Positions 1 through 64,000 of a stretch of DNA of 64,000 nt are shown here, in pieces. Within the stretch, counting starts at the first letter, position 1, and the number at the start of each line of letters is the position of its first letter. The stretch lies in the NCBI GenBank assembly GCA_903927345.1, contig CAIYMO010000049.1, forward strand, positions 124,001 to 188,000, in the 5' to 3' direction. The position numbers were made by a program, and so were the translations under genes. The DNA comes from an uncultured Armatimonadota bacterium. Its GTDB lineage: Bacteria; Armatimonadota; Fimbriimonadia; Fimbriimonadales; Fimbriimonadaceae. The notes below the pieces were generated by a model. It was not told the origin of the DNA. It saw nothing but the letters and a program-made list of their open reading frames with translations, and made no database searches.

Positions 1-800
1 GAAACAAGTCGTCGGATTGCTGGGCTCTGGCGCTTACCGCTGGAAGCAAACCACTTTTGAGCGCTGAGCTTAATCGTGATCGGCTTGAGAACGAGGTAGG
101 GGACGCAGATGCTCATCGCAGTTCGCATCTCGCCGATTTTAACTTCGAAGAGGATGACGAGTACGATGTCGTTTGGCGGGGCGACGCTGACGAACTGGCT
201 CGAGGTTTCGAGACCGTCCACGCTTGGCGAAACGACAACGACGCCTTCCCAAGACTGCTTGAGAGCACCGAGCATTCGGTCAAGGATCGAGCGAACGAGA
301 GGCTTTTCGATATCGGTAAGGACGCTGCGCTCCATTGGGCGACCAGGGCCACCCAACATCTTGTCCACCAGGGCGAACATCAGTCCCATTTCCATCTCAA
401 CGACGATTTGGCCGTTGAGCGGAGGAAGCGAGACGATTCCGAAGACCGATGCACTGATTGATCGAAGGTATTCGTCGTAGGGAATCTGCTCCATCGAGAT
501 CATCTCGATGTTGATTTGGGAGCGAGTTTGTGCAGAAAGTGCGGATCCGGCTGCTCGAGCAAAGGTCTCGTGAAGCATCGAAAGCGTTCGAAGTTGATCC
601 TTCGAAAGCTTATCTGGGCGACGGAAGTCGTAAACCTCGTAGGAGTAGTTTTGAGTCTTAGGAGCACGAGAGCCGCTACTCTTGGGACGAGGTGCAGCGC
701 CACCACCCATAGGTGCAGGACCGCTTGGTCCGCCGCCTGAGTCGGCGCCAAGTGTGCTCAAAAGAGCTTCTATTTCGGCTTGTGATAGGATGTCTGACAA
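1..800 (-). CDS. fliM: Flagellar motor switch protein FliM (3' end outside window)
   Basis: FliM is the middle ring protein of the flagellar C-ring. It binds phospho-CheY and passes the switching signal to FliG and FliN. I translated from a TTG at 798-800 preceded by GAGGAAA; the product opens MSDILSQAEIEALLSTL, the conserved CheY-binding N-terminal peptide of the family. After a Gly/Pro-rich linker (about residues 18-45) comes YDFRRPDKLSKDQLRTL, the start of the CheC-like middle domain, then motifs such as ALVDKMLGGPG and the central region up to the window edge, 266 codons in all. The C-terminal FliN-like domain would lie to the left of base 1. fliL lies upstream on the same strand but a terminator hairpin separates them, so fliM probably has its own promoter between 801 and 866. 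Identification is firm; the start codon is inferred from the conserved N-terminus. Confidence 0.95.
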   Translation of the reverse strand, partial: MSDILSQAEIEALLSTLGADSGGGPSGPAPMGGGAAPRPKSSGSRAPKTQNYSYEVYDFRRPDKLSKDQLRTLSMLHETFARAAGSALSAQTRSQINIEMISMEQIPYDEYLRSISASVFGIVSLPPLNGQIVVEMEMGLMFALVDKMLGGPGRPMERSVLTDIEKPLVRSILDRMLGALKQSWEGVVVVSPSVDGLETSSQFVSVAPPNDIVLVILFEVKIGEMRTAMSICVPYLVLKPITIKLSAQKWFASSGKRQSPAIRRLV

Positions 801-866
801 CTGCGTTTCCTCAAAAGGTCTACAAATCAGTTCGGCAGAATCCAGAAGTTCTTAAGGGGAAACAGC

Positions 867-896
867 AAAAAACCTAGAAACTTGCTCTAGGTTTTT
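867..896 (-). terminator. Hairpin terminator between fliL and fliM
   Basis: AAAACCTAGA pairs with TCTAGGTTTT across a 7-base loop. The A-rich and T-rich flanks make it able to act in both directions. It lies after the fliL stop and before fliM. Confidence 0.8.
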
Positions 897-919
897 GCCC
901 CCACTCTCTCCCACGGCAA

Positions 920-1543
920 TTACTGTGTTGCAAATGCTTTGAAGAAAACTTTTAGGATCGGGCCCTTGGCGGAATCCCAGCCTTCTGGGATCTCTTCTTC
1001 TTCTTCGGGCTCTTCGTCATGCGACTTCTTCTTTTTTGAATGGGTGTCCTCTTCCTCGTCGGACTTCTTCTTTTTCTTCTTGTCCTTCTCGTCTGGTTCT
1101 TCCTCTTCTTCTTTATGCTCGGTATCGGCGAAGATCTTGTTCAGCTTGGCGGCAATTCGCTTCTTGATCACCTTTAGGTGCGCTTCAGTAAGCGTATCGT
1201 CCTTCTTCGTCGTCTTGATGACAGAGATGACCGCATCTGCAACTTCTGCGGCGTGAGCATCGAATGATGCTGCTGCGAAGCCTTCTTTGGGCAAGAACCC
1301 TACTTTGAACCGTGCATAGGTCAAGCCATCCGCAAGGTTGACCGTGAATTCATCCTTCATCTCAATTTCGGCTTTTGCCAATTTGATCTCAGGTTCCTTC
1401 TTCTTTACTTTGCCCTTTCCTTTCATCATGAAGAAGCCGCCTCCCCCAAGGACGAGCACCAAGGCTAGGATAATTGGTAACTTCCCGCCTTTCTTCTTTC
1501 CGCCCTCTGCGCCTTCATCTTTCTTTTCTGCTTTCGCCGACAT
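920..1543 (-). CDS. fliL: Flagellar basal-body protein FliL with a charged insertion
   Basis: FliL is a single-pass inner-membrane protein that surrounds the stator units of the flagellar motor. The 207-residue product has a Lys/Gly-rich cytoplasmic start, one membrane segment (about 22-40), then the periplasmic domain (DEFTVNLADG, YARFKVGFLP, and a helix near 95-138). It ends in ILKVFFKAFATQ, which matches the last beta strand of the family (usually VYFTEFVIQ-like). Between the long helix and this strand lies a run of about 47 residues (141-187) made almost only of E, D and K, not seen in typical FliL. A GGAGAGGG-like ribosome site precedes the ATG. It is in the same orientation as fliM. The family call rests on size, topology and the conserved final strand. 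Confidence 0.88.
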   Translation of the reverse strand: MSAKAEKKDEGAEGGKKKGGKLPIILALVLVLGGGGFFMMKGKGKVKKKEPEIKLAKAEIEMKDEFTVNLADGLTYARFKVGFLPKEGFAAASFDAHAAEVADAVISVIKTTKKDDTLTEAHLKVIKKRIAAKLNKIFADTEHKEEEEEPDEKDKKKKKKSDEEEDTHSKKKKSHDEEPEEEEEIPEGWDSAKGPILKVFFKAFATQ

Positions 1544-1591
1544 AATCCCTCTCCGTGCCTAGTAGGTTCCACAGCAGGTAAAGGTGCCGAC

Positions 1592-2074
1592 CTAGTGATT
1601 TTGCGAGAGTTGCTTTTCGAAGCGATGGACGGTTCCATCCTCGGGGTCCTCAAATATTCCAACAAACACGAATCCATTTTTTTCAAGGACTCTCTGAGAT
1701 GCTGGAGCGATTGGCAAGGTGTTGGCTCGGACGACGGTCGCGCCCTTTGAGGCTGCGTACTCGCAAAGCCAGGCGGTGATTTGAGTGGCGACGCCTTGAC
1801 CTTCTGCTAGCGGGGCAACTCCGTATCCGATTTCCGTCCAACCTTCGGTCGGAGGGTCTTTGAATGCTCCTGAGCCAAGAATCTGATCGTCGCGAATTGC
1901 GAGAAAGCCAATCCACTCTGGTTGTCCTGCGTACTTCTCAACGATGTCTTTTAGAAACTCTTCAGGGAGAAGCGCACCCTCAAGGGTTGTCAGCTGGCTT
2001 GCGTTGAGAAACTCTTGATGCGACTGCGCCATCATTCGGAAGTCTTCAACTGAGATCCATCGCTTTGTCAGCAT
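1592..2074 (-). CDS. GNAT family N-acetyltransferase
   Basis: A 160-residue single-domain acetyltransferase of the GNAT fold, which moves an acetyl group from acetyl-CoA to an amine; the substrate cannot be read from sequence. The core motif appears as IGYGVAPLAEGQGVATQITAWL (about residues 83-104, motif A with the QGVAT pyrophosphate loop), followed by the strand VVRANTLP and the helix-strand ASQRVLEKNGFVFVGIFED, typical of the RimJ/RimL-like branch. The start is an ATG with a TACACT hexamer five bases upstream, so the mRNA is likely leaderless. It is divergent from pheS across 43 bases. The GNAT assignment is firm and the specific function unknown. Confidence 0.88.
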   Translation of the reverse strand: MLTKRWISVEDFRMMAQSHQEFLNASQLTTLEGALLPEEFLKDIVEKYAGQPEWIGFLAIRDDQILGSGAFKDPPTEGWTEIGYGVAPLAEGQGVATQITAWLCEYAASKGATVVRANTLPIAPASQRVLEKNGFVFVGIFEDPEDGTVHRFEKQLSQNH

Positions 2075-2079
2075 GCCTC

Positions 2080-2085
2080 AGTGTA
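2080..2085 (-). promoter_or_regulatory. -10 box of the GNAT gene (leaderless)
   Basis: Minus-strand TACACT, 5 bases before the ATG at 2074. Confidence 0.55.
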
Positions 2086-2117
2086 ACTCCGGGCAAGGTA
2101 CAACCTAGGGGTCTCTC

Positions 2118-3146
2118 ATGCAAGAAGTTTTTGATCTTGAATACGAAGCCCTGACCGAAATTGCTTCGGCAGGCTCTACCGCCGAACTGCGGGACCTGAA
2201 GATCAAGTTCTTGGGGAACAACGGACTGATCAGCGGAAAGCTCCGCGAAGTCGGTTCTTATCAGGGAGACAAGCGAGCGTTTGGCCAGGCAGTGAATGCG
2301 GTGAAAGGCGCGGTTGAAGAAGCGCTTGCTTCGCGCGAAGAGGAACTGAAGGGTGGCGAACTCGCGGCGCAATTTGAAGCGGAACGGATTGACGTCACGA
2401 TGCCATCGAGACCGACCCAAGTCGGCTATGAACACGTTCTTCAACAGACAATGAACAGAATCAAGCGAGTCCTTGGAGGACTTGGATTTGAGTATCTTGA
2501 AAGTCCAGAACTTGAACATTTCCGATACAACTTCGACGCGTTGAACTATCCACCTGATCACCCGGCGATGGATGATCAGGACACGTTTTACATCGATGAT
2601 CATCACGTTCTGCGAACTCAGTGCACCGCGCTTCAGGGCCGAGTGTTCGAGGAAGTTCAGCAGGGCTCACGCACTTTGCCGTTGCGAGCATTTACCATTG
2701 GTCGCACCTATCGAAACGAAGCGGTTGACCGAACCCACAGCCACACATTCCACCAGGTCGACTGTTTCATGATCGACGAGAAGGTCTCGATGGCGAACCT
2801 CAAGGGAACGCTCGGGTTGTTTGCCCGTGAGATGTTCGGCAGCGAGGTCACTGTTCGGTTCCGCCCCGACTTCTTCCCGTTCGTCGAGCCGGGAGTGGAC
2901 TACGCAATTTCGACTCCTCGACTGTTTAACGGTAAGTGGGTCGAACTCGGCGGTGCGGGGCTGATTCATCCCAACATCTTGGAGAACTACGGAATCGACA
3001 CAGAGAAGTACTCCGGGTTTGCGTTCGGCCTTGGTGTGGAGCGAATTCCGATGATGAGCTACGGGGTTGATGACCTCCGGCACTTCATGGAGAACGATCT
3101 CAGGTTCTTGGAGCAGTTCAGAGCTGAGCCGATTGAGCTGAAGTAG
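2118..3146 (+). CDS. pheS: Phenylalanine-tRNA ligase alpha subunit
   Basis: Catalytic alpha subunit of the (alpha-beta)2 class II enzyme that charges tRNA-Phe. The 342-residue length is normal. Visible parts are the N-terminal coiled coil (1-85, with KIKFLGNNGLISGKLREV), motif 2 (FTIGRTYRNEAVDRTHSHTF), the Phe-binding region (FHQVDCFMIDEK) and motif 3 near the C-terminus (FAFGLGVERIPMM, GxGxxR type). The active enzyme needs the beta subunit PheT, usually encoded directly downstream. Here the next gene is an unrelated small membrane protein two bases after the stop, so pheT must be elsewhere. A weak TACAAC hexamer lies 13 bases upstream of the ATG. Confidence 0.97.
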   Translation: MQEVFDLEYEALTEIASAGSTAELRDLKIKFLGNNGLISGKLREVGSYQGDKRAFGQAVNAVKGAVEEALASREEELKGGELAAQFEAERIDVTMPSRPTQVGYEHVLQQTMNRIKRVLGGLGFEYLESPELEHFRYNFDALNYPPDHPAMDDQDTFYIDDHHVLRTQCTALQGRVFEEVQQGSRTLPLRAFTIGRTYRNEAVDRTHSHTFHQVDCFMIDEKVSMANLKGTLGLFAREMFGSEVTVRFRPDFFPFVEPGVDYAISTPRLFNGKWVELGGAGLIHPNILENYGIDTEKYSGFAFGLGVERIPMMSYGVDDLRHFMENDLRFLEQFRAEPIELK

Positions 3147-3148
3147 CC

Positions 3149-3604
3149 ATGAGTTGGGCCTCCTGGATCGGGGGGTTTCTTTTCGGGCTGATGCTGGGCC
3201 TTGGGCTTTGGGTGTGTTACAGCCTGAAAAGGTTTGTAGCTCCTCCGTGCCCGCCAACGACGAATTCAATCGATGCTCTGCTCAATGATCCTTCAGGGAT
3301 TTTCTGGTTGTCGTTCGAGGATTACCAGACTAGTTGGTGGTTTGATAGTGATGGCAGAGGCACGCTGACCTCAGGCGAGGGTCAGCACTGCTACTTTCTG
3401 TGGAAACCAGAGTCCAATGGATGTATTTTGATTCGTTTCACCCACCACACAGATCCAGAAGAAGATGACTGGCCACCTTCACCGAACAAACTTGTTTGGA
3501 ACGAAACCGTCGAGCCCGTCAACTTTAGATTCGAAATTTTCCGCGAAGATGAAAGGCTTTGCCTCCGAGACCTGGGTACCGGGCAGGTATTCCATGCTGA
3601 TTAA
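3149..3604 (+). CDS. Small membrane-anchored protein of unknown function
   Basis: A 151-residue protein starting two bases after the pheS stop, so very likely co-transcribed with it. One hydrophobic segment (about residues 7-28, Gly/Leu-rich) would anchor it in the inner membrane. The rest is soluble and beta-rich, with many Trp, Phe and acidic residues (for example FWLSFEDYQTSWWFDSDGRG and the C-terminal FEIFREDERLCLRDLG). The pattern of strands and turns resembles a small lipocalin-like or stress-sensing domain, but I do not recognise the family. No catalytic motif is apparent. Confidence 0.7.
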   Translation: MSWASWIGGFLFGLMLGLGLWVCYSLKRFVAPPCPPTTNSIDALLNDPSGIFWLSFEDYQTSWWFDSDGRGTLTSGEGQHCYFLWKPESNGCILIRFTHHTDPEEDDWPPSPNKLVWNETVEPVNFRFEIFREDERLCLRDLGTGQVFHAD

Positions 3605-3704
3605 CTCGGACGTATCCCAAAGACTTTTCTAGCGTCAATCCGAACTTCGGTCGTCGATCTGCTTTACCCCTGCTAAGGTTGGGCTTTTATGATCACGCAG
3701 AATC

Positions 3705-3710
3705 CATAAT
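3705..3710 (+). promoter_or_regulatory. -10 box of the AraC-type regulator
   Basis: CATAAT, 9 bases before the ATG at 3720; no Shine-Dalgarno sequence. Confidence 0.5.
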
Positions 3711-3719
3711 CAACCTAGG

Positions 3720-4559
3720 ATGGAAGTCGTTACTTGCGGCCCGCACCCGGCGCTGCTCCCTTTTGTGGAGTTGTATCGGTTGCGCGTCGTTGAGGCACAG
3801 CCGGTTAGCCACCTCGTCTTCCCTTCCCGGAACTCACAGTTTATTGAGTTCTATCTTGCGGATCCTGCCCAGGTGAAAGTGGACCCTGAGTCGGAGTTCC
3901 GGGCGGCGCCAGAGACGGTGTTGGTCGGGACGCAGTCTAAGGGGCGGGTTGAACTGCTTGTTGGCGGATCTGTTCGAACGTTGACGGTCATCTTTCGCCC
4001 AACTGGGTTTCACCAGCTGTTTGGAGTTCCGATGACCGAGCTTGCCGGAAAGGGTGAGTGTGCGAATTCGGTTCTTGGCGCCGAGATTGCTTTGATTCGG
4101 GAGCGACTGCTTGAGGCGCCGAGTACTTCGGCGATGAAGGCGTTGCTTGATGACTGGCTTATCCGCCGACTGAATTCCTTGAGTACGAAGCCTAATGACT
4201 GTTACCAAGCCATTGAGCACAGCATTGCAAGGGTGAAGGTCCAGCGCGACTTTTCGAGTGTGGACGCACTTGCAGAACACTCCGGCTATGGGTTGCGGCA
4301 CTTTGAGCGCGTGTTTAAGCTTGCCATTGGGGTTTCGCCGAAACACTACTTGCGGGTCGAGCGGCTGCAGGAGGCACTGTCCACCAAGTCGCTTCAGCCT
4401 GATACCCCTTGGGGCGTCATTGCTTCTGACTTAGGGTTTTACGACCAGATGCACTTGGTTCACGAGTTCAAAGCGCTGGGTGGTGCGGCGCCGTCGCGAC
4501 TTTTTGAGGAGGTTGCGCCTCGACTTGCTGATTTGAAGAAGTCGAAAATTTACTATTGA
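3720..4559 (+). CDS. AraC-family transcriptional regulator
   Basis: A 279-residue regulator. The C-terminal third carries two helix-turn-helix units: the first around FSSVDALAEHSGYGLRHFER, the second around WGVIASDLGFYDQMHLVHEF followed by the usual (G)xxPSRLF ending. The N-terminal domain (PHPALLPFVELYRL, then FRPTGFHQLFGVPMTEL) is the DUF6597-like ligand domain seen in many uncharacterised AraC proteins, not the arabinose cupin. Family members usually activate one neighbouring operon in response to a small molecule. The next gene, an NTF2-like protein 46 bases downstream on the same strand, is a possible co-transcribed partner. The ligand is unknown. Confidence 0.9.
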   Translation: MEVVTCGPHPALLPFVELYRLRVVEAQPVSHLVFPSRNSQFIEFYLADPAQVKVDPESEFRAAPETVLVGTQSKGRVELLVGGSVRTLTVIFRPTGFHQLFGVPMTELAGKGECANSVLGAEIALIRERLLEAPSTSAMKALLDDWLIRRLNSLSTKPNDCYQAIEHSIARVKVQRDFSSVDALAEHSGYGLRHFERVFKLAIGVSPKHYLRVERLQEALSTKSLQPDTPWGVIASDLGFYDQMHLVHEFKALGGAAPSRLFEEVAPRLADLKKSKIYY

Positions 4560-4605
4560 TGCGAATGGGGGCACCTTCATCATTGAAGGCGTTCGGAGCT
4601 CATTT

Positions 4606-5133
4606 ATGCCACTCGCAACACTTTCGCTACTCGCCACTGTCCTCACGACCAACCTTCAATCTAAGCCTATGATCCTCATTCCCCCCGTCGCCGGAAAGGC
4701 CGTCTCGAAATCGGCAGAAGCCGGTGTGATCAAAACCATTGAGCTCATGGAGAAATCGTGGAACACCCACGACATGGGGCTCTACGCCACCTTGCTCACC
4801 GACGATTGCCAGTGGGTGAACGTTGTTGGAATGCACTGGAACGGAAAGGCTTCGGTTGTGAAGGCTCACGTGGCGTTCCACAAGACCATCTTCAAAGATG
4901 TTGACTATATGACCGAGTCGGCATGTATTCGCGAGCTGGCGCCCAACGTTGCGATTGCCGTTCTTACGGTCCGAATGCAGGCGTACACGACCCCGGACGG
5001 ACACAAAGTGCCAGAAGGACAAACCCGTCTCACTCTGACCGTTCGCGAAACCAAGGGGGCTTGGCTCATCGCTCAGGCGCAGAACACGCCGATCGATAAG
5101 ATCGCTGTTCAGTTCGATCCAGGCAAAGGTTAG
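4606..5133 (+). CDS. Secreted NTF2-like protein (SgcJ/EcaC or DUF4440 type)
   Basis: A 175-residue protein with a hydrophobic, probably cleaved N-terminus (MPLATLSLLATVLTTNLQS) and one NTF2-like cone domain: the helix VIKTIELMEKSWNTHDMGLYATLLTDDCQWVN, the turn GMHWNGKASVVKAHVAFH, and strands ending in LTLTVRETKGAWLIAQAQNTP. This pattern fits the SgcJ/EcaC family, a scaffold used both for small-molecule binding and as isomerase-like enzymes; the substrate is unknown. It follows the AraC regulator and its end overlaps the convergent MFS gene by four bases. The fold call is good and the function open. Confidence 0.8.
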   Translation: MPLATLSLLATVLTTNLQSKPMILIPPVAGKAVSKSAEAGVIKTIELMEKSWNTHDMGLYATLLTDDCQWVNVVGMHWNGKASVVKAHVAFHKTIFKDVDYMTESACIRELAPNVAIAVLTVRMQAYTTPDGHKVPEGQTRLTLTVRETKGAWLIAQAQNTPIDKIAVQFDPGKG

Positions 5134-6428
5134 ACTGGCTTCTTCATCGATTTGAGTGCGCAGGATAGGATTCCTGCCACCAATATACATCCTGCCAAGA
5201 ACCATAGCCCGCTCTCGAATGATCCTGAGCGGGTTTTGAGTTCGCCAACCACTTTAGGACCGAAGAAGCCACCGAGGTTGCCGATGGAGTTAATGAGACC
5301 CACGGCAAACGCTGCAGAGGATGCCGTTAGGGTCGAGGTTGGATGCGTCCAGAACGCCGGCAAGTATGCATACAGCGTCATTCCGAGAAGGCACATGAAT
5401 ACAGTGGCGAGGACGGTTGATGACGCGAAGAGCGCGGCAAAGCCCATTGCGACTGCGGCGAGCAGGAGTGGGATGGCGGTATGCCATCGACGCTCGGCAG
5501 TTCGGTCGGAGTGCGCTCCGTTCCAGAGCATTGCGCCGAGTCCAAGGACATAGGGCGCGACAGAGATGAGGGTTTGAACCACCACTGACGTGCCCTTCAT
5601 ACGGTCGACGATGGACGGCAGGAAGAAGGTGAAACCGTACATGCCGGTGACTGCGAAGAGGTAGATGGCGGAAAGCAGCCAGACTTGGGGGTTCTTGAGT
5701 CCCTCGCGAATCTGATCCCCTCCCAGGGATACCTTGGCGGCCTTCTCGGCAGCCAATTCGGAAGTGATCCATTCGCGCTCGTCATCCTCGAGCCAGGTTG
5801 CCTGTTCTGGTCGGTCGGTGAGATAGAACCAGGTGACGACTCCCATGATGATTGACGGGACTCCTTCGAGGAAGAACACCCAGCGCCAGCCTGCGAACCC
5901 GAGCCAGTTGACCGAGTGCATGATGAACTGCGACAGCGGGGTCGAGATGATGGTCGCAAGGGGGATGCCGATGAGGAAGAGTGACTTTGTTTTTGCTCGG
6001 TCTTCGCCGCGGAACCAGTGGGAGAGGTAGACGATGACGCCCGGGAAGAATCCTGCCTCGGCCAAGCCAAGAATGAATCGTAGGCCATAGAACTGATCTT
6101 CAAGCCCGAATGCCGAAAAGATAGGGCGACCGATGAAGCCCATGAGTGTCGCAATGATTCCCCACGACACCATGATGCGAGCGATCCATTTGCGAGCGCT
6201 CCATCGCTCCACGATGAGGGTGCCCGGGATTTCGAGGAGGAAGTAGCCGAGGAAGAAGATGCCAGCGCCGGTGCCGATGATGGCCTCGGAGAAACCGAGT
6301 TCCGTCTTCATCTGGATTGCGGCGACCGAAACGTTGGTTCGGTCGAGGAACGCCAAGAAGAACAAGACCAGGAGAAACGGGATCAGCCGCTTTGTGATCT
6401 TCGCGCGGGTTCTGTTGGCAACATCCAT
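5130..6428 (-). CDS. MFS transporter, anion:cation symporter (ACS) family
   Basis: A 12-helix major facilitator of about 432 residues. The signature DRTNVSVAAIQMKTELGF near the start of TM1-loop, the GIFFLGYFLLEIPGTLIVER segment, the loop 2-3 motif (ERWSARKWIARIM) and the RFILGLAEAGFFPGVIVYLSHWF motif in TM4 are typical of the ACS family, which takes up organic anions such as phthalate, tartrate, hexuronates and glucarate. Substrate specificity cannot be assigned. I prefer the ATG at 6428 over an in-frame GTG at 6446, because the latter lies against the T-tail of a terminator. It is convergent with the NTF2-like gene. Confidence 0.9.
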   Translation of the reverse strand: MDVANRTRAKITKRLIPFLLVLFFLAFLDRTNVSVAAIQMKTELGFSEAIIGTGAGIFFLGYFLLEIPGTLIVERWSARKWIARIMVSWGIIATLMGFIGRPIFSAFGLEDQFYGLRFILGLAEAGFFPGVIVYLSHWFRGEDRAKTKSLFLIGIPLATIISTPLSQFIMHSVNWLGFAGWRWVFFLEGVPSIIMGVVTWFYLTDRPEQATWLEDDEREWITSELAAEKAAKVSLGGDQIREGLKNPQVWLLSAIYLFAVTGMYGFTFFLPSIVDRMKGTSVVVQTLISVAPYVLGLGAMLWNGAHSDRTAERRWHTAIPLLLAAVAMGFAALFASSTVLATVFMCLLGMTLYAYLPAFWTHPTSTLTASSAAFAVGLINSIGNLGGFFGPKVVGELKTRSGSFESGLWFLAGCILVAGILSCALKSMKKPV

Positions 6429-6446
6429 TGGGCGGATTATAGCCAC

Positions 6447-6479
6447 AAAAAAGCCCCCACGTCGGCAAAACGTGGAGGC
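6447..6479 (-). terminator. Terminator downstream of sepF
   Basis: Minus strand: a GCCTCCACGT stem pairs with ACGTGGGGGC (one mismatch) and is followed by TTTTTT. It ends the yggS-sepF unit just before the MFS gene on the same strand. Confidence 0.8.
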
Positions 6480-6505
6480 AATGGAGGAAGGTTGACGCTC
6501 TTCTC

Positions 6506-6916
6506 TTAGTTTTTGAGAGCGTTCATCCGTGGTGTCGCGGGGGCGACTTCAACTAAAGCTTGCTTAGGGGCGACGAGGTAAACATCTGGTCCGATCTCTT
6601 CCCAGGTTCCTTCTTGGACGTAGTTGACGCCGCAAAGGAAGTTGAGGACCTTTTCTTTGACCTCGGGGGTGAGAAGGCTCAGGTTCAAAATCTGCTGTTC
6701 GCCGTGCTTGAGGCCGTTTGCGGCTGCCATAGCATCGTCGAAGTGCTGCATTTCTCGACGAATCGTCACCGTGTAGCGGTGGCTCGGGCGCATTGGGCTG
6801 TGCACTACCGCTTGCTCCATGATTTCGGGCTCGAAATCATCGATTTCCTCGGTGCGCGTGAATAGGTTGGCGATTTTGCCGAATACGGACGGTTTGTCCA
6901 TTACCATCTCTTCCAT
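6506..6916 (-). CDS. sepF: Cell division protein SepF
   Basis: SepF binds membranes and bundles FtsZ filaments; it can replace FtsA as the Z-ring anchor. The 136-residue product has the family layout: an N-terminal amphipathic stretch (about 6-20, DKPSVFGKIANLFTR), an acidic linker, then the compact SepF core from about residue 45, including the helix FDDAMAAANGLKHGEQQILNL and the conserved ending VLNFLCGVNYVQEGTWEEIG with VYLVAP. It follows yggS with a 19-base gap, the same order as in Gram-positive bacteria and cyanobacteria. Three Met codons lie within the first six residues, so the exact start is uncertain by a few codons. Confidence 0.92.
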   Translation of the reverse strand: MEEMVMDKPSVFGKIANLFTRTEEIDDFEPEIMEQAVVHSPMRPSHRYTVTIRREMQHFDDAMAAANGLKHGEQQILNLSLLTPEVKEKVLNFLCGVNYVQEGTWEEIGPDVYLVAPKQALVEVAPATPRMNALKN

Positions 6917-6935
6917 GAGTGCTGATTATTTCCTT

Positions 6936-7580
6936 TTATTCTCTTGCTCCGAAAAGCAAGGTTCCAACTCTGATGTGGGTTGCTCCTTCCTGGATTGCCA
7001 CTTCAAAATCGAGGCTCATTCCCATGCTGAGATTCTTGGTTCCAATCGCCTCTCCGAGGTGCCTTAGCTTCTCGAAGTAGGGTCTCGATTGCTCGGGATC
7101 CTTTACGACTGGGCCAATTGTCATCAGACCTGACAAATTTGCCTGCTCACATCTTATGACATCCTGTGCGAAGGTGTCAAGCGAATTTTGTAAAATTCCG
7201 CTCTTTTGTTGCTCTTCGGCGATGTTCACCTCAATGAATACATCACACCTTCGATCCGATTTATATAATTCCTTAAGTTGAGAACTTGTCTCTAACGTGT
7301 GAATTGCGGAGCAAATTTCAGTTGCTCGGCGAACCTTGTTTGACTGGAGTTTTCCTATGAAATGCCAACGAATGTCTTTAGGCAGTTGTTCCCATTTCGG
7401 TTGCAATTCCTGAAGCCGACTTTCGCCAAAGTCGCGGTGACCGAGCTCATAGAGCTCCATGATCGCGTCGGCAGGGTAGGTTTTGGATACTGCGATGATG
7501 TTGACTTCGTTTGGGTCGCGGGCTACCGATGCGCACGCATTCTTCACCGTCTCTCGCAATTCTCGGTAGCGCTGTTCCAT
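6936..7580 (-). CDS. yggS: PLP homeostasis protein (YggS/PROSC family)
   Basis: A 214-residue PLP-binding TIM-barrel protein of the alanine-racemase fold. YggS/PLPBP proteins control pyridoxal phosphate supply and amino-acid balance rather than catalyse a known reaction. The PLP lysine lies in NIIAVSKTYP (about residue 29), followed by the family motifs DFGESRLQELQPKW, WHFIGKLQSNKVR, VFIEVNIAEEQQKSG, LSGLMTIGP and the C-terminal LSMGMSLDFEVAIQEGATHIRVG. The frame stays open to 7847, but the ATG at 7580 gives the usual family N-terminus. It is followed by sepF, a widely conserved neighbour. Confidence 0.95.
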   Translation of the reverse strand: MEQRYRELRETVKNACASVARDPNEVNIIAVSKTYPADAIMELYELGHRDFGESRLQELQPKWEQLPKDIRWHFIGKLQSNKVRRATEICSAIHTLETSSQLKELYKSDRRCDVFIEVNIAEEQQKSGILQNSLDTFAQDVIRCEQANLSGLMTIGPVVKDPEQSRPYFEKLRHLGEAIGTKNLSMGMSLDFEVAIQEGATHIRVGTLLFGARE

Positions 7581-7619
7581 GCTTCCATTTTCCCGATCAT
7601 CGTGGCAAACTGAGCGAAC

Positions 7620-8081
7620 ATGGCTACAACACTCGAAGAATTCCTTGAGTCTCTCTCTGAAGAGCGCCGAGAGATGGTTGATGCTCTTTGCGCTACGATA
7701 CGCGAGAATCTGAATAAGGGGTTTGAGGAGGGGATGCAATACGGTGGCATCGGGTTCTTCGTGCCTCACAGCATCTTCCCGGCCGGATACCATTGCGATC
7801 CGAAGCAGCCACTTCCCTTTTTGTGCGTAACGAATATGAAAGGTCACGTGGCATTACATGCGTTCGGGCTCTACTGCCTTCCGGCTGCCAAGGAGCGTTT
7901 TGTCCAGGCGTTCGCTGCCACGGGCAAAAAACTTGACATGGGTGCGGGGTGCATCCGCATTAAAAAGCTCGCCGATCTTCCTCTGGATGTCGTGGGACAA
8001 ATGGTTTCGGAGATTACGGTGGATGAGTTTATCCGGCAGTACCAGTCGATGGTGCCGGACAAGAAAAAGAAGAAGTCTTAG
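7620..8081 (+). CDS. DUF1801 (YdhG-like) domain protein
   Basis: A 153-residue single-domain protein of the DUF1801 family. The helical start (TTLEEFLESLSEERREMVDAL) and the motif GFEEGMQYGGIGFFVP, then PLPFLCVTNMKGHVALHAFG and the C-terminal IRIKKLADLPLDVVGQMVSE, match it well. The family has a SufE/iron-chaperone-like fold and no settled function. The C-terminus ends in a short Lys-rich tail. It is divergent from yggS across 39 bases and its stop overlaps the convergent vanW-like gene by four bases. Confidence 0.88.
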   Translation: MATTLEEFLESLSEERREMVDALCATIRENLNKGFEEGMQYGGIGFFVPHSIFPAGYHCDPKQPLPFLCVTNMKGHVALHAFGLYCLPAAKERFVQAFAATGKKLDMGAGCIRIKKLADLPLDVVGQMVSEITVDEFIRQYQSMVPDKKKKKS

Positions 8082-9454
8082 AGCTCTTCGCCGCCGTTGC
8101 CGGTGACAGGAGGAGCAGTTGTCGTGGCAGCGCCAGCTGCGGGTTTGCTAGGACCGTAGGCTACGATTCTTGGTGATCCCGCATAGTAGCTTCGACCAAG
8201 GGGCTCTTTCTTGACTTCGACACCATTCTTAAACACGTGTCGGAACGTGTAGACGGATCGTGTTGACGAACCGCGCTCGGTGACCTTCACGGCTCCAGGG
8301 GGGAGGGTTGGATCAAACTGTCTCTTTTCGCCACGGCTAGACGTCGTCACTCCGGTAGAACTGATCTTCACGCTGACGGTTGGATCCTTCTTTCCGAGGA
8401 TGCGCCATCGGAGGGTGCCAGGCGTATACTCCGCCGCCAAGACGATTGGCGTGGTCATGTTGTTTTCGAGAACCAAATCTTGAGCGCCCCAGTTGACGGT
8501 GGCATCTCGACCGACTGGAACGTACGGAACCGGTAGCGAGTGGTTCGTTCGCTCAACGATTTTGAGATTTGCGAAGAGGGATGCGTTGTAGAGCGTAGTG
8601 GAGACTTGGCAAATTCCCCCGCCGACTCCAGTTTCGTGCCGTCCGTTGACGAAGACGGGCGCTTCTCGGAAACCACTTTTGACCGTTCGCTCGCCGACGG
8701 TCTTATTGAAACTGAATCGTTCGCCTGGGAGCAGTAGAGTCCCATCGATTTTTCCGGTCGCGAGACGGATATTGTTTGATCGGTCACGCACCCCGGCGTT
8801 GAAGTTCGTCTTGAACTCGGCGACGACGTCGGTGATTTGAGCAAGGACTTCGTCAGTGAGCTTCTTCGGGGCCTCCTTTACAGGCACATCAACAATTTGG
8901 TCATCCTGGACTGCGCTGATCACGGAGGCGGTTAGACCGGTCTCATCAAGCGTGAGCACAGGAGTTTCGGGGGTCTTTTGAATGACACCTCCTACGAATT
9001 TCACCTTTGCGGGAGCGGCCGGTCCGAAAATCTTCGACACTACGGAACGAAGCGGAGTGAGGTCGACACTGTTTGGCTTGAAAATCGGGTTGAAGACTTT
9101 CTTTTCGTCGCTACTGAGCACTTGTCCGACGACGCCTTCGACCGGGACTTGAGCGACGGAAGCAACGTCATCGACGACGATTCCGAGCTGGGTTGCCGTG
9201 AACGTTTCCTTAGCGGTCTTATCTTGAATCTTCAGATTGAGCGGCCGGACACGGACTGCTTCCCACCAAATCCGAACCTTCTTTTGGGCTTCAGAAACGG
9301 TGAGACCACCGACGTCGACGATGCCAACTTGGCTTCCCTTTTTGAGCCTTGGCTCAACAGTTTGGGACACACCTGCCAAGACGATCGATACAATCGCGAT
9401 ACTCGACAAAGCAACAACGCCACCGCGTTTCATAAATGAATTCATATCAGCCAT
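8078..9454 (-). CDS. VanW family protein with peptidoglycan-binding-like domain
   Basis: A 458-residue exported protein: an N-terminal membrane/signal segment (about 11-30), then a PG_binding_4-like domain (VGGLTVSEAQKKVRIWW; FTATQLGIVVDD), and a C-terminal VanW domain (about 245-400) with LLLPGERFSFNKTVG, RHETGVGGGICQVSTTLYNA, TNHSLPVPYVPVGRDATVNW and LVLENNMTTPIVLAAEY. Proteins of this YoaR-like architecture are widespread in envelopes and are not tied to vancomycin resistance. The tail is Pro/Ala/Thr-rich. Alternative Met starts lie at 9445 and 9433. The 5' end sits against the divergent ilvE start. Confidence 0.88.
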   Translation of the reverse strand: MADMNSFMKRGGVVALSSIAIVSIVLAGVSQTVEPRLKKGSQVGIVDVGGLTVSEAQKKVRIWWEAVRVRPLNLKIQDKTAKETFTATQLGIVVDDVASVAQVPVEGVVGQVLSSDEKKVFNPIFKPNSVDLTPLRSVVSKIFGPAAPAKVKFVGGVIQKTPETPVLTLDETGLTASVISAVQDDQIVDVPVKEAPKKLTDEVLAQITDVVAEFKTNFNAGVRDRSNNIRLATGKIDGTLLLPGERFSFNKTVGERTVKSGFREAPVFVNGRHETGVGGGICQVSTTLYNASLFANLKIVERTNHSLPVPYVPVGRDATVNWGAQDLVLENNMTTPIVLAAEYTPGTLRWRILGKKDPTVSVKISSTGVTTSSRGEKRQFDPTLPPGAVKVTERGSSTRSVYTFRHVFKNGVEVKKEPLGRSYYAGSPRIVAYGPSKPAAGAATTTAPPVTGNGGEEL

Positions 9455-9471
9455 CCAATGGCAATACGATT

Positions 9472-10398
9472 ATGACGAATTTACCCCGTAAAATGATCCA
9501 CGCGAAGTGGCGTCATAATAGGATTGTGCAAAAGCTTGTTTGGTTCAATGGCACCGTCGGCCCGCTGGAAACGGCAACGATTCCGGCAGCGGATCACTGT
9601 CACCTTTATGGGGACGGACTTTTTGAAGGCATTCGTATCTACCACCACAAGGTTTTCAAACTTGACGAGCACCTTGATCGCCTCTATCACGGCATCAAAT
9701 ACTTGAACTTCCAGATGTCGATCTCGCAGCCTGAACTGCGAGCGATTATTCTGGACACTTGCACGAAGTCCGACATGGACGCAGGCTATATCCGACTTAA
9801 CGTTACGCGAGGCACCGGCCTTGGCCTCGACCCGAGCAAGATCGACACCAATCCAAACGTGATGGTCATGATCAATACGCTGGCTCTGTATCCACCAGAA
9901 GCGTACGAGTCGGGATTGGATGTCGTCACGACCAGCTTCAAGACGATCCCAGCTGACGCCCTTGATCCACGACTCAAGTGCATCGGTAAATACGCAGCAA
10001 ACATCCTTGCCAAGCAAGAGGCGAACTCGCGCGGTGCGGGTGAAGGCCTGATGCTTAACCACCAAGGCAACGTCGCGGAGTGCACCGGTGACAACATCTT
10101 CGTCATCCAGGGCGGCGTGATCCGTACCCCGGATCCTTCGAGCGGAATCCTGAAGGGAGTCACCCGAGACGCGGTCATTGCATTGGCTCGAAAGGCTGGC
10201 TATACGGTTGAAGAGTGCAAGCTCACTCCATTCGATCTTTACGCCGCTGATGAGTGCTTCCTCACCGGTACCGCCGCCGAGGTCATCGCGATGGTGACAC
10301 TGGACGGACGTCCGATTGGCGACGGAAAGCCAGGCAAAGTCACTAACCAGCTCATTGAGCTTTATCGCGAAGAGACGAAGAACGGCGTACCGTTCTAA
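9472..10398 (+). CDS. ilvE: Branched-chain amino-acid aminotransferase (class IV)
   Basis: A PLP-dependent fold-type IV transaminase, last step of Val, Leu and Ile synthesis. Key elements are VWFNGTVGPLE at the N-terminus, the HLYGDGLFEGIRIY motif, RLNVTRGTGLGLDP, the PLP lysine in RLKCIGKYAANI (about residue 169), GLMLNHQGNVAECTGDNIFV and the C-terminal ECFLTGTAAEVIAMVTLDGR. The length (308 residues from the ATG at 9472) is normal. The frame stays open to 9436, inside vanW, and another Met lies at 9493. D-amino-acid transaminase or ADC lyase are relatives but fit less well. The McsA-like gene follows by five bases. Confidence 0.9.
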   Translation: MTNLPRKMIHAKWRHNRIVQKLVWFNGTVGPLETATIPAADHCHLYGDGLFEGIRIYHHKVFKLDEHLDRLYHGIKYLNFQMSISQPELRAIILDTCTKSDMDAGYIRLNVTRGTGLGLDPSKIDTNPNVMVMINTLALYPPEAYESGLDVVTTSFKTIPADALDPRLKCIGKYAANILAKQEANSRGAGEGLMLNHQGNVAECTGDNIFVIQGGVIRTPDPSSGILKGVTRDAVIALARKAGYTVEECKLTPFDLYAADECFLTGTAAEVIAMVTLDGRPIGDGKPGKVTNQLIELYREETKNGVPF

Positions 10399-10402
10399 CT
10401 CA

Positions 10403-10660
10403 ATGAACTGTGCCGACTGCTCCCGGAAGAAGACCCACCGGGTCCTTACGGGGGCGGATCGGAAGGATGTCTGCTCAGCCTGCCCCGAACTTGATCCCGT
10501 TTCGCGGTTGGTACAGAATTTGCCGGAACCTCAGGCATTAGACGCCTGTCCGGCCTGTAAAACTAAGCGATCAGGTGTCAAAAAAACCGGGTTGGTAGGT
10601 TGTCCGGTGTGTTACGAGATTTTTGATGACAACATCAGAGAGATTCTCGGTCAAAATTAG
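10403..10660 (+). CDS. Small McsA-like zinc protein with four CxxC motifs
   Basis: An 85-residue protein with four CxxC pairs (MNCADC, CSAC, CPAC, CPVC), enough for two zinc sites. The second half (FKKTG-like KKTGLVGCPVCYEIFDDN) closely follows the zinc domain of McsA, the activator of the protein-arginine kinase McsB that marks proteins for ClpCP. The UVR coiled coil and the rest of McsA are absent, so this is either a minimal relative or an independent zinc-ribbon adaptor. It starts five bases after ilvE and ends six bases before the next lipoprotein gene, so it is probably in the same transcript. No mcsB or clpC is in the window. Confidence 0.75.
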   Translation: MNCADCSRKKTHRVLTGADRKDVCSACPELDPVSRLVQNLPEPQALDACPACKTKRSGVKKTGLVGCPVCYEIFDDNIREILGQN

Positions 10661-10666
10661 ATTTAT

Positions 10667-11368
10667 ATGAAAACTGCAAAACTACTCGGGCTCGGAGCGC
10701 TCGCAATAATGATTCTTGCGTGCGGCGGCGGTGGCGGTACGACTGCAGAAGTTCCTGATCCGACGATCCGGGTGGTAAATCTCTCGCCAAGCGTTGGTGT
10801 TGATTTTTATGTGAATGACACGGTTGTGGCGAGCAATGTTGCCACCGGTGGCTCTTCTCCCTCATTCCTCTCTACCGAGAACGCCGAGCAAGACTATGCG
10901 CTTCACGAGACCGGAAGCGGGATCGCCATTGATTCGCAATCCAAGACTCTCAACAAGAACTCGAACCATCTGGCTATCGCGTTTGGATTGAAGGACTTCG
11001 GAACCGAGAACGCAAAGCGACTTCGATTTGACTTCTTCGAGGTGTTCCGCCTTGCTCCCAACGGAAACAAGGCTCGGGTTTACGCTTTCAACGCCTTTGT
11101 TCGAACGCCTGGTGAGGACTCTTATGCAGTCGTCTTCAAGAACCCTGGGCTCAACCCTGTTCTCCAAATGAGTCCCGTCGATTTTGGTCAGATCACTTCG
11201 GCAGAGATTGACGCCGGCCCGATCACTCTCACCGCCCAACGCCAGTTCACGGAAACTGAGGTTGTGACTGTGACCAAGGACTTTGAGGCAGGAAAGATCT
11301 ATCTGATGGTGTTTGGCGGTCAAGATCCCACTCCGACGATCACATTTTTCGAGATTCAGCCGAAATAA
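10667..11368 (+). CDS. DUF4397 lipoprotein
   Basis: A 233-residue secreted lipoprotein. A signal peptide ends in a lipobox (IMILACGGGGG, Cys about residue 19) followed by a Gly-rich spacer. The mature part begins IRVVNLSPSVGVDFYVNDTVV, the hallmark of DUF4397, an Ig-like repeat of about 100 residues that usually occurs in surface proteins. A second, weaker copy begins near AYNAFVRTPG-like residues 145-160. Function unknown; an adhesion or structural role is the usual guess. It sits between the McsA-like gene and the DsbD alpha-domain gene on the same strand. Confidence 0.85.
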   Translation: MKTAKLLGLGALAIMILACGGGGGTTAEVPDPTIRVVNLSPSVGVDFYVNDTVVASNVATGGSSPSFLSTENAEQDYALHETGSGIAIDSQSKTLNKNSNHLAIAFGLKDFGTENAKRLRFDFFEVFRLAPNGNKARVYAFNAFVRTPGEDSYAVVFKNPGLNPVLQMSPVDFGQITSAEIDAGPITLTAQRQFTETEVVTVTKDFEAGKIYLMVFGGQDPTPTITFFEIQPK

Positions 11369-11394
11369 ACGCCTTCGCTCGGCGTTGAATCATA

Positions 11395-11841
11395 ATGAGT
11401 CTTATGATTGCGTCCTCGCTCATCGCCATCTCGTTGCTTCGAGCTCCCGTGTTGGAGTTCAAAGTTTCCGCGACGCCAGGTAAAGATGGTGCCGTAACCG
11501 GATCTCTTACAGTGAAGATCCCGGCTGGATGGCATGCTTATCAGAATCCACCGAAGAGCGAGTTCGAGAATCCGGTTGTCCTCTCCACAGCAACCAAAAA
11601 GTTTAAACTAAGCAAGGTCACTTACCCGAAGGGTGAGGCAAAGATGTCCTCTGGAAATGAATCGCTGGTTTACGAAGGAACGATTAAGATTGACTTCGTC
11701 GGCGGCTTTGAGAAGGGCTTCAAGCCAGGCAAGAAGGGCTACGAAGCAACGTTGGATTTTGCTTACCAATTGTGCGATGACTCAACCTGCATCCCACCCA
11801 CGTCAACCGCAGTCAAGCTTGTATGGAAGCCAAAGAAGTGA
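11395..11841 (+). CDS. Standalone DsbD N-terminal (alpha) domain protein
   Basis: A 148-residue exported protein: signal sequence (about 1-17) and one immunoglobulin-like domain of the type found at the N-terminus of the thiol:disulfide interchange protein DsbD. Family marks are LTVKIPAGWHAYQNPP, KFKLSKVTYPKGEA, LVYEGTIKIDF and FAYQLCDDSTCIPPTSTAV. The last supplies the two redox cysteines (about 126 and 131) that in DsbD receive electrons from the membrane domain. The transmembrane and thioredoxin parts are missing, so it must get electrons from another protein or act as an independent thiol carrier. Its last 19 bases overlap kdsA. Confidence 0.85.
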   Translation: MSLMIASSLIAISLLRAPVLEFKVSATPGKDGAVTGSLTVKIPAGWHAYQNPPKSEFENPVVLSTATKKFKLSKVTYPKGEAKMSSGNESLVYEGTIKIDFVGGFEKGFKPGKKGYEATLDFAYQLCDDSTCIPPTSTAVKLVWKPKK

Positions 11842-12659
11842 AGTCATTCCCGGTTGGTCCCTTTACAATCGGCGATGGGTCTTTAACAATCATTGGAGGT
11901 CCTTGCCTAGCTGAGTCGCAGGCGCTATGCGAAGACGTCTGTGGGACTTTGCAAACGGTCTGTAACGAGTTCGGGCTGAACTACATATTCAAGGCGTCGT
12001 TCGACAAAGCGAACCGAACTTCAGCAAACTCGATCCGGGGTGCTGGACAGGATGCCGGGCTCGCGATCATCGAGAGTGTCGGTAAGTCCTTTGGAGTTCC
12101 GACAACGACGGACATCCACCTCCCTGCTCAGGCTGCAGAAGTTGCGAGCATTGTGGATATTCTGCAGATCCCTGCGTTCCTTTGCCGTCAATCTGACCTT
12201 TTGGAAGCTGCGGCGCTCACAGGAAAGCCGGTGAACGTGAAGAAGGGACAGTTCCTTGCCCCGGGCGATACGCTCAATATCGTTCAGAAAATGGAAGCAT
12301 TTGGAGCTAAAGGCACGATGCTCTGCGAGCGCGGAACGACATTTGGTTACAACACTTTGATCGTTGACATGCCGGGTCTTGAGACAATGCGGTCCTTCGG
12401 AGTTCCTGTCTGCTTTGACGCTACTCACTCAGCTCAGCGCCCAGGAGGCGCGGGAACTTCAACGGGTGGAGTTCGAGAATCGATTCCCGCAATGGTACGA
12501 GCTGGAGTCGCCGTCGGTATCGATGCTCTCTTCCTCGAGTGCCACCCAGACCCAGCGAACGCGATGAGCGACGCGGCGACTCAGTGGCCGCTTCATCGCA
12601 TCCGCGAGATTCTGGAACCCGCGGTTGCAATTCGCGCGGCGCTAGCCTCCAAAGGCTAA
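11823..12659 (+). CDS. kdsA: 3-deoxy-8-phosphooctulonate synthase (metal-dependent type)
   Basis: KdsA condenses PEP and arabinose 5-phosphate to Kdo 8-phosphate, the first committed step to the inner-core sugar of lipopolysaccharide. The 278-residue product has the expected TIM-barrel motifs: IIGGPCLAES, FKASFDKANRTS (substrate lysines and the ANR(S/T)S loop), PTTTDIH, LQIPAFLCRQSDLL, PVNVKKGQF, CERGTTFGYN and FLECHPDPANAMSDA. Cys in GGPC (about residue 28) in place of Asn marks the class II, divalent-metal-dependent enzymes such as that of Aquifex. The presence of kdsA implies an LPS-bearing outer membrane. It overlaps the upstream DsbD-domain gene by 19 bases and the convergent epimerase gene by 18. 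Confidence 0.95.
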   Translation: MEAKEVKSFPVGPFTIGDGSLTIIGGPCLAESQALCEDVCGTLQTVCNEFGLNYIFKASFDKANRTSANSIRGAGQDAGLAIIESVGKSFGVPTTTDIHLPAQAAEVASIVDILQIPAFLCRQSDLLEAAALTGKPVNVKKGQFLAPGDTLNIVQKMEAFGAKGTMLCERGTTFGYNTLIVDMPGLETMRSFGVPVCFDATHSAQRPGGAGTSTGGVRESIPAMVRAGVAVGIDALFLECHPDPANAMSDAATQWPLHRIREILEPAVAIRAALASKG

Positions 12660-13475
12660 GCGCATCGATGCGGCCACTTTTTCAAGCCGAGCCTCTTCGG
12701 AGAGATCCTTGAGCGTGTCATCGAATGGCTCGGCTTCGACCGGACCGTTGTAGCCGATTTTTCTAAGCGCATCCATGAACTCCTGGAGTGGCATTACTCC
12801 GGTTGAGCCAGGGAGGCGGCGCTTGTTGTCGACGAGAGCGTCGACCTCGACTCCGATCGGTGCGTCGTTGATATGTACAAGACTGATTCGTTCTTGTTGT
12901 AAGTTTTCAACATCTGAGATCGTTCCGCCCGACGTGTAAAGATGCCAGAGGTCGAGCAAGATTCCGACATTGGGCCCAATTTCGCTACCGACCCGGAGCA
13001 TTTCGCCCATGGTGTAGACCCATGGATAGCGAAACGAGTCTCGGAGGGTTTTCGGTCCAATGAACTCCATACCAAAGCTCATCCCGTTATCTCGGAGCAC
13101 CGTTGCAATGGGTGAGAGCATGTTTCGGTGAAACTGGCCGAACTCGTCGAAATTCATCTCATTTGAGCCAGGCAGAATCCAGGTTGCACATCGTGTTACT
13201 CCCACGGCCGCCATCGCTTCTGCTTGATCCCAAAACTCGACGTAGCCTTTGTCGTACTCTTCTCTCGATCCACGCCAGTTGAACGGGACTCCCCAGGCTC
13301 CTGGAGTTACTCCGGCCGTCGCCATCAGGTCTCTCACTTCAGCGGCTTCTCGGCCCCGGATGAGCCCCGGGGACATGGCGAGCGAATCGAAACCACCAAT
13401 TTGGCAAAGTTCCAAACCTCGTTTGAGAGTGGGGATAGGAATGTGGACTGCGCCGCCGTTAAGACACTTGAGCAT
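12642..13475 (-). CDS. Sugar phosphate isomerase/epimerase-like TIM barrel
   Basis: A 277-residue AP-endonuclease-2 / xylose-isomerase-like barrel (the IolE/Hyi/YcjR group), which usually acts on keto sugars, inosose or hydroxypyruvate. Supporting segments are GFDSLAMSPG, the metal-ligand strands GMEFIGPKTLRDSF (Glu), NVGILLDLWHLYTSGG (Asp and His), ISLVHINDAP (His) and the final GPVEAEPFDD (Glu), spaced as in the family. Substrate unknown. It is transcribed toward kdsA, with an 18-base overlap of the 3' ends. A TAAAAA hexamer lies six bases before the ATG. Confidence 0.85.
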   Translation of the reverse strand: MLKCLNGGAVHIPIPTLKRGLELCQIGGFDSLAMSPGLIRGREAAEVRDLMATAGVTPGAWGVPFNWRGSREEYDKGYVEFWDQAEAMAAVGVTRCATWILPGSNEMNFDEFGQFHRNMLSPIATVLRDNGMSFGMEFIGPKTLRDSFRYPWVYTMGEMLRVGSEIGPNVGILLDLWHLYTSGGTISDVENLQQERISLVHINDAPIGVEVDALVDNKRRLPGSTGVMPLQEFMDALRKIGYNGPVEAEPFDDTLKDLSEEARLEKVAASMRLAFGG

Positions 13476-13481
13476 GGCGCC

Positions 13482-13487
13482 TTTTTA
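13482..13487 (-). promoter_or_regulatory. -10 box of the TIM-barrel epimerase gene
   Basis: Minus-strand TAAAAA, 6 bases before the ATG at 13475. Confidence 0.45.
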
Positions 13488-13514
13488 CCCGAACTAATTG
13501 GGTGGTTGATCCCG

Positions 13515-13520
13515 TATCAT
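13515..13520 (+). promoter_or_regulatory. -10 box of the first GspF/PilC gene
   Basis: TATCAT, 7 bases before the ATG at 13528, with no Shine-Dalgarno sequence. Confidence 0.55.
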
Positions 13521-13527
13521 TGTTACG

Positions 13528-14862
13528 ATGCCGTTTATGCGATTCGAAGCCCAAGATCCGACGGGTCGAGTTGTAGCGGGAACCCTTCAGGCGGCTTCGG
13601 TTAGCGAACTTCAAAGCGTTCTGGCGAAGCAGAACTTGTCTCTGCTCAGCCTCGAGGGCAAACCTGTGGGTAGCCCGGTTGTTCCGGTGGTAAACCCCCA
13701 ACCTCGACAGGCGATCCCACCCGTTTCGAGCGCACGCCCTCAAGTCAGACCAACACCAGTTCCTCCATCGTCGCGGCAAGTCAGCGATCCCGCCTGCATG
13801 GCGATGGGACGATACTATCTCCTGTTCACGCGCTGGGCTGACCTCAGCCGTGCGGGGGTGGGTCAGAGTTCGGTGCTCAACACAATTGCTGGCGGCAACG
13901 TTGGCTCCGCGAGCGGAATGTTTCGTGAAATGGCGGTCGAAACTGCGAACGGCTCAATGCTCGCTGACTGCATGGAGATTCGGCCACGGTACTTTGCCCC
14001 TTATGTGGCGAGCACGATTCGAGTTGGCGAGATCGCCGGAACCCTTCCTGAAGCGATGATCGCGGTTGCGGAAACGGCAAAACGGGCATGGGCATTCGCG
14101 TTTTTCCAATATGCGTACGCACTGTTCGTGATGCCGGGGCTGATTGTGGCTTCTATGAGCGGGTGGGCACTGGGTCTGGCCTCCAAAGAGGCGACTCGGG
14201 CGCACTTTATGGAGACGGTGTCGCAGCGCAGTAACGAATCCCCATCGGAGTTTGGGCGTCGGGTGTTGATGGAGAAGCTCCACGACCACTGGGGACTGTT
14301 TGTCGGCGGATTCGTCATTTCCGGCGTTTACGTGCTGTTGTATTTGCTGTTGATGACGCCGAGATTTCGACAGTTTCGTCACCGAATTGGGCTTTGGGTT
14401 CCGTTTGCCCTCCCCAGGGCCAGATCGGAAGCGGTCGAACGAGTTTCTTGGGCGCTCAGTTCGCTCATGAGGGCGGGACTCTCCCCAGCTGCCGCGATCT
14501 TCAACGCGCTGTCAACGATTCCGAACCTGCACCTTCGGGAAAAGGCTCTGCGCGGGCTTGGCAATATTCGAGAAAATGAGCCTCTGACGCATATCCTGCC
14601 GCGCCTAGGAATTCTCGAAGCCCAGCAGATCGATATGATTCACATCGGCGAGCAGGTGGGAACTCCCGATCGCTCACTTGAGCAGATTGTGGAGATGGAG
14701 CGGATCCAGTACGCCAATCGAACCAAGATTGCCCAGATCGCCAACTATATTGGAATCTCGCTCGGTCTCGGTATCGTGATTGGAGCGGTGGTCATTGGGC
14801 TTTACTCGATGTACGCAACCAACATGGTTGACATGGTTAACCACGCTGGTGACGTTCCCTAG
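13528..14862 (+). CDS. GspF/PilC-type inner-membrane platform protein (copy 1)
   Basis: A 444-residue platform protein of the type II secretion/type IV pilus superfamily; such proteins link the cytoplasmic ATPase to pseudopilin assembly. The N-terminus (FEAQDPTGRVVAGTLQAASV then NLSLLSLEGK) matches the usual PilC start. Two T2SSF domains follow (about 95-215 and 300-430), the second with WALSSLMRAGLSPAAAIFNAL and IHIGEQVGTPDRSLEQIVEM. Three hydrophobic segments lie near 190-212, 248-272 and 405-430. The first domain is less conserved than in copy 2. The linker (50-90) is Pro-rich. It is followed by a second paralogue after 35 bases. No ATPase or pilin gene is adjacent. Confidence 0.85.
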   Translation: MPFMRFEAQDPTGRVVAGTLQAASVSELQSVLAKQNLSLLSLEGKPVGSPVVPVVNPQPRQAIPPVSSARPQVRPTPVPPSSRQVSDPACMAMGRYYLLFTRWADLSRAGVGQSSVLNTIAGGNVGSASGMFREMAVETANGSMLADCMEIRPRYFAPYVASTIRVGEIAGTLPEAMIAVAETAKRAWAFAFFQYAYALFVMPGLIVASMSGWALGLASKEATRAHFMETVSQRSNESPSEFGRRVLMEKLHDHWGLFVGGFVISGVYVLLYLLLMTPRFRQFRHRIGLWVPFALPRARSEAVERVSWALSSLMRAGLSPAAAIFNALSTIPNLHLREKALRGLGNIRENEPLTHILPRLGILEAQQIDMIHIGEQVGTPDRSLEQIVEMERIQYANRTKIAQIANYIGISLGLGIVIGAVVIGLYSMYATNMVDMVNHAGDVP

Positions 14863-14885
14863 AACGATTTTCAGATTTCAGCCGA

Positions 14886-14891
14886 TAGAAT
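14886..14891 (+). promoter_or_regulatory. -10 box of the second GspF/PilC gene
   Basis: TAGAAT, 6 bases before the ATG at 14898. An own leaderless promoter for copy 2 is suggested. Confidence 0.5.
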
Positions 14892-14897
14892 AAGGAT

Positions 14898-16271
14898 ATG
14901 CCCACGTATCAATACCAGGCTCTGCAGGCAGACGGATCTCTGACTCAGGGGCTTTTGCATGATGCTTCCCTTGATTCCGCGATGCAAAAGCTGATGGGTC
15001 AGGGGCTGCAGGTGCAGTCGATTGGTATTGCGGCGGCGGCGGGCGATCCTCTTGCGGCGCCTGTTCGCCAGTTATCGGTCGAGCGCCCCCTTGTGAACGA
15101 ATCTATCCCGGGAGTCCATGCTGATGCTCGTGGCGCGACATATACCGAGCAGAGCGTGGACTACGCACCTAACGCCGAAATGGGTGGTTACTCGGGCCAT
15201 GAAGGCGTGGGTGGACCACCCACAGGACAACGGAACTACGTGGCGACGAGCGTTGTCGGACCGCTTGTCGGCAAGATTTCACTTACAAACCTATCCTTTT
15301 TCTACACTCAGCTCGCAACGATGTTGAAGGCCGGCGTGCCGATGGTCCAGAGTTTGGACACCCTTTCGAAGCAGGCGCGAGACCCGCGATTTGCCAACAT
15401 TCTTCGAGAGATTCGCGGACACGTCGAAGCGGGCCGTCCGATGACGGCGGGAATGCAACGCTATCCCGAGGCGTTCAGTCCGGTCATGCTGAGCATCATC
15501 CGTACCGGTGAGGAAGGTGGGTTCTTGGACGAGGCTCTGGAAACCGTCGCCAAATATACAGACGACGAAATCGAAATCCGCAATCTGTATCGGCGTGTGA
15601 CGATCTATCCCAAGCTGCTGATTTTCGCTTCTATCGTCGTCATCCTTGGCGCGAACGCGATTATCGGGTCGATCAATAATCAGGCGGGCAAGCTCTCTTC
15701 CCCACTCACGACGGCGTCCACTTGGTACTGGCTCGCGCCGCTGATCATCGTTCTCTTCCTCTTCTTCCGGGTTGGGCTTGCTAACTTCCGTGTCAAATAT
15801 CTATGGGACATGGTTCTGTCGTACATTCCGTTTGTCGGTGGAACCGTTCGCCAGATGGCGATGGCGAAGTTCGGACGGGCGTTTGGTGCTCTTTACCGTG
15901 CGGGTGTTCCGTTGCAACGGGTCATTCCTCTTTCAGCGGATTCATGTGGCAACGAATACATGCGTGCGAAGATTTATCCGGCCGGCAAAGTGTTGGAAAG
16001 CGGTGCGGGGGTAACGGAGACACTCAAGGCAACTGGTGCTCTTTCGCCAATCGTAATCGACATGTTGAGCACCGGCGAACGCACGGGCAACCTGGATCAC
16101 ATGCTCAACAAGATGGCGGACTACTACCACGACGAGGCAAAAACCAAGTCAGTCCAGCTGGGATACTTCACCGGAGTGCTTGTGCTTCTGATCGTATCGG
16201 CCTACATTGGCTCGATTATTGTTAATTTCTACCAGAACTACGGCCGCGGATTTACCGACATTATGAAGTAG
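14898..16271 (+). CDS. GspF/PilC-type inner-membrane platform protein (copy 2)
   Basis: A 457-residue platform protein, closer to canonical PilC than its upstream paralogue. It opens PTYQYQALQADGSLTQGLL, has a Pro/Gly-rich linker (about 55-115), then a first T2SSF domain with LSFFYTQLATMLKAGVPMVQSLDTL, HVEAGRPMTAGMQRYPEAFS and IRTGEEGGFLDEALE, a membrane helix (about 235-258), another at 280-300, and a second domain with ALYRAGVPLQRVIPLSADSC and LSTGERTGNLDHMLNKMADYY. The last helix (about 415-437) ends the protein. Two different platform proteins in tandem suggest a heteromeric or double-layer platform, or two assembly systems. The DnaJ-TPR gene follows after 19 bases. Confidence 0.93.
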   Translation: MPTYQYQALQADGSLTQGLLHDASLDSAMQKLMGQGLQVQSIGIAAAAGDPLAAPVRQLSVERPLVNESIPGVHADARGATYTEQSVDYAPNAEMGGYSGHEGVGGPPTGQRNYVATSVVGPLVGKISLTNLSFFYTQLATMLKAGVPMVQSLDTLSKQARDPRFANILREIRGHVEAGRPMTAGMQRYPEAFSPVMLSIIRTGEEGGFLDEALETVAKYTDDEIEIRNLYRRVTIYPKLLIFASIVVILGANAIIGSINNQAGKLSSPLTTASTWYWLAPLIIVLFLFFRVGLANFRVKYLWDMVLSYIPFVGGTVRQMAMAKFGRAFGALYRAGVPLQRVIPLSADSCGNEYMRAKIYPAGKVLESGAGVTETLKATGALSPIVIDMLSTGERTGNLDHMLNKMADYYHDEAKTKSVQLGYFTGVLVLLIVSAYIGSIIVNFYQNYGRGFTDIMK

Positions 16272-16290
16272 GCCTTCTGCTCAAGAATCA

Positions 16291-17415
16291 ATGGCGCAAG
16301 ACCACTATCGTGTCCTGGGAGTAGCCCGAAACGCTACGCCGACTGAAATCAAGTCGGCGTATCGGAAGCTCGTGCTTGCCCACCACCCCGATAAAAGCGC
16401 TTCCCGAGAATCAGCCGATATCTTCCATCGGGCGACCGAAGCCTACGAAATACTGGGAGACGCGGAGCGCCGTCGGCACTACGACACTGTTTCGGCGGGT
16501 GAAAAGCGACGGGTTGCGCAAGCCGAAAACGCCAAAGCTCAACAGGCTCGTCCGCAGACCCAAACTCAGGCTAAACCCCAGCCCCAAAAGGCCGGAGCGG
16601 CCGGGTCCAAGGTAGCTACAGTTGCAGCTGACGTTACGCGACTCACTCTAATCTTCACTCGCGGCAACTATGTCGAGAGCGAGAAACTTGCTCGGGCGAT
16701 CCTTAATCGCGATAATCGGCAGCCCATTCCCTACGCTGTCTTGGGAGATTTAGCTCGCGCAAAGGGCAATTTGGACGAAGCGGCGAAGATGTACGCCTAT
16801 GCGGCGCAGATGGATCCGCGGAATCCGATTTACCAACAGCGCCACGAAGAACTTGTTAAGACAGGGCGAGCGGAACCGAAGACGGGCAAAAGCGCAGTTA
16901 AAGAAGATCGCGTGATATTAAGCGCAATGGTCGGAGCACTACTCCTGGTTTCGACCTCACTTTATGTGTGGGTTGCGAGCGAGCCAGCGATTGCTCCGGC
17001 GATCAGCATGATCAGCACTTGGACTCTCGGGCTCGTTGTGATGCTCTTCCTTGCAGGAGTTTCTATCGGCGCCGTTATGTGCTCGGGCAACTTTTTGGAT
17101 CGCTTCTCGGTTTCTTCCACCAACTCTTTGGGTCGTGTCTCGTCGCCGATCCTCGCGCTCACAAGTGTTGCGGTCGTTAACTTCTGGGCGGCGGTGGCCC
17201 TGTACGCCGGCATAAGCGTTGCACAACGCTCTTTCAACGTATCGCATTTGCGTTTCGTCGGGGGTATCGCTGGGGTCGTCGTGATGTTGGCGATTGCCTG
17301 TGCAGGATCGAACACTCACTATTTGCCGATGCAAACTCTGCTCTGGGGCGGAAACATTGCCTACTTGGGTGGCCTTTGCGGCTGGATGATCGCTGACTCG
17401 TTTAAGCGGGTCTAA
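16291..17415 (+). CDS. DnaJ-domain protein with TPR-like region and membrane helices
   Basis: A 374-residue protein. The N-terminus is a complete J domain (about 1-67: DHYRVLGVARNATPTEIKSAYRKL, HPD at 32-34), so it should stimulate an Hsp70 ATPase. A Gln/Ala/Lys-rich linker (70-110) leads to a TPR-like helical region (about 120-190; IPYAVLGDLARAKGNLDEAAKMYAYAAQMDP is a good TPR). The C-terminal half holds about five hydrophobic segments (near 213-228, 240-262, 290-315, 325-342 and 350-368). The chaperone cochaperone is thus membrane-tethered with its J domain in the cytoplasm. Its place directly after two GspF/PilC genes suggests a role in assembling or folding parts of that machine. Terminator follows. 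Confidence 0.85.
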   Translation: MAQDHYRVLGVARNATPTEIKSAYRKLVLAHHPDKSASRESADIFHRATEAYEILGDAERRRHYDTVSAGEKRRVAQAENAKAQQARPQTQTQAKPQPQKAGAAGSKVATVAADVTRLTLIFTRGNYVESEKLARAILNRDNRQPIPYAVLGDLARAKGNLDEAAKMYAYAAQMDPRNPIYQQRHEELVKTGRAEPKTGKSAVKEDRVILSAMVGALLLVSTSLYVWVASEPAIAPAISMISTWTLGLVVMLFLAGVSIGAVMCSGNFLDRFSVSSTNSLGRVSSPILALTSVAVVNFWAAVALYAGISVAQRSFNVSHLRFVGGIAGVVVMLAIACAGSNTHYLPMQTLLWGGNIAYLGGLCGWMIADSFKRV

Positions 17416-17448
17416 GGTTTACGCCTTCGGGCATCCTTTCAAACAAAA

Positions 17449-17480
17449 GACGCCAGCCTCCGAATCGGAGACTGGCGTCT
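17449..17480. terminator. Long hairpin between convergent genes
   Basis: AGACGCCAG pairs with CTGGCGTCT, and inside it CTCCG pairs with CGGAG around AAT. The hairpin sits between the DnaJ-TPR gene (+) and the Gly-rich gene (-) and could serve both; the T-tract is weak. Confidence 0.75.
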
Positions 17481-17497
17481 GAATATGCTTGCCTGGG

Positions 17498-18892
17498 TTA
17501 CCAGGCTCTTCGATCGTTGGTTTCGAATTCTCGAATGACCATCTGACCACGGCTCTCTCGTTGCAGAAGCATCGAGTGGTAGACCCGCTGTCGTCGACCC
17601 CAAGGATCGTTGTAGTCGTGAAGCATCACCACTCGGGCTGAGTCTCGGTAAGTGCGAACTTGCTCGACTCGATACGAGTTGGTTTCCGCGTTACTCGAAA
17701 GGTCGTTGATGAGATCGTAGAAGTCGTCAGCGTTCATCGAGTAGTCGTAACGACCATCCCGCATAATCGCGACTTGACCATTTCGTGGCACTAGCCGTCC
17801 GAGCGATCTTCGGTCATACCGCTCAAATCCGTCACGCAAATCCTCGAGGGAGTTGTCGAGATCAACGTTTCGGCGGCTATCATTCCAACCCCATCGGTTG
17901 TCCCATCCGCGATCATCGTAAACGTAGACTGCTCCAGTGTTCCAAATCCAAGGACTGCGATAGGACGAGACGACGACCGTATTGCAGTTCAAGTAACCCG
18001 GAAGGAAGGGATACAAGTACCACGGAGAGATGACGACATTAACGTTGACTCCACCCTGCCACGGATTGAAGCAGTAGTTGGGGAAGAAGAAGAAGTTGTC
18101 GTTCCAGCCCGTGTTGTAGTGGCAATACCCAGTTCTCCAACCATTGTTGAAGAATGCGTCGTTGCCTCGGAACGTGCCATCTTGGCGACGTGCCTTGAGC
18201 GCAAACTCGTCCGTTCGGACAATTCCCGGAGGAACGCTGATTGGGTTGATCGTCGGAGCTCGGTCGATCCTGACGTTGCTATTGGTGTTATACGTCGTTC
18301 GTCCTCGGTCAGGCAAACCTTGGCTGCTTCCGCTGCCACGACTTCTTCCGAGGCCGGAGTCTTGATTTGGTCGCCCGAGACCGCTATCGCCGCCTCCACG
18401 AGTTGGACCGCCAGAGGTTGATCCACCTCGGTCACGCGACGGACCTCCGCTTTGGGAGCTTCCACCGCTGGAACCGCCACGATCACGGCTCGGCCCACCG
18501 CTTTGGCTACTTCCGCCGGTATCCCGACCGGACCCAGTGCCGGAGCCACCGCGATCTCGTGATGGACCACCACTTTGAGAGCCGCCTGAGTTTGATCCGC
18601 CTCGACCTAGTCCTGAATCCTGGTTAGGACGACCCAGACCTGGGTTACTATCACCGCCTCGAACAGGGGGAGGCGGAGCTTGTGGAGGGTTGGACCGCGA
18701 AGGCGGAGGGCTCGAAGCTGGAGGGCTTGCGGGAGGAGGAGACGATGGTCGGGAGGGAGGAGGGCTCGATTGACCACCTCCTGTTCCGCCGCCGCCACCT
18801 CGTCCTCGCCCGAGTCCGCCGTCTTGAGCGGACGCCAGCACCGTTGCCAGGGCAAGAAGACTAATTGTTGAGAAGTAGCGAAGGCTTTTCAT
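17498..18892 (-). CDS. Secreted Gly/Ser/Pro-rich repeat protein with C-terminal domain
   Basis: A 464-residue protein starting MKSLRYFSTISLLALATVLASA, a clear signal peptide. Residues about 25-200 are low-complexity: GRGRGGGGGTGGG, a Pro-rich block, then several copies of SQSGGPSRDRGGS and variants. From about 205 on there is a folded-looking region rich in Trp, Tyr, Phe and Asn (TGYCHYNTGWNDNFFFFPN, WDNRWGWNDSRR) and a C-terminal mixed alpha/beta part with DDFYDLINDLSSN and VYHSMLLQRESRGQMVIREF. I do not recognise the family. The layout suggests an exported, disordered stalk with a terminal domain. The frame is open to 19003, but the signal peptide sets the start at 18892. Confidence 0.75.
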   Translation of the reverse strand: MKSLRYFSTISLLALATVLASAQDGGLGRGRGGGGGTGGGQSSPPPSRPSSPPPASPPASSPPPSRSNPPQAPPPPVRGGDSNPGLGRPNQDSGLGRGGSNSGGSQSGGPSRDRGGSGTGSGRDTGGSSQSGGPSRDRGGSSGGSSQSGGPSRDRGGSTSGGPTRGGGDSGLGRPNQDSGLGRSRGSGSSQGLPDRGRTTYNTNSNVRIDRAPTINPISVPPGIVRTDEFALKARRQDGTFRGNDAFFNNGWRTGYCHYNTGWNDNFFFFPNYCFNPWQGGVNVNVVISPWYLYPFLPGYLNCNTVVVSSYRSPWIWNTGAVYVYDDRGWDNRWGWNDSRRNVDLDNSLEDLRDGFERYDRRSLGRLVPRNGQVAIMRDGRYDYSMNADDFYDLINDLSSNAETNSYRVEQVRTYRDSARVVMLHDYNDPWGRRQRVYHSMLLQRESRGQMVIREFETNDRRAW

Positions 18893-19050
18893 GGCTTTCA
18901 AATGGATATACGCGCAACGCTTGTACCAGTTACTACCATTGTATAGGCAATCGGGACTTTTACGGCGACAAGTTTTTATGTTTGACTCACTGACTCTTGC
19001 CATTCCCAGCTAGGCGAATTGATCAAGGGCGGATTTTTGATCCTCTCAGA

Positions 19051-19056
19051 TACAAT
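19051..19056 (+). promoter_or_regulatory. -10 box of the gene at 19065
   Basis: TACAAT, 8 bases before the TTG start codon. Confidence 0.5.
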
Positions 19057-19064
19057 TCATCCTG

Positions 19065-19550
19065 TTGAAAGGTCGAAATCTCTCGGGTAGGTTGGTGCTG
19101 GTCGGTGTTCTGCTCGCGGGAACCGTTCTTGTGCTTCCACCGAAAGATCACTTTCCCGAGCGGGGGCTTTTTCCAGGACTTCAACCCGTAGTTAACGAAC
19201 TCAGTCAACCTTGGCCTTCGGGCTGGATCGAGATGATCACGGGGATGCACACCATGTATGACTTCGCTGGCGAGATCGAGCCAAAGTTTCGCTCGGACGT
19301 TGACGACTTTAATCGATCCGTTACACCCCAGCTTCGGAGCCGAGGTTGGACCCGCAAGATGCTTGATCGGGATGGTGGGTCTGTTTGGTCGAATGGAACT
19401 CGGCAGTTGGTGTTTAGCGCTTCGTTCCCCGATGGCATCGACGTGAACGACCCACGCTCGAAACGGCAGATTTTCATGATTCATTTATACGACAGTGCCT
19501 CAACTTTGGGGGAAAGGCTGCGGGAAGGCGTCCATCGGACAAAACATTAA
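19065..19550 (+). CDS. Membrane-anchored protein of unknown function
   Basis: A 161-residue product read from a TTG codon. Residues about 8-26 (GRLVLVGVLLAGTVLVLP) form a signal anchor; the rest is soluble and would lie outside the inner membrane. The body contains a mixed helix-strand domain, with LRSRGWTRKMLDRDGGSVWSNGT followed by LVFSASFPDGIDVND. I know no family with this pattern. It stands alone between the divergent Gly-rich protein gene and the isocitrate dehydrogenase gene 41 bases downstream. The TTG start is supported by the upstream TACAAT box and by the position of the anchor. Confidence 0.6.
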   Translation: MKGRNLSGRLVLVGVLLAGTVLVLPPKDHFPERGLFPGLQPVVNELSQPWPSGWIEMITGMHTMYDFAGEIEPKFRSDVDDFNRSVTPQLRSRGWTRKMLDRDGGSVWSNGTRQLVFSASFPDGIDVNDPRSKRQIFMIHLYDSASTLGERLREGVHRTKH

Positions 19551-19591
19551 ACCCCGGTAATTTTTCTGGGAAATCAGCCAACATTACAGTA

Positions 19592-20605
19592 ATGAGCAAA
19601 CGACAGATCGGCGTTATTCCTGGTGATGGGATTGGACCTGAGATTACTGCGGCGACGATCGCAATTCTCGAATCAGTAGGATTTGAAGCCGATTGGGTTT
19701 ATCTTGAAGGCGGTCTTGGGGCGGTTGAAAAGGGCCTGCCTGCAATGCCTGAAGAGACCATTGCTAGGATCAAAGAGATCGGAATTGCTCTCAAAGGTCC
19801 AACTACGACTCCGGTCGGAAAAGGTCACAAGTCTGCGAACGTCATCCTGCGCCAGGCGCTGGACCTCTTTGCAAACGTTCGACCAGCAAAGACCATGCCT
19901 GGTCTCGAAGGTCACTTCAGCGATCTCAACATTGACCTCATCATTGTCCGTGAGAACACGGAAGACCTGTACGCAGGAATTGAGTATCAGGCTCACCCTG
20001 ACGTTGCTCAAGCGATCAAAGTCATTACCCGCCCTGGTTGCCAACGCCTGGTCGACTATGCCTTCGACATGGCTCAGAAGCAAGGTCGAAAGCGAGTCAC
20101 TGCCGTCCACAAGGCAAACATCATGAAGCTGACCGACGGAATGTTCCTCGAAGAGTTTTATAAAGCGGCTGCCCGATACCCAGACCTCAAGGCTGACGAC
20201 ATCATTGTTGACAACTGCTGTATGCAGCTCGTCACCCGACCGGACGAGTTCGATGTCTTCGTAACCGAGAACTTGTACGGAGATATCGTCAGCGACCTCT
20301 GCGCCGGACTTGTTGGTGGACTGGGACTTGCTCCTTCTGCAAACATCGGTAAGACCTGCGCGGTTTTCGAAGCTGTTCACGGTTCCGCACCAGATATTGC
20401 CGGTAAGGGAATCGCGAATCCATCCGCTCTCCTCTTCTCCGCGCTGATGATGCTCCGACACCTAGGTGAGAACGAGAAGGCCGACCGAATTCAGCAGTCT
20501 GTTCTTCGAGTTTGCAACGATGGTCAATGCTTGACGATTGACCTGGGCGGCAAGGCGAGTACCGAAGAGTTTAAGGTTGAGGTCATCCGAAACGCTCAGG
20601 CGTAA
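19592..20605 (+). CDS. NAD-dependent isocitrate dehydrogenase (beta-decarboxylating family)
   Basis: A 337-residue enzyme of the isocitrate/isopropylmalate/homoisocitrate dehydrogenase family. It shows VIPGDGIGPEITAA at the N-terminus, ALKGPTTTPVGKGHKSANV with the substrate Ser region, FANVRPAKTMPG, VRENTEDLYAGIEY (the Tyr and Arg of the active site), VHKANIMKLTDGMF (catalytic Lys), and metal-binding VTENLYGDIVSDLCAGLVGGLG. VFEAVHGSAPDIAGKGIANP ends the cofactor site and favours NAD. The short length and the KGPT(T)TPVG(K)G motif fit the NAD-type isocitrate dehydrogenase best, making 2-oxoglutarate in the TCA cycle. Homoisocitrate dehydrogenase is the main alternative. Confidence 0.88.
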   Translation: MSKRQIGVIPGDGIGPEITAATIAILESVGFEADWVYLEGGLGAVEKGLPAMPEETIARIKEIGIALKGPTTTPVGKGHKSANVILRQALDLFANVRPAKTMPGLEGHFSDLNIDLIIVRENTEDLYAGIEYQAHPDVAQAIKVITRPGCQRLVDYAFDMAQKQGRKRVTAVHKANIMKLTDGMFLEEFYKAAARYPDLKADDIIVDNCCMQLVTRPDEFDVFVTENLYGDIVSDLCAGLVGGLGLAPSANIGKTCAVFEAVHGSAPDIAGKGIANPSALLFSALMMLRHLGENEKADRIQQSVLRVCNDGQCLTIDLGGKASTEEFKVEVIRNAQA

Positions 20606-20637
20606 GGACACCTCCTCTCCAACGCAAGGAGATACTC

Positions 20638-21117
20638 ATGACCTTTGAGACCTACGATTTGTCTGTCTTTATCAGTTGTAATAAGGACGATGTTGCTGCT
20701 GCCTGGAGAAGTTCAGGAACTCAGGAGCAATGGTTCATTTCGCAGGGGAACTATATTGACGAACACAGCCAACCAAGGCCACCTCACGCCGACTGTGAGG
20801 CAGGTGACAATTACTGGTGGGAGTGGTTTGACAGAAGTGTTGAAACAGGGATCGTCACCAAGGTCTACGAGGGCGGAATTGAGTTCACTTACGGCATGGG
20901 AGCCCACGTGATTGTCTCTTGGGAGAATGTCCATGACGGGACCCTTGTGAAGCTCAGTCAAGTTCATGATATCGAGGATTTGGAAGTTCTCAAACGGACA
21001 TATTTCTCAACCGCGCAGAACTGGGCGTTCTACTTGACCAATCTGAAAGCGTTTTTGGAGCATGGGATCGACCTGAGAGATCAGACACCTACGCGAAACG
21101 ACCACGTGAACGTCTAA
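20638..21117 (+). CDS. SRPBCC (AHSA1-like) domain protein
   Basis: A 159-residue START-like fold protein of the AHSA1 type. Recognisable are the first strand (YDLSVFISCNKDDVAAAWRSS), the W-(F) position EQWFISQGNY, the central YWWEWFDRSVETGIVTKV-like strands, and a long final helix (TYFSTAQNWAFYLTNLKAFLEHG). Bacterial members bind hydrophobic ligands or act as small stress proteins; the role here is unknown. A strong ribosome site (AAGGAG) sits ahead of the ATG, consistent with translation from a transcript beginning at the isocitrate dehydrogenase gene 32 bases upstream. Confidence 0.85.
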   Translation: MTFETYDLSVFISCNKDDVAAAWRSSGTQEQWFISQGNYIDEHSQPRPPHADCEAGDNYWWEWFDRSVETGIVTKVYEGGIEFTYGMGAHVIVSWENVHDGTLVKLSQVHDIEDLEVLKRTYFSTAQNWAFYLTNLKAFLEHGIDLRDQTPTRNDHVNV

Positions 21118-21130
21118 ACTCTTTGTTGAG

Positions 21131-22042
21131 TTGCCACGAGTCTCAATCCTTCTGACGTGCTATCAGCACATTAAATACCTGCCGGCTGCCGTCGAGTCAG
21201 TCCGCTCGCAGACGTATCAGGATTTTGAGATCATCGCGCTCGATGACGGCTCAACGGACGGTTCTCGCGAGTGGCTCAGCGAGCAGAACGACTTGCAGTG
21301 CGTGTTCAACCCCCAAAACTTGGGGACCTACGGAACGCTTAACCGTGGTCTTGAACTCGCAAAGGGCGAGTTTATTGCCGTGCTGAACGACGACGACGTC
21401 TGGCAACCAGACAAGCTCGCTCGCCAAATCGAACTTCTGGATGCGCATCCAGAAGTCAGCTTGGTTCATACCGAAGGAGAGTTTATTGATGGCGAAGGCG
21501 TGGTGTTCGAAGGAAAGCCATTGGGATTCTCGTTCCCTCGGTTCCAAACCGGCGATATTCTGCTTGACCTAGTTTACGAAAACAAGATCATCGCCTCGGC
21601 CGCCGTGTTTCGCAAATCAATGATTGACCGGATTGGTCCGTACAACGAGAACTACTTCGGCTCAGGCGATTGGGAGCTATGGTTCCGGATTGCTGAACAG
21701 GCAAACGTCGGCTGTGTGGATCAAAATCTCACCCAGTATCGCGTGCACGGGGCAAATGCGTCGCATAAACTCGAAAAAATTTGGCGAGATGACCAGATGC
21801 TCAGAGAGTGGATGTTGCCTCGCCTCGAAGACCTTGGTGACCGCTTCCCGAGCGACAAGCTCAATGCGGCAAAGGCGCATTGCTGGGCTGCGCTTGGAAC
21901 GGTTCGAATGCTCAATGGCGACGCTAGATCCTCTCGTGAGGCGTACCGAGCATCTATGCATCTGATGCCCGGCCGGGTCAAGAACTACTTGCGGTTTATG
22001 GCGACCTATCTCGGTCACAATACATTCAGGAAACTTCTATGA
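21131..22042 (+). CDS. Family 2 glycosyltransferase
   Basis: A 303-residue GT-A fold inverting transferase with no membrane segment. The N-terminal nucleotide-sugar domain shows VSILLTCYQHIKYLPAAVESV, FEIIALDDGSTDGSREWL, the DxD motif in AVLNDDDVWQPDKLARQI, and the acceptor-side W in YFGSGDWELWFRIAEQ. The C-terminal part after about 215 is helical. The acceptor is unknown; surface polysaccharide or protein glycosylation are usual. The start is a TTG at 21131 that gives the normal family N-terminus. The stop overlaps the start of the cysteine desulfurase gene by four bases (ATGA), so the two are translationally coupled. Confidence 0.88.
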   Translation: MPRVSILLTCYQHIKYLPAAVESVRSQTYQDFEIIALDDGSTDGSREWLSEQNDLQCVFNPQNLGTYGTLNRGLELAKGEFIAVLNDDDVWQPDKLARQIELLDAHPEVSLVHTEGEFIDGEGVVFEGKPLGFSFPRFQTGDILLDLVYENKIIASAAVFRKSMIDRIGPYNENYFGSGDWELWFRIAEQANVGCVDQNLTQYRVHGANASHKLEKIWRDDQMLREWMLPRLEDLGDRFPSDKLNAAKAHCWAALGTVRMLNGDARSSREAYRASMHLMPGRVKNYLRFMATYLGHNTFRKLL

Positions 22043-23151
22043 TCTATCTCGATCATGCGGCAACGTCGCCGCTTTGTGCCGAGGCTCGCGAGGCCATGAA
22101 TTCTGCCATGGATTGGTTCGGCAATCCATCGTCACTCCATACAGCGGGACGACAATCAAAAAACCTTATTGACATTGCTCGCGAACATGTCACTGGTGCC
22201 ATGGGGTGCGGGTTCCCCGAGTTGGTGTTCACCAGCGGTGGAACGGAGGCGGCAAACCTTGCGCTTGTAGGTCTTGCACTGGCTAACGAAACCTCCAGAC
22301 GAAAGATCGTACTCAGTGCCATCGAGCATCATTGCGTCCACGGTCCAGCCTTACTCTTGTCCAAACTCGGATACGAGATCGTGGACTGCCCAGTCACACG
22401 CGAGTCGTGTTTTGACTTAGACCGACTTCGTGAACTGGTCGATGACAACACCTTGGTCGTTGGGATGATGAGCGTCAACAACGAAACCGGCTTTATCCAG
22501 CCGATTGCGGAGGCGGTTGAGATCGCTCACGAAAAGGGAGCTCTTTTCTTCTGTGACAACGTTCAGGGATTCCGGAAGGGGATCAATAATCCGGTGGATC
22601 AAGGTGCCGATCTTGTCAGCGTCAGCGCGCACAAAATCAACGGGCCAAAGGGCATCGGGGCGCTCTATGTCCGACCCGGGACGAAGATCAAGCCGTTGAT
22701 TTCGGGCGGCGGTCAAGAACGTGAGCAGCGTGGGGGGACCGAGAACCTCTTTGGTGTCGTCGGATTCGGGGCTGCGTGTACGGTTGGCTGTTGCAACGTA
22801 CGTGCGATGAGGGATTTATTCTGGGATGCATTGGCAGAAGCTGGTGGGCTTCCAACGGTGCCTGCGCGGGAGAAGCTCCTGGGTACCCACGCGCACTTCC
22901 GATTCCCGACTGTTGACTCGGGCACCCTACTGATTCGCCTTGACCGAGAAGGCATTTGCGCGAGCGGCGGGTCGGCTTGTTCGTCGGGCGCCGCCGAACC
23001 CAGCCACGTTCTCAAGGCTTGCGGCTTCAAGTCTTGGGAGTGCAATGAAGGAATTCGGTTCTCGTTTGGTCGAGGCAACACTATGGACGATGCTCAGCGG
23101 GCGGCAGAGATCGTCACGCGGGTTGTGGATGAGCTGCGCGTTCGTCGATAA
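22039..23151 (+). CDS. Cysteine desulfurase (NifS/IscS family)
   Basis: A 370-residue fold-type I PLP enzyme that takes sulfur from cysteine for Fe-S clusters, thio-tRNA or other sulfur transfer. Key features are YLDHAATSPLC at the start, GNPSSLHTAGR, FTSGGTEAANLAL, the PLP-stacking His in IEHHCVHGPAL, the Schiff-base Lys in DLVSVSAHKINGPKGIGAL (about residue 200) and the persulfide Cys in the flexible loop GICASGGSACSSGAAEPSHVL. The CSSG loop makes this a group I (IscS/NifS-like) enzyme. Partner IscU or MnmA is not in the window. The 3' end overlaps the convergent symporter gene by 38 bases. Confidence 0.92.
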   Translation: MIYLDHAATSPLCAEAREAMNSAMDWFGNPSSLHTAGRQSKNLIDIAREHVTGAMGCGFPELVFTSGGTEAANLALVGLALANETSRRKIVLSAIEHHCVHGPALLLSKLGYEIVDCPVTRESCFDLDRLRELVDDNTLVVGMMSVNNETGFIQPIAEAVEIAHEKGALFFCDNVQGFRKGINNPVDQGADLVSVSAHKINGPKGIGALYVRPGTKIKPLISGGGQEREQRGGTENLFGVVGFGAACTVGCCNVRAMRDLFWDALAEAGGLPTVPAREKLLGTHAHFRFPTVDSGTLLIRLDREGICASGGSACSSGAAEPSHVLKACGFKSWECNEGIRFSFGRGNTMDDAQRAAEIVTRVVDELRVRR

Positions 23152-24349
23152 CGATTGACGTTGTCATGTCTGCAACGACGTTCGTTACGGACCTCGCTCT
23201 CGCTAGAATCCAGTCCACGCTGAGAAGTACGACCAGGATCTCGTTCGGCAAACCTAGCGTTCCAAGAATCACTGCTAGAGAGATGAATCCTGCCTCTGGC
23301 ACACCAGCGATTCCTAAAGAAGTGAGAACGCAGAGGAACGCAATGCTGAGCTGCGCCCCGAGACCGAGGTTTTGACCCAGAGATTGGGTAACGATGATGA
23401 CCGCCATCGCTTCATAAAGCAGGATGCCGTCGTTGTTGAGGTTTGTCCCGATGCAGGCTGCCATTCGCGAACTGGCCTTACTCACCTTCAGATTGTCCAG
23501 GGCCTTCAGCGTCAGCGGCAATGTCGCAAGGGAGCTATTGATACCGAACGCGTTGAGACAGGGGGTCGAAGCAGCTTTCCAAAACTGAACGAGATTCTGC
23601 TTCTTGAGGACCAGCCAAATGTTGTAAACGACAAACGTCTGAATCCCGAGCCCTAGAAGCCCGGTGCCCAAGTAGTAGCTGAGGCCCACAAAGTTTTTGA
23701 AGCCGCTGTCTCCGACACTTTTGGCGATCACGCCAAACATAGCGATCGGGGTGAGGGTAACGAGCCAAGTGATGACACGCTCGGAGATGCGGTACCCACC
23801 ATGGACGAATTGGTTCCAGTTTTCAACCCAAGGCTCCTCTGACTTCTGAAGCGACTTGAGCGCACATCCGACGAGCACGGCTAAGAACACGACTCCCAAG
23901 ACATTTCCTTGAGTGAACGGCTCGATGATCGTATCAGGGACCAGATTATCAACGAAGCCGATGAGATCGACTTTGTGACCTTCCGCCTGTTTGAGGAGGC
24001 CGCCATCAGTCAGACCCTTGGAGTCAAATTGCAAGTGTCTTCCGGGCTGGATGAGATTTGCGAGCCCCATACCGATGATCGTCGCAAGGACAGTGTTGAT
24101 TGCGACAACACCAAGGAACCGCTTTGCCTGGAGAATCTTTACGTCGCTCGTGATAATCGCGTCCAGAATCGCGAAGAAGAGCAGCGGGGCGGCGACGGCC
24201 TTGATCAGCGTGATGTAGAACTTGCCGATGTTGCCGAGAGGCGCGGCGCTTTTCCCGAGTAGGAGTCCGCAGACGATGCCTGCCGCTATCCCGACGAGGA
24301 TTAAGGCGGTGGATCGAATCGCATTGCGACCGGCGGCGTTGTCGGACAT
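23114..24349 (-). CDS. Dicarboxylate/amino acid:cation symporter (DAACS family)
   Basis: A 411-residue inner-membrane carrier of the GltP/DctA family, taking up glutamate, aspartate or C4-dicarboxylates with Na+ or H+. Around eight hydrophobic segments plus the two re-entrant hairpins are visible. The first hairpin region reads FGINSSLATLPLTLKAL, and the TM7 signature is GTNLNNDGILLYEAMAVI, where most members have NMDGT. IAGVPEAGFISLAVILG corresponds to the second hairpin. The NLNND variation of the cation-binding NMDGT motif suggests an unusual ion or substrate preference. The ATG at 24349 is preceded by TAACAT six bases upstream and by a perfect inverted repeat over the expected -35 region. 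Confidence 0.88.
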   Translation of the reverse strand: MSDNAAGRNAIRSTALILVGIAAGIVCGLLLGKSAAPLGNIGKFYITLIKAVAAPLLFFAILDAIITSDVKILQAKRFLGVVAINTVLATIIGMGLANLIQPGRHLQFDSKGLTDGGLLKQAEGHKVDLIGFVDNLVPDTIIEPFTQGNVLGVVFLAVLVGCALKSLQKSEEPWVENWNQFVHGGYRISERVITWLVTLTPIAMFGVIAKSVGDSGFKNFVGLSYYLGTGLLGLGIQTFVVYNIWLVLKKQNLVQFWKAASTPCLNAFGINSSLATLPLTLKALDNLKVSKASSRMAACIGTNLNNDGILLYEAMAVIIVTQSLGQNLGLGAQLSIAFLCVLTSLGIAGVPEAGFISLAVILGTLGLPNEILVVLLSVDWILARARSVTNVVADMTTSIVIDERAAHPQPA

Positions 24350-24355
24350 GAAGTT

Positions 24356-24361
24356 ATGTTA
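24356..24361 (-). promoter_or_regulatory. -10 box of the symporter gene
   Basis: Minus-strand TAACAT, 6 bases before the ATG at 24349. Confidence 0.55.
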
Positions 24362-24370
24362 CTTGGTGAC

Positions 24371-24389
24371 GAAACGGTCTAACCGTTTC
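24371..24389. promoter_or_regulatory. Operator-like inverted repeat
   Basis: GAAACGGT-CTA-ACCGTTTC is a perfect 8-base dyad. With the symporter -10 box at 24356-24361, a 17-base spacer puts the -35 at about 24379-24384, inside this dyad, so a repressor bound here would block the promoter. No T-tract follows, which argues against a terminator. Confidence 0.55.
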
Positions 24390-24507
24390 TGCGACTTTGC
24401 TTTTCGTCTGGGTTGGGATCAAGCGCCTGCTAACCGCTCGTATTTTTGCGGTAAAGAGCGCACATAGTTGCTAATATCTGGGACCCTGCCTACCCGATAA
24501 CCTCAAT

Positions 24508-26496
24508 ATGTCCAAACCCACGGCTGGTTATAGTTCCAGCTTTTTGAATCGCTTAATGGGAGCAATGTCCCTCACAGCGAAACTCAATGTCGCTTTCTTT
24601 GCGGTTGTTTTGATCACCGGCAGTGCAATGGGCTATCTAGCTTGGTTGCTCCAGCATAACAACAAAACGGTCTCCAATGAAATTCTTGGTAGTGCGAAGG
24701 CTCTTCGGGCTGCCGCGCACGGTCGAGCGGCGAATATCCGTATGGAGTCGATGGTGCACCTTTATGCACTCGATCATAAGAAGGAAACGTTTGACGCCAA
24801 GGAGGCAGCGGACGAAGAGTTCTCGGCATCTGTTGAGGAAGCCCTGGGATACATCAAAAAGCTACCGAATAATGCTGAATTGCTGAAGAGGCTCGACGAA
24901 GTTGATCACGCAGATCATACCTACTGTCACCCCGTTGAAACTAAGTTGATGGCATTGATCGAGAAGGGGGAGAACGCCAAGGCTCTTCAAGTGATCAACA
25001 CCGAGTATGTTCCTGGCCGAAAGAAGTTCGAAGCAAGCTTTAATGAATTTACGAAGGCGATTGCCGCGTACAACGATGCACAGATGGCCATTTTGAATGA
25101 GCGCAGTGTTAAAGGCGTTCAAACCGGTATGACGATGGTCGGCGGCGTCTTTCTCTTCGGCTTGTTCATTTCATTTCAACTCGGGAAGTTCATGCGAGGC
25201 ACCATCGCAGGAATGGCTCGACGACTTGGCGATACTCTTCAGGAGTATCAGCAGCAGCTTGTTGAAGGCGTTGAGGCGATGGGGCGAGGAGACCTTGCTC
25301 ACGTCATCACAATTCCGGATACCAAACCCACAATTCAAAAGAAGGATGAGTTCCAGTCGCTTGCAAATATGTTTGCTGACTTGGTCACTACAACTCGGGG
25401 TTCACTCGTCTCGCTCGTCAGCGCTCAGGATTCGCTGAGAACCATGGTTTCGGCGGTTATCGAGCGGTCGGCTCGCCTCACCGAAGCAACAGACACAATG
25501 CAGGCCTGTACTGCGTCAACCTTGGAGCAAGCAAGCGGCATCGTCATGAATATGGACGAGATTGGCAAGGCAACTGATGAAACTGCTCAAACAGCTTGTT
25601 CGATTGCTGAGCTGAGCAAGAATCTCGCAGAGAGCGTTGATGCGGCGAGCGGCGCACTGACTTCCCTTCTCGGCGGAATTCAAGAGAGCACCGTGGCGGC
25701 GGACGCTCAGAAGGAGCTTTGCGACGTGGCGAACTCCAAGGCAGTTGTTGGTAGCAAGGCGGTCGAACGATCGATTGAATCATTTGATCGAATTGCGAGC
25801 AGTGTTGAACTGACCGCAGGTACCGTCTCTCAACTCGGTAAGCAGCAGGAGCAGATTGGCGCCATCGTCAATATCATTTCTGAGATTGCTGAGCAAACCA
25901 ACCTTCTCGCTCTTAACGCAGCCATTGAGGCAGCACGAGCTGGCGAGCAGGGTCGGGGCTTTGCGGTTGTCGCTGACGAAGTTCGGAAGCTCGCTGAGCG
26001 AGCGGCAAACTCCACCGTTGAGATTCGTGGCCTGATCGACAAGGTTAGTGCAAACGTTACGACGGCGATTGAGAAGATGCAGGCGAGCACTTCGGAAGTC
26101 GAAGACGGCTCACGCTACAGCGCCGAGGCTCGAACCGCGCTGACCGAGATTCTCCAATCGATTGCCGATCTTCACGAGTCGGCGAACGAGACCACCGCTC
26201 ATATGCGATCAATGTCGGCTTACACCGGCGTTGTCTCCAAGGCGATGGAGTCAGTCCAGACTGCAAGTAACGACACGATGAGTGGCGCCGTTGAGCTGAG
26301 CGCGATCACCGAAGAGATTTCGGCTTCGACCCAGACGGTTACCGACCACGTTCGCGGTCAGTCGGAAGAAACCAGCCGCGTCGACGACTTGGCTCACAAG
26401 TTGGCGGAAGACGCTGCGTTCCTGGACAAACTGGCGAGCCAGTTCCACCTTCCAGAAGCGCAGGAAAGAGCTCAGCAGATTCGGTTGGCGGCTTAA
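24508..26496 (+). CDS. Methyl-accepting chemotaxis protein
   Basis: A 662-residue transmembrane chemoreceptor. TM1 at about 26-48, a periplasmic helical sensor of about 155 residues in the four-helix-bundle style, TM2 at about 204-226, a HAMP domain (to about 285), a long methylated coiled coil and the CheA/CheW-binding hairpin tip ([19 protein letters not shown] then [19 protein letters not shown], about 455-500). The C-terminus lacks a CheR-docking pentapeptide of the NWETF type. No che genes are in the window, so it must join signalling arrays encoded elsewhere. The sensor lacks any recognisable ligand motif. A GATAAC hexamer lies six bases before the ATG. A terminator follows. Confidence 0.95.
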
Positions 26497-26567
26497 TCCA
26501 ACCTCAACAATTTGCCCGGCGGTGCGCCCTTGGGTCTCTGCTTCTTTCCATCCAGTCAACCCCTCAA

Positions 26568-26590
26568 ACCACCCGCTTTATGCGGGTGGT
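26568..26590 (+). terminator. Terminator after the chemoreceptor gene
   Basis: ACCACCCGC pairs with GCGGGTGGT around TTTAT, followed by a short T-rich stretch. Confidence 0.8.
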
Positions 26591-26599
26591 CTCTATTTG

Positions 26600-27102
26600 T
26601 CAGCCTTGGCCTTTGGGGTCGAGCTAACGCCTCCTTTATTGCGTTGGCCTGGTCAACGATGATCGGATTGGTTGTCGGTTGCGGGCTTTAAAGCTGCGAC
26701 CTGTGATCTCAAGAAGTTAAACGATTTGAGACCCTGGCCATCCCACGCCGCCCGTTCCGCTTGCCAGTGAGAAGGACCCATTGGTGGAGACGACAGGGAT
26801 GGCTCGTTGGCTGATCAATGCGAGTACGGAGGGATTCACCCACAAATTCTCCCGCCTAAGTGGCGTCGATTTTGACGTAGCAACGCTGGATTAACGCCTT
26901 GCGGACGGTGTTAACGCTTGATCACAAAGAGTTTTGTGCGGGAGCCTCTATGATCTGCCTGAACGCCTTGTTAAGACCGATAGGAACCTAAGTCCAGATG
27001 TGGTTTTTCAGTGTTTTGAATCTTCATTGATCAACTCTAAATGATCTCCATTCGTCAGGCGCACGGGAGGGGATCAGAATCGAGTCTTAGGTTAGGACAC
27101 GG
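26600..27102. other. Gene-free stretch with AACGC repeats
   Basis: I see no convincing gene, RNA or mobile-element remnant in this half kilobase between the chemoreceptor terminator and the pseudopilin stop. It holds a loose cluster of AACGCyTTG-like words (26882, 26893, 26913, 26962), the first two 11 bases apart. It may include the 3' untranslated part of the pseudopilin mRNA, but no hairpin terminator was recognised there. Confidence 0.5.
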
Positions 27103-27837
27103 TTATGGCAAAGGACCGTAAGTAGCTTCCCACCCGTTACAACTTTTTGTCTCCTTCACAAAACACTCCAAGCAGTTTGCCAAGACCTGTTTATAGCGAA
27201 CACCCTTGGCATGACCATCGCAAAAAGTTGCGTTCGTCGCTCCGTTCTGAACCGTCGATCCACCGTGGTAGATAGTGTTTATACCGTTGTTACCCCACCA
27301 AGCAATCAGACCGTCACTTCCATCCGCGGGTTCCGCCTCCTCGTTGAACAAAATCGTACTACCAGGCTCGGGAACTGCGGTACCAGAGATTCCATAAGCG
27401 AACGCCTCACCACTCAGAGGACCAGGTGCGGTAACGCACCAGTTCATCGCATAAGAGCTTGTTGACCTTTTAGCCACAGGATCACTTGGGCATTGGTATA
27501 CACCGAGTGACTTGACGTAAGGATAGATTGAACCACGTGAGTTGTCCATTACCCAAGAGGCAGTCGCGGGTGGACCAGAGCTGATCACGTTCCAACCTCC
27601 AACGCGATTGTATGCTCCGCCGCCATAGAAACCCCAAGTTGCTCCTGGAAGGACATCTTCATAGTCTGCGGAATACATTAATGACCCCATCGTAACCTGG
27701 CGAATATTGCTTAAGCAAGTAGCCTTTTTCGCGGCCTCCTTTGCCTGTGCAAAGACAGGAAACAGAATTGCAGCCAAAATGGCGATAATGGCTATGACGA
27801 CAAGAAGTTCGATGAGCGTAAACGCGTGACGATTCAC
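27103..27837 (-). CDS. DUF1559-type pseudopilin (prepilin N-terminal methylation motif)
   Basis: A 244-residue protein with a class III signal: short basic leader MNRHA, then FTLIELLVVIAIIAILAAIL, cleaved and methylated at Phe by a prepilin peptidase. After FPVFAQAKEAAKKATCLSNIRQ and the MGSLMYSADYEDVLP segment it continues as the H-X9-DG family (DUF1559), with CDGHAKGVRYKQVL near the end. These proteins are very numerous in Planctomycetes and Armatimonadota; they are thought to assemble by T2SS/T4P-like machines, but their roles are mostly unknown. The start is GTG, with CAAAAT six bases upstream. The GspF/PilC pair at 13.5-16.3 kb is a candidate platform. Confidence 0.92.
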   Translation of the reverse strand: MNRHAFTLIELLVVIAIIAILAAILFPVFAQAKEAAKKATCLSNIRQVTMGSLMYSADYEDVLPGATWGFYGGGAYNRVGGWNVISSGPPATASWVMDNSRGSIYPYVKSLGVYQCPSDPVAKRSTSSYAMNWCVTAPGPLSGEAFAYGISGTAVPEPGSTILFNEEAEPADGSDGLIAWWGNNGINTIYHGGSTVQNGATNATFCDGHAKGVRYKQVLANCLECFVKETKSCNGWEATYGPLP

Positions 27838-27843
27838 AGAAGA

Positions 27844-27849
27844 ATTTTG
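27844..27849 (-). promoter_or_regulatory. -10 box of the pseudopilin gene
   Basis: Minus-strand CAAAAT, 6 bases before the GTG at 27837; the same hexamer and spacing occur before the BTAD regulator at 29334. Confidence 0.4.
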
Positions 27850-27876
27850 GGAGGCTGCAGGATGCTCGATCCGTCC

Positions 27877-27930
27877 ATTTACGCTTACGCAGCGGCAACA
27901 TCAGGAGAGCACACGTTCGATTTACGTTTA
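27877..27930. repeat. Two ATTTACGyTTA words upstream of the pseudopilin gene
   Basis: ATTTACGCTTA at 27877-27887 and ATTTACGTTTA at 27920-27930 differ at one base. The core ATTTACG also occurs twice before the BTAD regulator gene (29271, 29282). They lie 40-93 bases upstream of the pseudopilin start. Confidence 0.4.
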
Positions 27931-28031
27931 TGACTTTGGGGGTCGTGAAAATGGCTCGTAGGCATTTGAGTAATGCACCAAAGCCTTCAAAATCTGTTTG
28001 GGTAGATATTTTATGCCTTGGACACAAAAAG

Positions 28032-28059
28032 AGCCCACCCTTGACCAATAGAGTGGGCT
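28032..28059 (-). terminator. Terminator after the LamG/PEP-CTERM gene
   Basis: AGCCCAC pairs with GTGGGCT; read on the minus strand it is followed by CTTTTTG. It lies 21 bases after the LamG stop. Confidence 0.75.
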
Positions 28060-28079
28060 TTAACTTATCTAGGTCCGCC

Positions 28080-28920
28080 TCAAGCTACTTTTGATTTTCG
28101 CTTCTTAATGAGTGCTAGCACTCCGAGACCTAGAGCAGCCATTGATGCTGGTTCTGGCGTGGTTGCTGCTTGATATTGAGCTAGGATGCGATCTGGAGAA
28201 AGAGCCGTTCCAAAAACAGCAACATCCGACATGGACCCAAAGTATTGATAGGCACCGTAGCCCGGCATGCCGCCAATCTTTAGCGTGTCTTGAGCCATCG
28301 ACCAAGTAAACGGCTGATTGTTAGTCGCCACTTGCTGGCCATCTATGTAAAGAGCAAGTCCTGTTGCGGTGTTTGCAGTAAAAGCGTATTGGTGCCACTT
28401 TCCGTTTGCGAAGTTTCCTACGGCTCCCGTTTGCATGTGAGGTTGACTTCTTATGACACCATGGACGCTTTCTAACTGATCATTGAAGCTGTCTGTTTGC
28501 AACCTGCAAAGACCCCCCCCCCGCCGGAGCCGTATCAATTCGGTAGTCAAGCATGTCGTAGATTCCGCGACCGTCTTGACCAGGATTTACGACGACTCCA
28601 GGACAATTAAACCAGAGTGTCACAGTCAGCCCGTTTGCTCCCTTGAAACTGCTGGGAGAAGTCGCCTGGATGGAGATGTCTCCTCCATTGAAGAGGGCTG
28701 ATGTGGCTCCCGTTCCCCCCGATGCGCCAAATGTTACGTTGCCACTGACTGCCCCATGATGACCAAATCCGGAGTAGTCCTGAGCGACAGTTGAGCCAGC
28801 CGCCTCATTAAGCCGCCAGTAGCCCAGGGGGCTGTCAGCCATGATCGTCGAAGTAAGATCAGCGTGCGCCAAGCCCGAAAGGAAGAGTGCCCCAAGACAG
28901 GTGAAGTGAAGTTTGTTCAT
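28080..28920 (-). pseudogene. LamG-like PEP-CTERM surface protein, frame broken at a G10 tract
   Basis: Two overlapping frames make one gene. The 5' part starts at 28920 with the signal MNKLHFTCLGALFLSGLAHA and the LamG-like opening SPLGYWRLNEAAGSTVAQDYS; it runs into ten G residues (C10 on the plus strand, 28513-28522) and stops 11 codons later. The 3' frame continues NDQLESVHGVI, WHQYAFTANTATGLALYIDG and LKIGGMPGYGAYQYFGSMSDVAVF, and ends in a PEP-CTERM sorting signal (TPEPASMAALGLGVLALI then KKRKSK). With nine G residues the frames join into about 279 residues with no other defect. The tract may be a phase-variable switch or a base-calling error. LamG domains bind glycans; PEP-CTERM proteins are sorted by exosortase, not seen here. 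Terminator follows. Confidence 0.8.
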
Positions 28921-29333
28921 ATGATTGTTTCTGCTGATTCACCAAATGATCCGGCAGAACCTCACCGAGCATGTTACAGTTGGTACTCCGCTGCATTCAG
29001 AGGCTGTTTGGCAACTATCGGACAAACAACGGATGAATAACGCCCGATTAACACTGATGTGTATTTGAGAGGCGCAATCGTGTCAAATGAGGAACACTGC
29101 ACCACGCCCCCAGGGTCCAGGATTTACCGCTACCTTCTCTGACCACTACCGTTAAGTCAGAGACTTCGGGTCTTTGACCTTAGCAGGCAACTAGGAATCC
29201 CTGTAAGTCATTGCTGATCGTGGATTTTCAAACTCATCGGAATGGCTCCTGCATGAAAGGTAGGTAACTCATTTACGGGCAATTTACGTTCTTGAACGTG
29301 GTTGCTGAGTGCCATTATATTCAAAATTGATTT
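28921..29333. promoter_or_regulatory. Divergent intergenic region with 11-base direct repeats
   Basis: This gap separates the LamG gene (-) from the BTAD regulator (+). ATTTACG occurs at 29271-29277 and again at 29282-29288, exactly 11 bases apart, and TTGAACG at 29292-29298 is a weaker third copy. SARP/BTAD regulators of Streptomyces bind heptamer repeats with 11-base spacing. A TATATT (29316-29321) or CAAAAT (29322-29327) hexamer could be the -10 box for the GTG at 29334. I see no gene in the rest. Confidence 0.4.
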
Positions 29334-31078
29334 GTGCCAAAGATTGAGCTAAAACTCTTCGGATCGCCCAGTCTATTCTTAGATGGCATTGATGTCACTC
29401 CAGACCGTCCGGTGGGATTTGAAATCTTGGCAAAGGTCATCGTTGCGGGGGTCGACGGCGTCAGCAGGGCGAGCCTGTCGACTTTGCTATGGCCAGATAT
29501 CCCGACGACCAAGGCGAGAACTAATCTCCGAGTGAACCTGGCGAATCTCCGAGCGGAGCTCAGCCAAATCGGGATCACAGATTCTTTTGAGCTTGATGAT
29601 GCTGTGTTGCGTACCAAGGGGGTGATCGGAGTTGATCTCCGTAGGTTCTTGGCAAGACCGATTCGATCTGTGTCGGAGCTGGAAGCGGCCATCCTCCCCT
29701 TGTGTCAGGGATGGGATCGGGAGCGGTGGCAAGAGGAGAACGAGGCGGTGGCATCACATCTTGCCGAAGGGTTCTGCAGGATACGTCAGACCTCTCCCAA
29801 AGTGGACACTTTGCATCTGCTCAGGACCGCAGTCAAATCTCATCTGGTTTCGACGCAGTTAACAACGCTGTATGTGGATGCACTGACAGGTCAAAACCGG
29901 GTCGATGAGGCGACTCAGGCGGTCATTGACTTCGAAAACGCATGGATCAGTCGGTTCGGAGTGGCTGACCTGCCGAATATTTCGCTTGACGCGGTGGCTC
30001 AGCCAATAGCGATGGAGTCTCGGCACAAAGCGATGACTTATGCGGTTCCCTTGTGCTGCTTGCTTGTGGCGGTGGTTGCTGTGGGATACACATTGAATCG
30101 CCCTGGGGGGAAGGAGAAGAGTCCGAAGTTGGCCGTTACAGACGTAAAGCGGGAGTCGGGATTTGAGATTAAGAAGATTTTTACGGAGGGGGCGGAACCG
30201 AGAGAGATTTCGCCCTTGCTCGGTTTCAGTGGGCAGCCGATGTTGCACTATCGAAACCAGATTTTCGAAGTGCAACAACCGGGGCAGATTTCTCCGATTC
30301 GAGACACCCAGTGGATTCCGGTGGATACGAATGGTAACTCCAAACTGGAGGTCAGTCCCGACGCTTCGCTGCTGCGAATCTCAACGGCATCGAGCCGAGA
30401 CAACATCCGTCCCGTCGCTGACTACCCCTACTTTGACGCCCCAATGATCGTGGAAGATGGGAGCGTCGTCTATAACCGACGGTGCGGGCACTCGTTTCGA
30501 GACCATCGGAAGCTTTGCTATTGGAAGAATGGAACAGAGACTCTGATCCATATTTCGACGCCCGAACCACAGAATGCCGTGGTGACGTGTAAGACGGCGC
30601 GAGGCATTTTGGGAAGTACAGCATGGGAAAAAGTGACGGTTGGAAGTATCACACCTTCTACTTTGATTTCCAGTCTCAGAAAACTCAGATGCTTGACACC
30701 CCGCCCGTTATTGCCGAGCTGGGCGAATCGCTTCTAGTGCGGCCCGAGAGGACAGATGTTGTCAATGGGGACTACCGGAATCATCCTCTTGACTACGCGT
30801 TGCTGATCGACAAAAGTGGTCGACAAAGAAGGATCTCGCTTGCCTCGAATGACGATGTGCTGGGAATTTTTGGCGGTTACATTTACGTCTGTCGAAAGAA
30901 GACCCAGTTCACCAGTGACCTAGAGTTTCTGAATTTTGATTTGGAACAGGTCAACCCGTTCCCCAGCCTTCCGAAGGAAGTTGCGTCATTTGGGGTGCGT
31001 ACCGAAGAGATTGCGATCTGTGTTGGGTTTGATCGTGATCGTCCAACGAGGGAACTGCTACTTCTGTCCAAAAGTTGA
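29334..31078 (+). pseudogene. Membrane-tethered BTAD/SARP-like regulator, frame broken at an A5 tract
   Basis: The N-terminal part begins PKIELKLFGSPSLFLDGIDV and has the OmpR-like winged helix of SARP proteins (VSRASLSTLLWPDIPTTKAR then NLRVNLANLRAELSQIG), followed by a helical BTAD-like region to about residue 215. One membrane helix (about 233-253, VPLCCLLVAVVAVGYTL) leads to a beta-rich outer domain of about 330 residues with no recognised family. The layout is ToxR/CadC-like: DNA binding inside, sensing outside. The frame stops at 30737; one added A in the A5 run at 30628-30632 restores GSTAWEKSDGWKYHTFY and reads on to 31078, about 581 residues in all. It may be decay, slippage or an error. 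It stands divergent to the LamG gene, its possible target. Confidence 0.75.
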
Positions 31079-31119
31079 GCTGCGTTGACCTATTGGAGGG
31101 TTGGCACACCTAGTTGAAG

Positions 31120-31125
31120 TAAGAT
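31120..31125 (+). promoter_or_regulatory. -10 box of the esterase gene
   Basis: TAAGAT, 6 bases before the ATG at 31132. Confidence 0.55.
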
Positions 31126-31131
31126 TCCCCT

Positions 31132-31971
31132 ATGATCTTATCTATATTGTGCTCTCTCAAGATCGGCTTTTCAACCTTGGAACGGGTTCGGTTTGGCGGG
31201 TTGGAGCGGGAATTTATTATTGAGGCTCCCGCGAAGCTGTCAAGTCGACCAGGACTGATCTTTGTGTTTCATGGTTTTGGGGATTCGCCGGAGTCGATCC
31301 GGGAGTATTCGGGTTTTGGCAGGGAGTTTCAGAAGCATGATTTCGTTGTGATCTATCCTCGGGGGTATCGGAACAAGGAGGGTAAAGCGAATTTTCAGGT
31401 TGGGTACGAGTTCCAGGATAAGTCGGTTGATGATGTTGGATTTATGCGAGAGTTGATTTCGATCGCTGAGAAGCGCTTTGGGATCAATCGTGCAAATGTG
31501 TTTTCGACAGGAATGTCGAACGGTGGGGATATGTCGTTTTTCCTCGCCCGGCAGAATCCGCCGATCGTGCGAGCGATTGCGCCGATTGCAGGCACGATGA
31601 TGTCCTGCTGGAAACCATCCTTGAAGAGTTCTCATCCGGTTTCAGTGTTTGCCGTACATGGGACGAAGGACGACGTGACTCGGTGGGACGGGGACCTGAG
31701 CAATCGAGATGGGTGGGGCGCCTACTGGGGGGTTGAGCAGGTCATCGAATGGTGGGTGAAGTCACTAAAGCTCAGTCCGTCATCCAACATGACAGGACCG
31801 GCCAAAGACGGTGTCGTTCGCCAGGAGTGGAGGTCGAAGAGTGGGGATGTGGAGTTTAAGTTCTTCAAGGTGATCGGCGGAGGTCATAGCTGGCCTGACT
31901 CGGTGACCTCGGCAAAGTCGTCTCTAGCTTATGAGATTTATCAATTCTTTGAGAGCCATCGAGCTAGCTGA
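31132..31971 (+). CDS. PHB depolymerase/LpqC-like alpha/beta-hydrolase
   Basis: A 279-residue secreted-type esterase with a short hydrophobic start (about 1-17). The alpha/beta-hydrolase core includes the oxyanion region IFVFHGFGDSPESIREYSG, the nucleophile elbow GMSNGGDMSFFLA (Ser about 127), the acid Asp in VHGTKDDVTRWDG and His in VIGGGHSWPD. This matches the polyhydroxybutyrate depolymerase (LpqC) family, whose members also include feruloyl and acetylxylan esterases. The natural substrate is not clear. It follows the broken BTAD regulator by 53 bases but has its own -10 box. Confidence 0.85.
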   Translation: MILSILCSLKIGFSTLERVRFGGLEREFIIEAPAKLSSRPGLIFVFHGFGDSPESIREYSGFGREFQKHDFVVIYPRGYRNKEGKANFQVGYEFQDKSVDDVGFMRELISIAEKRFGINRANVFSTGMSNGGDMSFFLARQNPPIVRAIAPIAGTMMSCWKPSLKSSHPVSVFAVHGTKDDVTRWDGDLSNRDGWGAYWGVEQVIEWWVKSLKLSPSSNMTGPAKDGVVRQEWRSKSGDVEFKFFKVIGGGHSWPDSVTSAKSSLAYEIYQFFESHRAS

Positions 31972-31983
31972 ACCCGAGGTTTT

Positions 31984-32187
31984 CTAGTCGCGTTTGTATG
32001 CGACAAGCGCGTTGGCGTGACCGTGACCTAAGCCGTGCTCGGCCTTGAGGAAGTTGACTTGCTCCATGTGCTTCTTGTCCGCAACAGAGTCAAGGAGGTC
32101 TAGCCAGTGGGCGACAGGCTTTCCGTATTTCTTTTCGATAGATGGGAAATAGGAAGCGGGGCCGGAGGGCTTTTCGGGCGTGGACAC
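31984..32187 (-). CDS. DUF4287 small protein
   Basis: A 67-residue protein of the DUF4287 family: the core SYFPSIEKKYGKPVAHWLDL, then HMEQVNFLKAEHGLGHGHAN, ending at once after ALVAYKRD. Larger members combine this helical module with a DUF5655 domain, absent here. No function is known. The start is GTG, six bases after a TAAAAT box. Confidence 0.85.
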   Translation of the reverse strand: MSTPEKPSGPASYFPSIEKKYGKPVAHWLDLLDSVADKKHMEQVNFLKAEHGLGHGHANALVAYKRD

Positions 32188-32193
32188 TCCGGC

Positions 32194-32199
32194 ATTTTA
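32194..32199 (-). promoter_or_regulatory. -10 box of the DUF4287 gene
   Basis: Minus-strand TAAAAT, 6 bases before the GTG at 32187. Confidence 0.55.
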
Positions 32200-32226
32200 C
32201 TCACGATCTTCGCCTGAACTAGGCGA

Positions 32227-33126
32227 CTACTTGATGACGCCGTTCATTCCGGAGGGATAGAATCCACCGCTGGTGGCTCCCCCGAAGTAGACGACTTTGA
32301 TGACTTCGGCGGTGTCTCGGGAGTAGGTTAGGCCCCGCTCATCAGTTGGTACGAGATTGGCGGCTCCGGCATTCTCGATCCTCTGGTCGGTGTCTCCGGC
32401 GACAACCGAGTCGCGGAAGTCGGAGATTTTCTGGGCATTGGTGATGGCGGCTCCCCCAATCTGATAGAGCAAGGTGCGGACGATCCCCGCGTGTTAGGAC
32501 TCGACGCTGAGGAGTCCGGCGGTGGCCTCGATATAGCCCTTATCGGTTACGGAAGGAACTGCGCCTTTATAAGCCGTGACTCCGACGTCTTCGAAGAGGA
32601 ACGCCCCGAGGAGGAAGTTCACTTCGTTTGCATACGGGTCAAATGTCGCCCCGATTCCTGCAGCATTTGCGGCGGCATCGAAGCTGGTGTCCAAGTTGAG
32701 AGCAGGGTGCACGATGGCTTTATCTCCGAGCGAGGACCGCAGAAGCCGAACGTGGGCGAGCTCGTCGGCGGCTATTTCGGCGGCGTATTGGCGAATTGCG
32801 TTGGTTGCGAAGGTGACTTGGCGACCACCCGTGACGGCTCCGGCACCGACTCCGCGATCGTTCGCCCCGAGTCCGACGCCGGTGGTGGCAAGAAGGTAGT
32901 ACTCGGCTTCGAGGAATTCGAGGTTGAGCGCAAAGTTGAGAACGTTGATATCGACGGTGTTGCCTGATTCGAAGGTCGAGGTTCCAAACCCACCGCAACC
33001 GCTGAGAATGCTGGCAGTGAGGAGTCCAACTCCGCTGCCGACCATCGTCTTGAGAAGCTTTCGGCGTTCGAATCTACTCTCGACGATTCGTTCAGACGCG
33101 ATGATCAGTTCTTGAGTTGCTTCCAT
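32227..33126 (-). pseudogene. Ferritin-like domain protein with an in-frame TAA
   Basis: One frame of 300 codons with a single internal stop (TTA on the plus strand at 32494-32496). The start MEATQELIIASERIVESRFE is followed by a twin-arginine-like signal and lipobox (RRKLLKTMVG ... LSGCGG). The ferritin-like bundle follows (DINVLNFALNLEFLEAEYYL; AAEIAADELAHVRLLRSSLG; YANEVNFLLGAFLFEDVGVTAY), continuing past the stop with HAGIVRTLLYQIGGAAITNA. Related proteins have a Tyr just before this HAG, so the TAA looks like a Tyr codon changed at its third base. These extracytoplasmic proteins occur in stress and desiccation contexts; metal binding is possible through the E and H residues. Read-through, a real null allele or a base error are all possible. 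Confidence 0.75.
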
Positions 33127-33248
33127 GGATACCTTTGCTTGCCAGGAGGACCCGGCAATACCCAGTATCGTTGAGGATGGGGCGATCAGCAAGTCGCCTC
33201 TTTTGCGCCCCTGCAAAGGCTGTCAGTTGGACAGTGACGCTTTTGTGC

Positions 33249-35297
33249 CTAGCCGGGGAATTCGAAATCGCCGCCGTGTAACAGCGTTTCGTGGGAGATC
33301 GGCGTGGGTGGATAGTCAAGATCGTGGTTCGGCTTGAGGTTGAGGAATGAACCATCTTCCATAGTAATGCTTGCTTCGTCGAAGAGCATGGATCCGACGA
33401 TATATTCAGGTTTACCTGGGCAAAATGGAAAGAATCCGAGACTGCTGAAGAGGAACCAGCACGCCATTTCGCCGTTGTCCTCATCGCCGCAGAAACCTTC
33501 GGGGGTGTACATTTCGTTCATCACGCGCTTGAGCAGGTGGCGTCCATAGCGACGCATTTCGGGGTCGGCGGACTGCATGAAGAAGTAGATGACGTGGTGA
33601 ACGGGCTGGTTGCTGTGGGCGTATTGGCCAAAGTTGGCTTGGGCCATTTCGGTCATTTCGTGGATCTCGAAGCCGTAGTGGCCGACCTCGAAGTTGGGCG
33701 GGGTCTCGAACATCTTCTTGAGTTTTTCGAGGAAGGGTTGTTCGCCGCCGAAGAGTTCGGCAAGGCCTTCGGGGTCGTGTTGGACGGCCCAACTGGCTTG
33801 CCAGGGACCACCTTCGACGTAGGGACCGCCCCATTCGAATTCGCGGAAGTGGGCCCAGTCGCCATTGGCGTGCTTGGCGCGCATGAAGCCTACTTCTGAG
33901 TCGAAGAGGTGCTTGTAGTTTTGGGCTCTCTGTTCTAGCTCTGAGGAGTCTTGCCCCAGGGCATTTTGGACTTGGGCGATGCACCAGTCGTCGTAGGCAT
34001 AGTCGAGGGAGCGGGCGACGCTACCCTCGACGGTTTCTTCGCTGACGTAGCCTCTGGCCAAGTAATCTTCGATACCGAGGCGGCCGTAAGCGCCTTCCTC
34101 GTCGCCTTTTTGGTAGGCGTGTTTGAGCATGCCTTCGAGGGCTTTTTCGGTGTCGAAGCCTTCGACGCCTTTGACGACGGCGTCGGCGATGACGGCGTCG
34201 ATGTGCGTTCCGACCATGCAGGCTCGGTAGCCGGGGGTCGCCCATTGGGGGAACCAGCCTCCTTCTTCGTAGGCTTTGATCCACCCTTGGATGGCTTTGC
34301 TACTTCGGCTCGGGAAGAAGAGGTTGTACCAAGGGTAGACGGTCCGATAGGTGTCCCAGAATCCGTTGTCGGTGGTTGCTTCGCCGAGTTCGGTTTTTCC
34401 GGTGTAGAAGCTGTAGTGATGGGGCTTGCCATCGGCGTCGAACTCGTGGGTTTCGCGGGGGAAGAGGCAGGCTCGGTAGAGGCAGTGGGCGAAAGTTTTG
34501 AGGTGGGTTTCTTGGCCTTTGAGATCGAAACGGTTGAAGATGTTCTCCCAGGCACTGCTCGCGCTACGGCTTTGAGAGTCATTGATGATGTTCTGCTCAG
34601 CCTGATCGTAGCTGATAAACGAAACTCCGATTTCCACGCCTGTTCCCAGAGGTTCGGAGTTAATCAAGCCAAAATCGAGAAAGAGACGATCTTCGTTGAC
34701 CTGCTCGACACTGAATGACGCTGAAAACTTGAAAACGTAAAACGTCGAGAAGCTGTCTGAAGTCCCACCGCATGATTTCGTCACGCGAACTCTCAACTGC
34801 GCTTCTCCAGTCTCAAAGTCTGCGAAGCCTTCAACCAAGAACCGATTTCGTGTTCCTGCTAGGATTGGTAGTTGTTCTGTGGCCGGAAACTTAATGTCTG
34901 GTCCCCAAGCCAACTTTGCGCCGGTTCTTCTTGCGAAAAGGTGACAAAGAATCCCATAGCGCTGGAGGAACACTACTGCTTTGTCAGGTTGCAGGCCGCT
35001 GCCATATGCACTCGACCTTCCTTCTGGGTCGAGCCTTGGGGGCTCGCCGGTGAAGGGCATGAAGATGAGTTGGCCGTAGTCGCCCATCCAGGGGCTGGGT
35101 TGGTGGGTGGCTCGGAAGCCTTGGAATTTATGGTGGTCGGGATGGAAGAACCAGCGGGACTCGTTGGTTTGAATTGTCCAGTGGGTGTGGCCCCAGGGAT
35201 AGGCGATGAGGGGGAGACTGTTTCCGGTGCTGAATCCGTGGTGCGAGTCGGTTCCGGCGAGGACGTTAACCAGGCTATAGAGTTCACTTCCCTTCAT
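33249..35297 (-). CDS. Glycoside hydrolase family 92 protein (alpha-mannosidase-like)
   Basis: A 682-residue GH92 enzyme. It opens VNVLAGTDSHHGFSTGNSLPLIAYPWG and HTHWTIQTNESRWFFHPDHH, the family's N-terminal beta-sandwich with its Ca2+-site region. The (alpha/alpha)6 barrel carries LGEATTDNGFWDTYRTVYPWYN, ARSLDYAYDDWCIAQ, WGGPYVEGGPWQASWAVQHD and GFCGDEDNGEMACWFLFSSLGFFPFCPGKPEY. GH92 members are Ca2+-dependent exo-alpha-mannosidases that use inversion. No signal peptide is visible, so it may be cytoplasmic, acting on imported glycans, which is less common in GH92. Codons in the middle are strongly G/C-ending, giving long shadow frames on the other strand. The HEAT-repeat gene lies 13 bases upstream. 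Confidence 0.92.
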   Translation of the reverse strand: MKGSELYSLVNVLAGTDSHHGFSTGNSLPLIAYPWGHTHWTIQTNESRWFFHPDHHKFQGFRATHQPSPWMGDYGQLIFMPFTGEPPRLDPEGRSSAYGSGLQPDKAVVFLQRYGILCHLFARRTGAKLAWGPDIKFPATEQLPILAGTRNRFLVEGFADFETGEAQLRVRVTKSCGGTSDSFSTFYVFKFSASFSVEQVNEDRLFLDFGLINSEPLGTGVEIGVSFISYDQAEQNIINDSQSRSASSAWENIFNRFDLKGQETHLKTFAHCLYRACLFPRETHEFDADGKPHHYSFYTGKTELGEATTDNGFWDTYRTVYPWYNLFFPSRSSKAIQGWIKAYEEGGWFPQWATPGYRACMVGTHIDAVIADAVVKGVEGFDTEKALEGMLKHAYQKGDEEGAYGRLGIEDYLARGYVSEETVEGSVARSLDYAYDDWCIAQVQNALGQDSSELEQRAQNYKHLFDSEVGFMRAKHANGDWAHFREFEWGGPYVEGGPWQASWAVQHDPEGLAELFGGEQPFLEKLKKMFETPPNFEVGHYGFEIHEMTEMAQANFGQYAHSNQPVHHVIYFFMQSADPEMRRYGRHLLKRVMNEMYTPEGFCGDEDNGEMACWFLFSSLGFFPFCPGKPEYIVGSMLFDEASITMEDGSFLNLKPNHDLDYPPTPISHETLLHGGDFEFPG

Positions 35298-35310
35298 GCG
35301 CGATGCGAGT

Positions 35311-35931
35311 TTACTTGGCGGCCGATTCTTCGAGAAGTCGGCATTCCAGTTGGTCGAGGGCGTCTTTGGCGTACATTCTCACATTGTGGTCTGGGTGCGC
35401 TAGATACGGGATTACCGTGGCACGGTAGGATTCTGGCTCAGCGTGCCAGACTGCGTACGTCAGACCCATGAGGGCGGCAGTGATGTCCTGCCAATGATCG
35501 AACGTCGGAATCAGCTTCATCACTAGGTTCTGATCGTAGCATTGCCGCTCAAGACCGAGTCCACAAACCGCCTCTGCACGGAGATAGGGGTGGACGGAAG
35601 GGCTTAAGAGCGAGACGAGTAATTCGTGAGTCTTTGGAGTATCTGCAGAGCCTAAAACGAAAAAGATTGCCTGCACACGACTGATAAGCGATTGATTAAC
35701 CTGTGTGCGAGAGAAGTCACGGTTCATTTCGAAGATCAAGGCAGTCAATGCCCTCGCTCCCCGACGGTAGCCGGTGTACGTAAGGAGGGCCGTTAGCTGG
35801 ATCGCTTCTGAAGGGGGGTTACAGATGAGTTTGAGGAGTTTGCCTTGCTTGGAAAATCGACCCGTTGACTCCATAAAGGGCGCAAGTTCCTGCTGATTTC
35901 GTTCAACTACCTCTTGATAAGTCAGCGCCAC
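35311..35931 (-). CDS. HEAT-repeat-like helical protein
   Basis: A 206-residue all-helical protein; repeats appear around residues 40-60, 85-105, 110-125 (LLVSLLSPSVHPYLRAEAVCGLG), 140-165 and 170-195 (VIPYLAHPDHNVRMYAKDALDQLE). The two quoted blocks are good HEAT/PBS-lyase-type repeats, which act as protein- or DNA-binding scaffolds. No catalytic motif is present. It starts from GTG with TGTACT six bases upstream, and the GH92 gene follows 13 bases after its stop, so the two are probably one transcript. Function unknown. Confidence 0.75.
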   Translation of the reverse strand: MALTYQEVVERNQQELAPFMESTGRFSKQGKLLKLICNPPSEAIQLTALLTYTGYRRGARALTALIFEMNRDFSRTQVNQSLISRVQAIFFVLGSADTPKTHELLVSLLSPSVHPYLRAEAVCGLGLERQCYDQNLVMKLIPTFDHWQDITAALMGLTYAVWHAEPESYRATVIPYLAHPDHNVRMYAKDALDQLECRLLEESAAK

Positions 35932-35937
35932 GGTTCC

Positions 35938-35943
35938 AGTACA
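35938..35943 (-). promoter_or_regulatory. -10 box of the HEAT-repeat/GH92 unit
   Basis: Minus-strand TGTACT, 6 bases before the GTG at 35931. Confidence 0.4.
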
Positions 35944-35997
35944 CCCGGTTCGCTCCGAAGCAGTTTCGACAACCAGGAAAACAACACTAGAACTTGA

Positions 35998-37449
35998 ATG
36001 CTGGATGAGTTTGATTTAACGCACATGAATTCTTGTGAGAATGAGGAGGTCAAGCCTGGCTATGTCAGAATCAGAGTTGTGAACGTTCCTCCGGTCGAAG
36101 ACCTTACTCCGCGCCAGATAGTGGCGGAGCTTGATAAGTACATCATCGGCCAGAATGCCGCGAAGAAGGCGATTGCGGTTGCTTTGCGGAACCGGTATCG
36201 GCGTCAGCAGTTGCCAGAGGCTGAGCGTGCGGACGTGATGCCGAAGAACATCTTGATGATGGGACCGACGGGTGTTGGAAAGACCGAGATTGCGCGGCGG
36301 TTGGCGCAGTTAGCGCGGGCTCCGTTTGTGAAAGTGGAGGCAACGAAATTCACTGAGGTGGGCTACGTGGGGCGCGATGTTGAATCGATGATCCGCGATT
36401 TGGTGGCTACGGCGGTTCGGCTGGTTGAAGTCGAAAAGCAGCAAGCGGTAGAGGTAGAGGCGACCCAGTTTGCCCTGGACCGCGTCGTTGAGCTCCTCGA
36501 CCAGGAGTTGAATTCCGATGTGATCTACCCAGACGATGAGGAGATTGATTGGGATCGGCGCTCTGCGGAGATTGAGCGGCGCAAGGCAATTCTTCGGCAC
36601 GAGATCACTCAAGGAATGCACGATGACAAGTTCATCGAGTTCGATGTTGAGGAGCCATCGAATCCGTTCTTGCAAGTGTTCACGCCGGGCGGGATGGAGG
36701 AAATGGGCTTTGACATGAACCAGCTAACCAATCCCTTTGGCAACAAGCGGGTCATGCGGAAGGCGACGGTCGCGGAGTCCATGACATTACTTAAGGAAGA
36801 AGAGGCTGGGAAGCTTGTGGATCGACATTCGGTACACCGTGAGGCGGTTCAGCGGGCCGAACAGACGGGAATCATCTTTATCGATGAGATCGATAAAGTA
36901 GCAGGAAAAGGCGGGGGATCTGGGCCGGACGTTTCGCGCGAAGGCGTTCAGCGGGACCTGTTGCCAATCATCGAAGGTTCGACAGTGCAAACGAAGTTTG
37001 GACCTGTTTCGACGGAGCACATTCTCTTTGTGGCGGCTGGGGCGTTTCATATGTCCAAGCCGAGTGACCTTATTCCAGAGCTTCAGGGGCGATTGCCGAT
37101 TCGAGTTGAGTTGGAAGCGCTTTCTGACGTTGACTTCAACCGAATTTTGACTGAGCCGCGCAATGCGCTGGTGGGCCAATATCAGAAGCTTCTGAAGGTT
37201 GATGGGGTTGAGGTTTCGTTCTCCGCGAGCGGAATCAAGGAGATTGCTCGGCTTGCGGCACAGGTGAACGCAACGACAGATAACATCGGGGCAAGGCGAT
37301 TGCAGACGATGATGGAACTGTTGCTCCAAGACGTGCTATTTGAGGCTCCCGAGGGCGCTCAGGGCAAAATTGAGTTTGATGAGAAGGCAGTACGAGAAAA
37401 GCTTGAGGGATATGTCGCAAACCTTGAGCGCGCAAAGATGATGGTATGA
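35998..37449 (+). CDS. hslU: ATP-dependent protease ATPase subunit HslU
   Basis: HslU (ClpY) is a AAA+ unfoldase that feeds proteins to the HslV peptidase. The 483-residue product shows DLTPRQIVAELDKYIIGQ, Walker A GPTGVGKTEIARR, the pore loop in TKFTEVGYVGRDVE, an I-domain insert (about 125-245, highly charged), Walker B IIFIDEIDKVAG, and the sensor region GRLPIRVELEALS and NIGARRLQTMME. The usual C-terminal tail that docks in HslV (SRFIL or QYIL type) is replaced by ERAKMMV. No hslV is adjacent, although the two are normally neighbours. A second Met at 36025 could be the start. The stop overlaps the next gene by four bases (ATGA). Confidence 0.93.
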   Translation: MLDEFDLTHMNSCENEEVKPGYVRIRVVNVPPVEDLTPRQIVAELDKYIIGQNAAKKAIAVALRNRYRRQQLPEAERADVMPKNILMMGPTGVGKTEIARRLAQLARAPFVKVEATKFTEVGYVGRDVESMIRDLVATAVRLVEVEKQQAVEVEATQFALDRVVELLDQELNSDVIYPDDEEIDWDRRSAEIERRKAILRHEITQGMHDDKFIEFDVEEPSNPFLQVFTPGGMEEMGFDMNQLTNPFGNKRVMRKATVAESMTLLKEEEAGKLVDRHSVHREAVQRAEQTGIIFIDEIDKVAGKGGGSGPDVSREGVQRDLLPIIEGSTVQTKFGPVSTEHILFVAAGAFHMSKPSDLIPELQGRLPIRVELEALSDVDFNRILTEPRNALVGQYQKLLKVDGVEVSFSASGIKEIARLAAQVNATTDNIGARRLQTMMELLLQDVLFEAPEGAQGKIEFDEKAVREKLEGYVANLERAKMMV

Positions 37450-38735
37450 AAAAGACTGCTTCTTACTTGTTGGTGCTACTGAGTTCGATGAGTTTCGGTC
37501 AGATGTGGACGGAGCTTGAAAAAGACCAGATTATTCGCTACTGGAATGAGCCCAATCGATACGTTACGGCATCAACCGGTAAGCCGGGGGTTCGACTCAC
37601 GGTTGATGGTTCAAAATGGCTCTGGGAGTACAACAGGCGGCGCGGGAAGGGAAAGACTAATCCTGGCTTGGTACCACCACCCTCGAGTGACCAGGAAGCG
37701 AAGTGGGAGAAGTGGATTGATGCGCGGGTTGCCTATGATCGATGGCGGGCTCAGCCATTGGCAGTTGTGGTTCCCGATCCTGGCCCCGCTCCAGCGGATT
37801 TGGTTGAACTTGCCGGAAATCCGCCGCAGTTTGCGTCGCTCGTAACCCCGAACAAGCATGTCGTTACGATTGATGGCAAGCAGTTCGCTTATGAGGACAA
37901 CCTGGATATGCGGCCCAGATTCGCGTATTACCGATTTACGGACGGAGTTCGGTCGTTTGGGACAAAGCTGGGGACACTACCTCCGGAGGAGTTGAACCTG
38001 ATTCTCGATACCGCTGGGGTTGATGCTTCGGCAGCAAAGGTGTTCAAGGCGGTGTCCCTTTTGGAAGGTGGCTTTGACTCGCTGAATACGTATGACACCG
38101 GCTTCATCTCCGTAGGTTTCATTCAGTTTGCGGCGCTTGCGGAGGGCGGACACTCGTTAGGACAAACACTCTTGCAATTCAAGACCGATGATCCGATCGG
38201 ATTTGGGAAGGATTTCCGACGTTTTGGGATCGACGTTACTCCGACAGGCTTAGTCGTAGCTCTAGATACTAACAATCGAGACGAACGCGTTGGGGCAGGT
38301 GCAAACCAGCAGGCGATTAAGGATAAGAGGCTCGCGGCAGTATTCCAGAGAGCTGGTCAGTTTTCTGCTTATCGCGTCGCTCAAGTCAAGACAGCGAAGC
38401 GTATGTACTGGCCTGCCAAGGAGAAGTGGTCGATCAAGAAGCCGACGGGAGAAATAATCTCGGGAACGCTGGATGAGATCATTTCAAGCGAAGCGGCGAT
38501 GGCGATCTTCCTGGATCGGAAGGTGAACACCGGGAGCCTTGGATTCCTGAACGCCGTATTACAGGCAATTGCCGATGATCAGCAGGAGTATTGCGTCGAT
38601 GTATTGAAGCGCTTCGAGGGGATCTTGGTGGAGACCCTTTGGTATCGATACAACCCCAACGGTGATACCGTGCTTACCAAGCCCCAGCCATGCGAGATGC
38701 TTCCCGCCGTTATGGAGAAGTTCAAGCGCTCTTAA
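37446..38735 (+). CDS. Secreted protein with a possible lysozyme-like domain
   Basis: A 429-residue protein with signal peptide MKKTASYLLVLLSSMSFG. The N-terminal region (20-105) is Trp-rich and helical (LEKDQIIRYWNEPNRYVT). From about 170 a domain contains KVFKAVSLLEGGFDSLNTYDTGFISVGFIQFAALAEGG; the pattern of a Glu followed by a short strand pair and a Gln in FIQF resembles the catalytic region of lysozyme-fold peptidoglycan enzymes, but this is by eye. The C-terminal part is helical. It is translationally coupled to hslU, an odd pairing of a cytoplasmic unfoldase with an exported protein. Moderate confidence in the fold, low in function. Confidence 0.6.
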   Translation: MKKTASYLLVLLSSMSFGQMWTELEKDQIIRYWNEPNRYVTASTGKPGVRLTVDGSKWLWEYNRRRGKGKTNPGLVPPPSSDQEAKWEKWIDARVAYDRWRAQPLAVVVPDPGPAPADLVELAGNPPQFASLVTPNKHVVTIDGKQFAYEDNLDMRPRFAYYRFTDGVRSFGTKLGTLPPEELNLILDTAGVDASAAKVFKAVSLLEGGFDSLNTYDTGFISVGFIQFAALAEGGHSLGQTLLQFKTDDPIGFGKDFRRFGIDVTPTGLVVALDTNNRDERVGAGANQQAIKDKRLAAVFQRAGQFSAYRVAQVKTAKRMYWPAKEKWSIKKPTGEIISGTLDEIISSEAAMAIFLDRKVNTGSLGFLNAVLQAIADDQQEYCVDVLKRFEGILVETLWYRYNPNGDTVLTKPQPCEMLPAVMEKFKRS

Positions 38736-38742
38736 CCGCTGA

Positions 38743-39456
38743 CTACCAACCAAGCGGCTTTTGCATGTGGAAGAAGCCTCCGGTGGGACCGTCCTCTGGC
38801 AACGTAGCCAGCCAGACGCTGGTCTTTGCGCCGTCAGGAATCTTCATAGGAGCCTGCTCTCCGCCCATATCGGTCTGCACCCATCCAGGGTGGGCTGAGT
38901 TGACTTTTATGTTCGTACTCCTAAGCTCTTTAGCTAGGAGAACCGTGAACATATTGAGCGCAGCTTTACTCGAGCAGTACGCCACAGCAGCGTTATAGTC
39001 CTTAAGCTCGCGGGAGTCAGATTGATTGGTTAACGAACCAATATTGGATGTAAGGTTAACGATTCTTCCGGCTTCGCTCTTCTTCAAGAGCGGGAGGAGT
39101 GCTTGGGTCAGGGCGATGACTCCGAATACATTGGTTTCGTACGTTTCGCGCAGGAGATCTTGCGAGACTTCTGAGGGCGGAACTCCCCAGTCGAGACCGA
39201 CTCCCGCGTTGTTGATCAAAATGTCGAGCCCGCCGTGATTTGCCTCGATACTCTTTGCCAGGTCAGCGAACGAATCACTTGCCGTCATGTCCACATGAAC
39301 AAAGGTCGCACCATTTCCGAGATCCGTTGCTGCCTGACTTCCCTTTTCAGCATCACGCGCTCCAACGAGCACGGTGTAACCGAGTGCGAGAAGCTGCTTG
39401 GCAGTCTCGAGGCCGATTCCCTTGTTTGCGCCTGTAATGAGTGCGATCTTGCTCAT
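38743..39456 (-). CDS. Short-chain dehydrogenase/reductase
   Basis: A 237-residue classical SDR. Cofactor motif ALITGANKGIGLETAKQL (TGxxxGIG), then ILINNAGVG (NNAG), active-site Ser in VNLTSNIGSL and catalytic YxxxK in VAYCSSKAALNMF, ending with VNSAHPGWVQTDMGGEQAP. The ARD pocket (VGARDAEKG) after the second strand favours NADPH. The similarity to carbonyl-reductase-like SDRs in plants and bacteria is general and does not reveal the substrate. It is convergent to the lysozyme-like gene and has TTAACT seven bases before the ATG. Confidence 0.92.
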   Translation of the reverse strand: MSKIALITGANKGIGLETAKQLLALGYTVLVGARDAEKGSQAATDLGNGATFVHVDMTASDSFADLAKSIEANHGGLDILINNAGVGLDWGVPPSEVSQDLLRETYETNVFGVIALTQALLPLLKKSEAGRIVNLTSNIGSLTNQSDSRELKDYNAAVAYCSSKAALNMFTVLLAKELRSTNIKVNSAHPGWVQTDMGGEQAPMKIPDGAKTSVWLATLPEDGPTGGFFHMQKPLGW

Positions 39457-39463
39457 ATTGCTC

Positions 39464-39469
39464 AGTTAA
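39464..39469 (-). promoter_or_regulatory. -10 box of the SDR gene
   Basis: Minus-strand TTAACT, 7 bases before the ATG at 39456. Confidence 0.4.
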
Positions 39470-39470
39470 C

Positions 39471-40172
39471 CTAAAACCGAATCGCCAAGCCGATGGAAGC
39501 GTAATTGACCCAAGCAAAGGAATAGACCCTAGGCACATCGGCACCTCCTTCGAGGGTTCGCAGTCCGAGATAGATATCCTGGTAGGCGTTGATTCGCTTG
39601 TTGAGTTGCACGCCGATATCGAAAGCCCTTCCGGGACCGCCGGCGAGGCCGTCAAAGTCGAAAGTCGCGCTCCACCCGTTACCCATATCCTCGTAGCCCG
39701 ACACGTGAAGTAGTGGCACGATTCCGCGTGGGTCCAGCTCGGATCTCGAAAGAGCACCCTGGCGCAGGGTTACTTCGGCGTCGCGGATTTTTAGGGTGTA
39801 GCCGAACTTCCAGTTTCGGTTGGGCGACGAGAACCATGGGCGCCGGTAAGTAAGACGGTAGGAGTTGAATTGATAAGTTCCGGATGCGGCACCGCTTGCA
39901 AAAGTAGCGTCTTGGAAGTTGACAGGACCGTTGAGGGTTCCCGTGCCGGAGATGCGGAACGGGGCATAGAGCAACCTCCACTCTTCTTCTTCCGACTTCT
40001 TCCATGTGAGTTCAACGCGAGAGAATTGGAACCCCCCGCGCCCCGTGACGTCGGTCATCGAAAAATCTGTCCCCGAGGAACCCGGGATGCGCTGATCGTT
40101 TCGGTTGACAAACGCAGAACCACTTTCGAACTTTAGGGTGAATTGAGGTTGTGGCGGAAGAGTATCGAACAT
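39471..40172 (-). CDS. Beta-strand-rich protein, possibly barrel-like, unknown function
   Basis: A 233-residue protein built of alternating polar/hydrophobic strands (FTLKFESGSAFVNRNDQ, GFQFSRVELTWKKSEEEEWRLLYAPFRISG, YQFNSYRLTYRRPWF, WKFGYTLKIRDAEVTL) and ending in Phe (NYASIGLAIRF), as many outer-membrane barrels do. Yet no signal peptide is seen, and an upstream in-frame TGA lies seven codons before the ATG, so the start cannot be moved far. It could be a cytoplasmic relative, or the true N-terminus could be lost. Its stop lies 14 bases before the SDR start on the same strand. Confidence 0.6.
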   Translation of the reverse strand: MFDTLPPQPQFTLKFESGSAFVNRNDQRIPGSSGTDFSMTDVTGRGGFQFSRVELTWKKSEEEEWRLLYAPFRISGTGTLNGPVNFQDATFASGAASGTYQFNSYRLTYRRPWFSSPNRNWKFGYTLKIRDAEVTLRQGALSRSELDPRGIVPLLHVSGYEDMGNGWSATFDFDGLAGGPGRAFDIGVQLNKRINAYQDIYLGLRTLEGGADVPRVYSFAWVNYASIGLAIRF

Positions 40173-40269
40173 GGTAGTTGCTACGCCTGATCAAGGGGAA
40201 ACGTTGGCACTTTTGAATCGGGCTTATCTGGGAGGTTGGGGGTAGGATTTCGTGTCAATCCGATTTGCA

Positions 40270-40722
40270 ATGAAGGTTCTTTTTGTCTGTCTTGGGAATA
40301 TCTGCCGCTCTCCGATGGCGGAATCGCTCTTTGTCTCCAAGCTTCAAGATCTGAGCTGTGAGTACGTGGTCGAATCGGCGGGAACCGGAGATTGGCATGC
40401 AGGACAGCCACCAGATCGGCGTACACGTGCGGTTCTGCAGCAGAACGGTATTGAACACTACTCTTTGGCTCGTCAAGTGACGAAAAGCGATTTCGAACAG
40501 TTTGATCACATCATCGCAATGGATGAGCAGAATCGAGATGACCTTCTCAGGTGGCCGGGGGCGCGGAAGGACAAGGTTTCCCTGATGATGTCTTGGGTTG
40601 AGGCACCGCCCACGATGAATGTGCCTGATCCTTACTACGGGACCCAGGAAGATTTTGAGCTTGTGTACGAACTTCTGGATGAGGCGACATCAGAATTGCT
40701 CGCTCAACTGCAACGCAATTAG
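40270..40722 (+). CDS. Low-molecular-weight protein-tyrosine phosphatase
   Basis: A 150-residue LMW-PTP. The P-loop is VCLGNICRSPMAESLF (Cx5R, Cys 7, Arg 13) and the general acid is in NVPDPYYGTQEDFELVYELL (Asp about 118). Other family parts are VVESAGTGDWHAGQPPDRRT and FDHIIAMDEQNRDDLLRW. Such enzymes dephosphorylate tyrosine kinases of polysaccharide export or arginine-phosphorylated proteins (YwlE type). The residue after the P-loop Asn is Ile, the position where Thr marks arginine phosphatases, so a tyrosine phosphatase is more likely. An in-frame GTG at 40252 is an alternative start. Confidence 0.93.
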   Translation: MKVLFVCLGNICRSPMAESLFVSKLQDLSCEYVVESAGTGDWHAGQPPDRRTRAVLQQNGIEHYSLARQVTKSDFEQFDHIIAMDEQNRDDLLRWPGARKDKVSLMMSWVEAPPTMNVPDPYYGTQEDFELVYELLDEATSELLAQLQRN

Positions 40723-40744
40723 ATTTGTAGCGTCAAATATTGTA

Positions 40745-41407
40745 ATGTCGATCGTTGCGCTTGCCGTTGGCTTCCACGCGATTCAGTGGAACCGAGCCGC
40801 CTACTTGGGAAAGAGTCCGGAGCAGATTGTGGCGATGGGTCGCGACAAGTGGTTTGCGGCGTACACGAAGAAGTACGGCGACTCGACAATGGCGATGTGT
40901 GAGGCTGAGACGTCGTTTGGGGATGCCCTGAAGAACCTTAACGATCGTGCGCTGAAGCGCGTTCCCTCCGCGCGAAGAGCCTTTTTAGAGTCAGCGCGAT
41001 ACCACTGCACAACTGTTGCGGTTCGAGCGCACGAGGTTGGCTACTCAATCACGGGTGGCGGAACCATTTGGCGGCCCTTCTTTGCCGGCATTAAGCCGAA
41101 CGTGGAGCAACTGATCGCGGATTCGATCCTGAACAAGCCGTTGCCGATGATCAAGATGAAGTCAATCGAGTCACGCTATGAAGAGCTTGAGACGATGAAG
41201 ACGCGGGCATTGGGCGAGATGACCGAGGAATCGGGCTCGGAGCTGAAGAAGGCGATCAACGAATTTAAGTATCAGGAAGGCCTTTCTCGCAAGTTTGTGG
41301 AATCGGCCACCGAGCACGACCGAACGCGGCTCAGATTGTTTGTTCATAAGCAGTTTGATGCGGCAATCTCGAAAGAGATGATGGGCGGCGACGCACAAAC
41401 GCGATAA
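40745..41407 (+). CDS. Protein of unknown function with N-terminal anchor
   Basis: A 220-residue product from the ATG at 40745, with a short hydrophobic start (MSIVALAVGFHAI) that may be a signal anchor or peptide. The rest is almost all helix and charged, with DKWFAAYTKKYGDSTMAMCEAE, ALKRVPSARRAFLESARYHC and a long C-terminal helix (YEELETMKTRALGEMTEESG). No family is recognised. It lies 22 bases after the phosphatase gene and 20 bases before the S41 protease gene. The frame is open further upstream into the phosphatase gene, but the ATG coincides with the hydrophobic start. Confidence 0.6.
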   Translation: MSIVALAVGFHAIQWNRAAYLGKSPEQIVAMGRDKWFAAYTKKYGDSTMAMCEAETSFGDALKNLNDRALKRVPSARRAFLESARYHCTTVAVRAHEVGYSITGGGTIWRPFFAGIKPNVEQLIADSILNKPLPMIKMKSIESRYEELETMKTRALGEMTEESGSELKKAINEFKYQEGLSRKFVESATEHDRTRLRLFVHKQFDAAISKEMMGGDAQTR

Positions 41408-41415
41408 TTTTGCGT

Positions 41416-41421
41416 TAATAT
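41416..41421 (+). promoter_or_regulatory. -10 box of the S41 protease gene
   Basis: TAATAT, 6 bases before the ATG at 41428. Confidence 0.55.
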
Positions 41422-41427
41422 CCCATC

Positions 41428-42657
41428 ATGGCAATTTTTAGGCGACTTGTAGGCGCCCTCGTTGTGTCGTGTTTGGCCGTTTCTGCCTGGGCGCAGGAAC
41501 TTACGGCTGAGCAAAAGACCAAGATCTTGGCGGACGTGGAAGGAATCGTGACGGAACGGGCATTTGTTCCGGGCGTCGACTTTTCCAAGTGGAAGACCTT
41601 CATCGAATCGAAGCAGAAGTCGATTGACGAAGCGAAGGACGTTGGTGCATTCACTCGTGCTGTGAACCAAACCCTTCGCGAATTTGGTCTTTCTCACATG
41701 GCGCTCCTCAACCCTCGATCCACCCAGGCTCGCACGGCAACCACCACGGTTGGACCGGGCATGAGCCTTGTTGTTGAAGACAAGGGATTGCGAGTACGCG
41801 CAGTCGTTCCTGAGGGACCCGCAAAGGCCGCCGGAATCAGCGAGAAAGAGGTCATCACGGCGGTTAACGGTGCCAAACCAACCACGATTGAAGCACTTAA
41901 CGGAGAGAAGGGTGCCAAGTTTAAAGTCGAAGTCGAAAACGAGAAGGGCGAAAAGCGAGAGATTGAGCTTGAGCTGAAGGAGTACTCCACAGTTCGAAAA
42001 AACACGGTGACCTGGTTTGGCGAAGACGCCGCACTTGTGCGGGTGAATTCGTTCACGCGAGGCTATGAGCGCAATAACATCGAAGAGCTGATTACGGAAG
42101 CCAGCAAGGCCAAGCACTTGATCTTGGACCTGAGATCAAACGGTGGCGGCGCCGTCAATAACCTTCGTCACCTCCTCTCCTGCTTGATGCCCGACAACAC
42201 GGCTTATGGCACCTTCATCAGCCGAACAACGGCCAAGGACTTCACGGACGCGAAGCCGGGCGAGGAAGCCACACCAGAGAAGATCGCAGATTGGGCTCCG
42301 GTTAAGGCGAAGACTGTGAAGGGCAAGATTGAGCCGTTTAAGGGCACGATTGCGGTTTTGATCAACCGAGGATCGGCGAGCGCGAGCGAGATTTGTTCCG
42401 CGGCGTTGCAAGAGCTTCGCGGAGCAAAGGTCATTGGGACCAAGACTGCAGGCGCGGTCTTGGCCTCGGTCTTCCGAAACATCAGCGAGGGATTCTCTGT
42501 CCAGTACCCGGTGAGCGACTATGTAACGATTAAGGGCAAGAGGCTGGAGAAGGGTCCTGTGGTGCCTGACTTCGAAGTAACGGCAGTCAGACAGGGCGAA
42601 GGACCCGATCCAGTTGTCGAGAAGGCCCTCGAAGTTCTCCGCGGCGGCAGCAAGTAA
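41428..42657 (+). CDS. S41-family C-terminal processing peptidase with PDZ domain
   Basis: A 409-residue exported Ser/Lys protease. Signal peptide (about 1-21, ending SAWAQ), an N-terminal helical region, a PDZ domain (about 110-185; GPGMSLVVEDKGLRVRAVVP then AAGISEKEVITAVNGAKP), and the S41 core with HLILDLRSNGGGAVNNLRHL, IAVLINRGSASASEICSAAL (nucleophile Ser in GSASASE) and VIGTKTAGAVLASVF (Lys). CtpA-like enzymes trim periplasmic proteins and peptidoglycan hydrolases. Substrates are unknown here. argB is convergent ten bases downstream. Confidence 0.93.
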   Translation: MAIFRRLVGALVVSCLAVSAWAQELTAEQKTKILADVEGIVTERAFVPGVDFSKWKTFIESKQKSIDEAKDVGAFTRAVNQTLREFGLSHMALLNPRSTQARTATTTVGPGMSLVVEDKGLRVRAVVPEGPAKAAGISEKEVITAVNGAKPTTIEALNGEKGAKFKVEVENEKGEKREIELELKEYSTVRKNTVTWFGEDAALVRVNSFTRGYERNNIEELITEASKAKHLILDLRSNGGGAVNNLRHLLSCLMPDNTAYGTFISRTTAKDFTDAKPGEEATPEKIADWAPVKAKTVKGKIEPFKGTIAVLINRGSASASEICSAALQELRGAKVIGTKTAGAVLASVFRNISEGFSVQYPVSDYVTIKGKRLEKGPVVPDFEVTAVRQGEGPDPVVEKALEVLRGGSK

Positions 42658-42667
42658 TCAACCCGCG

Positions 42668-43513
42668 TTAGCGGACGATCATCGTGCCGACGCCTGCGTC
42701 GGTGAAGATCTCGAGAAGAAGGGAGTTGGAACTGGAACCATCGATAAGGTGGACACTTCCAACTCCCTTTTCGATGGCCTCGATGCCTGCTTCAAGTTTG
42801 GGGATCATTCCGCCGTCTGCTCGCTTTTGAGCGATCATATCGGCGGCTTCCGCGGTAGTTAGACGAGAGATTGTTGACGCGGGGTCGTTGCGATCGGACA
42901 GGACTCCGGCAGTATCCGAAAGGAGGACGAGCTTGGACGCGCTGAGCGCGGATGCAAGAGCCGCGGCGGCGGTATCGGCGTTCACATTGAGCGGCTGGTG
43001 ATCGCTATCTGTTGCGACCGAACACACTACAGGAATGAAGCCAGCAGCAAGGGCAACGGAGACGATTTCGTCGTTGACCTGGGTGATGTTCCCTACTCTG
43101 CCGAGTTGGGCGGAGATCGGTTCAGCGACGAGCAAATTTCCATCGCGGCCAGAGAGCCCGACGGCTTTCCCTCCGAGTCTTTGGATGAGGCCGACAAGTG
43201 ACTTATTCGCTCGACCCGCGAGGGCCATTTCCACGACTTCCATGGTGGTGTCGTCGGTGACTCGGAGGCCTTCATGAGTCTGCTTTTCAATTCCGAGCTT
43301 CTTCAGCCAGGTATCGATTTCGGGCCCACCGCCATGGACTAGAACGACGCGAATTCCCACCAACGAGAGCAAAAGAACGTTCCGGATGACGCTCTCGGTG
43401 GCGTGCGCCGAACGCATCGCTGACCCCCCAAATTTCACCACAAAGGTGTGGCTCTGAAACTGTTGAATATACGGGAGGGCTTGGTTGAGAATGTCGCCGC
43501 GAATATCGGTCAC
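42668..43513 (-). CDS. argB: Acetylglutamate kinase
   Basis: ArgB phosphorylates N-acetylglutamate in arginine synthesis. Family marks are ALPYIQQFQSHTFVVKFGGSAM, the VVLVHGGGPEID loop, GIEKQTHEGLRVTDDTTMEV, AVGLSGRDGNLL, NVNADTAAAALASAL, LVLLSDTAGVL and the final MIPKLEAGIEAIEKG. The GTG at 43513 gives the usual length (281 residues); a GTG at 43558 would add 15 residues. No N-terminal extension typical of arginine-inhibited hexameric ArgB is evident with the shorter start, but the distinction is uncertain. It is not in an arg cluster. A coiled-coil gene is divergent. Confidence 0.95.
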   Translation of the reverse strand: MTDIRGDILNQALPYIQQFQSHTFVVKFGGSAMRSAHATESVIRNVLLLSLVGIRVVLVHGGGPEIDTWLKKLGIEKQTHEGLRVTDDTTMEVVEMALAGRANKSLVGLIQRLGGKAVGLSGRDGNLLVAEPISAQLGRVGNITQVNDEIVSVALAAGFIPVVCSVATDSDHQPLNVNADTAAAALASALSASKLVLLSDTAGVLSDRNDPASTISRLTTAEAADMIAQKRADGGMIPKLEAGIEAIEKGVGSVHLIDGSSSNSLLLEIFTDAGVGTMIVR

Positions 43514-43571
43514 AAAAAGAGTATGACCGCTTAACAATCCGATAAAAAAGTGGCACAATGAGGGGGTCGGT

Positions 43572-44147
43572 TTGGTTATGCAAGACGTTGTTGTACTGCT
43601 CGAAGAACTTCAGATCCTAGCGATCGAAGAGCCTCGCACCATTGTGGGGCGACTTACGTTTGGTCTTGATAAAGAAGAGATTCAACTCCAGATTGATAAG
43701 ATCAAGCAAACACTTCCTTCGGAGATTAAAGGCGCGGCTCAGAACATGCGTCAGTCCGAGGAAATCAAGCGCACTGCCCAAGAAACTGCAGAACAGATTA
43801 TTGACAGTGCGAAACGAGAAGCAGCACGGCTTCTGGACGCGGCCAACGAGCAGTCTTCACAGGTTCTGGAGACGGCTAAGATCCAGCAGGAGCGGCTTGT
43901 GAGCGAGAACGAAGTGTTCCGACTGGCCAAAGACCAGGCCGAAGGGCTGCGCAACGAAGCCGAGCGAACTGCGGCGCAGATTCGGCGTGGTGCAGATCAA
44001 TACGCTGCGGACTTGTTGGCTCGACTTGAGTCTAACGTTGAGCGCATCGCTTCCTCGGTCCGCGCAAGCCAAGCAGAGCTTGGAGCCATGGAGAGTAGTG
44101 CACCTGTTTCGATCCAAAATCGACCTGCAGAGCGCATCCGAGTCTAA
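43572..44147 (+). CDS. Coiled-coil protein of unknown function
   Basis: A 191-residue protein. A short ordered start (VVVLLEELQILAIEEPRTIVGRLTFGLD, about 5-32) resembles the beginning of a DivIVA/FlaA-like or cell-division scaffold, followed by a long coiled coil (about 35-165) rich in A, E, Q, R and K with heptads such as AAQNMRQSEEIKRTAQETAEQI and NEAERTAAQIRRGADQY. No membrane helix. Long helices of this type also occur in ATP synthase b-subunits, but there is no atp context. Start is TTG at 43572 or ATG at 43578. A strong terminator follows. Confidence 0.65.
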   Translation: MVMQDVVVLLEELQILAIEEPRTIVGRLTFGLDKEEIQLQIDKIKQTLPSEIKGAAQNMRQSEEIKRTAQETAEQIIDSAKREAARLLDAANEQSSQVLETAKIQQERLVSENEVFRLAKDQAEGLRNEAERTAAQIRRGADQYAADLLARLESNVERIASSVRASQAELGAMESSAPVSIQNRPAERIRV

Positions 44148-44166
44148 GAATTGCGGACACAAAAAA

Positions 44167-44191
44167 AGCGGGAGCCGAATCGGCTCCCGCT
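44167..44191. terminator. Strong bidirectional terminator
   Basis: AGCGGGAGCCG and CGGCTCCCGCT form an 11-base stem around AAT, flanked by A7 on the left and T8 on the right. It serves the coiled-coil gene (+) and the YHS gene (-). Confidence 0.92.
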
Positions 44192-44206
44192 TTTTTTTCG
44201 ATGACC

Positions 44207-44476
44207 TTACTTGGTCTTCTTTGGAACTGGAACGTGGTCGGCGTTCTTGTACTTCTCTGGATCCTTCTCAAAGGCTGGTTTGCAACCGGCGCAGCAGAAG
44301 TAGTAGCGGTTACCCTTGTAGTCGGAGAACAGCTTGGCTTTGGTCGCCTTCTTGACGTCGACTTTGTCCTGTGGCATCACCGCGCAGTGGAGATCCTTGG
44401 TCTTACCCGTGCCCTGAGCATTGATCGCAGGAACGACCATTGCGCAGACCAGGAGGGCTGTAGCGAGTTTCTTCAT
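44207..44476 (-). CDS. Secreted YHS-domain protein
   Basis: An 89-residue exported protein: signal peptide (KKLATALLVCAMVVPAINAQ) and one YHS domain, CAVMPQDKVDVKKATKAKLF and YYFCCAGCKPAFEKDPEKY, ending in a Lys/Pro tail. YHS domains bind metals, typically copper, through Cys in CxxM and CxxC positions; here CAVM, then CCAGC. A periplasmic copper-binding or electron-transfer role is likely. Starts from ATG with TATACT nine bases upstream. Confidence 0.88.
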   Translation of the reverse strand: MKKLATALLVCAMVVPAINAQGTGKTKDLHCAVMPQDKVDVKKATKAKLFSDYKGNRYYFCCAGCKPAFEKDPEKYKNADHVPVPKKTK

Positions 44477-44501
44477 GTCAATTCAAGTATAGTCACGAAC
44501 G
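44477..44501. promoter_or_regulatory. 25-base divergent promoter with interlocked -10 boxes
   Basis: AGTATAGT at 44486-44493 contains TATAGT for the plus-strand gene (gap of 8 to its GTG) and, on the minus strand, TATACT (gap of 9 to its ATG). The two hexamers share four positions. Neither gene has a Shine-Dalgarno sequence. Confidence 0.6.
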
Positions 44502-45215
44502 GTGGGAAAAGTTTCGTTTTTGCATACGAACGATATGCATGGAACGCTTTCAGACGAGGTCTTTGAGAAGCTCAAGGTGCTTAGGTCGGGTTGCGATCTG
44601 TACTTCGATTGTGGCGACTGCATCAAGACAGGAAACTTAGGAATTCCATTGGGCACTGACCCCGTTTGGGCGAAACTAGACGCGCTCAGCGTTGATTCGT
44701 CGGTGCTGGGAAACCGAGAAACCCATCCGCTTGCAAAGGTTCAGCGTGACAAGTTGCGTGGAGTTGCGCACCACGTTGTCGTCGCCAATATGTGGAACCT
44801 TGATGGCGAATCTTTTACAAATCGATCCCTGACCTTTCAGGATGTGAACGGTTTGAAGATTGGCGTTCTTGGTGTAATGGTGCCGATGGCAACCGAGCAG
44901 AAGCGGGACAAAGCACTTTGGTCTACGCGCTGGACGCAGCCGATTCCCGAGGCAGTCAAGATGGCGGAGAGTATGCGAGCGGAGTGCGACCTTTTGATTG
45001 CCCTGACCCACATTGGTTTCAAGCGAGACATTGAGCTGGCTCAGTCAGCTCCTCAGATTGACATCATTTTCGGCGGGCACTCACACACGGTTCTGACGAA
45101 GCCACACCGCGAGGGAAGAACCTACATCTGCCAGGGTGGCTCTCACAACCGTTTTGCGGGGGTTTATGAGTGGTCGGATGGCGAACTCACCGGCGAGTTG
45201 CACTCACTCCGGTAG
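44502..45215 (+). CDS. Metallophosphoesterase (5'-nucleotidase-like), single domain
   Basis: A 237-residue cytoplasmic metallophosphoesterase. Metal-binding blocks are FLHTNDMHGTL (Asp, His), DLYFDCGDCIKTG (GD), SVLGNRETHP (GN(R/H)E), ALTHIGFKRDIELAQ (His) and IIFGGHSHTVL (GGHSH), the layout of the catalytic domain of UshA/5'-nucleotidases. The C-terminal 5'-nucleotidase domain that binds nucleotides is missing, as is a signal peptide, so the substrate is uncertain. Start is GTG at 44502. The end overlaps the convergent nitrilase gene by 12 bases. Confidence 0.88.
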   Translation: MGKVSFLHTNDMHGTLSDEVFEKLKVLRSGCDLYFDCGDCIKTGNLGIPLGTDPVWAKLDALSVDSSVLGNRETHPLAKVQRDKLRGVAHHVVVANMWNLDGESFTNRSLTFQDVNGLKIGVLGVMVPMATEQKRDKALWSTRWTQPIPEAVKMAESMRAECDLLIALTHIGFKRDIELAQSAPQIDIIFGGHSHTVLTKPHREGRTYICQGGSHNRFAGVYEWSDGELTGELHSLR

Positions 45216-46070
45216 GTGATCGGCGTCGGCAACCAGATTGCGAATGGTCGGCCAGGCAGATTGGAGATCGGAAATGAGCGGGGTAGATGCTCTGGCAATT
45301 TGTACGAGACCCAAATCCAGCTCGGTCATGATCATAGCTTCCCTTCCGACCGGGGCTTCGACGAGGACTCGCCCAAATGGATCTGTGATCATTGAGCCAC
45401 CGACAAAGCCTTTGCCACCTTCGAAGCCCACGAGTTGGCATAGGATGCAGAACACGCCGTGTTCTTCGCTAATGCCTCTTACGAGCCTTCCGTAGCGATC
45501 ATGATTTTCGATGTGCTCGCCGTTGAAACCTCGTGCTGGTGAGGCTGAAGGGATGACCATTGTGGTCGCTCCGGAGACGGCGGTCATGGTTGGGAAGATC
45601 GAGTGCCATACGTCTTCGCAGATCATCATTCCGGTTTTCCCAAGCTGGGTTTCGACGACTCCGAGGGCGCGACCCCGAGAGACAAATCGGTCTTCGTCGA
45701 AGACACCGTAGGTGGGCAAGAAGAACTTTTGGTAGCTGTGATTGTGGACGCAACCTTCCGAGCTACACGTCAAGTATGCAGAGGAATTGTATATGTTTCC
45801 ATCCTCAAGTTGATAATATCCGACAATGACATCAACCTTTGACTCGAGCTTGGAACGTAGCCGACTGCCAAGTTCATCGGCAAGCTGTTGGCTAGTTAGG
45901 CAGAGTTCGACAACTCCGCCTTCCAGGAAGTAGCCAGTCGTTGCCGTCTCCGGAAATGCGACCAATACTGCTCCTTCCGCCGCCGATTGAAGGATTCCTT
46001 CAGCGATTCGATCAAGGTTGATCGAGAGCTTTCCTTTATCCGGAGCGAATTGCACTGCAGCGACGAGCAT
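45204..46070 (-). CDS. Carbon-nitrogen hydrolase (nitrilase superfamily)
   Basis: A 288-residue amidase of the nitrilase fold. The catalytic triad is Glu in GAVLVAFPETATTGYF, Lys in HNHSYQKFFLPTYGVFDEDR and Cys in GKTGMMICEDVWHSIFP. The CEDVW context and KxxLPTY(G)VFDE block are those of the glutaminase domain of glutamine-dependent NAD synthetase (NadE), but the C-terminal synthetase part is absent, so this is either a free glutaminase subunit or another amidase. It lies 13 bases after the AddA-like gene on the same strand but has its own TAGACT box. Confidence 0.85.
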   Translation of the reverse strand: MLVAAVQFAPDKGKLSINLDRIAEGILQSAAEGAVLVAFPETATTGYFLEGGVVELCLTSQQLADELGSRLRSKLESKVDVIVGYYQLEDGNIYNSSAYLTCSSEGCVHNHSYQKFFLPTYGVFDEDRFVSRGRALGVVETQLGKTGMMICEDVWHSIFPTMTAVSGATTMVIPSASPARGFNGEHIENHDRYGRLVRGISEEHGVFCILCQLVGFEGGKGFVGGSMITDPFGRVLVEAPVGREAMIMTELDLGLVQIARASTPLISDLQSAWPTIRNLVADADHLPE

Positions 46071-46076
46071 CTTCGT

Positions 46077-46082
46077 AGTCTA
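46077..46082 (-). promoter_or_regulatory. -10 box of the nitrilase gene
   Basis: Minus-strand TAGACT, 6 bases before the ATG at 46070. Confidence 0.55.
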
Positions 46083-46083
46083 C

Positions 46084-48381
46084 TCAGTGCGCCGAATCTG
46101 TCGGAACGACGGAGAGCATGCTGGAGAATGCCTCGCTACCAATGGTGGATCGAACGAGCTCATTCAGCCCGGAGCGGTTGCCGTCCCAGCCGACGAGGAT
46201 GAGCTTTTCCTTAGCGCGGGTCATTGCGACGTACTGCAGCCGACACAGCTCGGCAATTCGGTTTGCCTTTTCTTGTTCGCGCAGGAATTCGAAGACATAG
46301 CTCGTTGCCCCAGTTTGCCAATATCCAAACCATCCGCGTTCAGCATCAAAAACGGGCGCGTAGACAGGCATCGCTTTGTGCAACATTGCGTCAGCAAGAA
46401 TCACAATTGGCCATTCCAAGCCTTTCGCGCTGTGGATTGTGATCGTCGTGACGAGATCTTCGTTGGAGTCGACGATGGAGGGATCAACCTCGGCGTCAGA
46501 GAGTTTTTCGACGTCCTGAATCATTGCCGCGTACTCAAGAGCGTCAAGTTCGGGTTTGGACGCGGCGAGCACGAGGAGCTTGCGGACATTTTCGATTCGC
46601 TTTCGCGCGCCTTGGCGAGTTGCCAGGTTCATGAGGAGGTCTGATTCAGCCATGATCTGCGAGATCACTTCCCAGGCCGGGAGTCGGTCCGCGAGGTCTC
46701 GGAGGGGGAGGAACCACGACTTGAACCGGTTGAACTTATCAGTGTCTTCCTCGTTAGCGGGTTCAAACTCGAAGGGGTTGCCCTCTTGAGTTCCGATGAG
46801 GATGATTGAGTCGAGGGAGAGTTCGCAGACCGGGCTTCGGAGGCAAGCGATGAGGGCAAATCGGTTTTCGCTATCCGATAGGGCGGTGAGGGTGTTGCAG
46901 ATGTCTCTGACTTCTAGCTTTGCGTAGTAGTTTGACTTTCCGGCGCTTTCTCTCACGCCGATTCCTTCGCGGCGCAGGTGGTTTGCGATGATCTTGCCGC
47001 GCTTGTGGTTCGAGGTTAGGATGGCGATGTCGCCGAGGTTCTTCCCTTCTTGCTGGAGTTGCCTAATCTTGAACGCCAACTCGTGCCACGCCTCTTTTGC
47101 GCCGAGCATGAGGACTTCGGAGTGGACGGGGGTTGGCATCCACGGAGCTGCGTCAAGCGAACGATCGTTTACGGCGGTCATCGGTTGATAGCGCCCCTGC
47201 ATGGCTCCAGAGAACACGACGTCAACGAGCTCCTGAATCGGCGGCTTACTCCGATGGCTCTTACTCAGGCGCATGATCTGGTCAGGAGCGTAGCCTCGGA
47301 TGAAGTCTCCGACCGCGTTTCGGAACAGGAAGATTGACTGCTTGTCGTCGCCTACCAGCATCTTGGATTCAGGTTGCAAGGCGGCGAGAAGACGCATCTG
47401 GTTCGGATTCAGGTCCTGACTTTCGTCGACCATGACATGCCGATATTGCCTATTGAGTCGATCTCTGACTTCGGGTGAAACTTCAAGCAGACGGACGGTT
47501 CTCGATTCGAGCGCGCTGTAGTCAAGGGCGTTCATTTGTCGGTGCTGCTCGTCGAGCATCGACCATGCGGTAAGCGCCAACTGAGCAATGCCTACGACAA
47601 GCTCGGCTCCGGCGAGGGATTCTTGTGGTGACAGGCGGTTCTTGAGCCACGGAAACTCGCCATGCCGTTTGTCGGCTTTAAGGTCTTTGAAGACCGCTTC
47701 GTGCCAATTGGTTTCACCAATCGGAGGGCGGTGGCTGGCAGGAATGACTTGCTTCAGGTCCTCATCGGTATGCCGCAGGAAGTCCTCGGGAGACGAGTAG
47801 AGCTTTGAGAGGAAGCTCCGTGTATGACCGCTGTCTCGGAAGTTGCTGAGCGCACCACCGACAAGGTCCATGAGTTTGGCGTATGACCCGTGACCATCGC
47901 GCTCAGTCTTTCCGGCCAGCCGGCGGAGAGCGACCCGGGTCTGAGAACCTTCCTCTTCGATATGCCCAACCGCTCGTTTGATGCACTCGGTCACCAGACG
48001 TGCAGACTCGCCACCCGTGACGACATCAAACTTTGGATCGAGGCCGGCAGCAGGCGAGTTCTCTCTCAGGACTCGCTCATAGAAGCTATGAATCGTCTGA
48101 ATCGGACCAGTTTCTGCCTCCTGGGCTTCGTCTAAAAGGTGCCGCTTGCGGAGCTTGCCTACGATTCGGCTCTTCATTTCCGCCGCCGCCTTTTTGGTGA
48201 ACGTGATGGTCAGGATTTGACTTGGACGGGCGCCGTGGTTCTCGATGAGGTTGAGATACCGCTCGGAGAGGACGGTTGTTTTGCCCGAGCCAGCTGAAGC
48301 GATGACGACAAACTCTCCGGTCGTTCGCTGAACGACGGCTTGTTGCTCATCGGTTAATGAGATGATCTTTTCTTCGCTCAA
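46084..48381 (-). CDS. UvrD/AddA-like superfamily 1 helicase without nuclease domain
   Basis: A 765-residue SF1A helicase. Motif Q/I: SLTDEQQAVVQR and VIASAGSGKTTVLSERYL (Walker A about 28-36); Ia: ILTITFTKKAAAEMKSR; II: HVMVDESQDLNPNQ (about 317); III: MLVGDDKQSIFLFRNA; IV: the MRLSKSHRSKPPIQ block; V: VTTITIHSAKGLEWPIVILA (about 647); VI: YVAMTRAKEKLIL. The order and the AddB-like gene directly upstream (four-base overlap) suggest an AddA role in double-strand break repair. The C-terminal PD-(D/E)XK nuclease of AddA is missing; the protein ends shortly after motif VI. It is more likely a helicase partner than a nuclease. Confidence 0.88.
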   Translation of the reverse strand: MSEEKIISLTDEQQAVVQRTTGEFVVIASAGSGKTTVLSERYLNLIENHGARPSQILTITFTKKAAAEMKSRIVGKLRKRHLLDEAQEAETGPIQTIHSFYERVLRENSPAAGLDPKFDVVTGGESARLVTECIKRAVGHIEEEGSQTRVALRRLAGKTERDGHGSYAKLMDLVGGALSNFRDSGHTRSFLSKLYSSPEDFLRHTDEDLKQVIPASHRPPIGETNWHEAVFKDLKADKRHGEFPWLKNRLSPQESLAGAELVVGIAQLALTAWSMLDEQHRQMNALDYSALESRTVRLLEVSPEVRDRLNRQYRHVMVDESQDLNPNQMRLLAALQPESKMLVGDDKQSIFLFRNAVGDFIRGYAPDQIMRLSKSHRSKPPIQELVDVVFSGAMQGRYQPMTAVNDRSLDAAPWMPTPVHSEVLMLGAKEAWHELAFKIRQLQQEGKNLGDIAILTSNHKRGKIIANHLRREGIGVRESAGKSNYYAKLEVRDICNTLTALSDSENRFALIACLRSPVCELSLDSIILIGTQEGNPFEFEPANEEDTDKFNRFKSWFLPLRDLADRLPAWEVISQIMAESDLLMNLATRQGARKRIENVRKLLVLAASKPELDALEYAAMIQDVEKLSDAEVDPSIVDSNEDLVTTITIHSAKGLEWPIVILADAMLHKAMPVYAPVFDAERGWFGYWQTGATSYVFEFLREQEKANRIAELCRLQYVAMTRAKEKLILVGWDGNRSGLNELVRSTIGSEAFSSMLSVVPTDSAH

Positions 48382-51170
48382 AACATGTCCTCCTCTTCAC
48401 TTGCACCTTGGGAACGGCGGCACAGATCGCTGACATTACAAAACGCACAGTGATCGCCCGGTGTGGGAAGCATTTGCCCCGAGCAGGTGCTTCGGAGTCC
48501 CTCGATGAACAGGCCTTTTAGAGTCGTTCTGAGGTCATCGCGGGTTGCCTCACCTTCGCCCAGATTGATGACGGTCAGCGCGTCGGTAGAACGCGGATGC
48601 GCAGAATCATCGGGGATATAGATGATTTTTGTTCGTCGATCTCCCAGACTTTCGATTTCGATTTCGACTTCGTGGACGCCGACCCACGCCGATTCGATCA
48701 TTGAGCCGAACTCAAGAAGTAGGTCGTCGCGGTTGGAGGTGGTCTTCTTTTCAGGTGCGTTCAGGCGATAAAGGTGTAAGGTCCGGCGAGAGTTGGCTTC
48801 GGTGACCCCAGCGAGGCGCTCTTTGTATGCGGTTGCAGGGTTGAAGTCTTCGAGACGGCCGCCGATTTTGGTTGTCAGGCAGTCGCGATGCCATTGCTCT
48901 CGGGACATGAACTCCCGTTCAATCAGCCCTGAAAACACTCGTTCCGCACCTTGCTCCAGGGGATCGAGCTCCCAAGCGGGCAGCTTTGTCCGTATCTCGT
49001 CCAGCACGCCTTGGTATGCCGCTCGTAGGGCGGTAGCGGCGGATTCGGGATCGGGTGCTTTGAGAAGCTGCGCCATCTCGGGGACATAGAGGAGCCTTCG
49101 CCAATAGTCCCCCTTTTCGTGGGGCGTTGGGAGTTTGCGCTGAGCCAGGAATTGGAAGGCGCATTTTTGCATTGCCCGGAGCTCGCGTGGCCGAATCGGT
49201 GACTTGTCAAACCGGATGACCTCCTTGGCAGGTTCGGTTGCAATGTGGTTCTCGGGCGGCGACTTTGGAGCTGAAAGCAGGGCGGTTGAGAGAGCTCGGT
49301 CTGGCTCCAATTCGCACTCTGACGGAGGTGGCAGCAGGGACCGACGAGGGTGCGAAAACTCCTGAAGATTGGAGCAAATTTTACGAATTTCTCCCAGGTA
49401 GAACGCCGCGATGTTATCCCGGTCACCATCGATTTGGGGATAGCTGAGAACGAGGCCCTTGGATGGGCAGGCGCACAGGCGATAGAAATGGTCTCGCTCG
49501 GCGGCGGCGGTGTCGAAGCTGTTCGTGAGCGGCGGGTTTGCTTGGAATGCGGCGAGGTCATCGTCGCTCAGAATTGGGTTTTCGGAGCGGCGGCGAGGGA
49601 ACGCTCCTTCGAGCAATCCGAGGGCGATCACGTAGTCGGTAAGGCCGATTTCGTCGACGCTCGTGACGACTTCGATACCATCGGGCGGCTTCGGAACGCT
49701 CGCATCGCCGGAGTCAAGAACCTGCTTGAGCACCTTGATCCAGGTCGCAAAGGCGATTGGCTCGGGGCGGTTAGCATGGCGGACAACAGCATCTTGGCCA
49801 AGTGCGGCGAGGAGAGCGGTGAATGCGCGTTGATCCCGTCCATCGTGCGATCGCTGGATTACGGTTTGGAACCAGGGCGCTTGCTCGATGGAGTTGCGGA
49901 CGAAGGTGTGCCAGTCAAGGGCGGTTCGTTGCTCGCTGGCGATGGTCGATCTTAGTGAGCGGAGATGAGTAACCGTTTCGGCGAGCACTTCGGCACCTTC
50001 CTTTTCAGCCACAAGCTCGGTGAGGTCATCCCATTCGTTGCCGCCGCGAAGGTGGGCTTGCTCGATGAGGTTTGCGGTTTCTGAGTTATGGGCGAGTCCC
50101 AGATATCCGGTCTTGAGAAGCGGCGTGAGCTTCCTTACGTCATTGGATTCAAGCAGGTCGAACAGGGCGAGAAGGCTTTTGATAAAGCCATTTGCAAGAA
50201 GCGGTGTGCGCCTTGTTAAGCGAACGGGGACCCGCATTCGTTGGCTGGCAGCGATGAGCACGGGTAGGTATGTGTCGCGATCTCTTGCGAAAATCGTGAC
50301 GCTTCCGGTTCCGGTGAGGGCAACGGCTCTGCGAAGTGCCCACTCGGCTTCGGCGAAGGGGTCGCCAACAGTGTGAATTTCGACAAGTTCGAGGTCGGGG
50401 CCGTCAGTTTCAAACTCAGTAAAGAGATTGTTGAGCAGTCGATTCCCTTGACCAGGTGATGTCTTGGGCTTGTTGACGAATTCGGCGGTGACTTGAGAGG
50501 CTCGGAAAATTAGCGCGTCGGTGGCGTGTCGATCGAGGACCAGCTGCACTTCGGCGCCTTGGCTGGATAGCCAGGTGAGCCATTTGAGAGCGAGTGGGTG
50601 GAGCTCGCCTCGGTTAAAGATCAAGAGCCGGGCTTCTTGACCGTCCAGATCGAGGGCTTCGTCAAGGCAAGCTTTCATCAGGGCCGATGCGGTGGACGCA
50701 GAGGCTTCGGCGAGTGTGCGTTCGACTTCGGTTGCGATGGCGTGGAGGGCTTCGGCTTTGGCACCGGTGAATCCGTCAGAGACGGAATCGAAGCCGATAT
50801 CCCAGTGCTGGAATTGACGTAGGGCGTCGCGGACGACTTCGTGGAATCCAGCCTTGTCACCGACTTTGCTGAAGGGACCAAGTGATGGGAGCGACTCACA
50901 GGCGAGCTCGATTGCAGTGAGGACTTGGCGGGAAGACGCGAGCCTGGGGCTACTTCCGTGGAGCTGGGTGTGGACTTGGCGGACAAATTCGCCAAACGGC
51001 TTCAGATCGACCAACGTGGAATCGCCGAGATAAGTACGCAACGCCCCCAGGTAGGAGTCGGAAAACGAGGTCACAACCCCGTAGCTTTTTCGGCCAAAGC
51101 GCTCGACGAGACCAGCCGCAATGCTCGGAGAAGGAATTGTTTGGACGACCTCAAATTTTCCCTTTGCCAT
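48378..51170 (-). CDS. AddB-like protein with Fe-S nuclease fold, catalytic motif not found
   Basis: A 930-residue partner of the AddA-like helicase. The N-terminal half is a helicase-like scaffold without a Walker A (FGRKSYGVVTSFSDSYLGAL near the usual place), with VVTSVDEIGLTDYVIALGL and LEGAFPRRRSENPILSDDDL in the position of the AddB REGLLRK-like segment. The C-terminal quarter has the AddB Fe-S layout: Cys in LRAMQKCAFQFLAQ (about 668) and CAFCNVSDLC (about 907, 910, 916). The expected ...DxK nuclease core between them (usually DYKT) is not present; the aligned place reads ALTVINLGEGEA. The ATG at 51170 follows TACACT by nine bases. Confidence 0.82.
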   Translation of the reverse strand: MAKGKFEVVQTIPSPSIAAGLVERFGRKSYGVVTSFSDSYLGALRTYLGDSTLVDLKPFGEFVRQVHTQLHGSSPRLASSRQVLTAIELACESLPSLGPFSKVGDKAGFHEVVRDALRQFQHWDIGFDSVSDGFTGAKAEALHAIATEVERTLAEASASTASALMKACLDEALDLDGQEARLLIFNRGELHPLALKWLTWLSSQGAEVQLVLDRHATDALIFRASQVTAEFVNKPKTSPGQGNRLLNNLFTEFETDGPDLELVEIHTVGDPFAEAEWALRRAVALTGTGSVTIFARDRDTYLPVLIAASQRMRVPVRLTRRTPLLANGFIKSLLALFDLLESNDVRKLTPLLKTGYLGLAHNSETANLIEQAHLRGGNEWDDLTELVAEKEGAEVLAETVTHLRSLRSTIASEQRTALDWHTFVRNSIEQAPWFQTVIQRSHDGRDQRAFTALLAALGQDAVVRHANRPEPIAFATWIKVLKQVLDSGDASVPKPPDGIEVVTSVDEIGLTDYVIALGLLEGAFPRRRSENPILSDDDLAAFQANPPLTNSFDTAAAERDHFYRLCACPSKGLVLSYPQIDGDRDNIAAFYLGEIRKICSNLQEFSHPRRSLLPPPSECELEPDRALSTALLSAPKSPPENHIATEPAKEVIRFDKSPIRPRELRAMQKCAFQFLAQRKLPTPHEKGDYWRRLLYVPEMAQLLKAPDPESAATALRAAYQGVLDEIRTKLPAWELDPLEQGAERVFSGLIEREFMSREQWHRDCLTTKIGGRLEDFNPATAYKERLAGVTEANSRRTLHLYRLNAPEKKTTSNRDDLLLEFGSMIESAWVGVHEVEIEIESLGDRRTKIIYIPDDSAHPRSTDALTVINLGEGEATRDDLRTTLKGLFIEGLRSTCSGQMLPTPGDHCAFCNVSDLCRRSQGASEEEDMF

Positions 51171-51195
51171 TCCCCTACAAGTGTAACATGAGCGG
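51171..51195. promoter_or_regulatory. 25-base divergent promoter with interlocked -10 boxes
   Basis: AGTGTAACAT at 51180-51189 carries TAACAT for the plus-strand gene (gap of 6 to its GTG) and, on the minus strand, TACACT (gap of 9 to its ATG); they share two positions. The spacing of the two start codons equals that of the pair at 44,476/44,502. Confidence 0.6.
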
Positions 51196-51756
51196 GTGAT
51201 CTGGTCGCGCCGGCGGAGGTGGATGGGAAATATTGTTCCGCTTGTTCCGAGTGTGATTTGCGCCGTTTTGGGCTACGGTTTAGGTCTCGGCGTTTGGAGC
51301 ATTGGACTCGGGGCGGCGGTTTCTTTACCGCTCATCAGCCGATTTGGATTTTGGGAGAACGCCCTTATCCGAGCCGAGCTTCTCGAGAAGTTTGCTAAAG
51401 GCGGAATCTTGGTTGGGATCGTCTATGAACAGCCTGCGGATTGGCTTGATGCTCATGCAGAAATAGGATTGCTCAACATCGAGAAATCGATGATTATTGT
51501 CCAGACCGAAGAACATCGACTCAAGGTTCCACTCAATTCGCAATCGAGTCTGCGAAGGAAGTTCAATATCCACCAACTCGTTGGCCTTGGGGGATGGATC
51601 GTGGTGAGTAATCCGGGCGTTCCTGATCTGCTCATCGAGAGCCGAGAAGCGGACACCATGTTCCAGAGCAAGCTCAGGACGAACGAACTTTTTGAGACGC
51701 TGAAAAAGGAAAAAGGGGGCTCCGAAGAGCCCCCGATTTCGAATCAAGGTGTCTGA
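51196..51756 (+). CDS. Membrane protein of unknown function
   Basis: A 186-residue protein: basic N-terminus (WSRRRRWMG), two adjacent hydrophobic segments (about 12-30 and 33-48) forming a hairpin anchor, then a soluble domain of about 130 residues with beta-rich character (KSMIIVQTEEHRLKVPLNSQSS; GLGGWIVVSNPGVPDLLIES) that resembles a PH-like or small beta-barrel module. No known family is recognised. The start is GTG. Its last codons overlap the terminator of the convergent flagellin gene, so the end of the protein (KKEKGGSEEPPIS) is shaped by that hairpin. Confidence 0.7.
   Translation: MIWSRRRRWMGNIVPLVPSVICAVLGYGLGLGVWSIGLGAAVSLPLISRFGFWENALIRAELLEKFAKGGILVGIVYEQPADWLDAHAEIGLLNIEKSMIIVQTEEHRLKVPLNSQSSLRRKFNIHQLVGLGGWIVVSNPGVPDLLIESREADTMFQSKLRTNELFETLKKEKGGSEEPPISNQGV
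51715..51734 (-). terminator. Terminator of the minus-strand flagellin gene
   Basis: GGGGGCTC pairs with GAGCCCCC around CGAA; on the minus strand it is followed by TTTTTCCTTTTT. It lies inside the coding end of the gene at 51196-51756. Confidence 0.88.
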
Positions 51757-51758
51757 GC

Positions 51759-53186
51759 TTATCGCAGGAGCGAAAGAACCGACTGACCGCCCTGGTTTGC
51801 CTGTCCGAGGATGGACATTCCAGCTTGCTGCATAACCTGCAACTTGGTGTAGTTGGTCATTTCGTTGGCAACGTCGAGGTCTCGGATGGAGGACTCGGAA
51901 GCCGACAGGTTCTCTCTCATGTTGGTAAGCGACCGGCTGTTCGTTTCAAGAACGTTTCGCTGGAAGTTACCAATCTTGCCGCGCATTGCCGATACTTCTT
52001 CAATCGCCTTGTCAAGGACTGCAAGTGCGCTGGTTGCGCCCTGAGCAGTTGAAAGGTCAAGGTTGTTTACCGTGGTACCGGTGACAACACCCGAACCGAG
52101 CTGACCGGTAGACATGTTTCGGAGAGCAAGGTTGGCGGTGACACCAGAGAGGAATCCAATCTGGAAGTTCGAATCCGCAGCCACAACTCGTCCGACAGCA
52201 GCAGCAGCCGAGACAGCGTTTCCACCTTCACCAATGTTCAGAGTGTTACCGTTAGCGTCGGTAAGGGTCAGACCGTCTGCACCAGATCGTCCACCAGTGA
52301 ACAGAGCAGCAACACCACCGATGGTGACTGTTGCAGCAGCATTAACACCCGAGACGCTCGCCGTGGTGTTTGCAGCGGTGCTGACAACACCAGTGGTGTC
52401 CGTGAAGGTGATCGACCTGTTTGCGCCAGTTTGTACTGCCTGGAAGGTGAGCTGGTTACCAGTTGCATTCCAAGAAGCCGTGACGCCGGTTTGTGCCGAA
52501 GCCGCGTTGAAAACGTTGGCCAAGGAAGCACCGGTAGTACCCGACGAGATGTTGAAGTTGACGCCGTTGAGAGCAACCGTACCGGATGCAAGAGCGCCAG
52601 CAGTGAGCAACGATGTCGCGGTGTACAGTGCACGGGTCGCAGCGGTGGTCTGCTGAAGGGTGATGAGACCGTTCGCAGTGATCGAAGTGGTACCGAGGGC
52701 ACCGCCGAAGCTGAAACCTGAAACCTTGGTCGCGTTCGAGATCTGCGTGGTGGTACCAGCAGAACCGTCCAGAAGCTTTCGACCCGAGTAGGTAACGTTT
52801 CCAGCAATTCGGTCAATCGACTGAATGATGGACGTGACCTGATCTTGGTTCGCAGCAACTTGCGCAGCCGTAAGGGTAGCCGAGTTACCGGAAGCGATTG
52901 CAAGTCCTCGAGCGTCGCTCAGAAGCTTGTTCATTTCTCCAAGAGCGTTCTCTGCGGTCTTTGCGTAGTTCATCGCTTCTTGGTTGTTCTTCAGAGCAGA
53001 GTCCATCGAGTTGATCTGCGCTCGGAAGAGCTCCGAAGAGATCAATCCTGCTGGATCGTCAGATGCATCTTTGATTCGAAGACCTGAGCTGAGCTTGCCC
53101 ATGGACTTCTCCATAAGGTTTGAAGCTTGGTTGACGCTGTTATAGGCGCTGAGCGCACTTGTGTTACTATTGATTCGAAAAGCCAT
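51759..53186 (-). CDS. Flagellin (copy A)
   Basis: A 475-residue flagellar filament protein. The N-terminal D0/D1 helix starts MAFRINSNTSALSAYNSVNQ and includes KLSSGLRIKDASDDPAGLIS and the conserved ARGLAIASGNSATLT; the C-terminal D1/D0 ends NMRENLSASESSIRDLDVAN, MTNYTKLQVMQQAGMSILGQ and ANQGGQSVLSLLR. The centre (about 165-365) is Thr/Ala/Gly-rich, the exposed D2/D3 part. A strong GGAGG ribosome site precedes the ATG at 53186; the frame is open to 53357 but the ribosome site and family start settle the ATG. It is very similar over its whole length to copy B at 60,531, in reverse orientation. Confidence 0.96.
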   Translation of the reverse strand: MAFRINSNTSALSAYNSVNQASNLMEKSMGKLSSGLRIKDASDDPAGLISSELFRAQINSMDSALKNNQEAMNYAKTAENALGEMNKLLSDARGLAIASGNSATLTAAQVAANQDQVTSIIQSIDRIAGNVTYSGRKLLDGSAGTTTQISNATKVSGFSFGGALGTTSITANGLITLQQTTAATRALYTATSLLTAGALASGTVALNGVNFNISSGTTGASLANVFNAASAQTGVTASWNATGNQLTFQAVQTGANRSITFTDTTGVVSTAANTTASVSGVNAAATVTIGGVAALFTGGRSGADGLTLTDANGNTLNIGEGGNAVSAAAAVGRVVAADSNFQIGFLSGVTANLALRNMSTGQLGSGVVTGTTVNNLDLSTAQGATSALAVLDKAIEEVSAMRGKIGNFQRNVLETNSRSLTNMRENLSASESSIRDLDVANEMTNYTKLQVMQQAGMSILGQANQGGQSVLSLLR

Positions 53187-53388
53187 TTCGATTCCTCCGT
53201 GATTGTCTATGGACCGTGACTGTGGACTTCCTTGCCCTTCAGTCTCCGGAAACTCCCCGTCTCCGTGAACTTGATGGCGGCCCGCCAAACTAGCCCGGGT
53301 AAGGCTTTCCATCCGTATTTGAGCGGATACCTGGTAATTACACGGTGGTTCGAACAAACTGATAGAGTTACCAGCTAGTAATGTTTAC
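53187..53388 (-). promoter_or_regulatory. Upstream region of flagellin copy A
   Basis: On the minus strand GTAAA (53388-53384), nine bases, then CTGGTAA (53374-53368) and an AT-rich tail; the same arrangement precedes copy B. It lies about 190 bases before the start codon and touches the 3' end of the VOC gene. The long leader ends in a GGAGG ribosome site. Confidence 0.4.
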
Positions 53389-53759
53389 AGGGGGGCGTAG
53401 ATGTCCACTTTGTTCCCATCGGGGTCAAGGACCTGGGCGTAGCGTTGACCCCAGAAAGCATCCCAAGGTTCGGTGACCCCTGGGAACCCAGCACTGATAA
53501 CGGCTCCGTAGGTTCGATCGACCGCTTCGGGCGTCCCTGCGTTGAACGCCAGTCCCATCCGCTGACCAACGGGAGTCGTCCAATCTCCGAGTTTCTGCAT
53601 GAGCGCGAGCGAGTCGAGTGCAAGACGCATGCCATTTTCAAACTCCGCCTCGATGTGATCCTCGCCGTTAGGATCTGGAAAGGGGCAGCCTAGCAGACGA
53701 TAAAAGCGAAGAGATGCCTCGAGGTCAGACGAAGTGATGCCAACAAAATCCCACTGCAT
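53385..53759 (-). CDS. VOC (glyoxalase/bleomycin resistance) family protein
   Basis: A 124-residue protein with the two beta-alpha-beta-beta-beta modules of the vicinal oxygen chelate fold: WDFVGITSSDLEASLRFYRLLG and the second FNAGTPEAVDRTYGAVISAG, GVTEPWDAFWGQRYAQVLDPDGNKVDIYAPL. The FWGQRYAQVLDPDGN ending is typical of the fosfomycin/glyoxalase-like group of unknown substrate. It is upstream of the flagellin copy A on the same strand and starts six bases after a CATAAT box. Confidence 0.88.
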   Translation of the reverse strand: MQWDFVGITSSDLEASLRFYRLLGCPFPDPNGEDHIEAEFENGMRLALDSLALMQKLGDWTTPVGQRMGLAFNAGTPEAVDRTYGAVISAGFPGVTEPWDAFWGQRYAQVLDPDGNKVDIYAPL

Positions 53760-53765
53760 TGGGAG

Positions 53766-53771
53766 ATTATG
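53766..53771 (-). promoter_or_regulatory. -10 box of the VOC gene
   Basis: Minus-strand CATAAT, 6 bases before the ATG at 53759. Confidence 0.5.
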
Positions 53772-53786
53772 CAGACAATTGTCTAC

Positions 53787-54731
53787 TTAAACAAGCTTTG
53801 CTTCGACGATTGCCTCATCGTAGAGGTCTTCAATCATCGGGAGGCGAGCAATGCCGCTTCCGTCGGTCATGGCGGTGGCTGCACCCGCTGCAAGACCCCA
53901 GCGGAGCGCGACTTCGGGCGGCTTTCCGGTGTCGATTCCCCAGAGGATGCCTGCGATCATGGAGTCACCGCTACCGATCGTACTGGTCGTCGGAACCTTG
54001 GGGGATCGCCCGACCCAGACTCCGCCCTCTGTAGCCATGACGGCACCAGAGCTGCCCCTCGAGATCACCGCGATTTTGGTTCCGCCACCGATCCGTTGGT
54101 GTAAGTTCAGAACGGCTTCGACGGCTTCAAGATCGCTTTCGATAGGAACTCCGAGGAGTCGGCTTGCTTCTGCCGCGTTGGGTTTGATGAAATCTGGTGA
54201 CGCCAGCATTCCGTGCTTTTGGGCAAAACCGTCAGCATCCAGAATGACCCGTACGCCAGCTTCATGGAACAGCTCGCCGAGGATTTTGAAGGCGTCATCC
54301 GGAACACCCGGCGGAAGCGAACCTCCGAGGGCGGCCCAGCGCGCACCGCGGGCGAGTTCTTTGCAATCGACGAGGAGTTTTTCCCACTCGGTAGGCAGAA
54401 TATCAGGACCCTTACTGTTTAAGGTCGTGGGAGGAGTACCCGAGTTATCTTCGATCGAGAAGTTGGTTCGCGTTTCGCCGGCAATTTTGACGAACGCATC
54501 TTCGACTCCTTCGTGCTCGAGGACGTGGCAAATCGTTCCCGCAGCGGGCCCGCCCAGAAATCCTGTGGCAGCGGTGTCTCCGCCTAGCTCCGCGTAAACG
54601 CGACTGACGTTGACGCCCTTTCCGCCGGCGTCCTTTTCAACCCGCATAACACGGTTGGTATCTCCAACGGCAAACTTTTCAACGAACAGTGCGTGGTCAA
54701 CGCAGGGGTTGAGGGTGACTGAGACTAGCAT
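53787..54731 (-). CDS. fruK: 1-phosphofructokinase-like PfkB family sugar kinase
   Basis: A 314-residue ribokinase-fold kinase of the FruK/LacC/PfkB type. Evidence is VTLNPCVDHALFVEKF at the start, KDAGGKGVNVSRVYAELGG (sugar-binding GGKGxN), TNFSIEDNSGTPPTTLN, ALGGSLPPGVPDDAF, DADGFAQK, IKPNAAEASRLLG and the catalytic motif TIGSGDSMIAGILWG (GxGD). The enzyme phosphorylates fructose 1-phosphate, tagatose 6-phosphate or fructose 6-phosphate. It is three bases downstream of pfkA, so two different phosphofructokinases are co-transcribed. No PTS genes are near, so a second fructose-6-phosphate kinase is as likely as FruK. Confidence 0.85.
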   Translation of the reverse strand: MLVSVTLNPCVDHALFVEKFAVGDTNRVMRVEKDAGGKGVNVSRVYAELGGDTAATGFLGGPAAGTICHVLEHEGVEDAFVKIAGETRTNFSIEDNSGTPPTTLNSKGPDILPTEWEKLLVDCKELARGARWAALGGSLPPGVPDDAFKILGELFHEAGVRVILDADGFAQKHGMLASPDFIKPNAAEASRLLGVPIESDLEAVEAVLNLHQRIGGGTKIAVISRGSSGAVMATEGGVWVGRSPKVPTTSTIGSGDSMIAGILWGIDTGKPPEVALRWGLAAGAATAMTDGSGIARLPMIEDLYDEAIVEAKLV

Positions 54732-54733
54732 GA

Positions 54734-55696
54734 CTAACTGGACATCACTTCGGCGAGAAGAAGCTTTTCGGGATCGATCGCTCGTTCGGTGCTGAGGACG
54801 TATGTGAGAGGGTGTGACACTAGCTTGGAGCCATCGACCCCCGCCATCTCTCCCTTGAATCCGCTCAGAAGACGATTGGTCGCCAAGGCTCCCAGTCGAA
54901 GGGCGAGGACTCGGTCGAACACGGTGGGGCTTCCGCCGCGTTGCAAGTGACCCAGGACAAGATATCGTGTGTCAAAGCCTGTGTTCTTTTCGATGAATAG
55001 CTTGACGTCGCTTGCCCGCGCGGCGCCTTCGGCGACGATGATGATTGAGCTTCGCTTCCCTTTTTCGGCGGCGTGGCGCAAATTATTGGTGATGTCGAGC
55101 AAGGAATAAGGGACTTCGGGGATCAGGATGGCTTCGGCACCGCCAGCCAGTCCAGATTCGATGGCGATAAACCCGTTGCGTCGACCCATGACTTCGATGA
55201 CAAAGACTCGCTCGTGCGAGTAGGCAGTGTCTCGAACACGGTCGATTGCTTCCACCGAGATATTGACGGCGGTGTCGAAGCCGATGCTGTAGTCGGTGCC
55301 ACTGATGTCGTTATCGATTGATCCAGGGACTCCCATCACCGGGAAATCGAACTCTTCTTGAAGCTTGAGCGCACCGGTTAGCGAACCATCTCCACCGATG
55401 ACGACAAGACCGTCGATCTCGTTCTTCTTCAGAACGCCGAGAGCTTTGACGCGGCCTTCGGGGGTTCGGAATTCGGCACTTCGAGCGGAACGGAGGATGG
55501 TGCCCCCACGATCGATGATTCCACCGACGGTTTTGGATTCCATTAACTGGGATTCGTCGTTAATGACGCCTTCCCAGCCGTGAGAGAAGCCGATTACTTC
55601 GGCTCCGCGATGCAAAGCAGCACGCACAACGGCGCGTATCGCTGCATTCATGCCGGGGGCGTCGCCGCCGCTTGTGATGACGCCAATTCGCTTCAC
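54734..55696 (-). CDS. pfkA: 6-phosphofructokinase
   Basis: A 320-residue glycolytic kinase of the bacterial PfkA type. Motifs are ITSGGDAPGMNAAIRAVVRA (ATP site), VVIGGDGSLTGA (GGDGS), VPGSIDNDISGTDYSIGFDTA (catalytic Asp; the Gly in PGSIDND marks ATP rather than PPi enzymes), VIEVMGRRNGFIA and YLVLGHLQRGGSP with the effector and substrate residues. Length is typical of the short tetrameric enzyme. The GTG start is preceded by CATAAT eight bases upstream. fruK-like gene follows. Confidence 0.96.
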   Translation of the reverse strand: MKRIGVITSGGDAPGMNAAIRAVVRAALHRGAEVIGFSHGWEGVINDESQLMESKTVGGIIDRGGTILRSARSAEFRTPEGRVKALGVLKKNEIDGLVVIGGDGSLTGALKLQEEFDFPVMGVPGSIDNDISGTDYSIGFDTAVNISVEAIDRVRDTAYSHERVFVIEVMGRRNGFIAIESGLAGGAEAILIPEVPYSLLDITNNLRHAAEKGKRSSIIIVAEGAARASDVKLFIEKNTGFDTRYLVLGHLQRGGSPTVFDRVLALRLGALATNRLLSGFKGEMAGVDGSKLVSHPLTYVLSTERAIDPEKLLLAEVMSS

Positions 55697-55704
55697 TGCT
55701 ACTG

Positions 55705-55710
55705 ATTATG
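55705..55710 (-). promoter_or_regulatory. -10 box of the pfkA-fruK unit
   Basis: Minus-strand CATAAT, 8 bases before the GTG at 55696. Confidence 0.5.
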
Positions 55711-55748
55711 CCCTAGGCTCCGGTACGATTGGGTTCAAGGAGCGGACA

Positions 55749-55955
55749 TTGCGAACGAAGTTCTTGCAGATTGCAATTCTAGCCCCACTCGGCGGCCTCA
55801 TCGCTGCCATTTGGTGGCTTGGAACGGAAAATCTGCCAATCGGTGGAGACGCTCGTCACTTCTTTGTTCTTGGTTTAAGCTGGATCTCGCTCCCGATCGT
55901 CATCGTTGCTCTGAGCGTAATCCTATCGAAGTTTTCTCGGAGACACCACCGATGA
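55749..55955 (+). CDS. Small two-helix membrane protein
   Basis: A 68-residue protein from a TTG preceded by AAGGAG. Two hydrophobic helices (about 6-24, LQIAILAPLGGLIAAIWWLG, and about 36-58, FFVLGLSWISLPIVIVALSVI) are joined by a short loop and end in a basic tail (SKFSRRHHR). Nothing else can be said of its function. It precedes the CBS-DUF1385 gene by 19 bases. The frame extends upstream into pfkA, but the ribosome site fixes the TTG. Confidence 0.6.
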   Translation: MRTKFLQIAILAPLGGLIAAIWWLGTENLPIGGDARHFFVLGLSWISLPIVIVALSVILSKFSRRHHR

Positions 55956-55974
55956 CCTGCCACAATGAGTTCAA

Positions 55975-57066
55975 ATGATTCTTGACCGGCTCAATCAACC
56001 CGCCGGTCGATTTATGCGTCCTTGTCCGGTGGCCGAGACATTTTCCAGCATCGCGGTGGCAGCGGACAAGATGGAGTCGGCTGGGCTTCCGATTTTGCCG
56101 ATTGTGCGCGATGGGCGCTACATTGGAGTTCTGACCCAGGCCGCGATTCTGGCTTCCCTTTCCTCTGATGAGGCGGCTCCGGTTGGCGATTTCGCGCGGG
56201 ATTGGCTTTCAATTCCTCCATATGTAACCGGCGCCGAAGCAATGCGCAAATTGGAGGCGGCCGGAGGCTTAGTCGTCGTCGTCGCGGATGACGGAGAAGT
56301 GTGCGGAATCCTGAGTGCCTCCGCCTTCCTCCACTCTGACCACGAGCGGGTGAAGCCTCCGATTGTGGGCGGGATGGCGACTCCTTTTGGCGTTTATCTG
56401 ACGACTGGGGCAATCGGGGCCGGGAAAGGTGGTTGGAATTTGGTGTTCACGGGTGTCGCGATGTTTTCGGCGATGCTGATCGGCGAAATTGCATTTTTGC
56501 TGGCAAGTGCTCAACTCCCCTCAAACTCCGCGTGGACGGACGCGTTGGCTCTGTTGCCCATTGTTAGCCTGATCGTGATGTTTCGGCTTTTTCCGCTGTC
56601 TGGATACCATGCAGCTGAGCACCAAGTGGTTCATGCGATTGAGCAAGACGAGCCGCTTTTGCCTGATGTCGTTCGGCGCATGCCCCGTGTACACCCGCGT
56701 TGCGGAACGAATATCGGAGTTGGAGTTTCCATGCTCTTAGGAATATCGCAGACGCGATGGATACCATGGGACGATGTTCGATTGCTGGTGGCGGTGATTC
56801 TAACCTTGTTCCTTTGGCGCCCCATCGGCGGCTTCGTCCAACAGTACGTCACAACCAAGCCTGCGACACCAAAGCAAATTCAGAGTGGCATTGATGCGGC
56901 TACTGAGCTCCTCCTCAAGTTCGAATCGGCGTCAAAACGACAGGCAACGCCTTGGACCCGGCTACTGAACAGCGGAGTGTTTCATGTCATCGGTGGCGCA
57001 CTTTTGGCGTACGTGATAGTAAGTCTGCTCGCGATGCCTCTGGGGATCAAGTTCTTCAGTTTGTGA
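55975..57066 (+). CDS. CBS-pair / DUF1385 fusion membrane protein
   Basis: A 363-residue protein. The N-terminus holds two CBS modules (about 10-65 and 70-125; MRPCPVAETFSSIAVAADKM, LPIVRDGRYIGVLTQAAIL, VVVVADDGEVCGILSASAFL), which bind adenosine nucleotides. From about 128 a DUF1385 membrane domain follows: PPIVGGMATPFGVYL, two helices (160-185, 188-208), then SGYHAAEHQVVHAIEQDEPL and RMPRVHPRCGTNIGV, the conserved HxAEH and HPRCGT motifs that look metal-binding, and two more helices near 270 and 340. DUF1385 proteins have been called metal-dependent enzymes without proof. Fusion to a CBS pair suggests adenine nucleotide control. CACAAT lies eight bases before the ATG. Confidence 0.85.
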   Translation: MILDRLNQPAGRFMRPCPVAETFSSIAVAADKMESAGLPILPIVRDGRYIGVLTQAAILASLSSDEAAPVGDFARDWLSIPPYVTGAEAMRKLEAAGGLVVVVADDGEVCGILSASAFLHSDHERVKPPIVGGMATPFGVYLTTGAIGAGKGGWNLVFTGVAMFSAMLIGEIAFLLASAQLPSNSAWTDALALLPIVSLIVMFRLFPLSGYHAAEHQVVHAIEQDEPLLPDVVRRMPRVHPRCGTNIGVGVSMLLGISQTRWIPWDDVRLLVAVILTLFLWRPIGGFVQQYVTTKPATPKQIQSGIDAATELLLKFESASKRQATPWTRLLNSGVFHVIGGALLAYVIVSLLAMPLGIKFFSL

Positions 57067-57090
57067 GCTCGGGTATGATTTGGGGTCATT

Positions 57091-57576
57091 GTGGCTTTTT
57101 TCGGTAACGTCGTTTTGTTTCTAGCACTGATCGTAGCGGTCGTGTTCTCGCTGTTGGTTCTGGTAACCGGCAAGGGAGATGCGATGAGCGGTGGCGGAAG
57201 CGTCCGAACCACATTCAAGGGTAAAGCGAGTTTCGATGACATCATCTCGAAATGGACCCTTATCATGGGCGTTTCGTTCATGGCTCTCGTTCTTCTCTAT
57301 ACGGTAGTTTCAAACCGAGTCAACGAGGCGAACCTTTCGGTCGTCCCAGGTTCATCAGCGGCAGCTCCAGAGTCGAACTCCTCTGCACCGCAGCCTGCCG
57401 ATTCAAACAAACCGGCAGAAGCAGCGAACACTCCGGCACCTGATGCTAACAAGCCAGCCGAAGCGGCAAACGCTCCTGCAGAAGCAACGAACGCACCCGC
57501 AACCAGCGATACTAATAAGCCTGCAGCCGGCGCAAATGCTCCTGCGGCTGATGCTAACGCTCCTGCAGCAAACTAG
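57091..57576 (+). CDS. secG: Preprotein translocase subunit SecG with Ala/Pro/Asn-rich tail
   Basis: SecG is the small, non-essential partner of SecYE. Residues 1-75 match the family: TM1 (about 4-26), then GKGDAMSGGGSVRTTFKGKA with the conserved Gly-rich loop, and TM2 (about 55-74). From about 90 on the protein continues for 70 residues as a low-complexity tail in which units such as NKPAEAANAPAE, TNAPA and ADANAPAA repeat. Usual SecG ends soon after TM2. The tail would lie outside the membrane on the side of the C-terminus. Start is GTG. The stop overlaps the convergent selB-like gene by four bases. Confidence 0.85.
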   Translation: MAFFGNVVLFLALIVAVVFSLLVLVTGKGDAMSGGGSVRTTFKGKASFDDIISKWTLIMGVSFMALVLLYTVVSNRVNEANLSVVPGSSAAAPESNSSAPQPADSNKPAEAANTPAPDANKPAEAANAPAEATNAPATSDTNKPAAGANAPAADANAPAAN

Positions 57577-59360
57577 TTTGGTTTCGCGACTCGGCGAGTG
57601 TCCTGGTCGCGAATCGTAAATCCACTCTTGTCGAAGTGCTCCAAAATGGGGATCACGAATCGCCTTGACGTGTCCAAAAAGTCTCGTAGTTCGGACGCGT
57701 TGAACTCCCTTTCGCCGGCCCACAGCGCAACCTTTCGCTTGAGCTTATCAAGCTGATCGAGTGTGTAGTAGGTGCCGTCGGAGACTTCGACGAGTCTCCC
57801 GGCATATGCGCCAAGTCTCATGATCTCGTCGACGGCTTGAGTTGGGGTGACGAGTGCTTTGGCAACTTCGGAGATGTAGGGCGCATTGATCCCGTGACGA
57901 TCAAGCTCAATTTCGACTCGCGAAAGGAAGCTATCCTGCTTACCGGTGAGCTGAATTCTGAAGTCGACCATCCGCACTCTCGATCCTTCGACATCAATCT
58001 TTTTGAGGGCGGCGAGTTGAGCAACAATAAGGTCGAGACACTTTGCATCCCACCGGCGATTCATGTTTTCCATGACGAGCTCAGCGGGCTGGAAAGCCAC
58101 GGTCGGCTCTTTGACGTGAAGTTCGCTGAGGCAACCAAGGAATCGCTGGGCTTCTCGGAGGAAAACATCCGGCGTGAACCAAGTTCCGCCAAAGCTCATG
58201 GCTCTTCGCTGACCTTTCAGCTCGGCAAAGTCGTCACCAAGATCCTGCTGGGTTACCCCCATCAGTTTGCAAATCTCGTGGGTCATCACCCCCTCGCTTC
58301 GGTCGTTTAGAATTCGGAGAATTGCTTCTGTCGGATTATCTGTATCCCATTCAAACACTGCCTCCTGGCGGCGTTGAAGGGTTGCCGAAAGACTAGTGAC
58401 CACGCCACCTCCCAACACAAGTGGAGGATGCATTTGACGGATAATCAGCGGTTGTCCGGGAAGAGCCGCGATCCTTTCATTCACACGGATTTGGGCGAGA
58501 CTCGGGGACAGATCACTGGGGAACAGCCTTCCTGTTACCTCGTCAGTTCCGATATTGACCCGAATTTCGGCGGCGTAGCTGGGTTGGTGCTGCCACTGGA
58601 CCTCTGCTTCAAAGAACTCAGTTGAGCCCATGTCGTCGATGGACCCGACGAGCATTCCGGAGCGAAGTTTGTATTGATCGATATCCAGCAGGGTCATTGA
58701 GACGCGACTACCGGCGTCCATCAGCGTAAAGACATCGTCAGTTTTACTGACTGACCGCATGGTGGCAACATGGCCCCCTGGGAAAATGCTGGCTCTCGAA
58801 CCGGCCTGTGGCAGTCCTTTTGCGATGACACCGGTGACGACATAACCTTGACGAGGGAGCGTATCAACAGAATCGATGGCCATGTACCAGTTGAACCCGC
58901 CGGGCTTAGGGCCGACTTGCTTTATCGCTTCCTTAATCGCGGCCTGAATGTCATCGGTTTGGTCGACGTCAAAGACTTTGGCGGAACAGAAGCGAGTTGG
59001 CGCCAGAAGGTTGAGAAGTTCGGGAGGAGCGATCCGACCGCGCGTCACAATGATGAGCGAACTCACAGGGGCGCCAATCATGACTTCTACAAACTCCCGC
59101 CAGGTGGGATGATTGGCGTCGTTCGGACCAATACAGACGACAGCAACGTCGGTGAGCAAAGCCGTTGCATACGCGTGGTGCAGGTATCGCTCGTGCCCAG
59201 GAGTGTCGACCAAGGTGGCTCGTAACTCGGCCGAATCCCAAGAATAGTAGTGACAGGTACTCGTCAGCAGGGTCTGCCTTGTGGGATTCCCCAAAAGAGT
59301 GTCCACCAGGCTGGATTTGCCCGCCTCGTGAGGCCCAAAAACTCCGACTACGACACCCAT
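57573..59360 (-). CDS. SelB-like elongation factor with degenerate GTPase motifs
   Basis: A 595-residue SelB-family protein. The G1 loop is FGPHEAGKSSL (about 8-18; SelB has GHVDHGKT), G3 is VDTPGHERYLHHAY (about 51-64), but the RGMTID-type switch I is absent and only 34 residues separate G1 and G3. At the G4 place (NKxD/TKxD) stands TRGR (106-109). The EF-Tu-like domain 2 follows (AIDSVDTLPRQGYVVTGVIA) and the C-terminus carries the SelB winged helices, ending with ASELRDFLDTSRRFVIPILE and SGFTIRDQDTRRV. SelB brings Sec-tRNA to UGA codons. No selA, selC or selD is in the window. Guanine recognition looks lost, so it may bind another nucleotide or have another role. Confidence 0.82.
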   Translation of the reverse strand: MGVVVGVFGPHEAGKSSLVDTLLGNPTRQTLLTSTCHYYSWDSAELRATLVDTPGHERYLHHAYATALLTDVAVVCIGPNDANHPTWREFVEVMIGAPVSSLIIVTRGRIAPPELLNLLAPTRFCSAKVFDVDQTDDIQAAIKEAIKQVGPKPGGFNWYMAIDSVDTLPRQGYVVTGVIAKGLPQAGSRASIFPGGHVATMRSVSKTDDVFTLMDAGSRVSMTLLDIDQYKLRSGMLVGSIDDMGSTEFFEAEVQWQHQPSYAAEIRVNIGTDEVTGRLFPSDLSPSLAQIRVNERIAALPGQPLIIRQMHPPLVLGGGVVTSLSATLQRRQEAVFEWDTDNPTEAILRILNDRSEGVMTHEICKLMGVTQQDLGDDFAELKGQRRAMSFGGTWFTPDVFLREAQRFLGCLSELHVKEPTVAFQPAELVMENMNRRWDAKCLDLIVAQLAALKKIDVEGSRVRMVDFRIQLTGKQDSFLSRVEIELDRHGINAPYISEVAKALVTPTQAVDEIMRLGAYAGRLVEVSDGTYYTLDQLDKLKRKVALWAGEREFNASELRDFLDTSRRFVIPILEHFDKSGFTIRDQDTRRVAKPN

Positions 59361-59366
59361 AGATGA

Positions 59367-60251
59367 TTACAGCACTAATGCAGGGTATTCGCGATACTCC
59401 ACAACCTCATTTCGGCTGATCCAGAGGGGAAATTCACCTTTTGTGGTCGCCGCACCGAAATCACCGTCCTTTCGGAGTGCGAACACGACACAGGGCAACG
59501 TCATTGATTCGGGCTGCCGCCTCATCATGTGGCGGATCGTTTCTTCGCATGCTTCAAGTGCGGACATGCCTGCTTCCATGTTTCGTACTGTTCGGAACGA
59601 TGCGCTGGCCTTCCAGAGTTCCTCGCCCAATCCGGTGGCTCCGGCAGCGCCGATCTCATCATCGGCGTAGATGCCTGCACCAATGATCGGAGAGTCTCCT
59701 ACTCGGCCGGGAAGCTTCCATGCCAGACCACTTGTCGCGGATGCTGCGACAAGATGGGGTTGTCCGAGGTCTTCAAGCGCAAGCATCGTGACCGTATCGT
59801 GGCTCTCCTGAGAGGTGTGGACATAGAACTTATCCGCATCTCCTCTTCGCCACTCATCATATTTCGCGATGTTTTCGGGAGTCATCAAGTTGATTGGCTC
59901 CATTCCGAGGGAGATGCCGTACCGTCTTGCTTGGTCTCCAGAGAGCATCACATGGGGAGTCTTCTCCATTACCGCGCGCGCGAGGGAGATCGTGGGGCAC
60001 AGACCACGGACAGAACAGACCGCCCCCGCGTTAAGATCTCTTCCGTCCATGATCGATGCATCGAGCTCTAACTCTCCATCCGCATTTGGAAGCGACCCCA
60101 GGCCGATCGCCAGGAGCTCTGGATCCAGTTCGCAGGCGGCAAGTCCTTTCTCGACCATGGTGATCAGGTCTGCTCCGGCTCGGCGGGCTGCCCAGGCGGC
60201 GTCCATTCCGACCTTGCCTGGCTCCTTCCAAGAAACGAGAAGAGTTGTCAT
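59367..60251 (-). CDS. Glycosylasparaginase / isoaspartyl peptidase-like Ntn hydrolase
   Basis: A 294-residue Ntn hydrolase of the N4-(beta-N-acetylglucosaminyl)-L-asparaginase family. The autocleavage site is SHDTVTMLALEDLGQPHLVA, where Thr (about residue 153) becomes the N-terminal nucleophile; before it lies the alpha chain (WAARRAGADLITMVEKGLAACE; GSLPNADGELELDASIMDG), after it the beta chain with SATSGLAWKLPGRVGDSPIIGAG and GLGEELWKAS. Members cleave N-linked GlcNAc-Asn or beta-aspartyl peptides. There is no signal peptide. It is six bases upstream of the selB-like gene on the same strand and starts seven bases after TAAACT. Confidence 0.9.
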   Translation of the reverse strand: MTTLLVSWKEPGKVGMDAAWAARRAGADLITMVEKGLAACELDPELLAIGLGSLPNADGELELDASIMDGRDLNAGAVCSVRGLCPTISLARAVMEKTPHVMLSGDQARRYGISLGMEPINLMTPENIAKYDEWRRGDADKFYVHTSQESHDTVTMLALEDLGQPHLVAASATSGLAWKLPGRVGDSPIIGAGIYADDEIGAAGATGLGEELWKASASFRTVRNMEAGMSALEACEETIRHMMRRQPESMTLPCVVFALRKDGDFGAATTKGEFPLWISRNEVVEYREYPALVL

Positions 60252-60530
60252 GGGCGAGAGTTTACAGGTTTATCGAAAGAACTTTCCGAATTCAAGCTGA
60301 GTTAATTTGAACCTGAAACGGCTGATCCGCGAATCAAAAACAAGTAAATCTACCAATACTGGTAATTTTACTAGGGTGGTAATTGTGCTGGGGATGGAAA
60401 CAAGTAAATGAACGAGGATCGTTGAACCGGCGATCTCGATCACGAAACCGATTGAGGAATCGAAAGAGGGATCGTTTTTTCGGAAACCAAGGAATGGTGG
60501 AAGGTCTGGTTCACGACACACGGAGGTCAC
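60252..60530 (+). promoter_or_regulatory. Upstream region of flagellin copy B with repeats
   Basis: AAACAAGTAAAT occurs at 60338-60349 and 60398-60409, exactly 60 bases apart. GTAAA (60344-60348), ten bases, then CTGGTAA (60359-60365) parallels the copy A upstream region; TACCA-ATAC-TGGTA (60351-60364) is a small dyad. A leader of about 150 bases ends in the GGAGG ribosome site. Confidence 0.45.
60259..60264 (-). promoter_or_regulatory. -10 box of the glycosylasparaginase gene
   Basis: Minus-strand TAAACT, 7 bases before the ATG at 60251. Confidence 0.55.
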
Positions 60531-61961
60531 ATGTCATTTCGAATCAACACTAACGTCGGCGCACTCAGCGCATTCAATAGCGTCAATCAAGTCTCAGACC
60601 AGCTCAGCAAGTCCCAAGGCAAGCTCAGCTCAGGTCTTCGCATCAAGGATGCATCAGACGATCCAGCAGGATTGATCTCTTCGGAGCTCTTCCGCTCACA
60701 GATCAACTCGATGGATGCCGCACTGCGAAACAACCAAGAGGCTCTTAACTATGCAAAGACCGCAGAGAACGCTCTCGGCGAAATGAGCAAGCTACTCAGC
60801 GACGCTCGAGGACTCACCATCGCTTCCGGTAACTCGGCTACCCTTACGGCTGCCCAAGTTGCTGCGAACCAAGATCAGATCAACTCGATCATCTCGTCGA
60901 TTGACCGAATTTCGACCACGGTTACCTACTCGGGACGAAAGCTCCTGGACGGTTCCGCTGGAACGACGGTTCAAATCTCTAACCAAACCAAGTTGAGCGG
61001 ATTCAGCTTCGGTGGCTCGCTGGGAACCACTTCGATCACCTCGAACGGTCTCATCACGCTTCAGCAGACAGTTGCGGCAACCCGTGCACTGTACACTGCC
61101 ACCTCGTTGCTCACCGCTGGTGCACTCCAGTCCGGTACAGTTGCGCTCAACGGTGTCAACTTCAACATCTCGGCAGGTACCACTGGTGCTTCCTTGGCCA
61201 ACGTCTTCAACGCAGCTTCGGCTCAGACTGGCGTCACGGCATCTTGGAACGCAGCAGGCAACCAGCTCACCTTCCAATCGGTCCAGACCGGTTCAAACCG
61301 ACAGATCACCTTCACAGACACCACTGGTGTTGTCAGCTCCGCTGCAAACACCACTGCTAACGTGGTTGGTGTGGATGCTGCCGCAACTGTCACCATCGGA
61401 GGCGTCTCTGCGCTCTTCACTGGTGGACGATCTGGTGCAGACGGACTTACTCTCACCGACTCAAACGGCAACAAGATGCTGGTTGGAGAAGGCGGAAACG
61501 GAGTCTCTGCAGCCGCAGCTGTCGGACGAGTCATGGCTCAGGACTCGAACTTCCAAATCGGATTCCTTTCTGGCGTCACCGCCAACTTGGCACTCCGAAA
61601 CATGGGATCGAGCCAGCTGGGAACTGGAATCGTCGCCGGTACCACCATCAACAACCTGGACGTCTCCACTGCACAGAACGCGACAAACGCTCTCGCTGTC
61701 ATCGACAAGGCGATTGAAGAAGTCAGCTCAATGCGTGGGAAGATTGGTAACTTCCAGCGAAACGTTCTCGAAACGAACAGCCGGTCTCTGACCAGCATGA
61801 GAGAGAACCTCTCGGCTTCCGAGTCCTCCATCCGTGACCTCGACGTCGCCGAAGAGATGACTACCTACACGAAGCTCCAAGTTATGTCTCAAGCAGGAAT
61901 GTCCATCCTCGGACAAGCAAACCAGTCCGGTCAAGGAGTTCTTTCCCTTCTCCGCGGCTAA
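60531..61961 (+). CDS. Flagellin (copy B)
   Basis: A 476-residue flagellin closely related to copy A over its full length, including the central variable part, with most differences conservative. The ends are MSFRINTNVGALSAFNSVNQ and NQSGQGVLSLLRG, and the middle contains SGTVALNGVNFNISAGTTGA and LFTGGRSGADGLTLTDSNGN. It assembles the flagellar filament through the FliC export route; the chaperone FliS and cap FliD are not in this window. GGAGG ribosome site six bases before the ATG, unlike the leaderless genes around it. Terminator follows. Two flagellins may form a mixed or segmented filament or be alternated by recombination. Confidence 0.96.
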   Translation: MSFRINTNVGALSAFNSVNQVSDQLSKSQGKLSSGLRIKDASDDPAGLISSELFRSQINSMDAALRNNQEALNYAKTAENALGEMSKLLSDARGLTIASGNSATLTAAQVAANQDQINSIISSIDRISTTVTYSGRKLLDGSAGTTVQISNQTKLSGFSFGGSLGTTSITSNGLITLQQTVAATRALYTATSLLTAGALQSGTVALNGVNFNISAGTTGASLANVFNAASAQTGVTASWNAAGNQLTFQSVQTGSNRQITFTDTTGVVSSAANTTANVVGVDAAATVTIGGVSALFTGGRSGADGLTLTDSNGNKMLVGEGGNGVSAAAAVGRVMAQDSNFQIGFLSGVTANLALRNMGSSQLGTGIVAGTTINNLDVSTAQNATNALAVIDKAIEEVSSMRGKIGNFQRNVLETNSRSLTSMRENLSASESSIRDLDVAEEMTTYTKLQVMSQAGMSILGQANQSGQGVLSLLRG

Positions 61962-61992
61962 GCAAACTTTGCACCTCGAAAGACAAGACCAA

Positions 61993-62010
61993 CCCCACCT
62001 TCGGGTGGGG
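61993..62010 (+). terminator. Terminator of flagellin copy B
   Basis: CCCCACC pairs with GGTGGGG around TTCG, followed by a T-rich CTTTCTTGTTTG. Confidence 0.88.
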
Positions 62011-62101
62011 CTTTCTTGTTTGTCCAGGTCGGGTTTTTTTCGCGTGCTGTTTTAGATCGATACGAACTGCTCGCAACAGAAACCCATCGTCATCCGTCTA
62101 G

Positions 62102-62107
62102 TAAAAT
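62102..62107 (+). promoter_or_regulatory. -10 box of recG
   Basis: TAAAAT, 9 bases before the ATG at 62117. Confidence 0.5.
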
Positions 62108-62116
62108 CGCAAGGTT

Positions 62117-64000
62117 ATGGGCGGCGGACTTGAGACAGAGGTTCAGTTTGTTAAAGGGGTTGGTCCTCGGTTAGCGAAGCTATACACCAAACTCGGGGTC
62201 GTGACAGTTGATGACCTTCTGTTCCACCTTCCTCGCAAGTATCAAGATCGCCGGAATATTCCTCCGATCGCCAAAGCGAGACCGGGCGAGGTCGTGACCG
62301 TTCGGGGTCGGTTAAGGCGAGTTGAGGCCCGACCGATCAGCGGAGGCAGAGTCATTCTCAAGGCAATCATCGAGGATGAGAGTGGCGCGATCAACCTAAC
62401 ATGGTTCAACCAACCTTGGGTTCGCAAGCAACTAGAGGAGTCGAGTGGCGACATTATCGCCTACGGTCTAGTAAAGGCCGGCACCCATCTTGACGAGATT
62501 GCAGCTCCAGAGTGGGAATCCGTTGAGGACGAGGACGGTATAGACGGATTTGCTCGAATCGTGCCGCTCTATCCGCTCACGGAAGGATTGCCACAGAAAC
62601 TCGCGCGACGTGCAGCGCAGGCTGCGGTTGATTCATTTATCAATCTTGTTGAGGAGCCCCTTCCAAAATCTCTACTCGAAAGTCAGAAGCTGAAAGGCGT
62701 TCAGTGGTGCCTTCGGCAGATTCACAATCCCGAAAACGAGGAAGCACGGATCCAGGCTCGGCGGCGGCTCGTGTTTGAGGAGTTTCTGTATTTACAACTA
62801 GAGTTGGCCCTTCGGCGATCTGAAACTCAACAGGAACTCGGGATCGCGTTTCCTGTCGATGCCCTCATTGCCGGCGAAGATCCTGCGCCTCCCGCACCAG
62901 CAAAGGCAGATCGAAAAGTCGAGGCGGCGGAGAATCTCTTCAACCTACTCAACGAAGAGAAGCGCAAAGGTGAACCACTTTGGGAGCAGATCGACCGTAT
63001 GCTTCCCTTCGCTTTGACCGGAGCCCAACGGCGCGTCATCGGAGAGGTGTTTGAGGACATGCGACTTCCCCACCCGATGAACAGGCTGGTCCAAGGTGAT
63101 GTTGGTGCGGGAAAGACGGCGGTCGCGGCTTGTTGCATGCTCGCGGCAGTGCGAAGCGGATACCAGGCAGCCCTCATGGCACCCACCGAAATTCTTGCGG
63201 AACAGCACGCCAAAGGTCTTCGGCGGCTCCTGGAACCGCTCGGAATCCAGGTTGATCTATTGGTCGGAAAGCTTAACTCGAGAGAACGAAAGCACACCTA
63301 CCAGAATGTGCGCGATGGATCGTGTCAGATCGCGGTTGGGACTCATGCCTTGATTCAAGACGGGGTCGAGTTCAAGAACTTGGGATTTGTTGTTGTCGAT
63401 GAGCAGCATCGATTCGGCGTGTTGCAGCGGAAGGCGCTCCGCGATAAGGGTCTGGGGAATCCGGATGTCTTGGTCATGACCGCCACTCCGATCCCACGAA
63501 CGTTGACGATGACTCTGTACGGTGATCTCGATTTGAGCGTGATTGATGAGCTTCCTCCGGGAAGAAAGCCGATCAAGACTCATTTCAAACGTCGGGCAGA
63601 CCGAGGTCCGGTCTATGAGAATGTTCGAGCGTTGCTCGACCAAGGGCGCCAAGCTTACGTTGTTTGCCCGATGGTCAGTGAAAGCGAGAAGATGATGGCT
63701 CAGGCCGCTGAGGAGCTCTACGCCGAGCTGTCAAACGGCAGTTTTTCGGATAAGCGAGTCGGATTGTTGCATGGTCAGATGAAGCCGGTAGAGAAGGACG
63801 CAGTGATGGACGCTTTTCGTAAGCATGAGCTGGATGTGCTCGTCGCCACGACGGTCATCGAAGTTGGCGTTGACGTACCCAATGCGAGCGTGATGATCAT
63901 TGAGGACGCGAACCGATTTGGGCTATCTCAGCTACACCAGCTACGCGGTCGAGTTGGACGAGGTGAGCACCAATCCTATTGCGTGCTTGTTGCCGATGTA
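62117..64000 (+). CDS. recG: ATP-dependent DNA helicase RecG (3' end outside window)
   Basis: RecG remodels stalled replication forks and Holliday junctions. The first 628 codons are present. The start MGGGLETEVQFVKGVGPRLA, then LGVVTVDDLLFHLPRKYQD and the wedge OB-fold (about 60-150) come before the helicase core: GAQRRVIGEVFEDM, Walker A LVQGDVGAGKTAVAACCML, ALMAPTEILAEQHAKGL, the DEQH motif II in VVVDEQHRFGVLQR, MTATPIPRTLTMTLYGDLDLSVIDELPPGRKPI and, near the edge, VATTVIEVGVDVPNASVMII and LRGRVGRGEHQSYC. The C-terminal TRG hairpin lies beyond base 64,000. A start leaderless promoter is suggested by TAAAAT. Confidence 0.97.
   Translation, partial: MGGGLETEVQFVKGVGPRLAKLYTKLGVVTVDDLLFHLPRKYQDRRNIPPIAKARPGEVVTVRGRLRRVEARPISGGRVILKAIIEDESGAINLTWFNQPWVRKQLEESSGDIIAYGLVKAGTHLDEIAAPEWESVEDEDGIDGFARIVPLYPLTEGLPQKLARRAAQAAVDSFINLVEEPLPKSLLESQKLKGVQWCLRQIHNPENEEARIQARRRLVFEEFLYLQLELALRRSETQQELGIAFPVDALIAGEDPAPPAPAKADRKVEAAENLFNLLNEEKRKGEPLWEQIDRMLPFALTGAQRRVIGEVFEDMRLPHPMNRLVQGDVGAGKTAVAACCMLAAVRSGYQAALMAPTEILAEQHAKGLRRLLEPLGIQVDLLVGKLNSRERKHTYQNVRDGSCQIAVGTHALIQDGVEFKNLGFVVVDEQHRFGVLQRKALRDKGLGNPDVLVMTATPIPRTLTMTLYGDLDLSVIDELPPGRKPIKTHFKRRADRGPVYENVRALLDQGRQAYVVCPMVSESEKMMAQAAEELYAELSNGSFSDKRVGLLHGQMKPVEKDAVMDAFRKHELDVLVATTVIEVGVDVPNASVMIIEDANRFGLSQLHQLRGRVGRGEHQSYCVLVADV

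What the first reader, a model, noticed from the sequence alone, without database searches (positions are those of the whole stretch)
28513..28522. G10 tract switches a LamG/PEP-CTERM surface protein off
The gene reads through cleanly with nine G residues and is broken with ten. Homopolymeric G tracts inside surface-protein genes are classic slipped-strand phase switches. A LamG-type exported protein is a fitting target.
Basis: partly seen in the sequence, partly recalled or inferred. Interest (0 to 1): 0.55.

Follow-up and report, generated by a model that had tools for sequence, protein, structure and literature searches.

The report
G10 tract breaking an exported-protein gene
A run of ten Gs, the longest in this bacterium's genome, throws a gene for an exported lectin-like protein out of frame; related bacteria show similar G runs in other exported-protein genes, so it may be an on/off switch, but nothing here proves that it switches.

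Summary
In detail: ten C on +, 28513-28522 (G10 on the coding strand), join two halves of one LamG/PEP-CTERM gene that are out of frame. It is the only run of nine or more G in the 3.1-Mb genome. Sequence alone cannot show that it switches.

For a switch: in the same family (Fimbriimonadaceae) G/C runs of 9-13 sit at the signal peptide of exported proteins, mostly out of frame. In one homologous set, three of six relatives found by protein search (not by tract) carry such a run, all out of frame. In one genome two paralogues (91% DNA identity at the 5' end) carry G10 (off) and G12 (on).

Against: the window's tract lies mid-gene; 28 of 28 LamG/PEP-CTERM relatives examined lack any run of seven; the neighbouring gene (29334-31078) is also frame-broken without a long run, so decay or local consensus error stays possible; automatic tests of all tracts gave modest or no enrichment.

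Best reading: candidate contingency (phase-variable) locus, probability about 0.45. New member of a known kind; the family-level pattern is the more interesting lead.

The parts
28513..28522 (-). G10 tract (C10 on +)
   Evidence: only run of nine or more G in the genome
28480..28920 (-). N half of the gene: signal-peptide-like start and first half of a LamG domain; ends 10 codons after the tract
   Evidence: signal peptide by a crude rule only
28080..28550 (-). C half of the gene, next frame: second half of Laminin_G_3 and PEP-CTERM signal
   Evidence: PF13385 E 1.7e-12, PF07589 24.9 bits over cut-off 20.7; TIGR02595 21.3 over 16; read through, PF13385 1-150 of 151
29334..31078 (+). divergent neighbour gene, also frame-broken near 30593-30640 without a long run (context, counts against the switch reading)

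Best explanation
The G10 tract is a contingency-type (phase-variable) site: slipped-strand mispairing adds or removes a G, so that cells with 9 or 12 G make the full exported LamG/PEP-CTERM protein and cells with 10 or 11 make a half-domain without the sorting signal. In the assembled consensus the gene is off. Shown: the tract, the broken frame, that both halves form one LamG domain, that the tract is unique in the genome, and that similar runs recur in exported-protein genes of the same bacterial family. Inferred: that this run changes length at a high rate, that both states occur in the population, and that the protein acts at the cell surface.
For: Longest G run of the genome, outside the decay of run lengths. 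Reading frame, LamG domain and PEP-CTERM signal intact on both sides of the run, so any break is recent or reversible. Same family: runs of 9-13 at signal peptides of exported proteins in L107, L112, L143, L153, L170, L179, L181, L187, L198, L199. Homologues found by protein, not tract: L225, L238, L247 carry a run of at least nine at the signal peptide and are off, 3 of 6 broad matches. Paralogues L153 (G10, off) and L179 (G12, on), 91% identical DNA over 265 bases. Same-genus G9 in a methyltransferase gene (L207).
Against: The run is mid-gene, unlike the signal-peptide runs of the relatives. 28 of 28 LamG/PEP-CTERM homologue loci lack a run of seven. The L112 protein's four relatives lack runs. 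Neighbour gene 29334-31078 is frame-broken too. Most genus runs lie outside genes. Automatic enrichment is modest: genus 10 of 69 against 161 of 1648 random sites, family 15 of 58 against 153 of 1484; frame-off signal-peptide ORFs 13 of 126 against 379 of 7800, p 0.011, while frame-on ones are rarer at tracts, 7 of 126 against 1851 of 7800. No length variant of this locus seen.
Confidence: 0.45

Rival explanations
1. Gene decay: a slip in a chance G run has broken a dispensable, lineage-specific gene; it is a young pseudogene and does not switch in any useful way.
For: No close homologue in the other 100 genomes searched (best 28% identity) and none in genome contigs: a dispensable gene. The adjacent gene 29334-31078 is broken as well. 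The run is not shared by homologues.
Against: No further stop or frame change in either half, and PEP-CTERM tail intact; the run length is itself an outlier.
Confidence: 0.28
2. Consensus error: the true run has an in-frame length and the gene is intact.
For: Sequencing platform unknown; runs of this length are the hardest to call; a second frame break lies 2 kb away.
Against: Of 57 coding segments in the window only this gene and 29334-31078 look frame-broken, so the assembly is not indel-ridden. Even an in-frame run would leave a long, slip-prone G run inside the gene.
Confidence: 0.22
3. The run is decoded by transcriptional or ribosomal slippage, so an off-frame DNA allele still gives some full-length protein without any change in DNA.
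For: Hand tally of signal-peptide-proximal runs in relatives leans to off: 13 off (L200 included), 3 on.
Against: That tally does not differ from the 2:1 expected of random lengths (P 0.17); both frame offsets occur among them.
Confidence: 0.05

Closest known systems
G/C homopolymer contingency loci of Campylobacter (review PMC8355987; abstract and passages seen)
   Same: G run inside an open reading frame; change by one base changes the frame; surface-related product
   Different: Campylobacter loci have measured length variation; here none is measured, and this genome has one such run instead of many
5' homopolymer tracts as general gene-inactivation sites (Orsi et al., PMC2831843; abstract and outline seen)
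   Same: Homopolymer in a coding gene giving frame-off alleles; the relatives' runs are near the 5' end as in that survey
   Different: That survey is about poly-A/T; here poly-G/C, and the window's run is mid-gene
Phase-variable DNA methyltransferases (phasevarions; PMC7394358 seen as listing with start of abstract)
   Same: L207: a G9 run splits an N6_N4_Mtase gene in a same-genus genome
   Different: Not in the window's genome; type of the enzyme and switching untested

Membership tests
Homopolymer (simple-sequence) phase-variable gene | Long homopolymer inside the coding sequence | tested here: met
   G10 in the joined gene
Homopolymer (simple-sequence) phase-variable gene | A change of one or two units toggles the frame between full-length and truncated product | tested here: met
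   Open frames on both sides, offset by one
Homopolymer (simple-sequence) phase-variable gene | Run longer than chance in that genome | tested here: inconclusive
   Outlier against the genome's own run lengths, not against a dinucleotide shuffle for G8
Homopolymer (simple-sequence) phase-variable gene | Length polymorphism within a population or between close strains | not testable with these tools
Homopolymer (simple-sequence) phase-variable gene | Run kept in homologues | tested here: not met
   28 of 28 LamG/PEP-CTERM loci without a run of seven; not strictly required for a contingency locus
PEP-CTERM exported protein | C-terminal PEP-CTERM signal over curated cut-off | tested here: met
   PF07589, TIGR02595
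PEP-CTERM exported protein | Exosortase in the genome | not tested
   Not searched
LamG / concanavalin A-like domain protein | Laminin_G_3 match over the whole profile | tested here: met
   1-150 of 151 read through

The most novel reading that the evidence does not exclude
Fimbriimonadaceae (Armatimonadota) carry a set of poly-G/poly-C contingency loci, placed mostly at the signal peptide of large lineage-specific exported proteins and once in a DNA methyltransferase, which switch the extracellular protein repertoire of these bacteria at random; the window's G10 gene is the one such locus of its genome.
Probability: 0.4. Interest if true: 0.65.

Novelty: new member of a known kind. Interest (0 to 1): 0.45.

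Why it matters
Homopolymer phase variation is known best from host-associated bacteria (recalled; compare). If Armatimonadota use it for exported proteins, that would point to fluctuating pressure on their surfaces, such as phages or grazers, and gives a direct test: mixed tract lengths in existing metagenome reads at named loci. Searches of the held library for 'phase variation' with Armatimonadetes, with Armatimonadota, and 'phase-variable' with Fimbriimonadaceae found 0 papers each; other literature was not searched.

Tried and rejected
Other frame breaks in the window: the codon-model scan flagged six genes; on inspection of the open frames five look like adjacent genes or start-choice effects (not tested by homology), and only 29334-31078 stayed, confirmed against a relative. 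Poly-A: five runs of nine and one of ten exist in the genome, counted by hand, so length alone is not special to G; not pursued. The 177 positions of G>=11 in G106 proved to be few very long runs, several at contig ends: artefact-like. Many long 'genes' around runs in high-GC G045 look like spurious ORFs. The spanning-ORF test (55 of 127 tracts in some ORF in some phase) was too lenient to use: random in-gene sites got a signal-peptide call in 194 of 670. L200 lacks a start codon in the signal-peptide frame and may be dead for that reason; L050 and L137's off list do not convince by eye. The L112 protein search was negative for runs (4 of 4 relatives without a run of six). Dropped rows: 5 of 79 genus runs at contig ends were not fetched; runs within 200 or 350 bases of a stretch end were skipped; family genomes other than G045, G029, G021 and G106 were sampled only in part. 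Of the hits, 29 loci were looked at; most match only about 90 C-terminal residues.

Full report
OBSERVATION. The + strand has ten C at 28513-28522. On the - strand the ORF 28480-28920 (146 aa) enters the G run in one frame and ends 10 codons after it; the ORF 28080-28550 is open in the next frame. The N half alone matches no Pfam family; the C half matches Laminin_G_3 over 73-150 of 151 and PEP-CTERM; read through, Laminin_G_3 is matched over 1-150. So one LamG/PEP-CTERM gene is split at the run. The truncated product lacks half of the LamG domain and the sorting signal.

IS THE RUN UNUSUAL? In the 3,106,875-base genome (57 contigs) it is the only run of nine or more G on either strand. Of 26 runs of at least seven, 23 have seven, 2 eight, 0 nine and 1 ten. 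The shuffle is not significant for G8 in the window (26 of 100 shuffles reach the count), but that null predicts far more long runs than the genome has. In the genus (20 genomes) there are 79 runs of at least nine; this genome has one.

IS THE ASSEMBLY INDEL-PRONE? A codon-model scan of the window found 57 coding segments, six with a flagged frame change. Five look like neighbouring genes or start-choice effects. One holds: 29334-31078, whose relatives lie in open frames of 600 and 646 aa; the 646-aa one aligns in frame 3 up to 30614 and in frame 2 from 30593. It is the divergent neighbour of the LamG gene and has no long run there. This counts against the switch reading: local decay or a local consensus problem would explain both.

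RELATIVES OF THE GENE. Of 101 genomes, own included, 56 have a match to the read-through protein, mostly to the C-terminal half; the best outside the own genome is 28% identical, E 7e-10. Genome contigs gave none. In 28 homologue loci (L004-L031) no G/C run of seven or more lies in the open frame or the 100 bases before it. The run is not a feature of the gene family.

RELATED RUNS IN THE FAMILY. The family is Fimbriimonadaceae: contig C15 of G043 (family f1) has the length of record JADLBH010000015.1 of a Fimbriimonadaceae MAG, which holds the same protein. Around runs of at least nine or ten, several exported-protein genes are split in or just behind the signal peptide: L112 (G018, same genus, G12), L107 (G015, same genus, G13), L143 (G029, G12), L181 (G029, C13), L198 and L199 (G043, G13 and G12), L153 (G045, G10), L170 (G045, C10) and L187 (G106, C12), all out of frame; L179 (G045, G12), L219 (G009, C9) and L220 (G009, C10) are in frame. 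L200 (G043, G12) is a paralogue of L199 without a start codon in that frame. A G9 run splits an N6_N4_Mtase gene in G015 (L207). Signal peptides were judged by a crude rule and by eye, not by a dedicated predictor.

HOMOLOGY TEST. Proteins behind these runs fall into homologous groups across genera: L143 with L199 and L200; L187 with L112 and L170; L173 with L182. To avoid choosing by run, I searched 85 family genomes with the L199 protein. Apart from loci already found by run, six hits match broadly: L225, L237, L226, L238, L228 and L247. Three carry a run of at least nine directly at the end of a clear signal peptide, out of frame: L238 (G11), L225 (C9), L247 (C9); L237, L226 and L228 have no run of seven there. 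With at most some tens of such runs per genome, this is far above random placement (rough reasoning, not computed). L225's record has a contig name (k201_...) that I recall as typical of a short-read assembler, and the C9 is in that record too, which speaks against long-read homopolymer error there. The same test with the L112 protein was negative: four relatives, none with a run of six.

LENGTH VARIATION. In G045 the loci L153 and L179 are 91% identical over 265 bases across the signal peptide and run; one has G10 and is off, the other G12 and is on. This is variation between paralogues, not within a population.

AUTOMATIC TESTS are weaker than the picked examples. Signal peptide near a run: genus 10 of 69 against 161 of 1648 random sites; family 15 of 58 against 153 of 1484. 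Frame-off signal-peptide ORFs: 13 of 126 runs (window included) against 379 of 7800 random sites, p 0.011; frame-on: 7 of 126 against 1851 of 7800. By hand I count 13 off (L200 included, window not) and 3 on among signal-peptide-proximal runs; random lengths predict 2:1, P of 13 or more off 0.17. Most genus runs lie outside genes.

VERDICT. The run is real in the assembly and breaks the gene. A switch is plausible and fits a pattern in the family, but this locus differs from that pattern in position and has no known variant, and two ordinary rivals (decay, consensus error) together weigh about as much. The family-level pattern is the part worth following.

Noticed in passing
window 29334-31078 (+): A gene whose relatives are single open frames of 600-646 aa is split into two ORFs by a frame change near 30593-30640, with no long run there.
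   Followed up: partly
L207:87-1893 (G015:C2): A G9 run splits a DNA methyltransferase gene (N6_N4_Mtase, E 3.4e-31) out of frame in a same-genus genome: a phasevarion-like candidate.
   Followed up: partly
L153 and L179 (G045): Two near-identical 5' ends of exported-protein genes with G10 (off) and G12 (on) in the signal peptide.
   Followed up: partly
L225, L238, L247, L143, L199, L200: One family of about 500-aa exported proteins without a Pfam match (L199 tested) carries G/C runs of 9-12 at the signal peptide in several genera.
   Followed up: partly
L115 (G018), L150 (G106), L111 (G018), L202 (G051): G/C runs lie just before the start codon of exported-protein genes, where length could change translation or transcription.
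   Followed up: no
contig ends in G106, G014, G016, G023, G036: Very long G runs at the ends of contigs, which look like assembly artefacts and inflate counts of long runs.
   Followed up: no
L048 (G017:C1): A 3.7-kb contig with an ORF resembling a eukaryotic repeat or retroelement protein by eye; possible contamination of that genome.
   Followed up: no

Follow-up and report, generated by a model that had tools for sequence, protein, structure and literature searches.

Winged helices WH3 and WH4 of ordinary SelB grip a hairpin in the mRNA, the SECIS. SelB itself is taken as a signature gene of selenocysteine (Sec) decoding (Romero et al., 2005, PMC1273633; Margus et al., 2007, PMC1780047), and a SelB homologue in a genome from which the rest of the Sec machinery is missing raises the question of what such a protein does. 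Here, we describe a gene of this kind from a stretch of 64,000 nucleotides (the window) in a genome of Armatimonadota (G000; 3.1 Mb, 57 contigs, completeness 100%), together with its relatives in the class Fimbriimonadia (class name inferred; named records are Fimbriimonadaceae/Fimbriimonadales). Our verdict is that the gene is one stage of a series spanning the class, in which the RNA-binding tail of SelB persists after selenocysteine is lost.

The SelB homologue and its genome

The first-pass annotation had placed the gene correctly at 57573-59360; we add that it is read from the minus strand, with its ATG at 59360 and its stop codon at 57573-57575, and that no other SelB homologue is found in the genome (features in Table 1). 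The protein matches Pfam SelB-wing_3 (E 1e-15) and, weakly over its full length, NCBIfam TIGR00475 selB (E 1.9e-27, 96.3 bits, below the 242.25-bit cut-off). Its best PDB matches are to SelB, with EF1A and EF-Tu also among the best, and its AlphaFold2 (AF2) model is a confident SelB fold (mean pLDDT 89.8). All four domains of the SelB architecture are present, namely the EF1A-like G domain, beta-barrel domains 2 and 3 (D2, D3) and the winged-helix (WH) domain IV. By locus, tree and fold the protein is orthologous to bacterial SelB, whose four winged helices and SECIS-binding module it keeps; it differs from bacterial SelB in having no Sec system, in the loss of G4 and G5, in a rewritten switch I and in its score (96 vs 242 bits). 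A SecG gene on the plus strand (57091-57576) converges on the SelB homologue with a 4-base overlap at the ends, and encodes a long tail rich in Pro, Ala, Asn and Lys with near repeats (NKPAEAANAPA).

Table 1. Position and basis of the features assigned in the window.
Feature	Coordinates	Strand	Basis
Sec-independent SelB homologue (pseudo-translation-factor), 595 aa	57573..59360	-	domain matches, PDB matches, relatives
Degenerate G domain, residues 1-150	58911..59360	-	12/63 SelB-conserved residues kept; AF2 fold intact
G1/P-loop GPHEAGKS, residues 9-16	59313..59336	-	alignment; identical in three species
Switch I region, residues 25-36, shortened and rewritten; replaces ADRLPEEKxRGMTID	59253..59288	-	alignment, conservation
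G3 DTPGH, residues 52-56; DTPGY in two closest relatives	59193..59207	-	alignment, conservation
G4 position TRGR, residues 106-109; VRGR in two closest relatives; 9-residue and G5 deletions	59034..59045	-	alignment
Beta-barrel domain 2, residues 151-245	58626..58910	-	domain identity, conservation
Beta-barrel domain 3, residues 246-340	58341..58625	-	AF2 model, conservation
Winged helices WH1-WH2, residues 341-470	57951..58340	-	relatives, alignment, class profile search
Winged helices WH3-WH4, residues 471-595; SECIS-binding module in SelB	57576..57950	-	conservation, fold, class profile search
Asparaginase_2 (isoaspartyl peptidase family) gene	59367..60251	-	6 bases upstream of SelB homologue, same strand

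The earlier remark that no selenocysteine genes lie nearby extends to the whole genome: no selA, selD or tRNA-Sec was found anywhere in G000, nor in its two close relatives, G015 and G018, and the tRNA-Sec, selA and selD by which membership of SelB is judged are all lacking. None of the three genomes gave a tRNA-Sec match better than ordinary tRNAs, also at a stricter threshold at which the control genome, G007, was detected at 6e-15. The same searches generally recover selA, selD and tRNA-Sec from relatives with a normal SelB. An ordinary SelB whose partner genes were missed in a 57-contig draft assembly is hardly conceivable, given the completeness of 100%, the absence of selA, selD and tRNA-Sec from both close relatives too, their detection by the same searches in Sec-using relatives and the destruction of the G motifs.

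Decay of the GTPase part and selection on the protein

The G motifs were compared in an alignment of the G000 protein with 30 other SelBs, 28 SelBs of the same order serving as the normal reference. G1, GTAGHVDHGKT/S in normal SelBs, reads GVFGPHEAGKSS in G000; the first-pass reading of an altered GPHEAGKS was right as to the alteration, yet the P-loop pattern GxxxxGKS is still formally satisfied. The RGMTID of switch I, noted as missing, is indeed gone, ADRLPEEKxRGMTID of normal SelBs being shortened and replaced by NPTRQTLLTSTCHYY. G3 is DVPGH in normal SelBs, DTPGH in G000 and DTPGY in G015 and G018, so that G000 alone of the three species keeps G3, and the other two have lost its His, the catalytic residue of translational GTPases (PMC3037878). 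At G4, sisters have TRAD or TKSD, G000 has TRGR and G015 and G018 have VRGR, with a 9-residue deletion alongside; G5 (SAxTG) is deleted from the G000 protein. An intact G4 at a shifted position was looked for in the G000 alignment and not found, which upholds the earlier claim that TRGR replaces the guanine-specificity motif. Measured against the canonical set (GHVDHGK, RGMTID, DxPGH, T[KR]xD, SAxTG), G2, G4 and G5 are lost and G1 is altered. A defence role was rejected, the only indication being a weak match of the GTPase domain to LeoA that reflects generic P-loop similarity.

These motif changes go beyond chance, since they are common to three species whose proteins are 76-80% identical in amino acids, with synonymous sites near saturation (pS 0.66-0.94). 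On sequence and model, the EF-Tu-like body is best read as a putative pseudo-GTPase, predicted to fold and to keep its P-loop without G4 and G5. Whether it would use another nucleotide or none, as the first-pass annotation suggested, is secondary, because there are relatives that do entirely without the GTPase part.

Identity over the three pairs of species is 63-81% in the G domain, 85-89% in D2, 71-86% in D3, 78-84% in WH1-2 and 88-93% in WH3-4; the order is reversed in the Sec-using pair G007/G016, where the G domain is best kept (79% vs 60% for the winged helices). Positions conserved in at least 90% of the 28 Sec-using SelBs of the same order tell the same domains apart: the three species keep 12/63 in the G domain, 11/20 in D2, 6/8 in D3, 4/6 in WH1-2 and 12/13 in WH3-4, and three Sec-using sisters keep 57/63, 20/20, 7/8, 6/6 and 13/13, respectively. 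The notion of a repurposed SelB acting through its winged helices is thereby supported in part: Sec has been lost, no guanine motif remains, purifying selection acts on the protein and its winged helices are best kept.

The high identity of D2, the intact EF1A-like core fold and the precedent of archaeal aSelBL for degraded G domains (PMC3037878) would also suit a protein that, as is proposed for aSelBL, still carries a different aminoacyl-tRNA to the ribosome and does so outside a normal GTPase cycle. We regard such delivery as improbable: despite the identity of D2, 9/20 of its SelB-conserved residues are changed in at least one of the three species (among them R164 to S/G, F166 to D and G170 to R), switch I has been lost, and every tRNA-binding domain is missing from the independent sister lineages, which keep the winged helices.

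Identity of 76-80% at near-saturated synonymous divergence means that the gene is not a pseudogene. A relic drifting to loss, the relatives being pseudogenes at differing stages of decay after the loss of Sec, would explain the degenerate G domain, the truncated genes of sister lineages, altered C-terminal ends in two genomes (G012, G017) and a weak match with a stop in another (G064), but is very improbable in view of ORFs intact at that divergence, dN/dS well under 1, and retention in almost every Sec-free genome of the class vs few outside it. In the window protein, purifying selection likewise still acts on the G domain and the barrels; in its clade they are therefore not pure ballast and may serve a structural or regulatory purpose.

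SelB tails across the class

In a search of 60 relatives, many of those in the genus and family that lack Sec proved to have just a short ORF (~250-400 codons), which matches residues 341-592. A profile (A1) built from these short WH ORFs matched 104 of the class's 113 genomes, 86 of them among the 88 of good quality. Of the 88, 51 carry selA, and 36 of the 37 without it keep a match to the SelB C-terminus, G056 being the sole good Sec-free genome of the class that does not match the profile. In counts assembled by hand from the search tables, these 36 genomes comprise 3 with a full-length protein and a decayed G domain (the window's clade), 16 with WH1-4 only (~250 aa), 13 with WH3-4 only, as stand-alone proteins of ~110-150 aa (mini-proteins), 2 with very diverged proteins, 1 with a match at a contig edge (G039) and 1 with a weak match and internal stop (G064). 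The very diverged WH proteins are those of G087 and G088 (1.5 Mb, same family), which are not adjacent to an asparaginase gene and share other neighbours.

WH-only genomes have no Sec genes, save for selD alone in G012. A separate SelB GTPase gene was found in none of the 30 WH-only or mini-protein genomes searched, and a split SelB was rejected, the best N-terminal matches having the lengths and identities of EF-Tu, EF-G or LepA. In two WH-only proteins (L052/L053, from G012 and G017), the last 15-20 residues diverge abruptly in a frameshift-like manner, reflecting either sequencing error or the start of decay.

The asparaginase gene directly precedes selB in most Sec-using relatives, and lies directly upstream of each of the 13 WH-only genes found first and of the WH3-4 genes of family f1 (G073, G074, G076, G091, G096, G097). 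This gene marks the ancestral selB locus in f1, and the shared locus identifies the WH-only and f1 WH3-4 genes as selB cut down in place. Family f2 mini-genes have lost the asparaginase neighbour, which makes partnership with asparaginase unlikely as a general reason for retention. Three f2 mini-genes only (L116, L117 and L122, in G047, G049 and G060) adjoin a gene read by eye as one for a likely NAD(P) transhydrogenase alpha-2 subunit.

The window's clade is sister to the Sec-using G001/G002/G009 in both the WH tree (support 99/93) and the asparaginase tree (support 100/98). Monophyly of the WH-only proteins is rejected (AU p 0.033 and 0.0008 for the WH and asparaginase trees, respectively), and truncation of SelB arose more than once. 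Parsimony on the asparaginase tree (42 genomes) gives 11 changes between Sec and no Sec, only 3 of them forced by well supported branches; as the WH tree contains long branches, we claim several separate losses and no number.

Elsewhere in the phylum, 11/50 good Sec-free genomes have a SelB-wing match, mostly full-length (hand count), a figure that may miss short forms since PF09107 has a lower sensitivity than the profile built for the class. Proteins of WH1-4 only occur in family f10 in G127, G129 and G130, without selA or tRNA-Sec, and in G128, which has a borderline tRNA-Sec match. Family f12, of another class, includes full-length SelB-wing proteins in G140, G141 and G142 (98-100% complete, no selA or tRNA-Sec), which may be a further pseudo-SelB lineage, and stand-alone WH3-4 proteins in G146 and G147, the latter with selA, no tRNA-Sec match and 6% contamination. 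G290 was left out of the stand-alone list, as a true tRNA-Sec adjoins its gene.

A candidate role for the tail and its relation to known systems

The most plausible explanation, which we consider probable, is that the WH module has a Sec-independent job that outlives selenocysteine, the window protein being a SelB remnant after Sec loss. A lineage would lose selenocysteine and retain a remnant whose working part is the winged helices, above all WH3-WH4; the EF-Tu-like body would persist in the window's clade only as a scaffold or for a secondary role, and several sister lineages have discarded it and kept 250-aa WH1-4 or ~120-aa WH3-4 proteins. The job would be independent of GTP and tRNA, because sister lineages have deleted the domains for both. 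The module may still bind an RNA hairpin and could act on the translation or stability of at least one mRNA, or at the mRNA entry site of the ribosome; action on an mRNA structure through the winged helices, here predicted from homology and fold, was also the suggestion of the first-pass annotation.

The mini-proteins suggest which properties of the tail are retained. Stand-alone forms consist of tandem WH3-WH4 in the SelB-specific arrangement, and nearly all keep the SR[RK] motif of WH4. Those of family f2 are 54-80% identical, under purifying selection (dN/dS ~0.09-0.33), without the last wing of WH4, and alone in being consistently basic (pI 9.3-10.4), most stand-alone forms being neutral to acidic; the missing wing and the lack of a basic pI in most forms speak against the proposed RNA-binding job. 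Modelled with AF2 (pLDDT 96), a mini-protein superposes on SECIS-bound SelB (2uwm, 1wsu) with TM 0.82-0.83, and on DNA-binding winged-helix regulators with TM ~0.40-0.50. It is thus unlikely, if less so than tRNA delivery, that the winged helices lost the RNA role of SelB and became a DNA-binding transcription regulator: many DNA-binding proteins use a winged-helix fold, the stand-alone forms are short, and MntR, GntR and IclR-type repressors give weak structural matches, but the tandem is far closer to SelB, and the residues kept are those conserved in SelB.

The E. coli SECIS has a GGU apical loop. The SECIS in selD of Sec-using relatives likewise is a hairpin, CGGAGGUUCUCCG, with a GGU apical loop. 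A search for GGU-loop hairpins in the operon of G000, G015 and G018 found none conserved, and no RNA target, which counts against the proposed job. Because separate losses of Sec have repeatedly left one and the same fragment behind, we predict that the SelB RNA-binding tail has a second job. The chances are about even that this second function of WH3-WH4 is ancestral in the class and is also exercised by SelB of Sec-using species, as a sequence-specific regulator of mRNA hairpins independent of GTP, tRNA and Sec, with the window's clade midway. If so, each Sec loss would free all but WH3-WH4 and give a new family of ~115-aa RNA-binding proteins.

Archaeal aSelBL / EF-Pyl (MM1309) is also SelB-derived and Sec-free, with a severely disrupted G domain, and is proposed to act outside the classical GTPase cycle (PMC3037878; PMC4329189). 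The G000 protein resembles aSelBL in its disrupted GTPase domain in a genome without Sec. It is otherwise a mirror image: aSelBL keeps the tRNA-delivery body and has no C-terminal extension (PMC3037878), whereas in G000 the body decays and WH1-WH4 are kept, WH3-4 best of all; aSelBL is moreover an archaeal paralogue, and the G000 protein a bacterial orthologue left behind. The mini-proteins are natural counterparts of the mRNA-binding fragments of Moorella and E. coli SelB (1WSU, 2UWM, 2PJP; TM 0.79-0.83), but unlike these laboratory fragments they are separate genes in genomes without tRNA-Sec, their RNA binding is predicted, and the f2 forms have no last wing. No report of a Sec-free bacterial SelB or of stand-alone SelB winged helices was found in the open-access literature (which leaves most subscription journals outside its scope).

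Survival of SelB, whole or in pieces, in Sec-free species makes it a misleading marker of Sec. The stand-alone WH proteins offer natural candidates for small single-chain RNA readers of translation-factor origin, and the class shows in graded steps how a translational GTPase loses its engine.

Beyond the asparaginase gene, on the plus strand, the ~200 bases 5' of and into the start of a flagellin gene (60331-60560; gene at 60531) are ~90% identical in G015 and G018, in contrast to the near-saturated synonymous sites of the neighbouring SelB gene. Rfam at the gathering threshold gave no match in window positions 50000-64000. Parts of the element are recognisable in G001, G002 and G009, and it is absent from the second flagellin copy of the window; a leader RNA or a promoter is possible.
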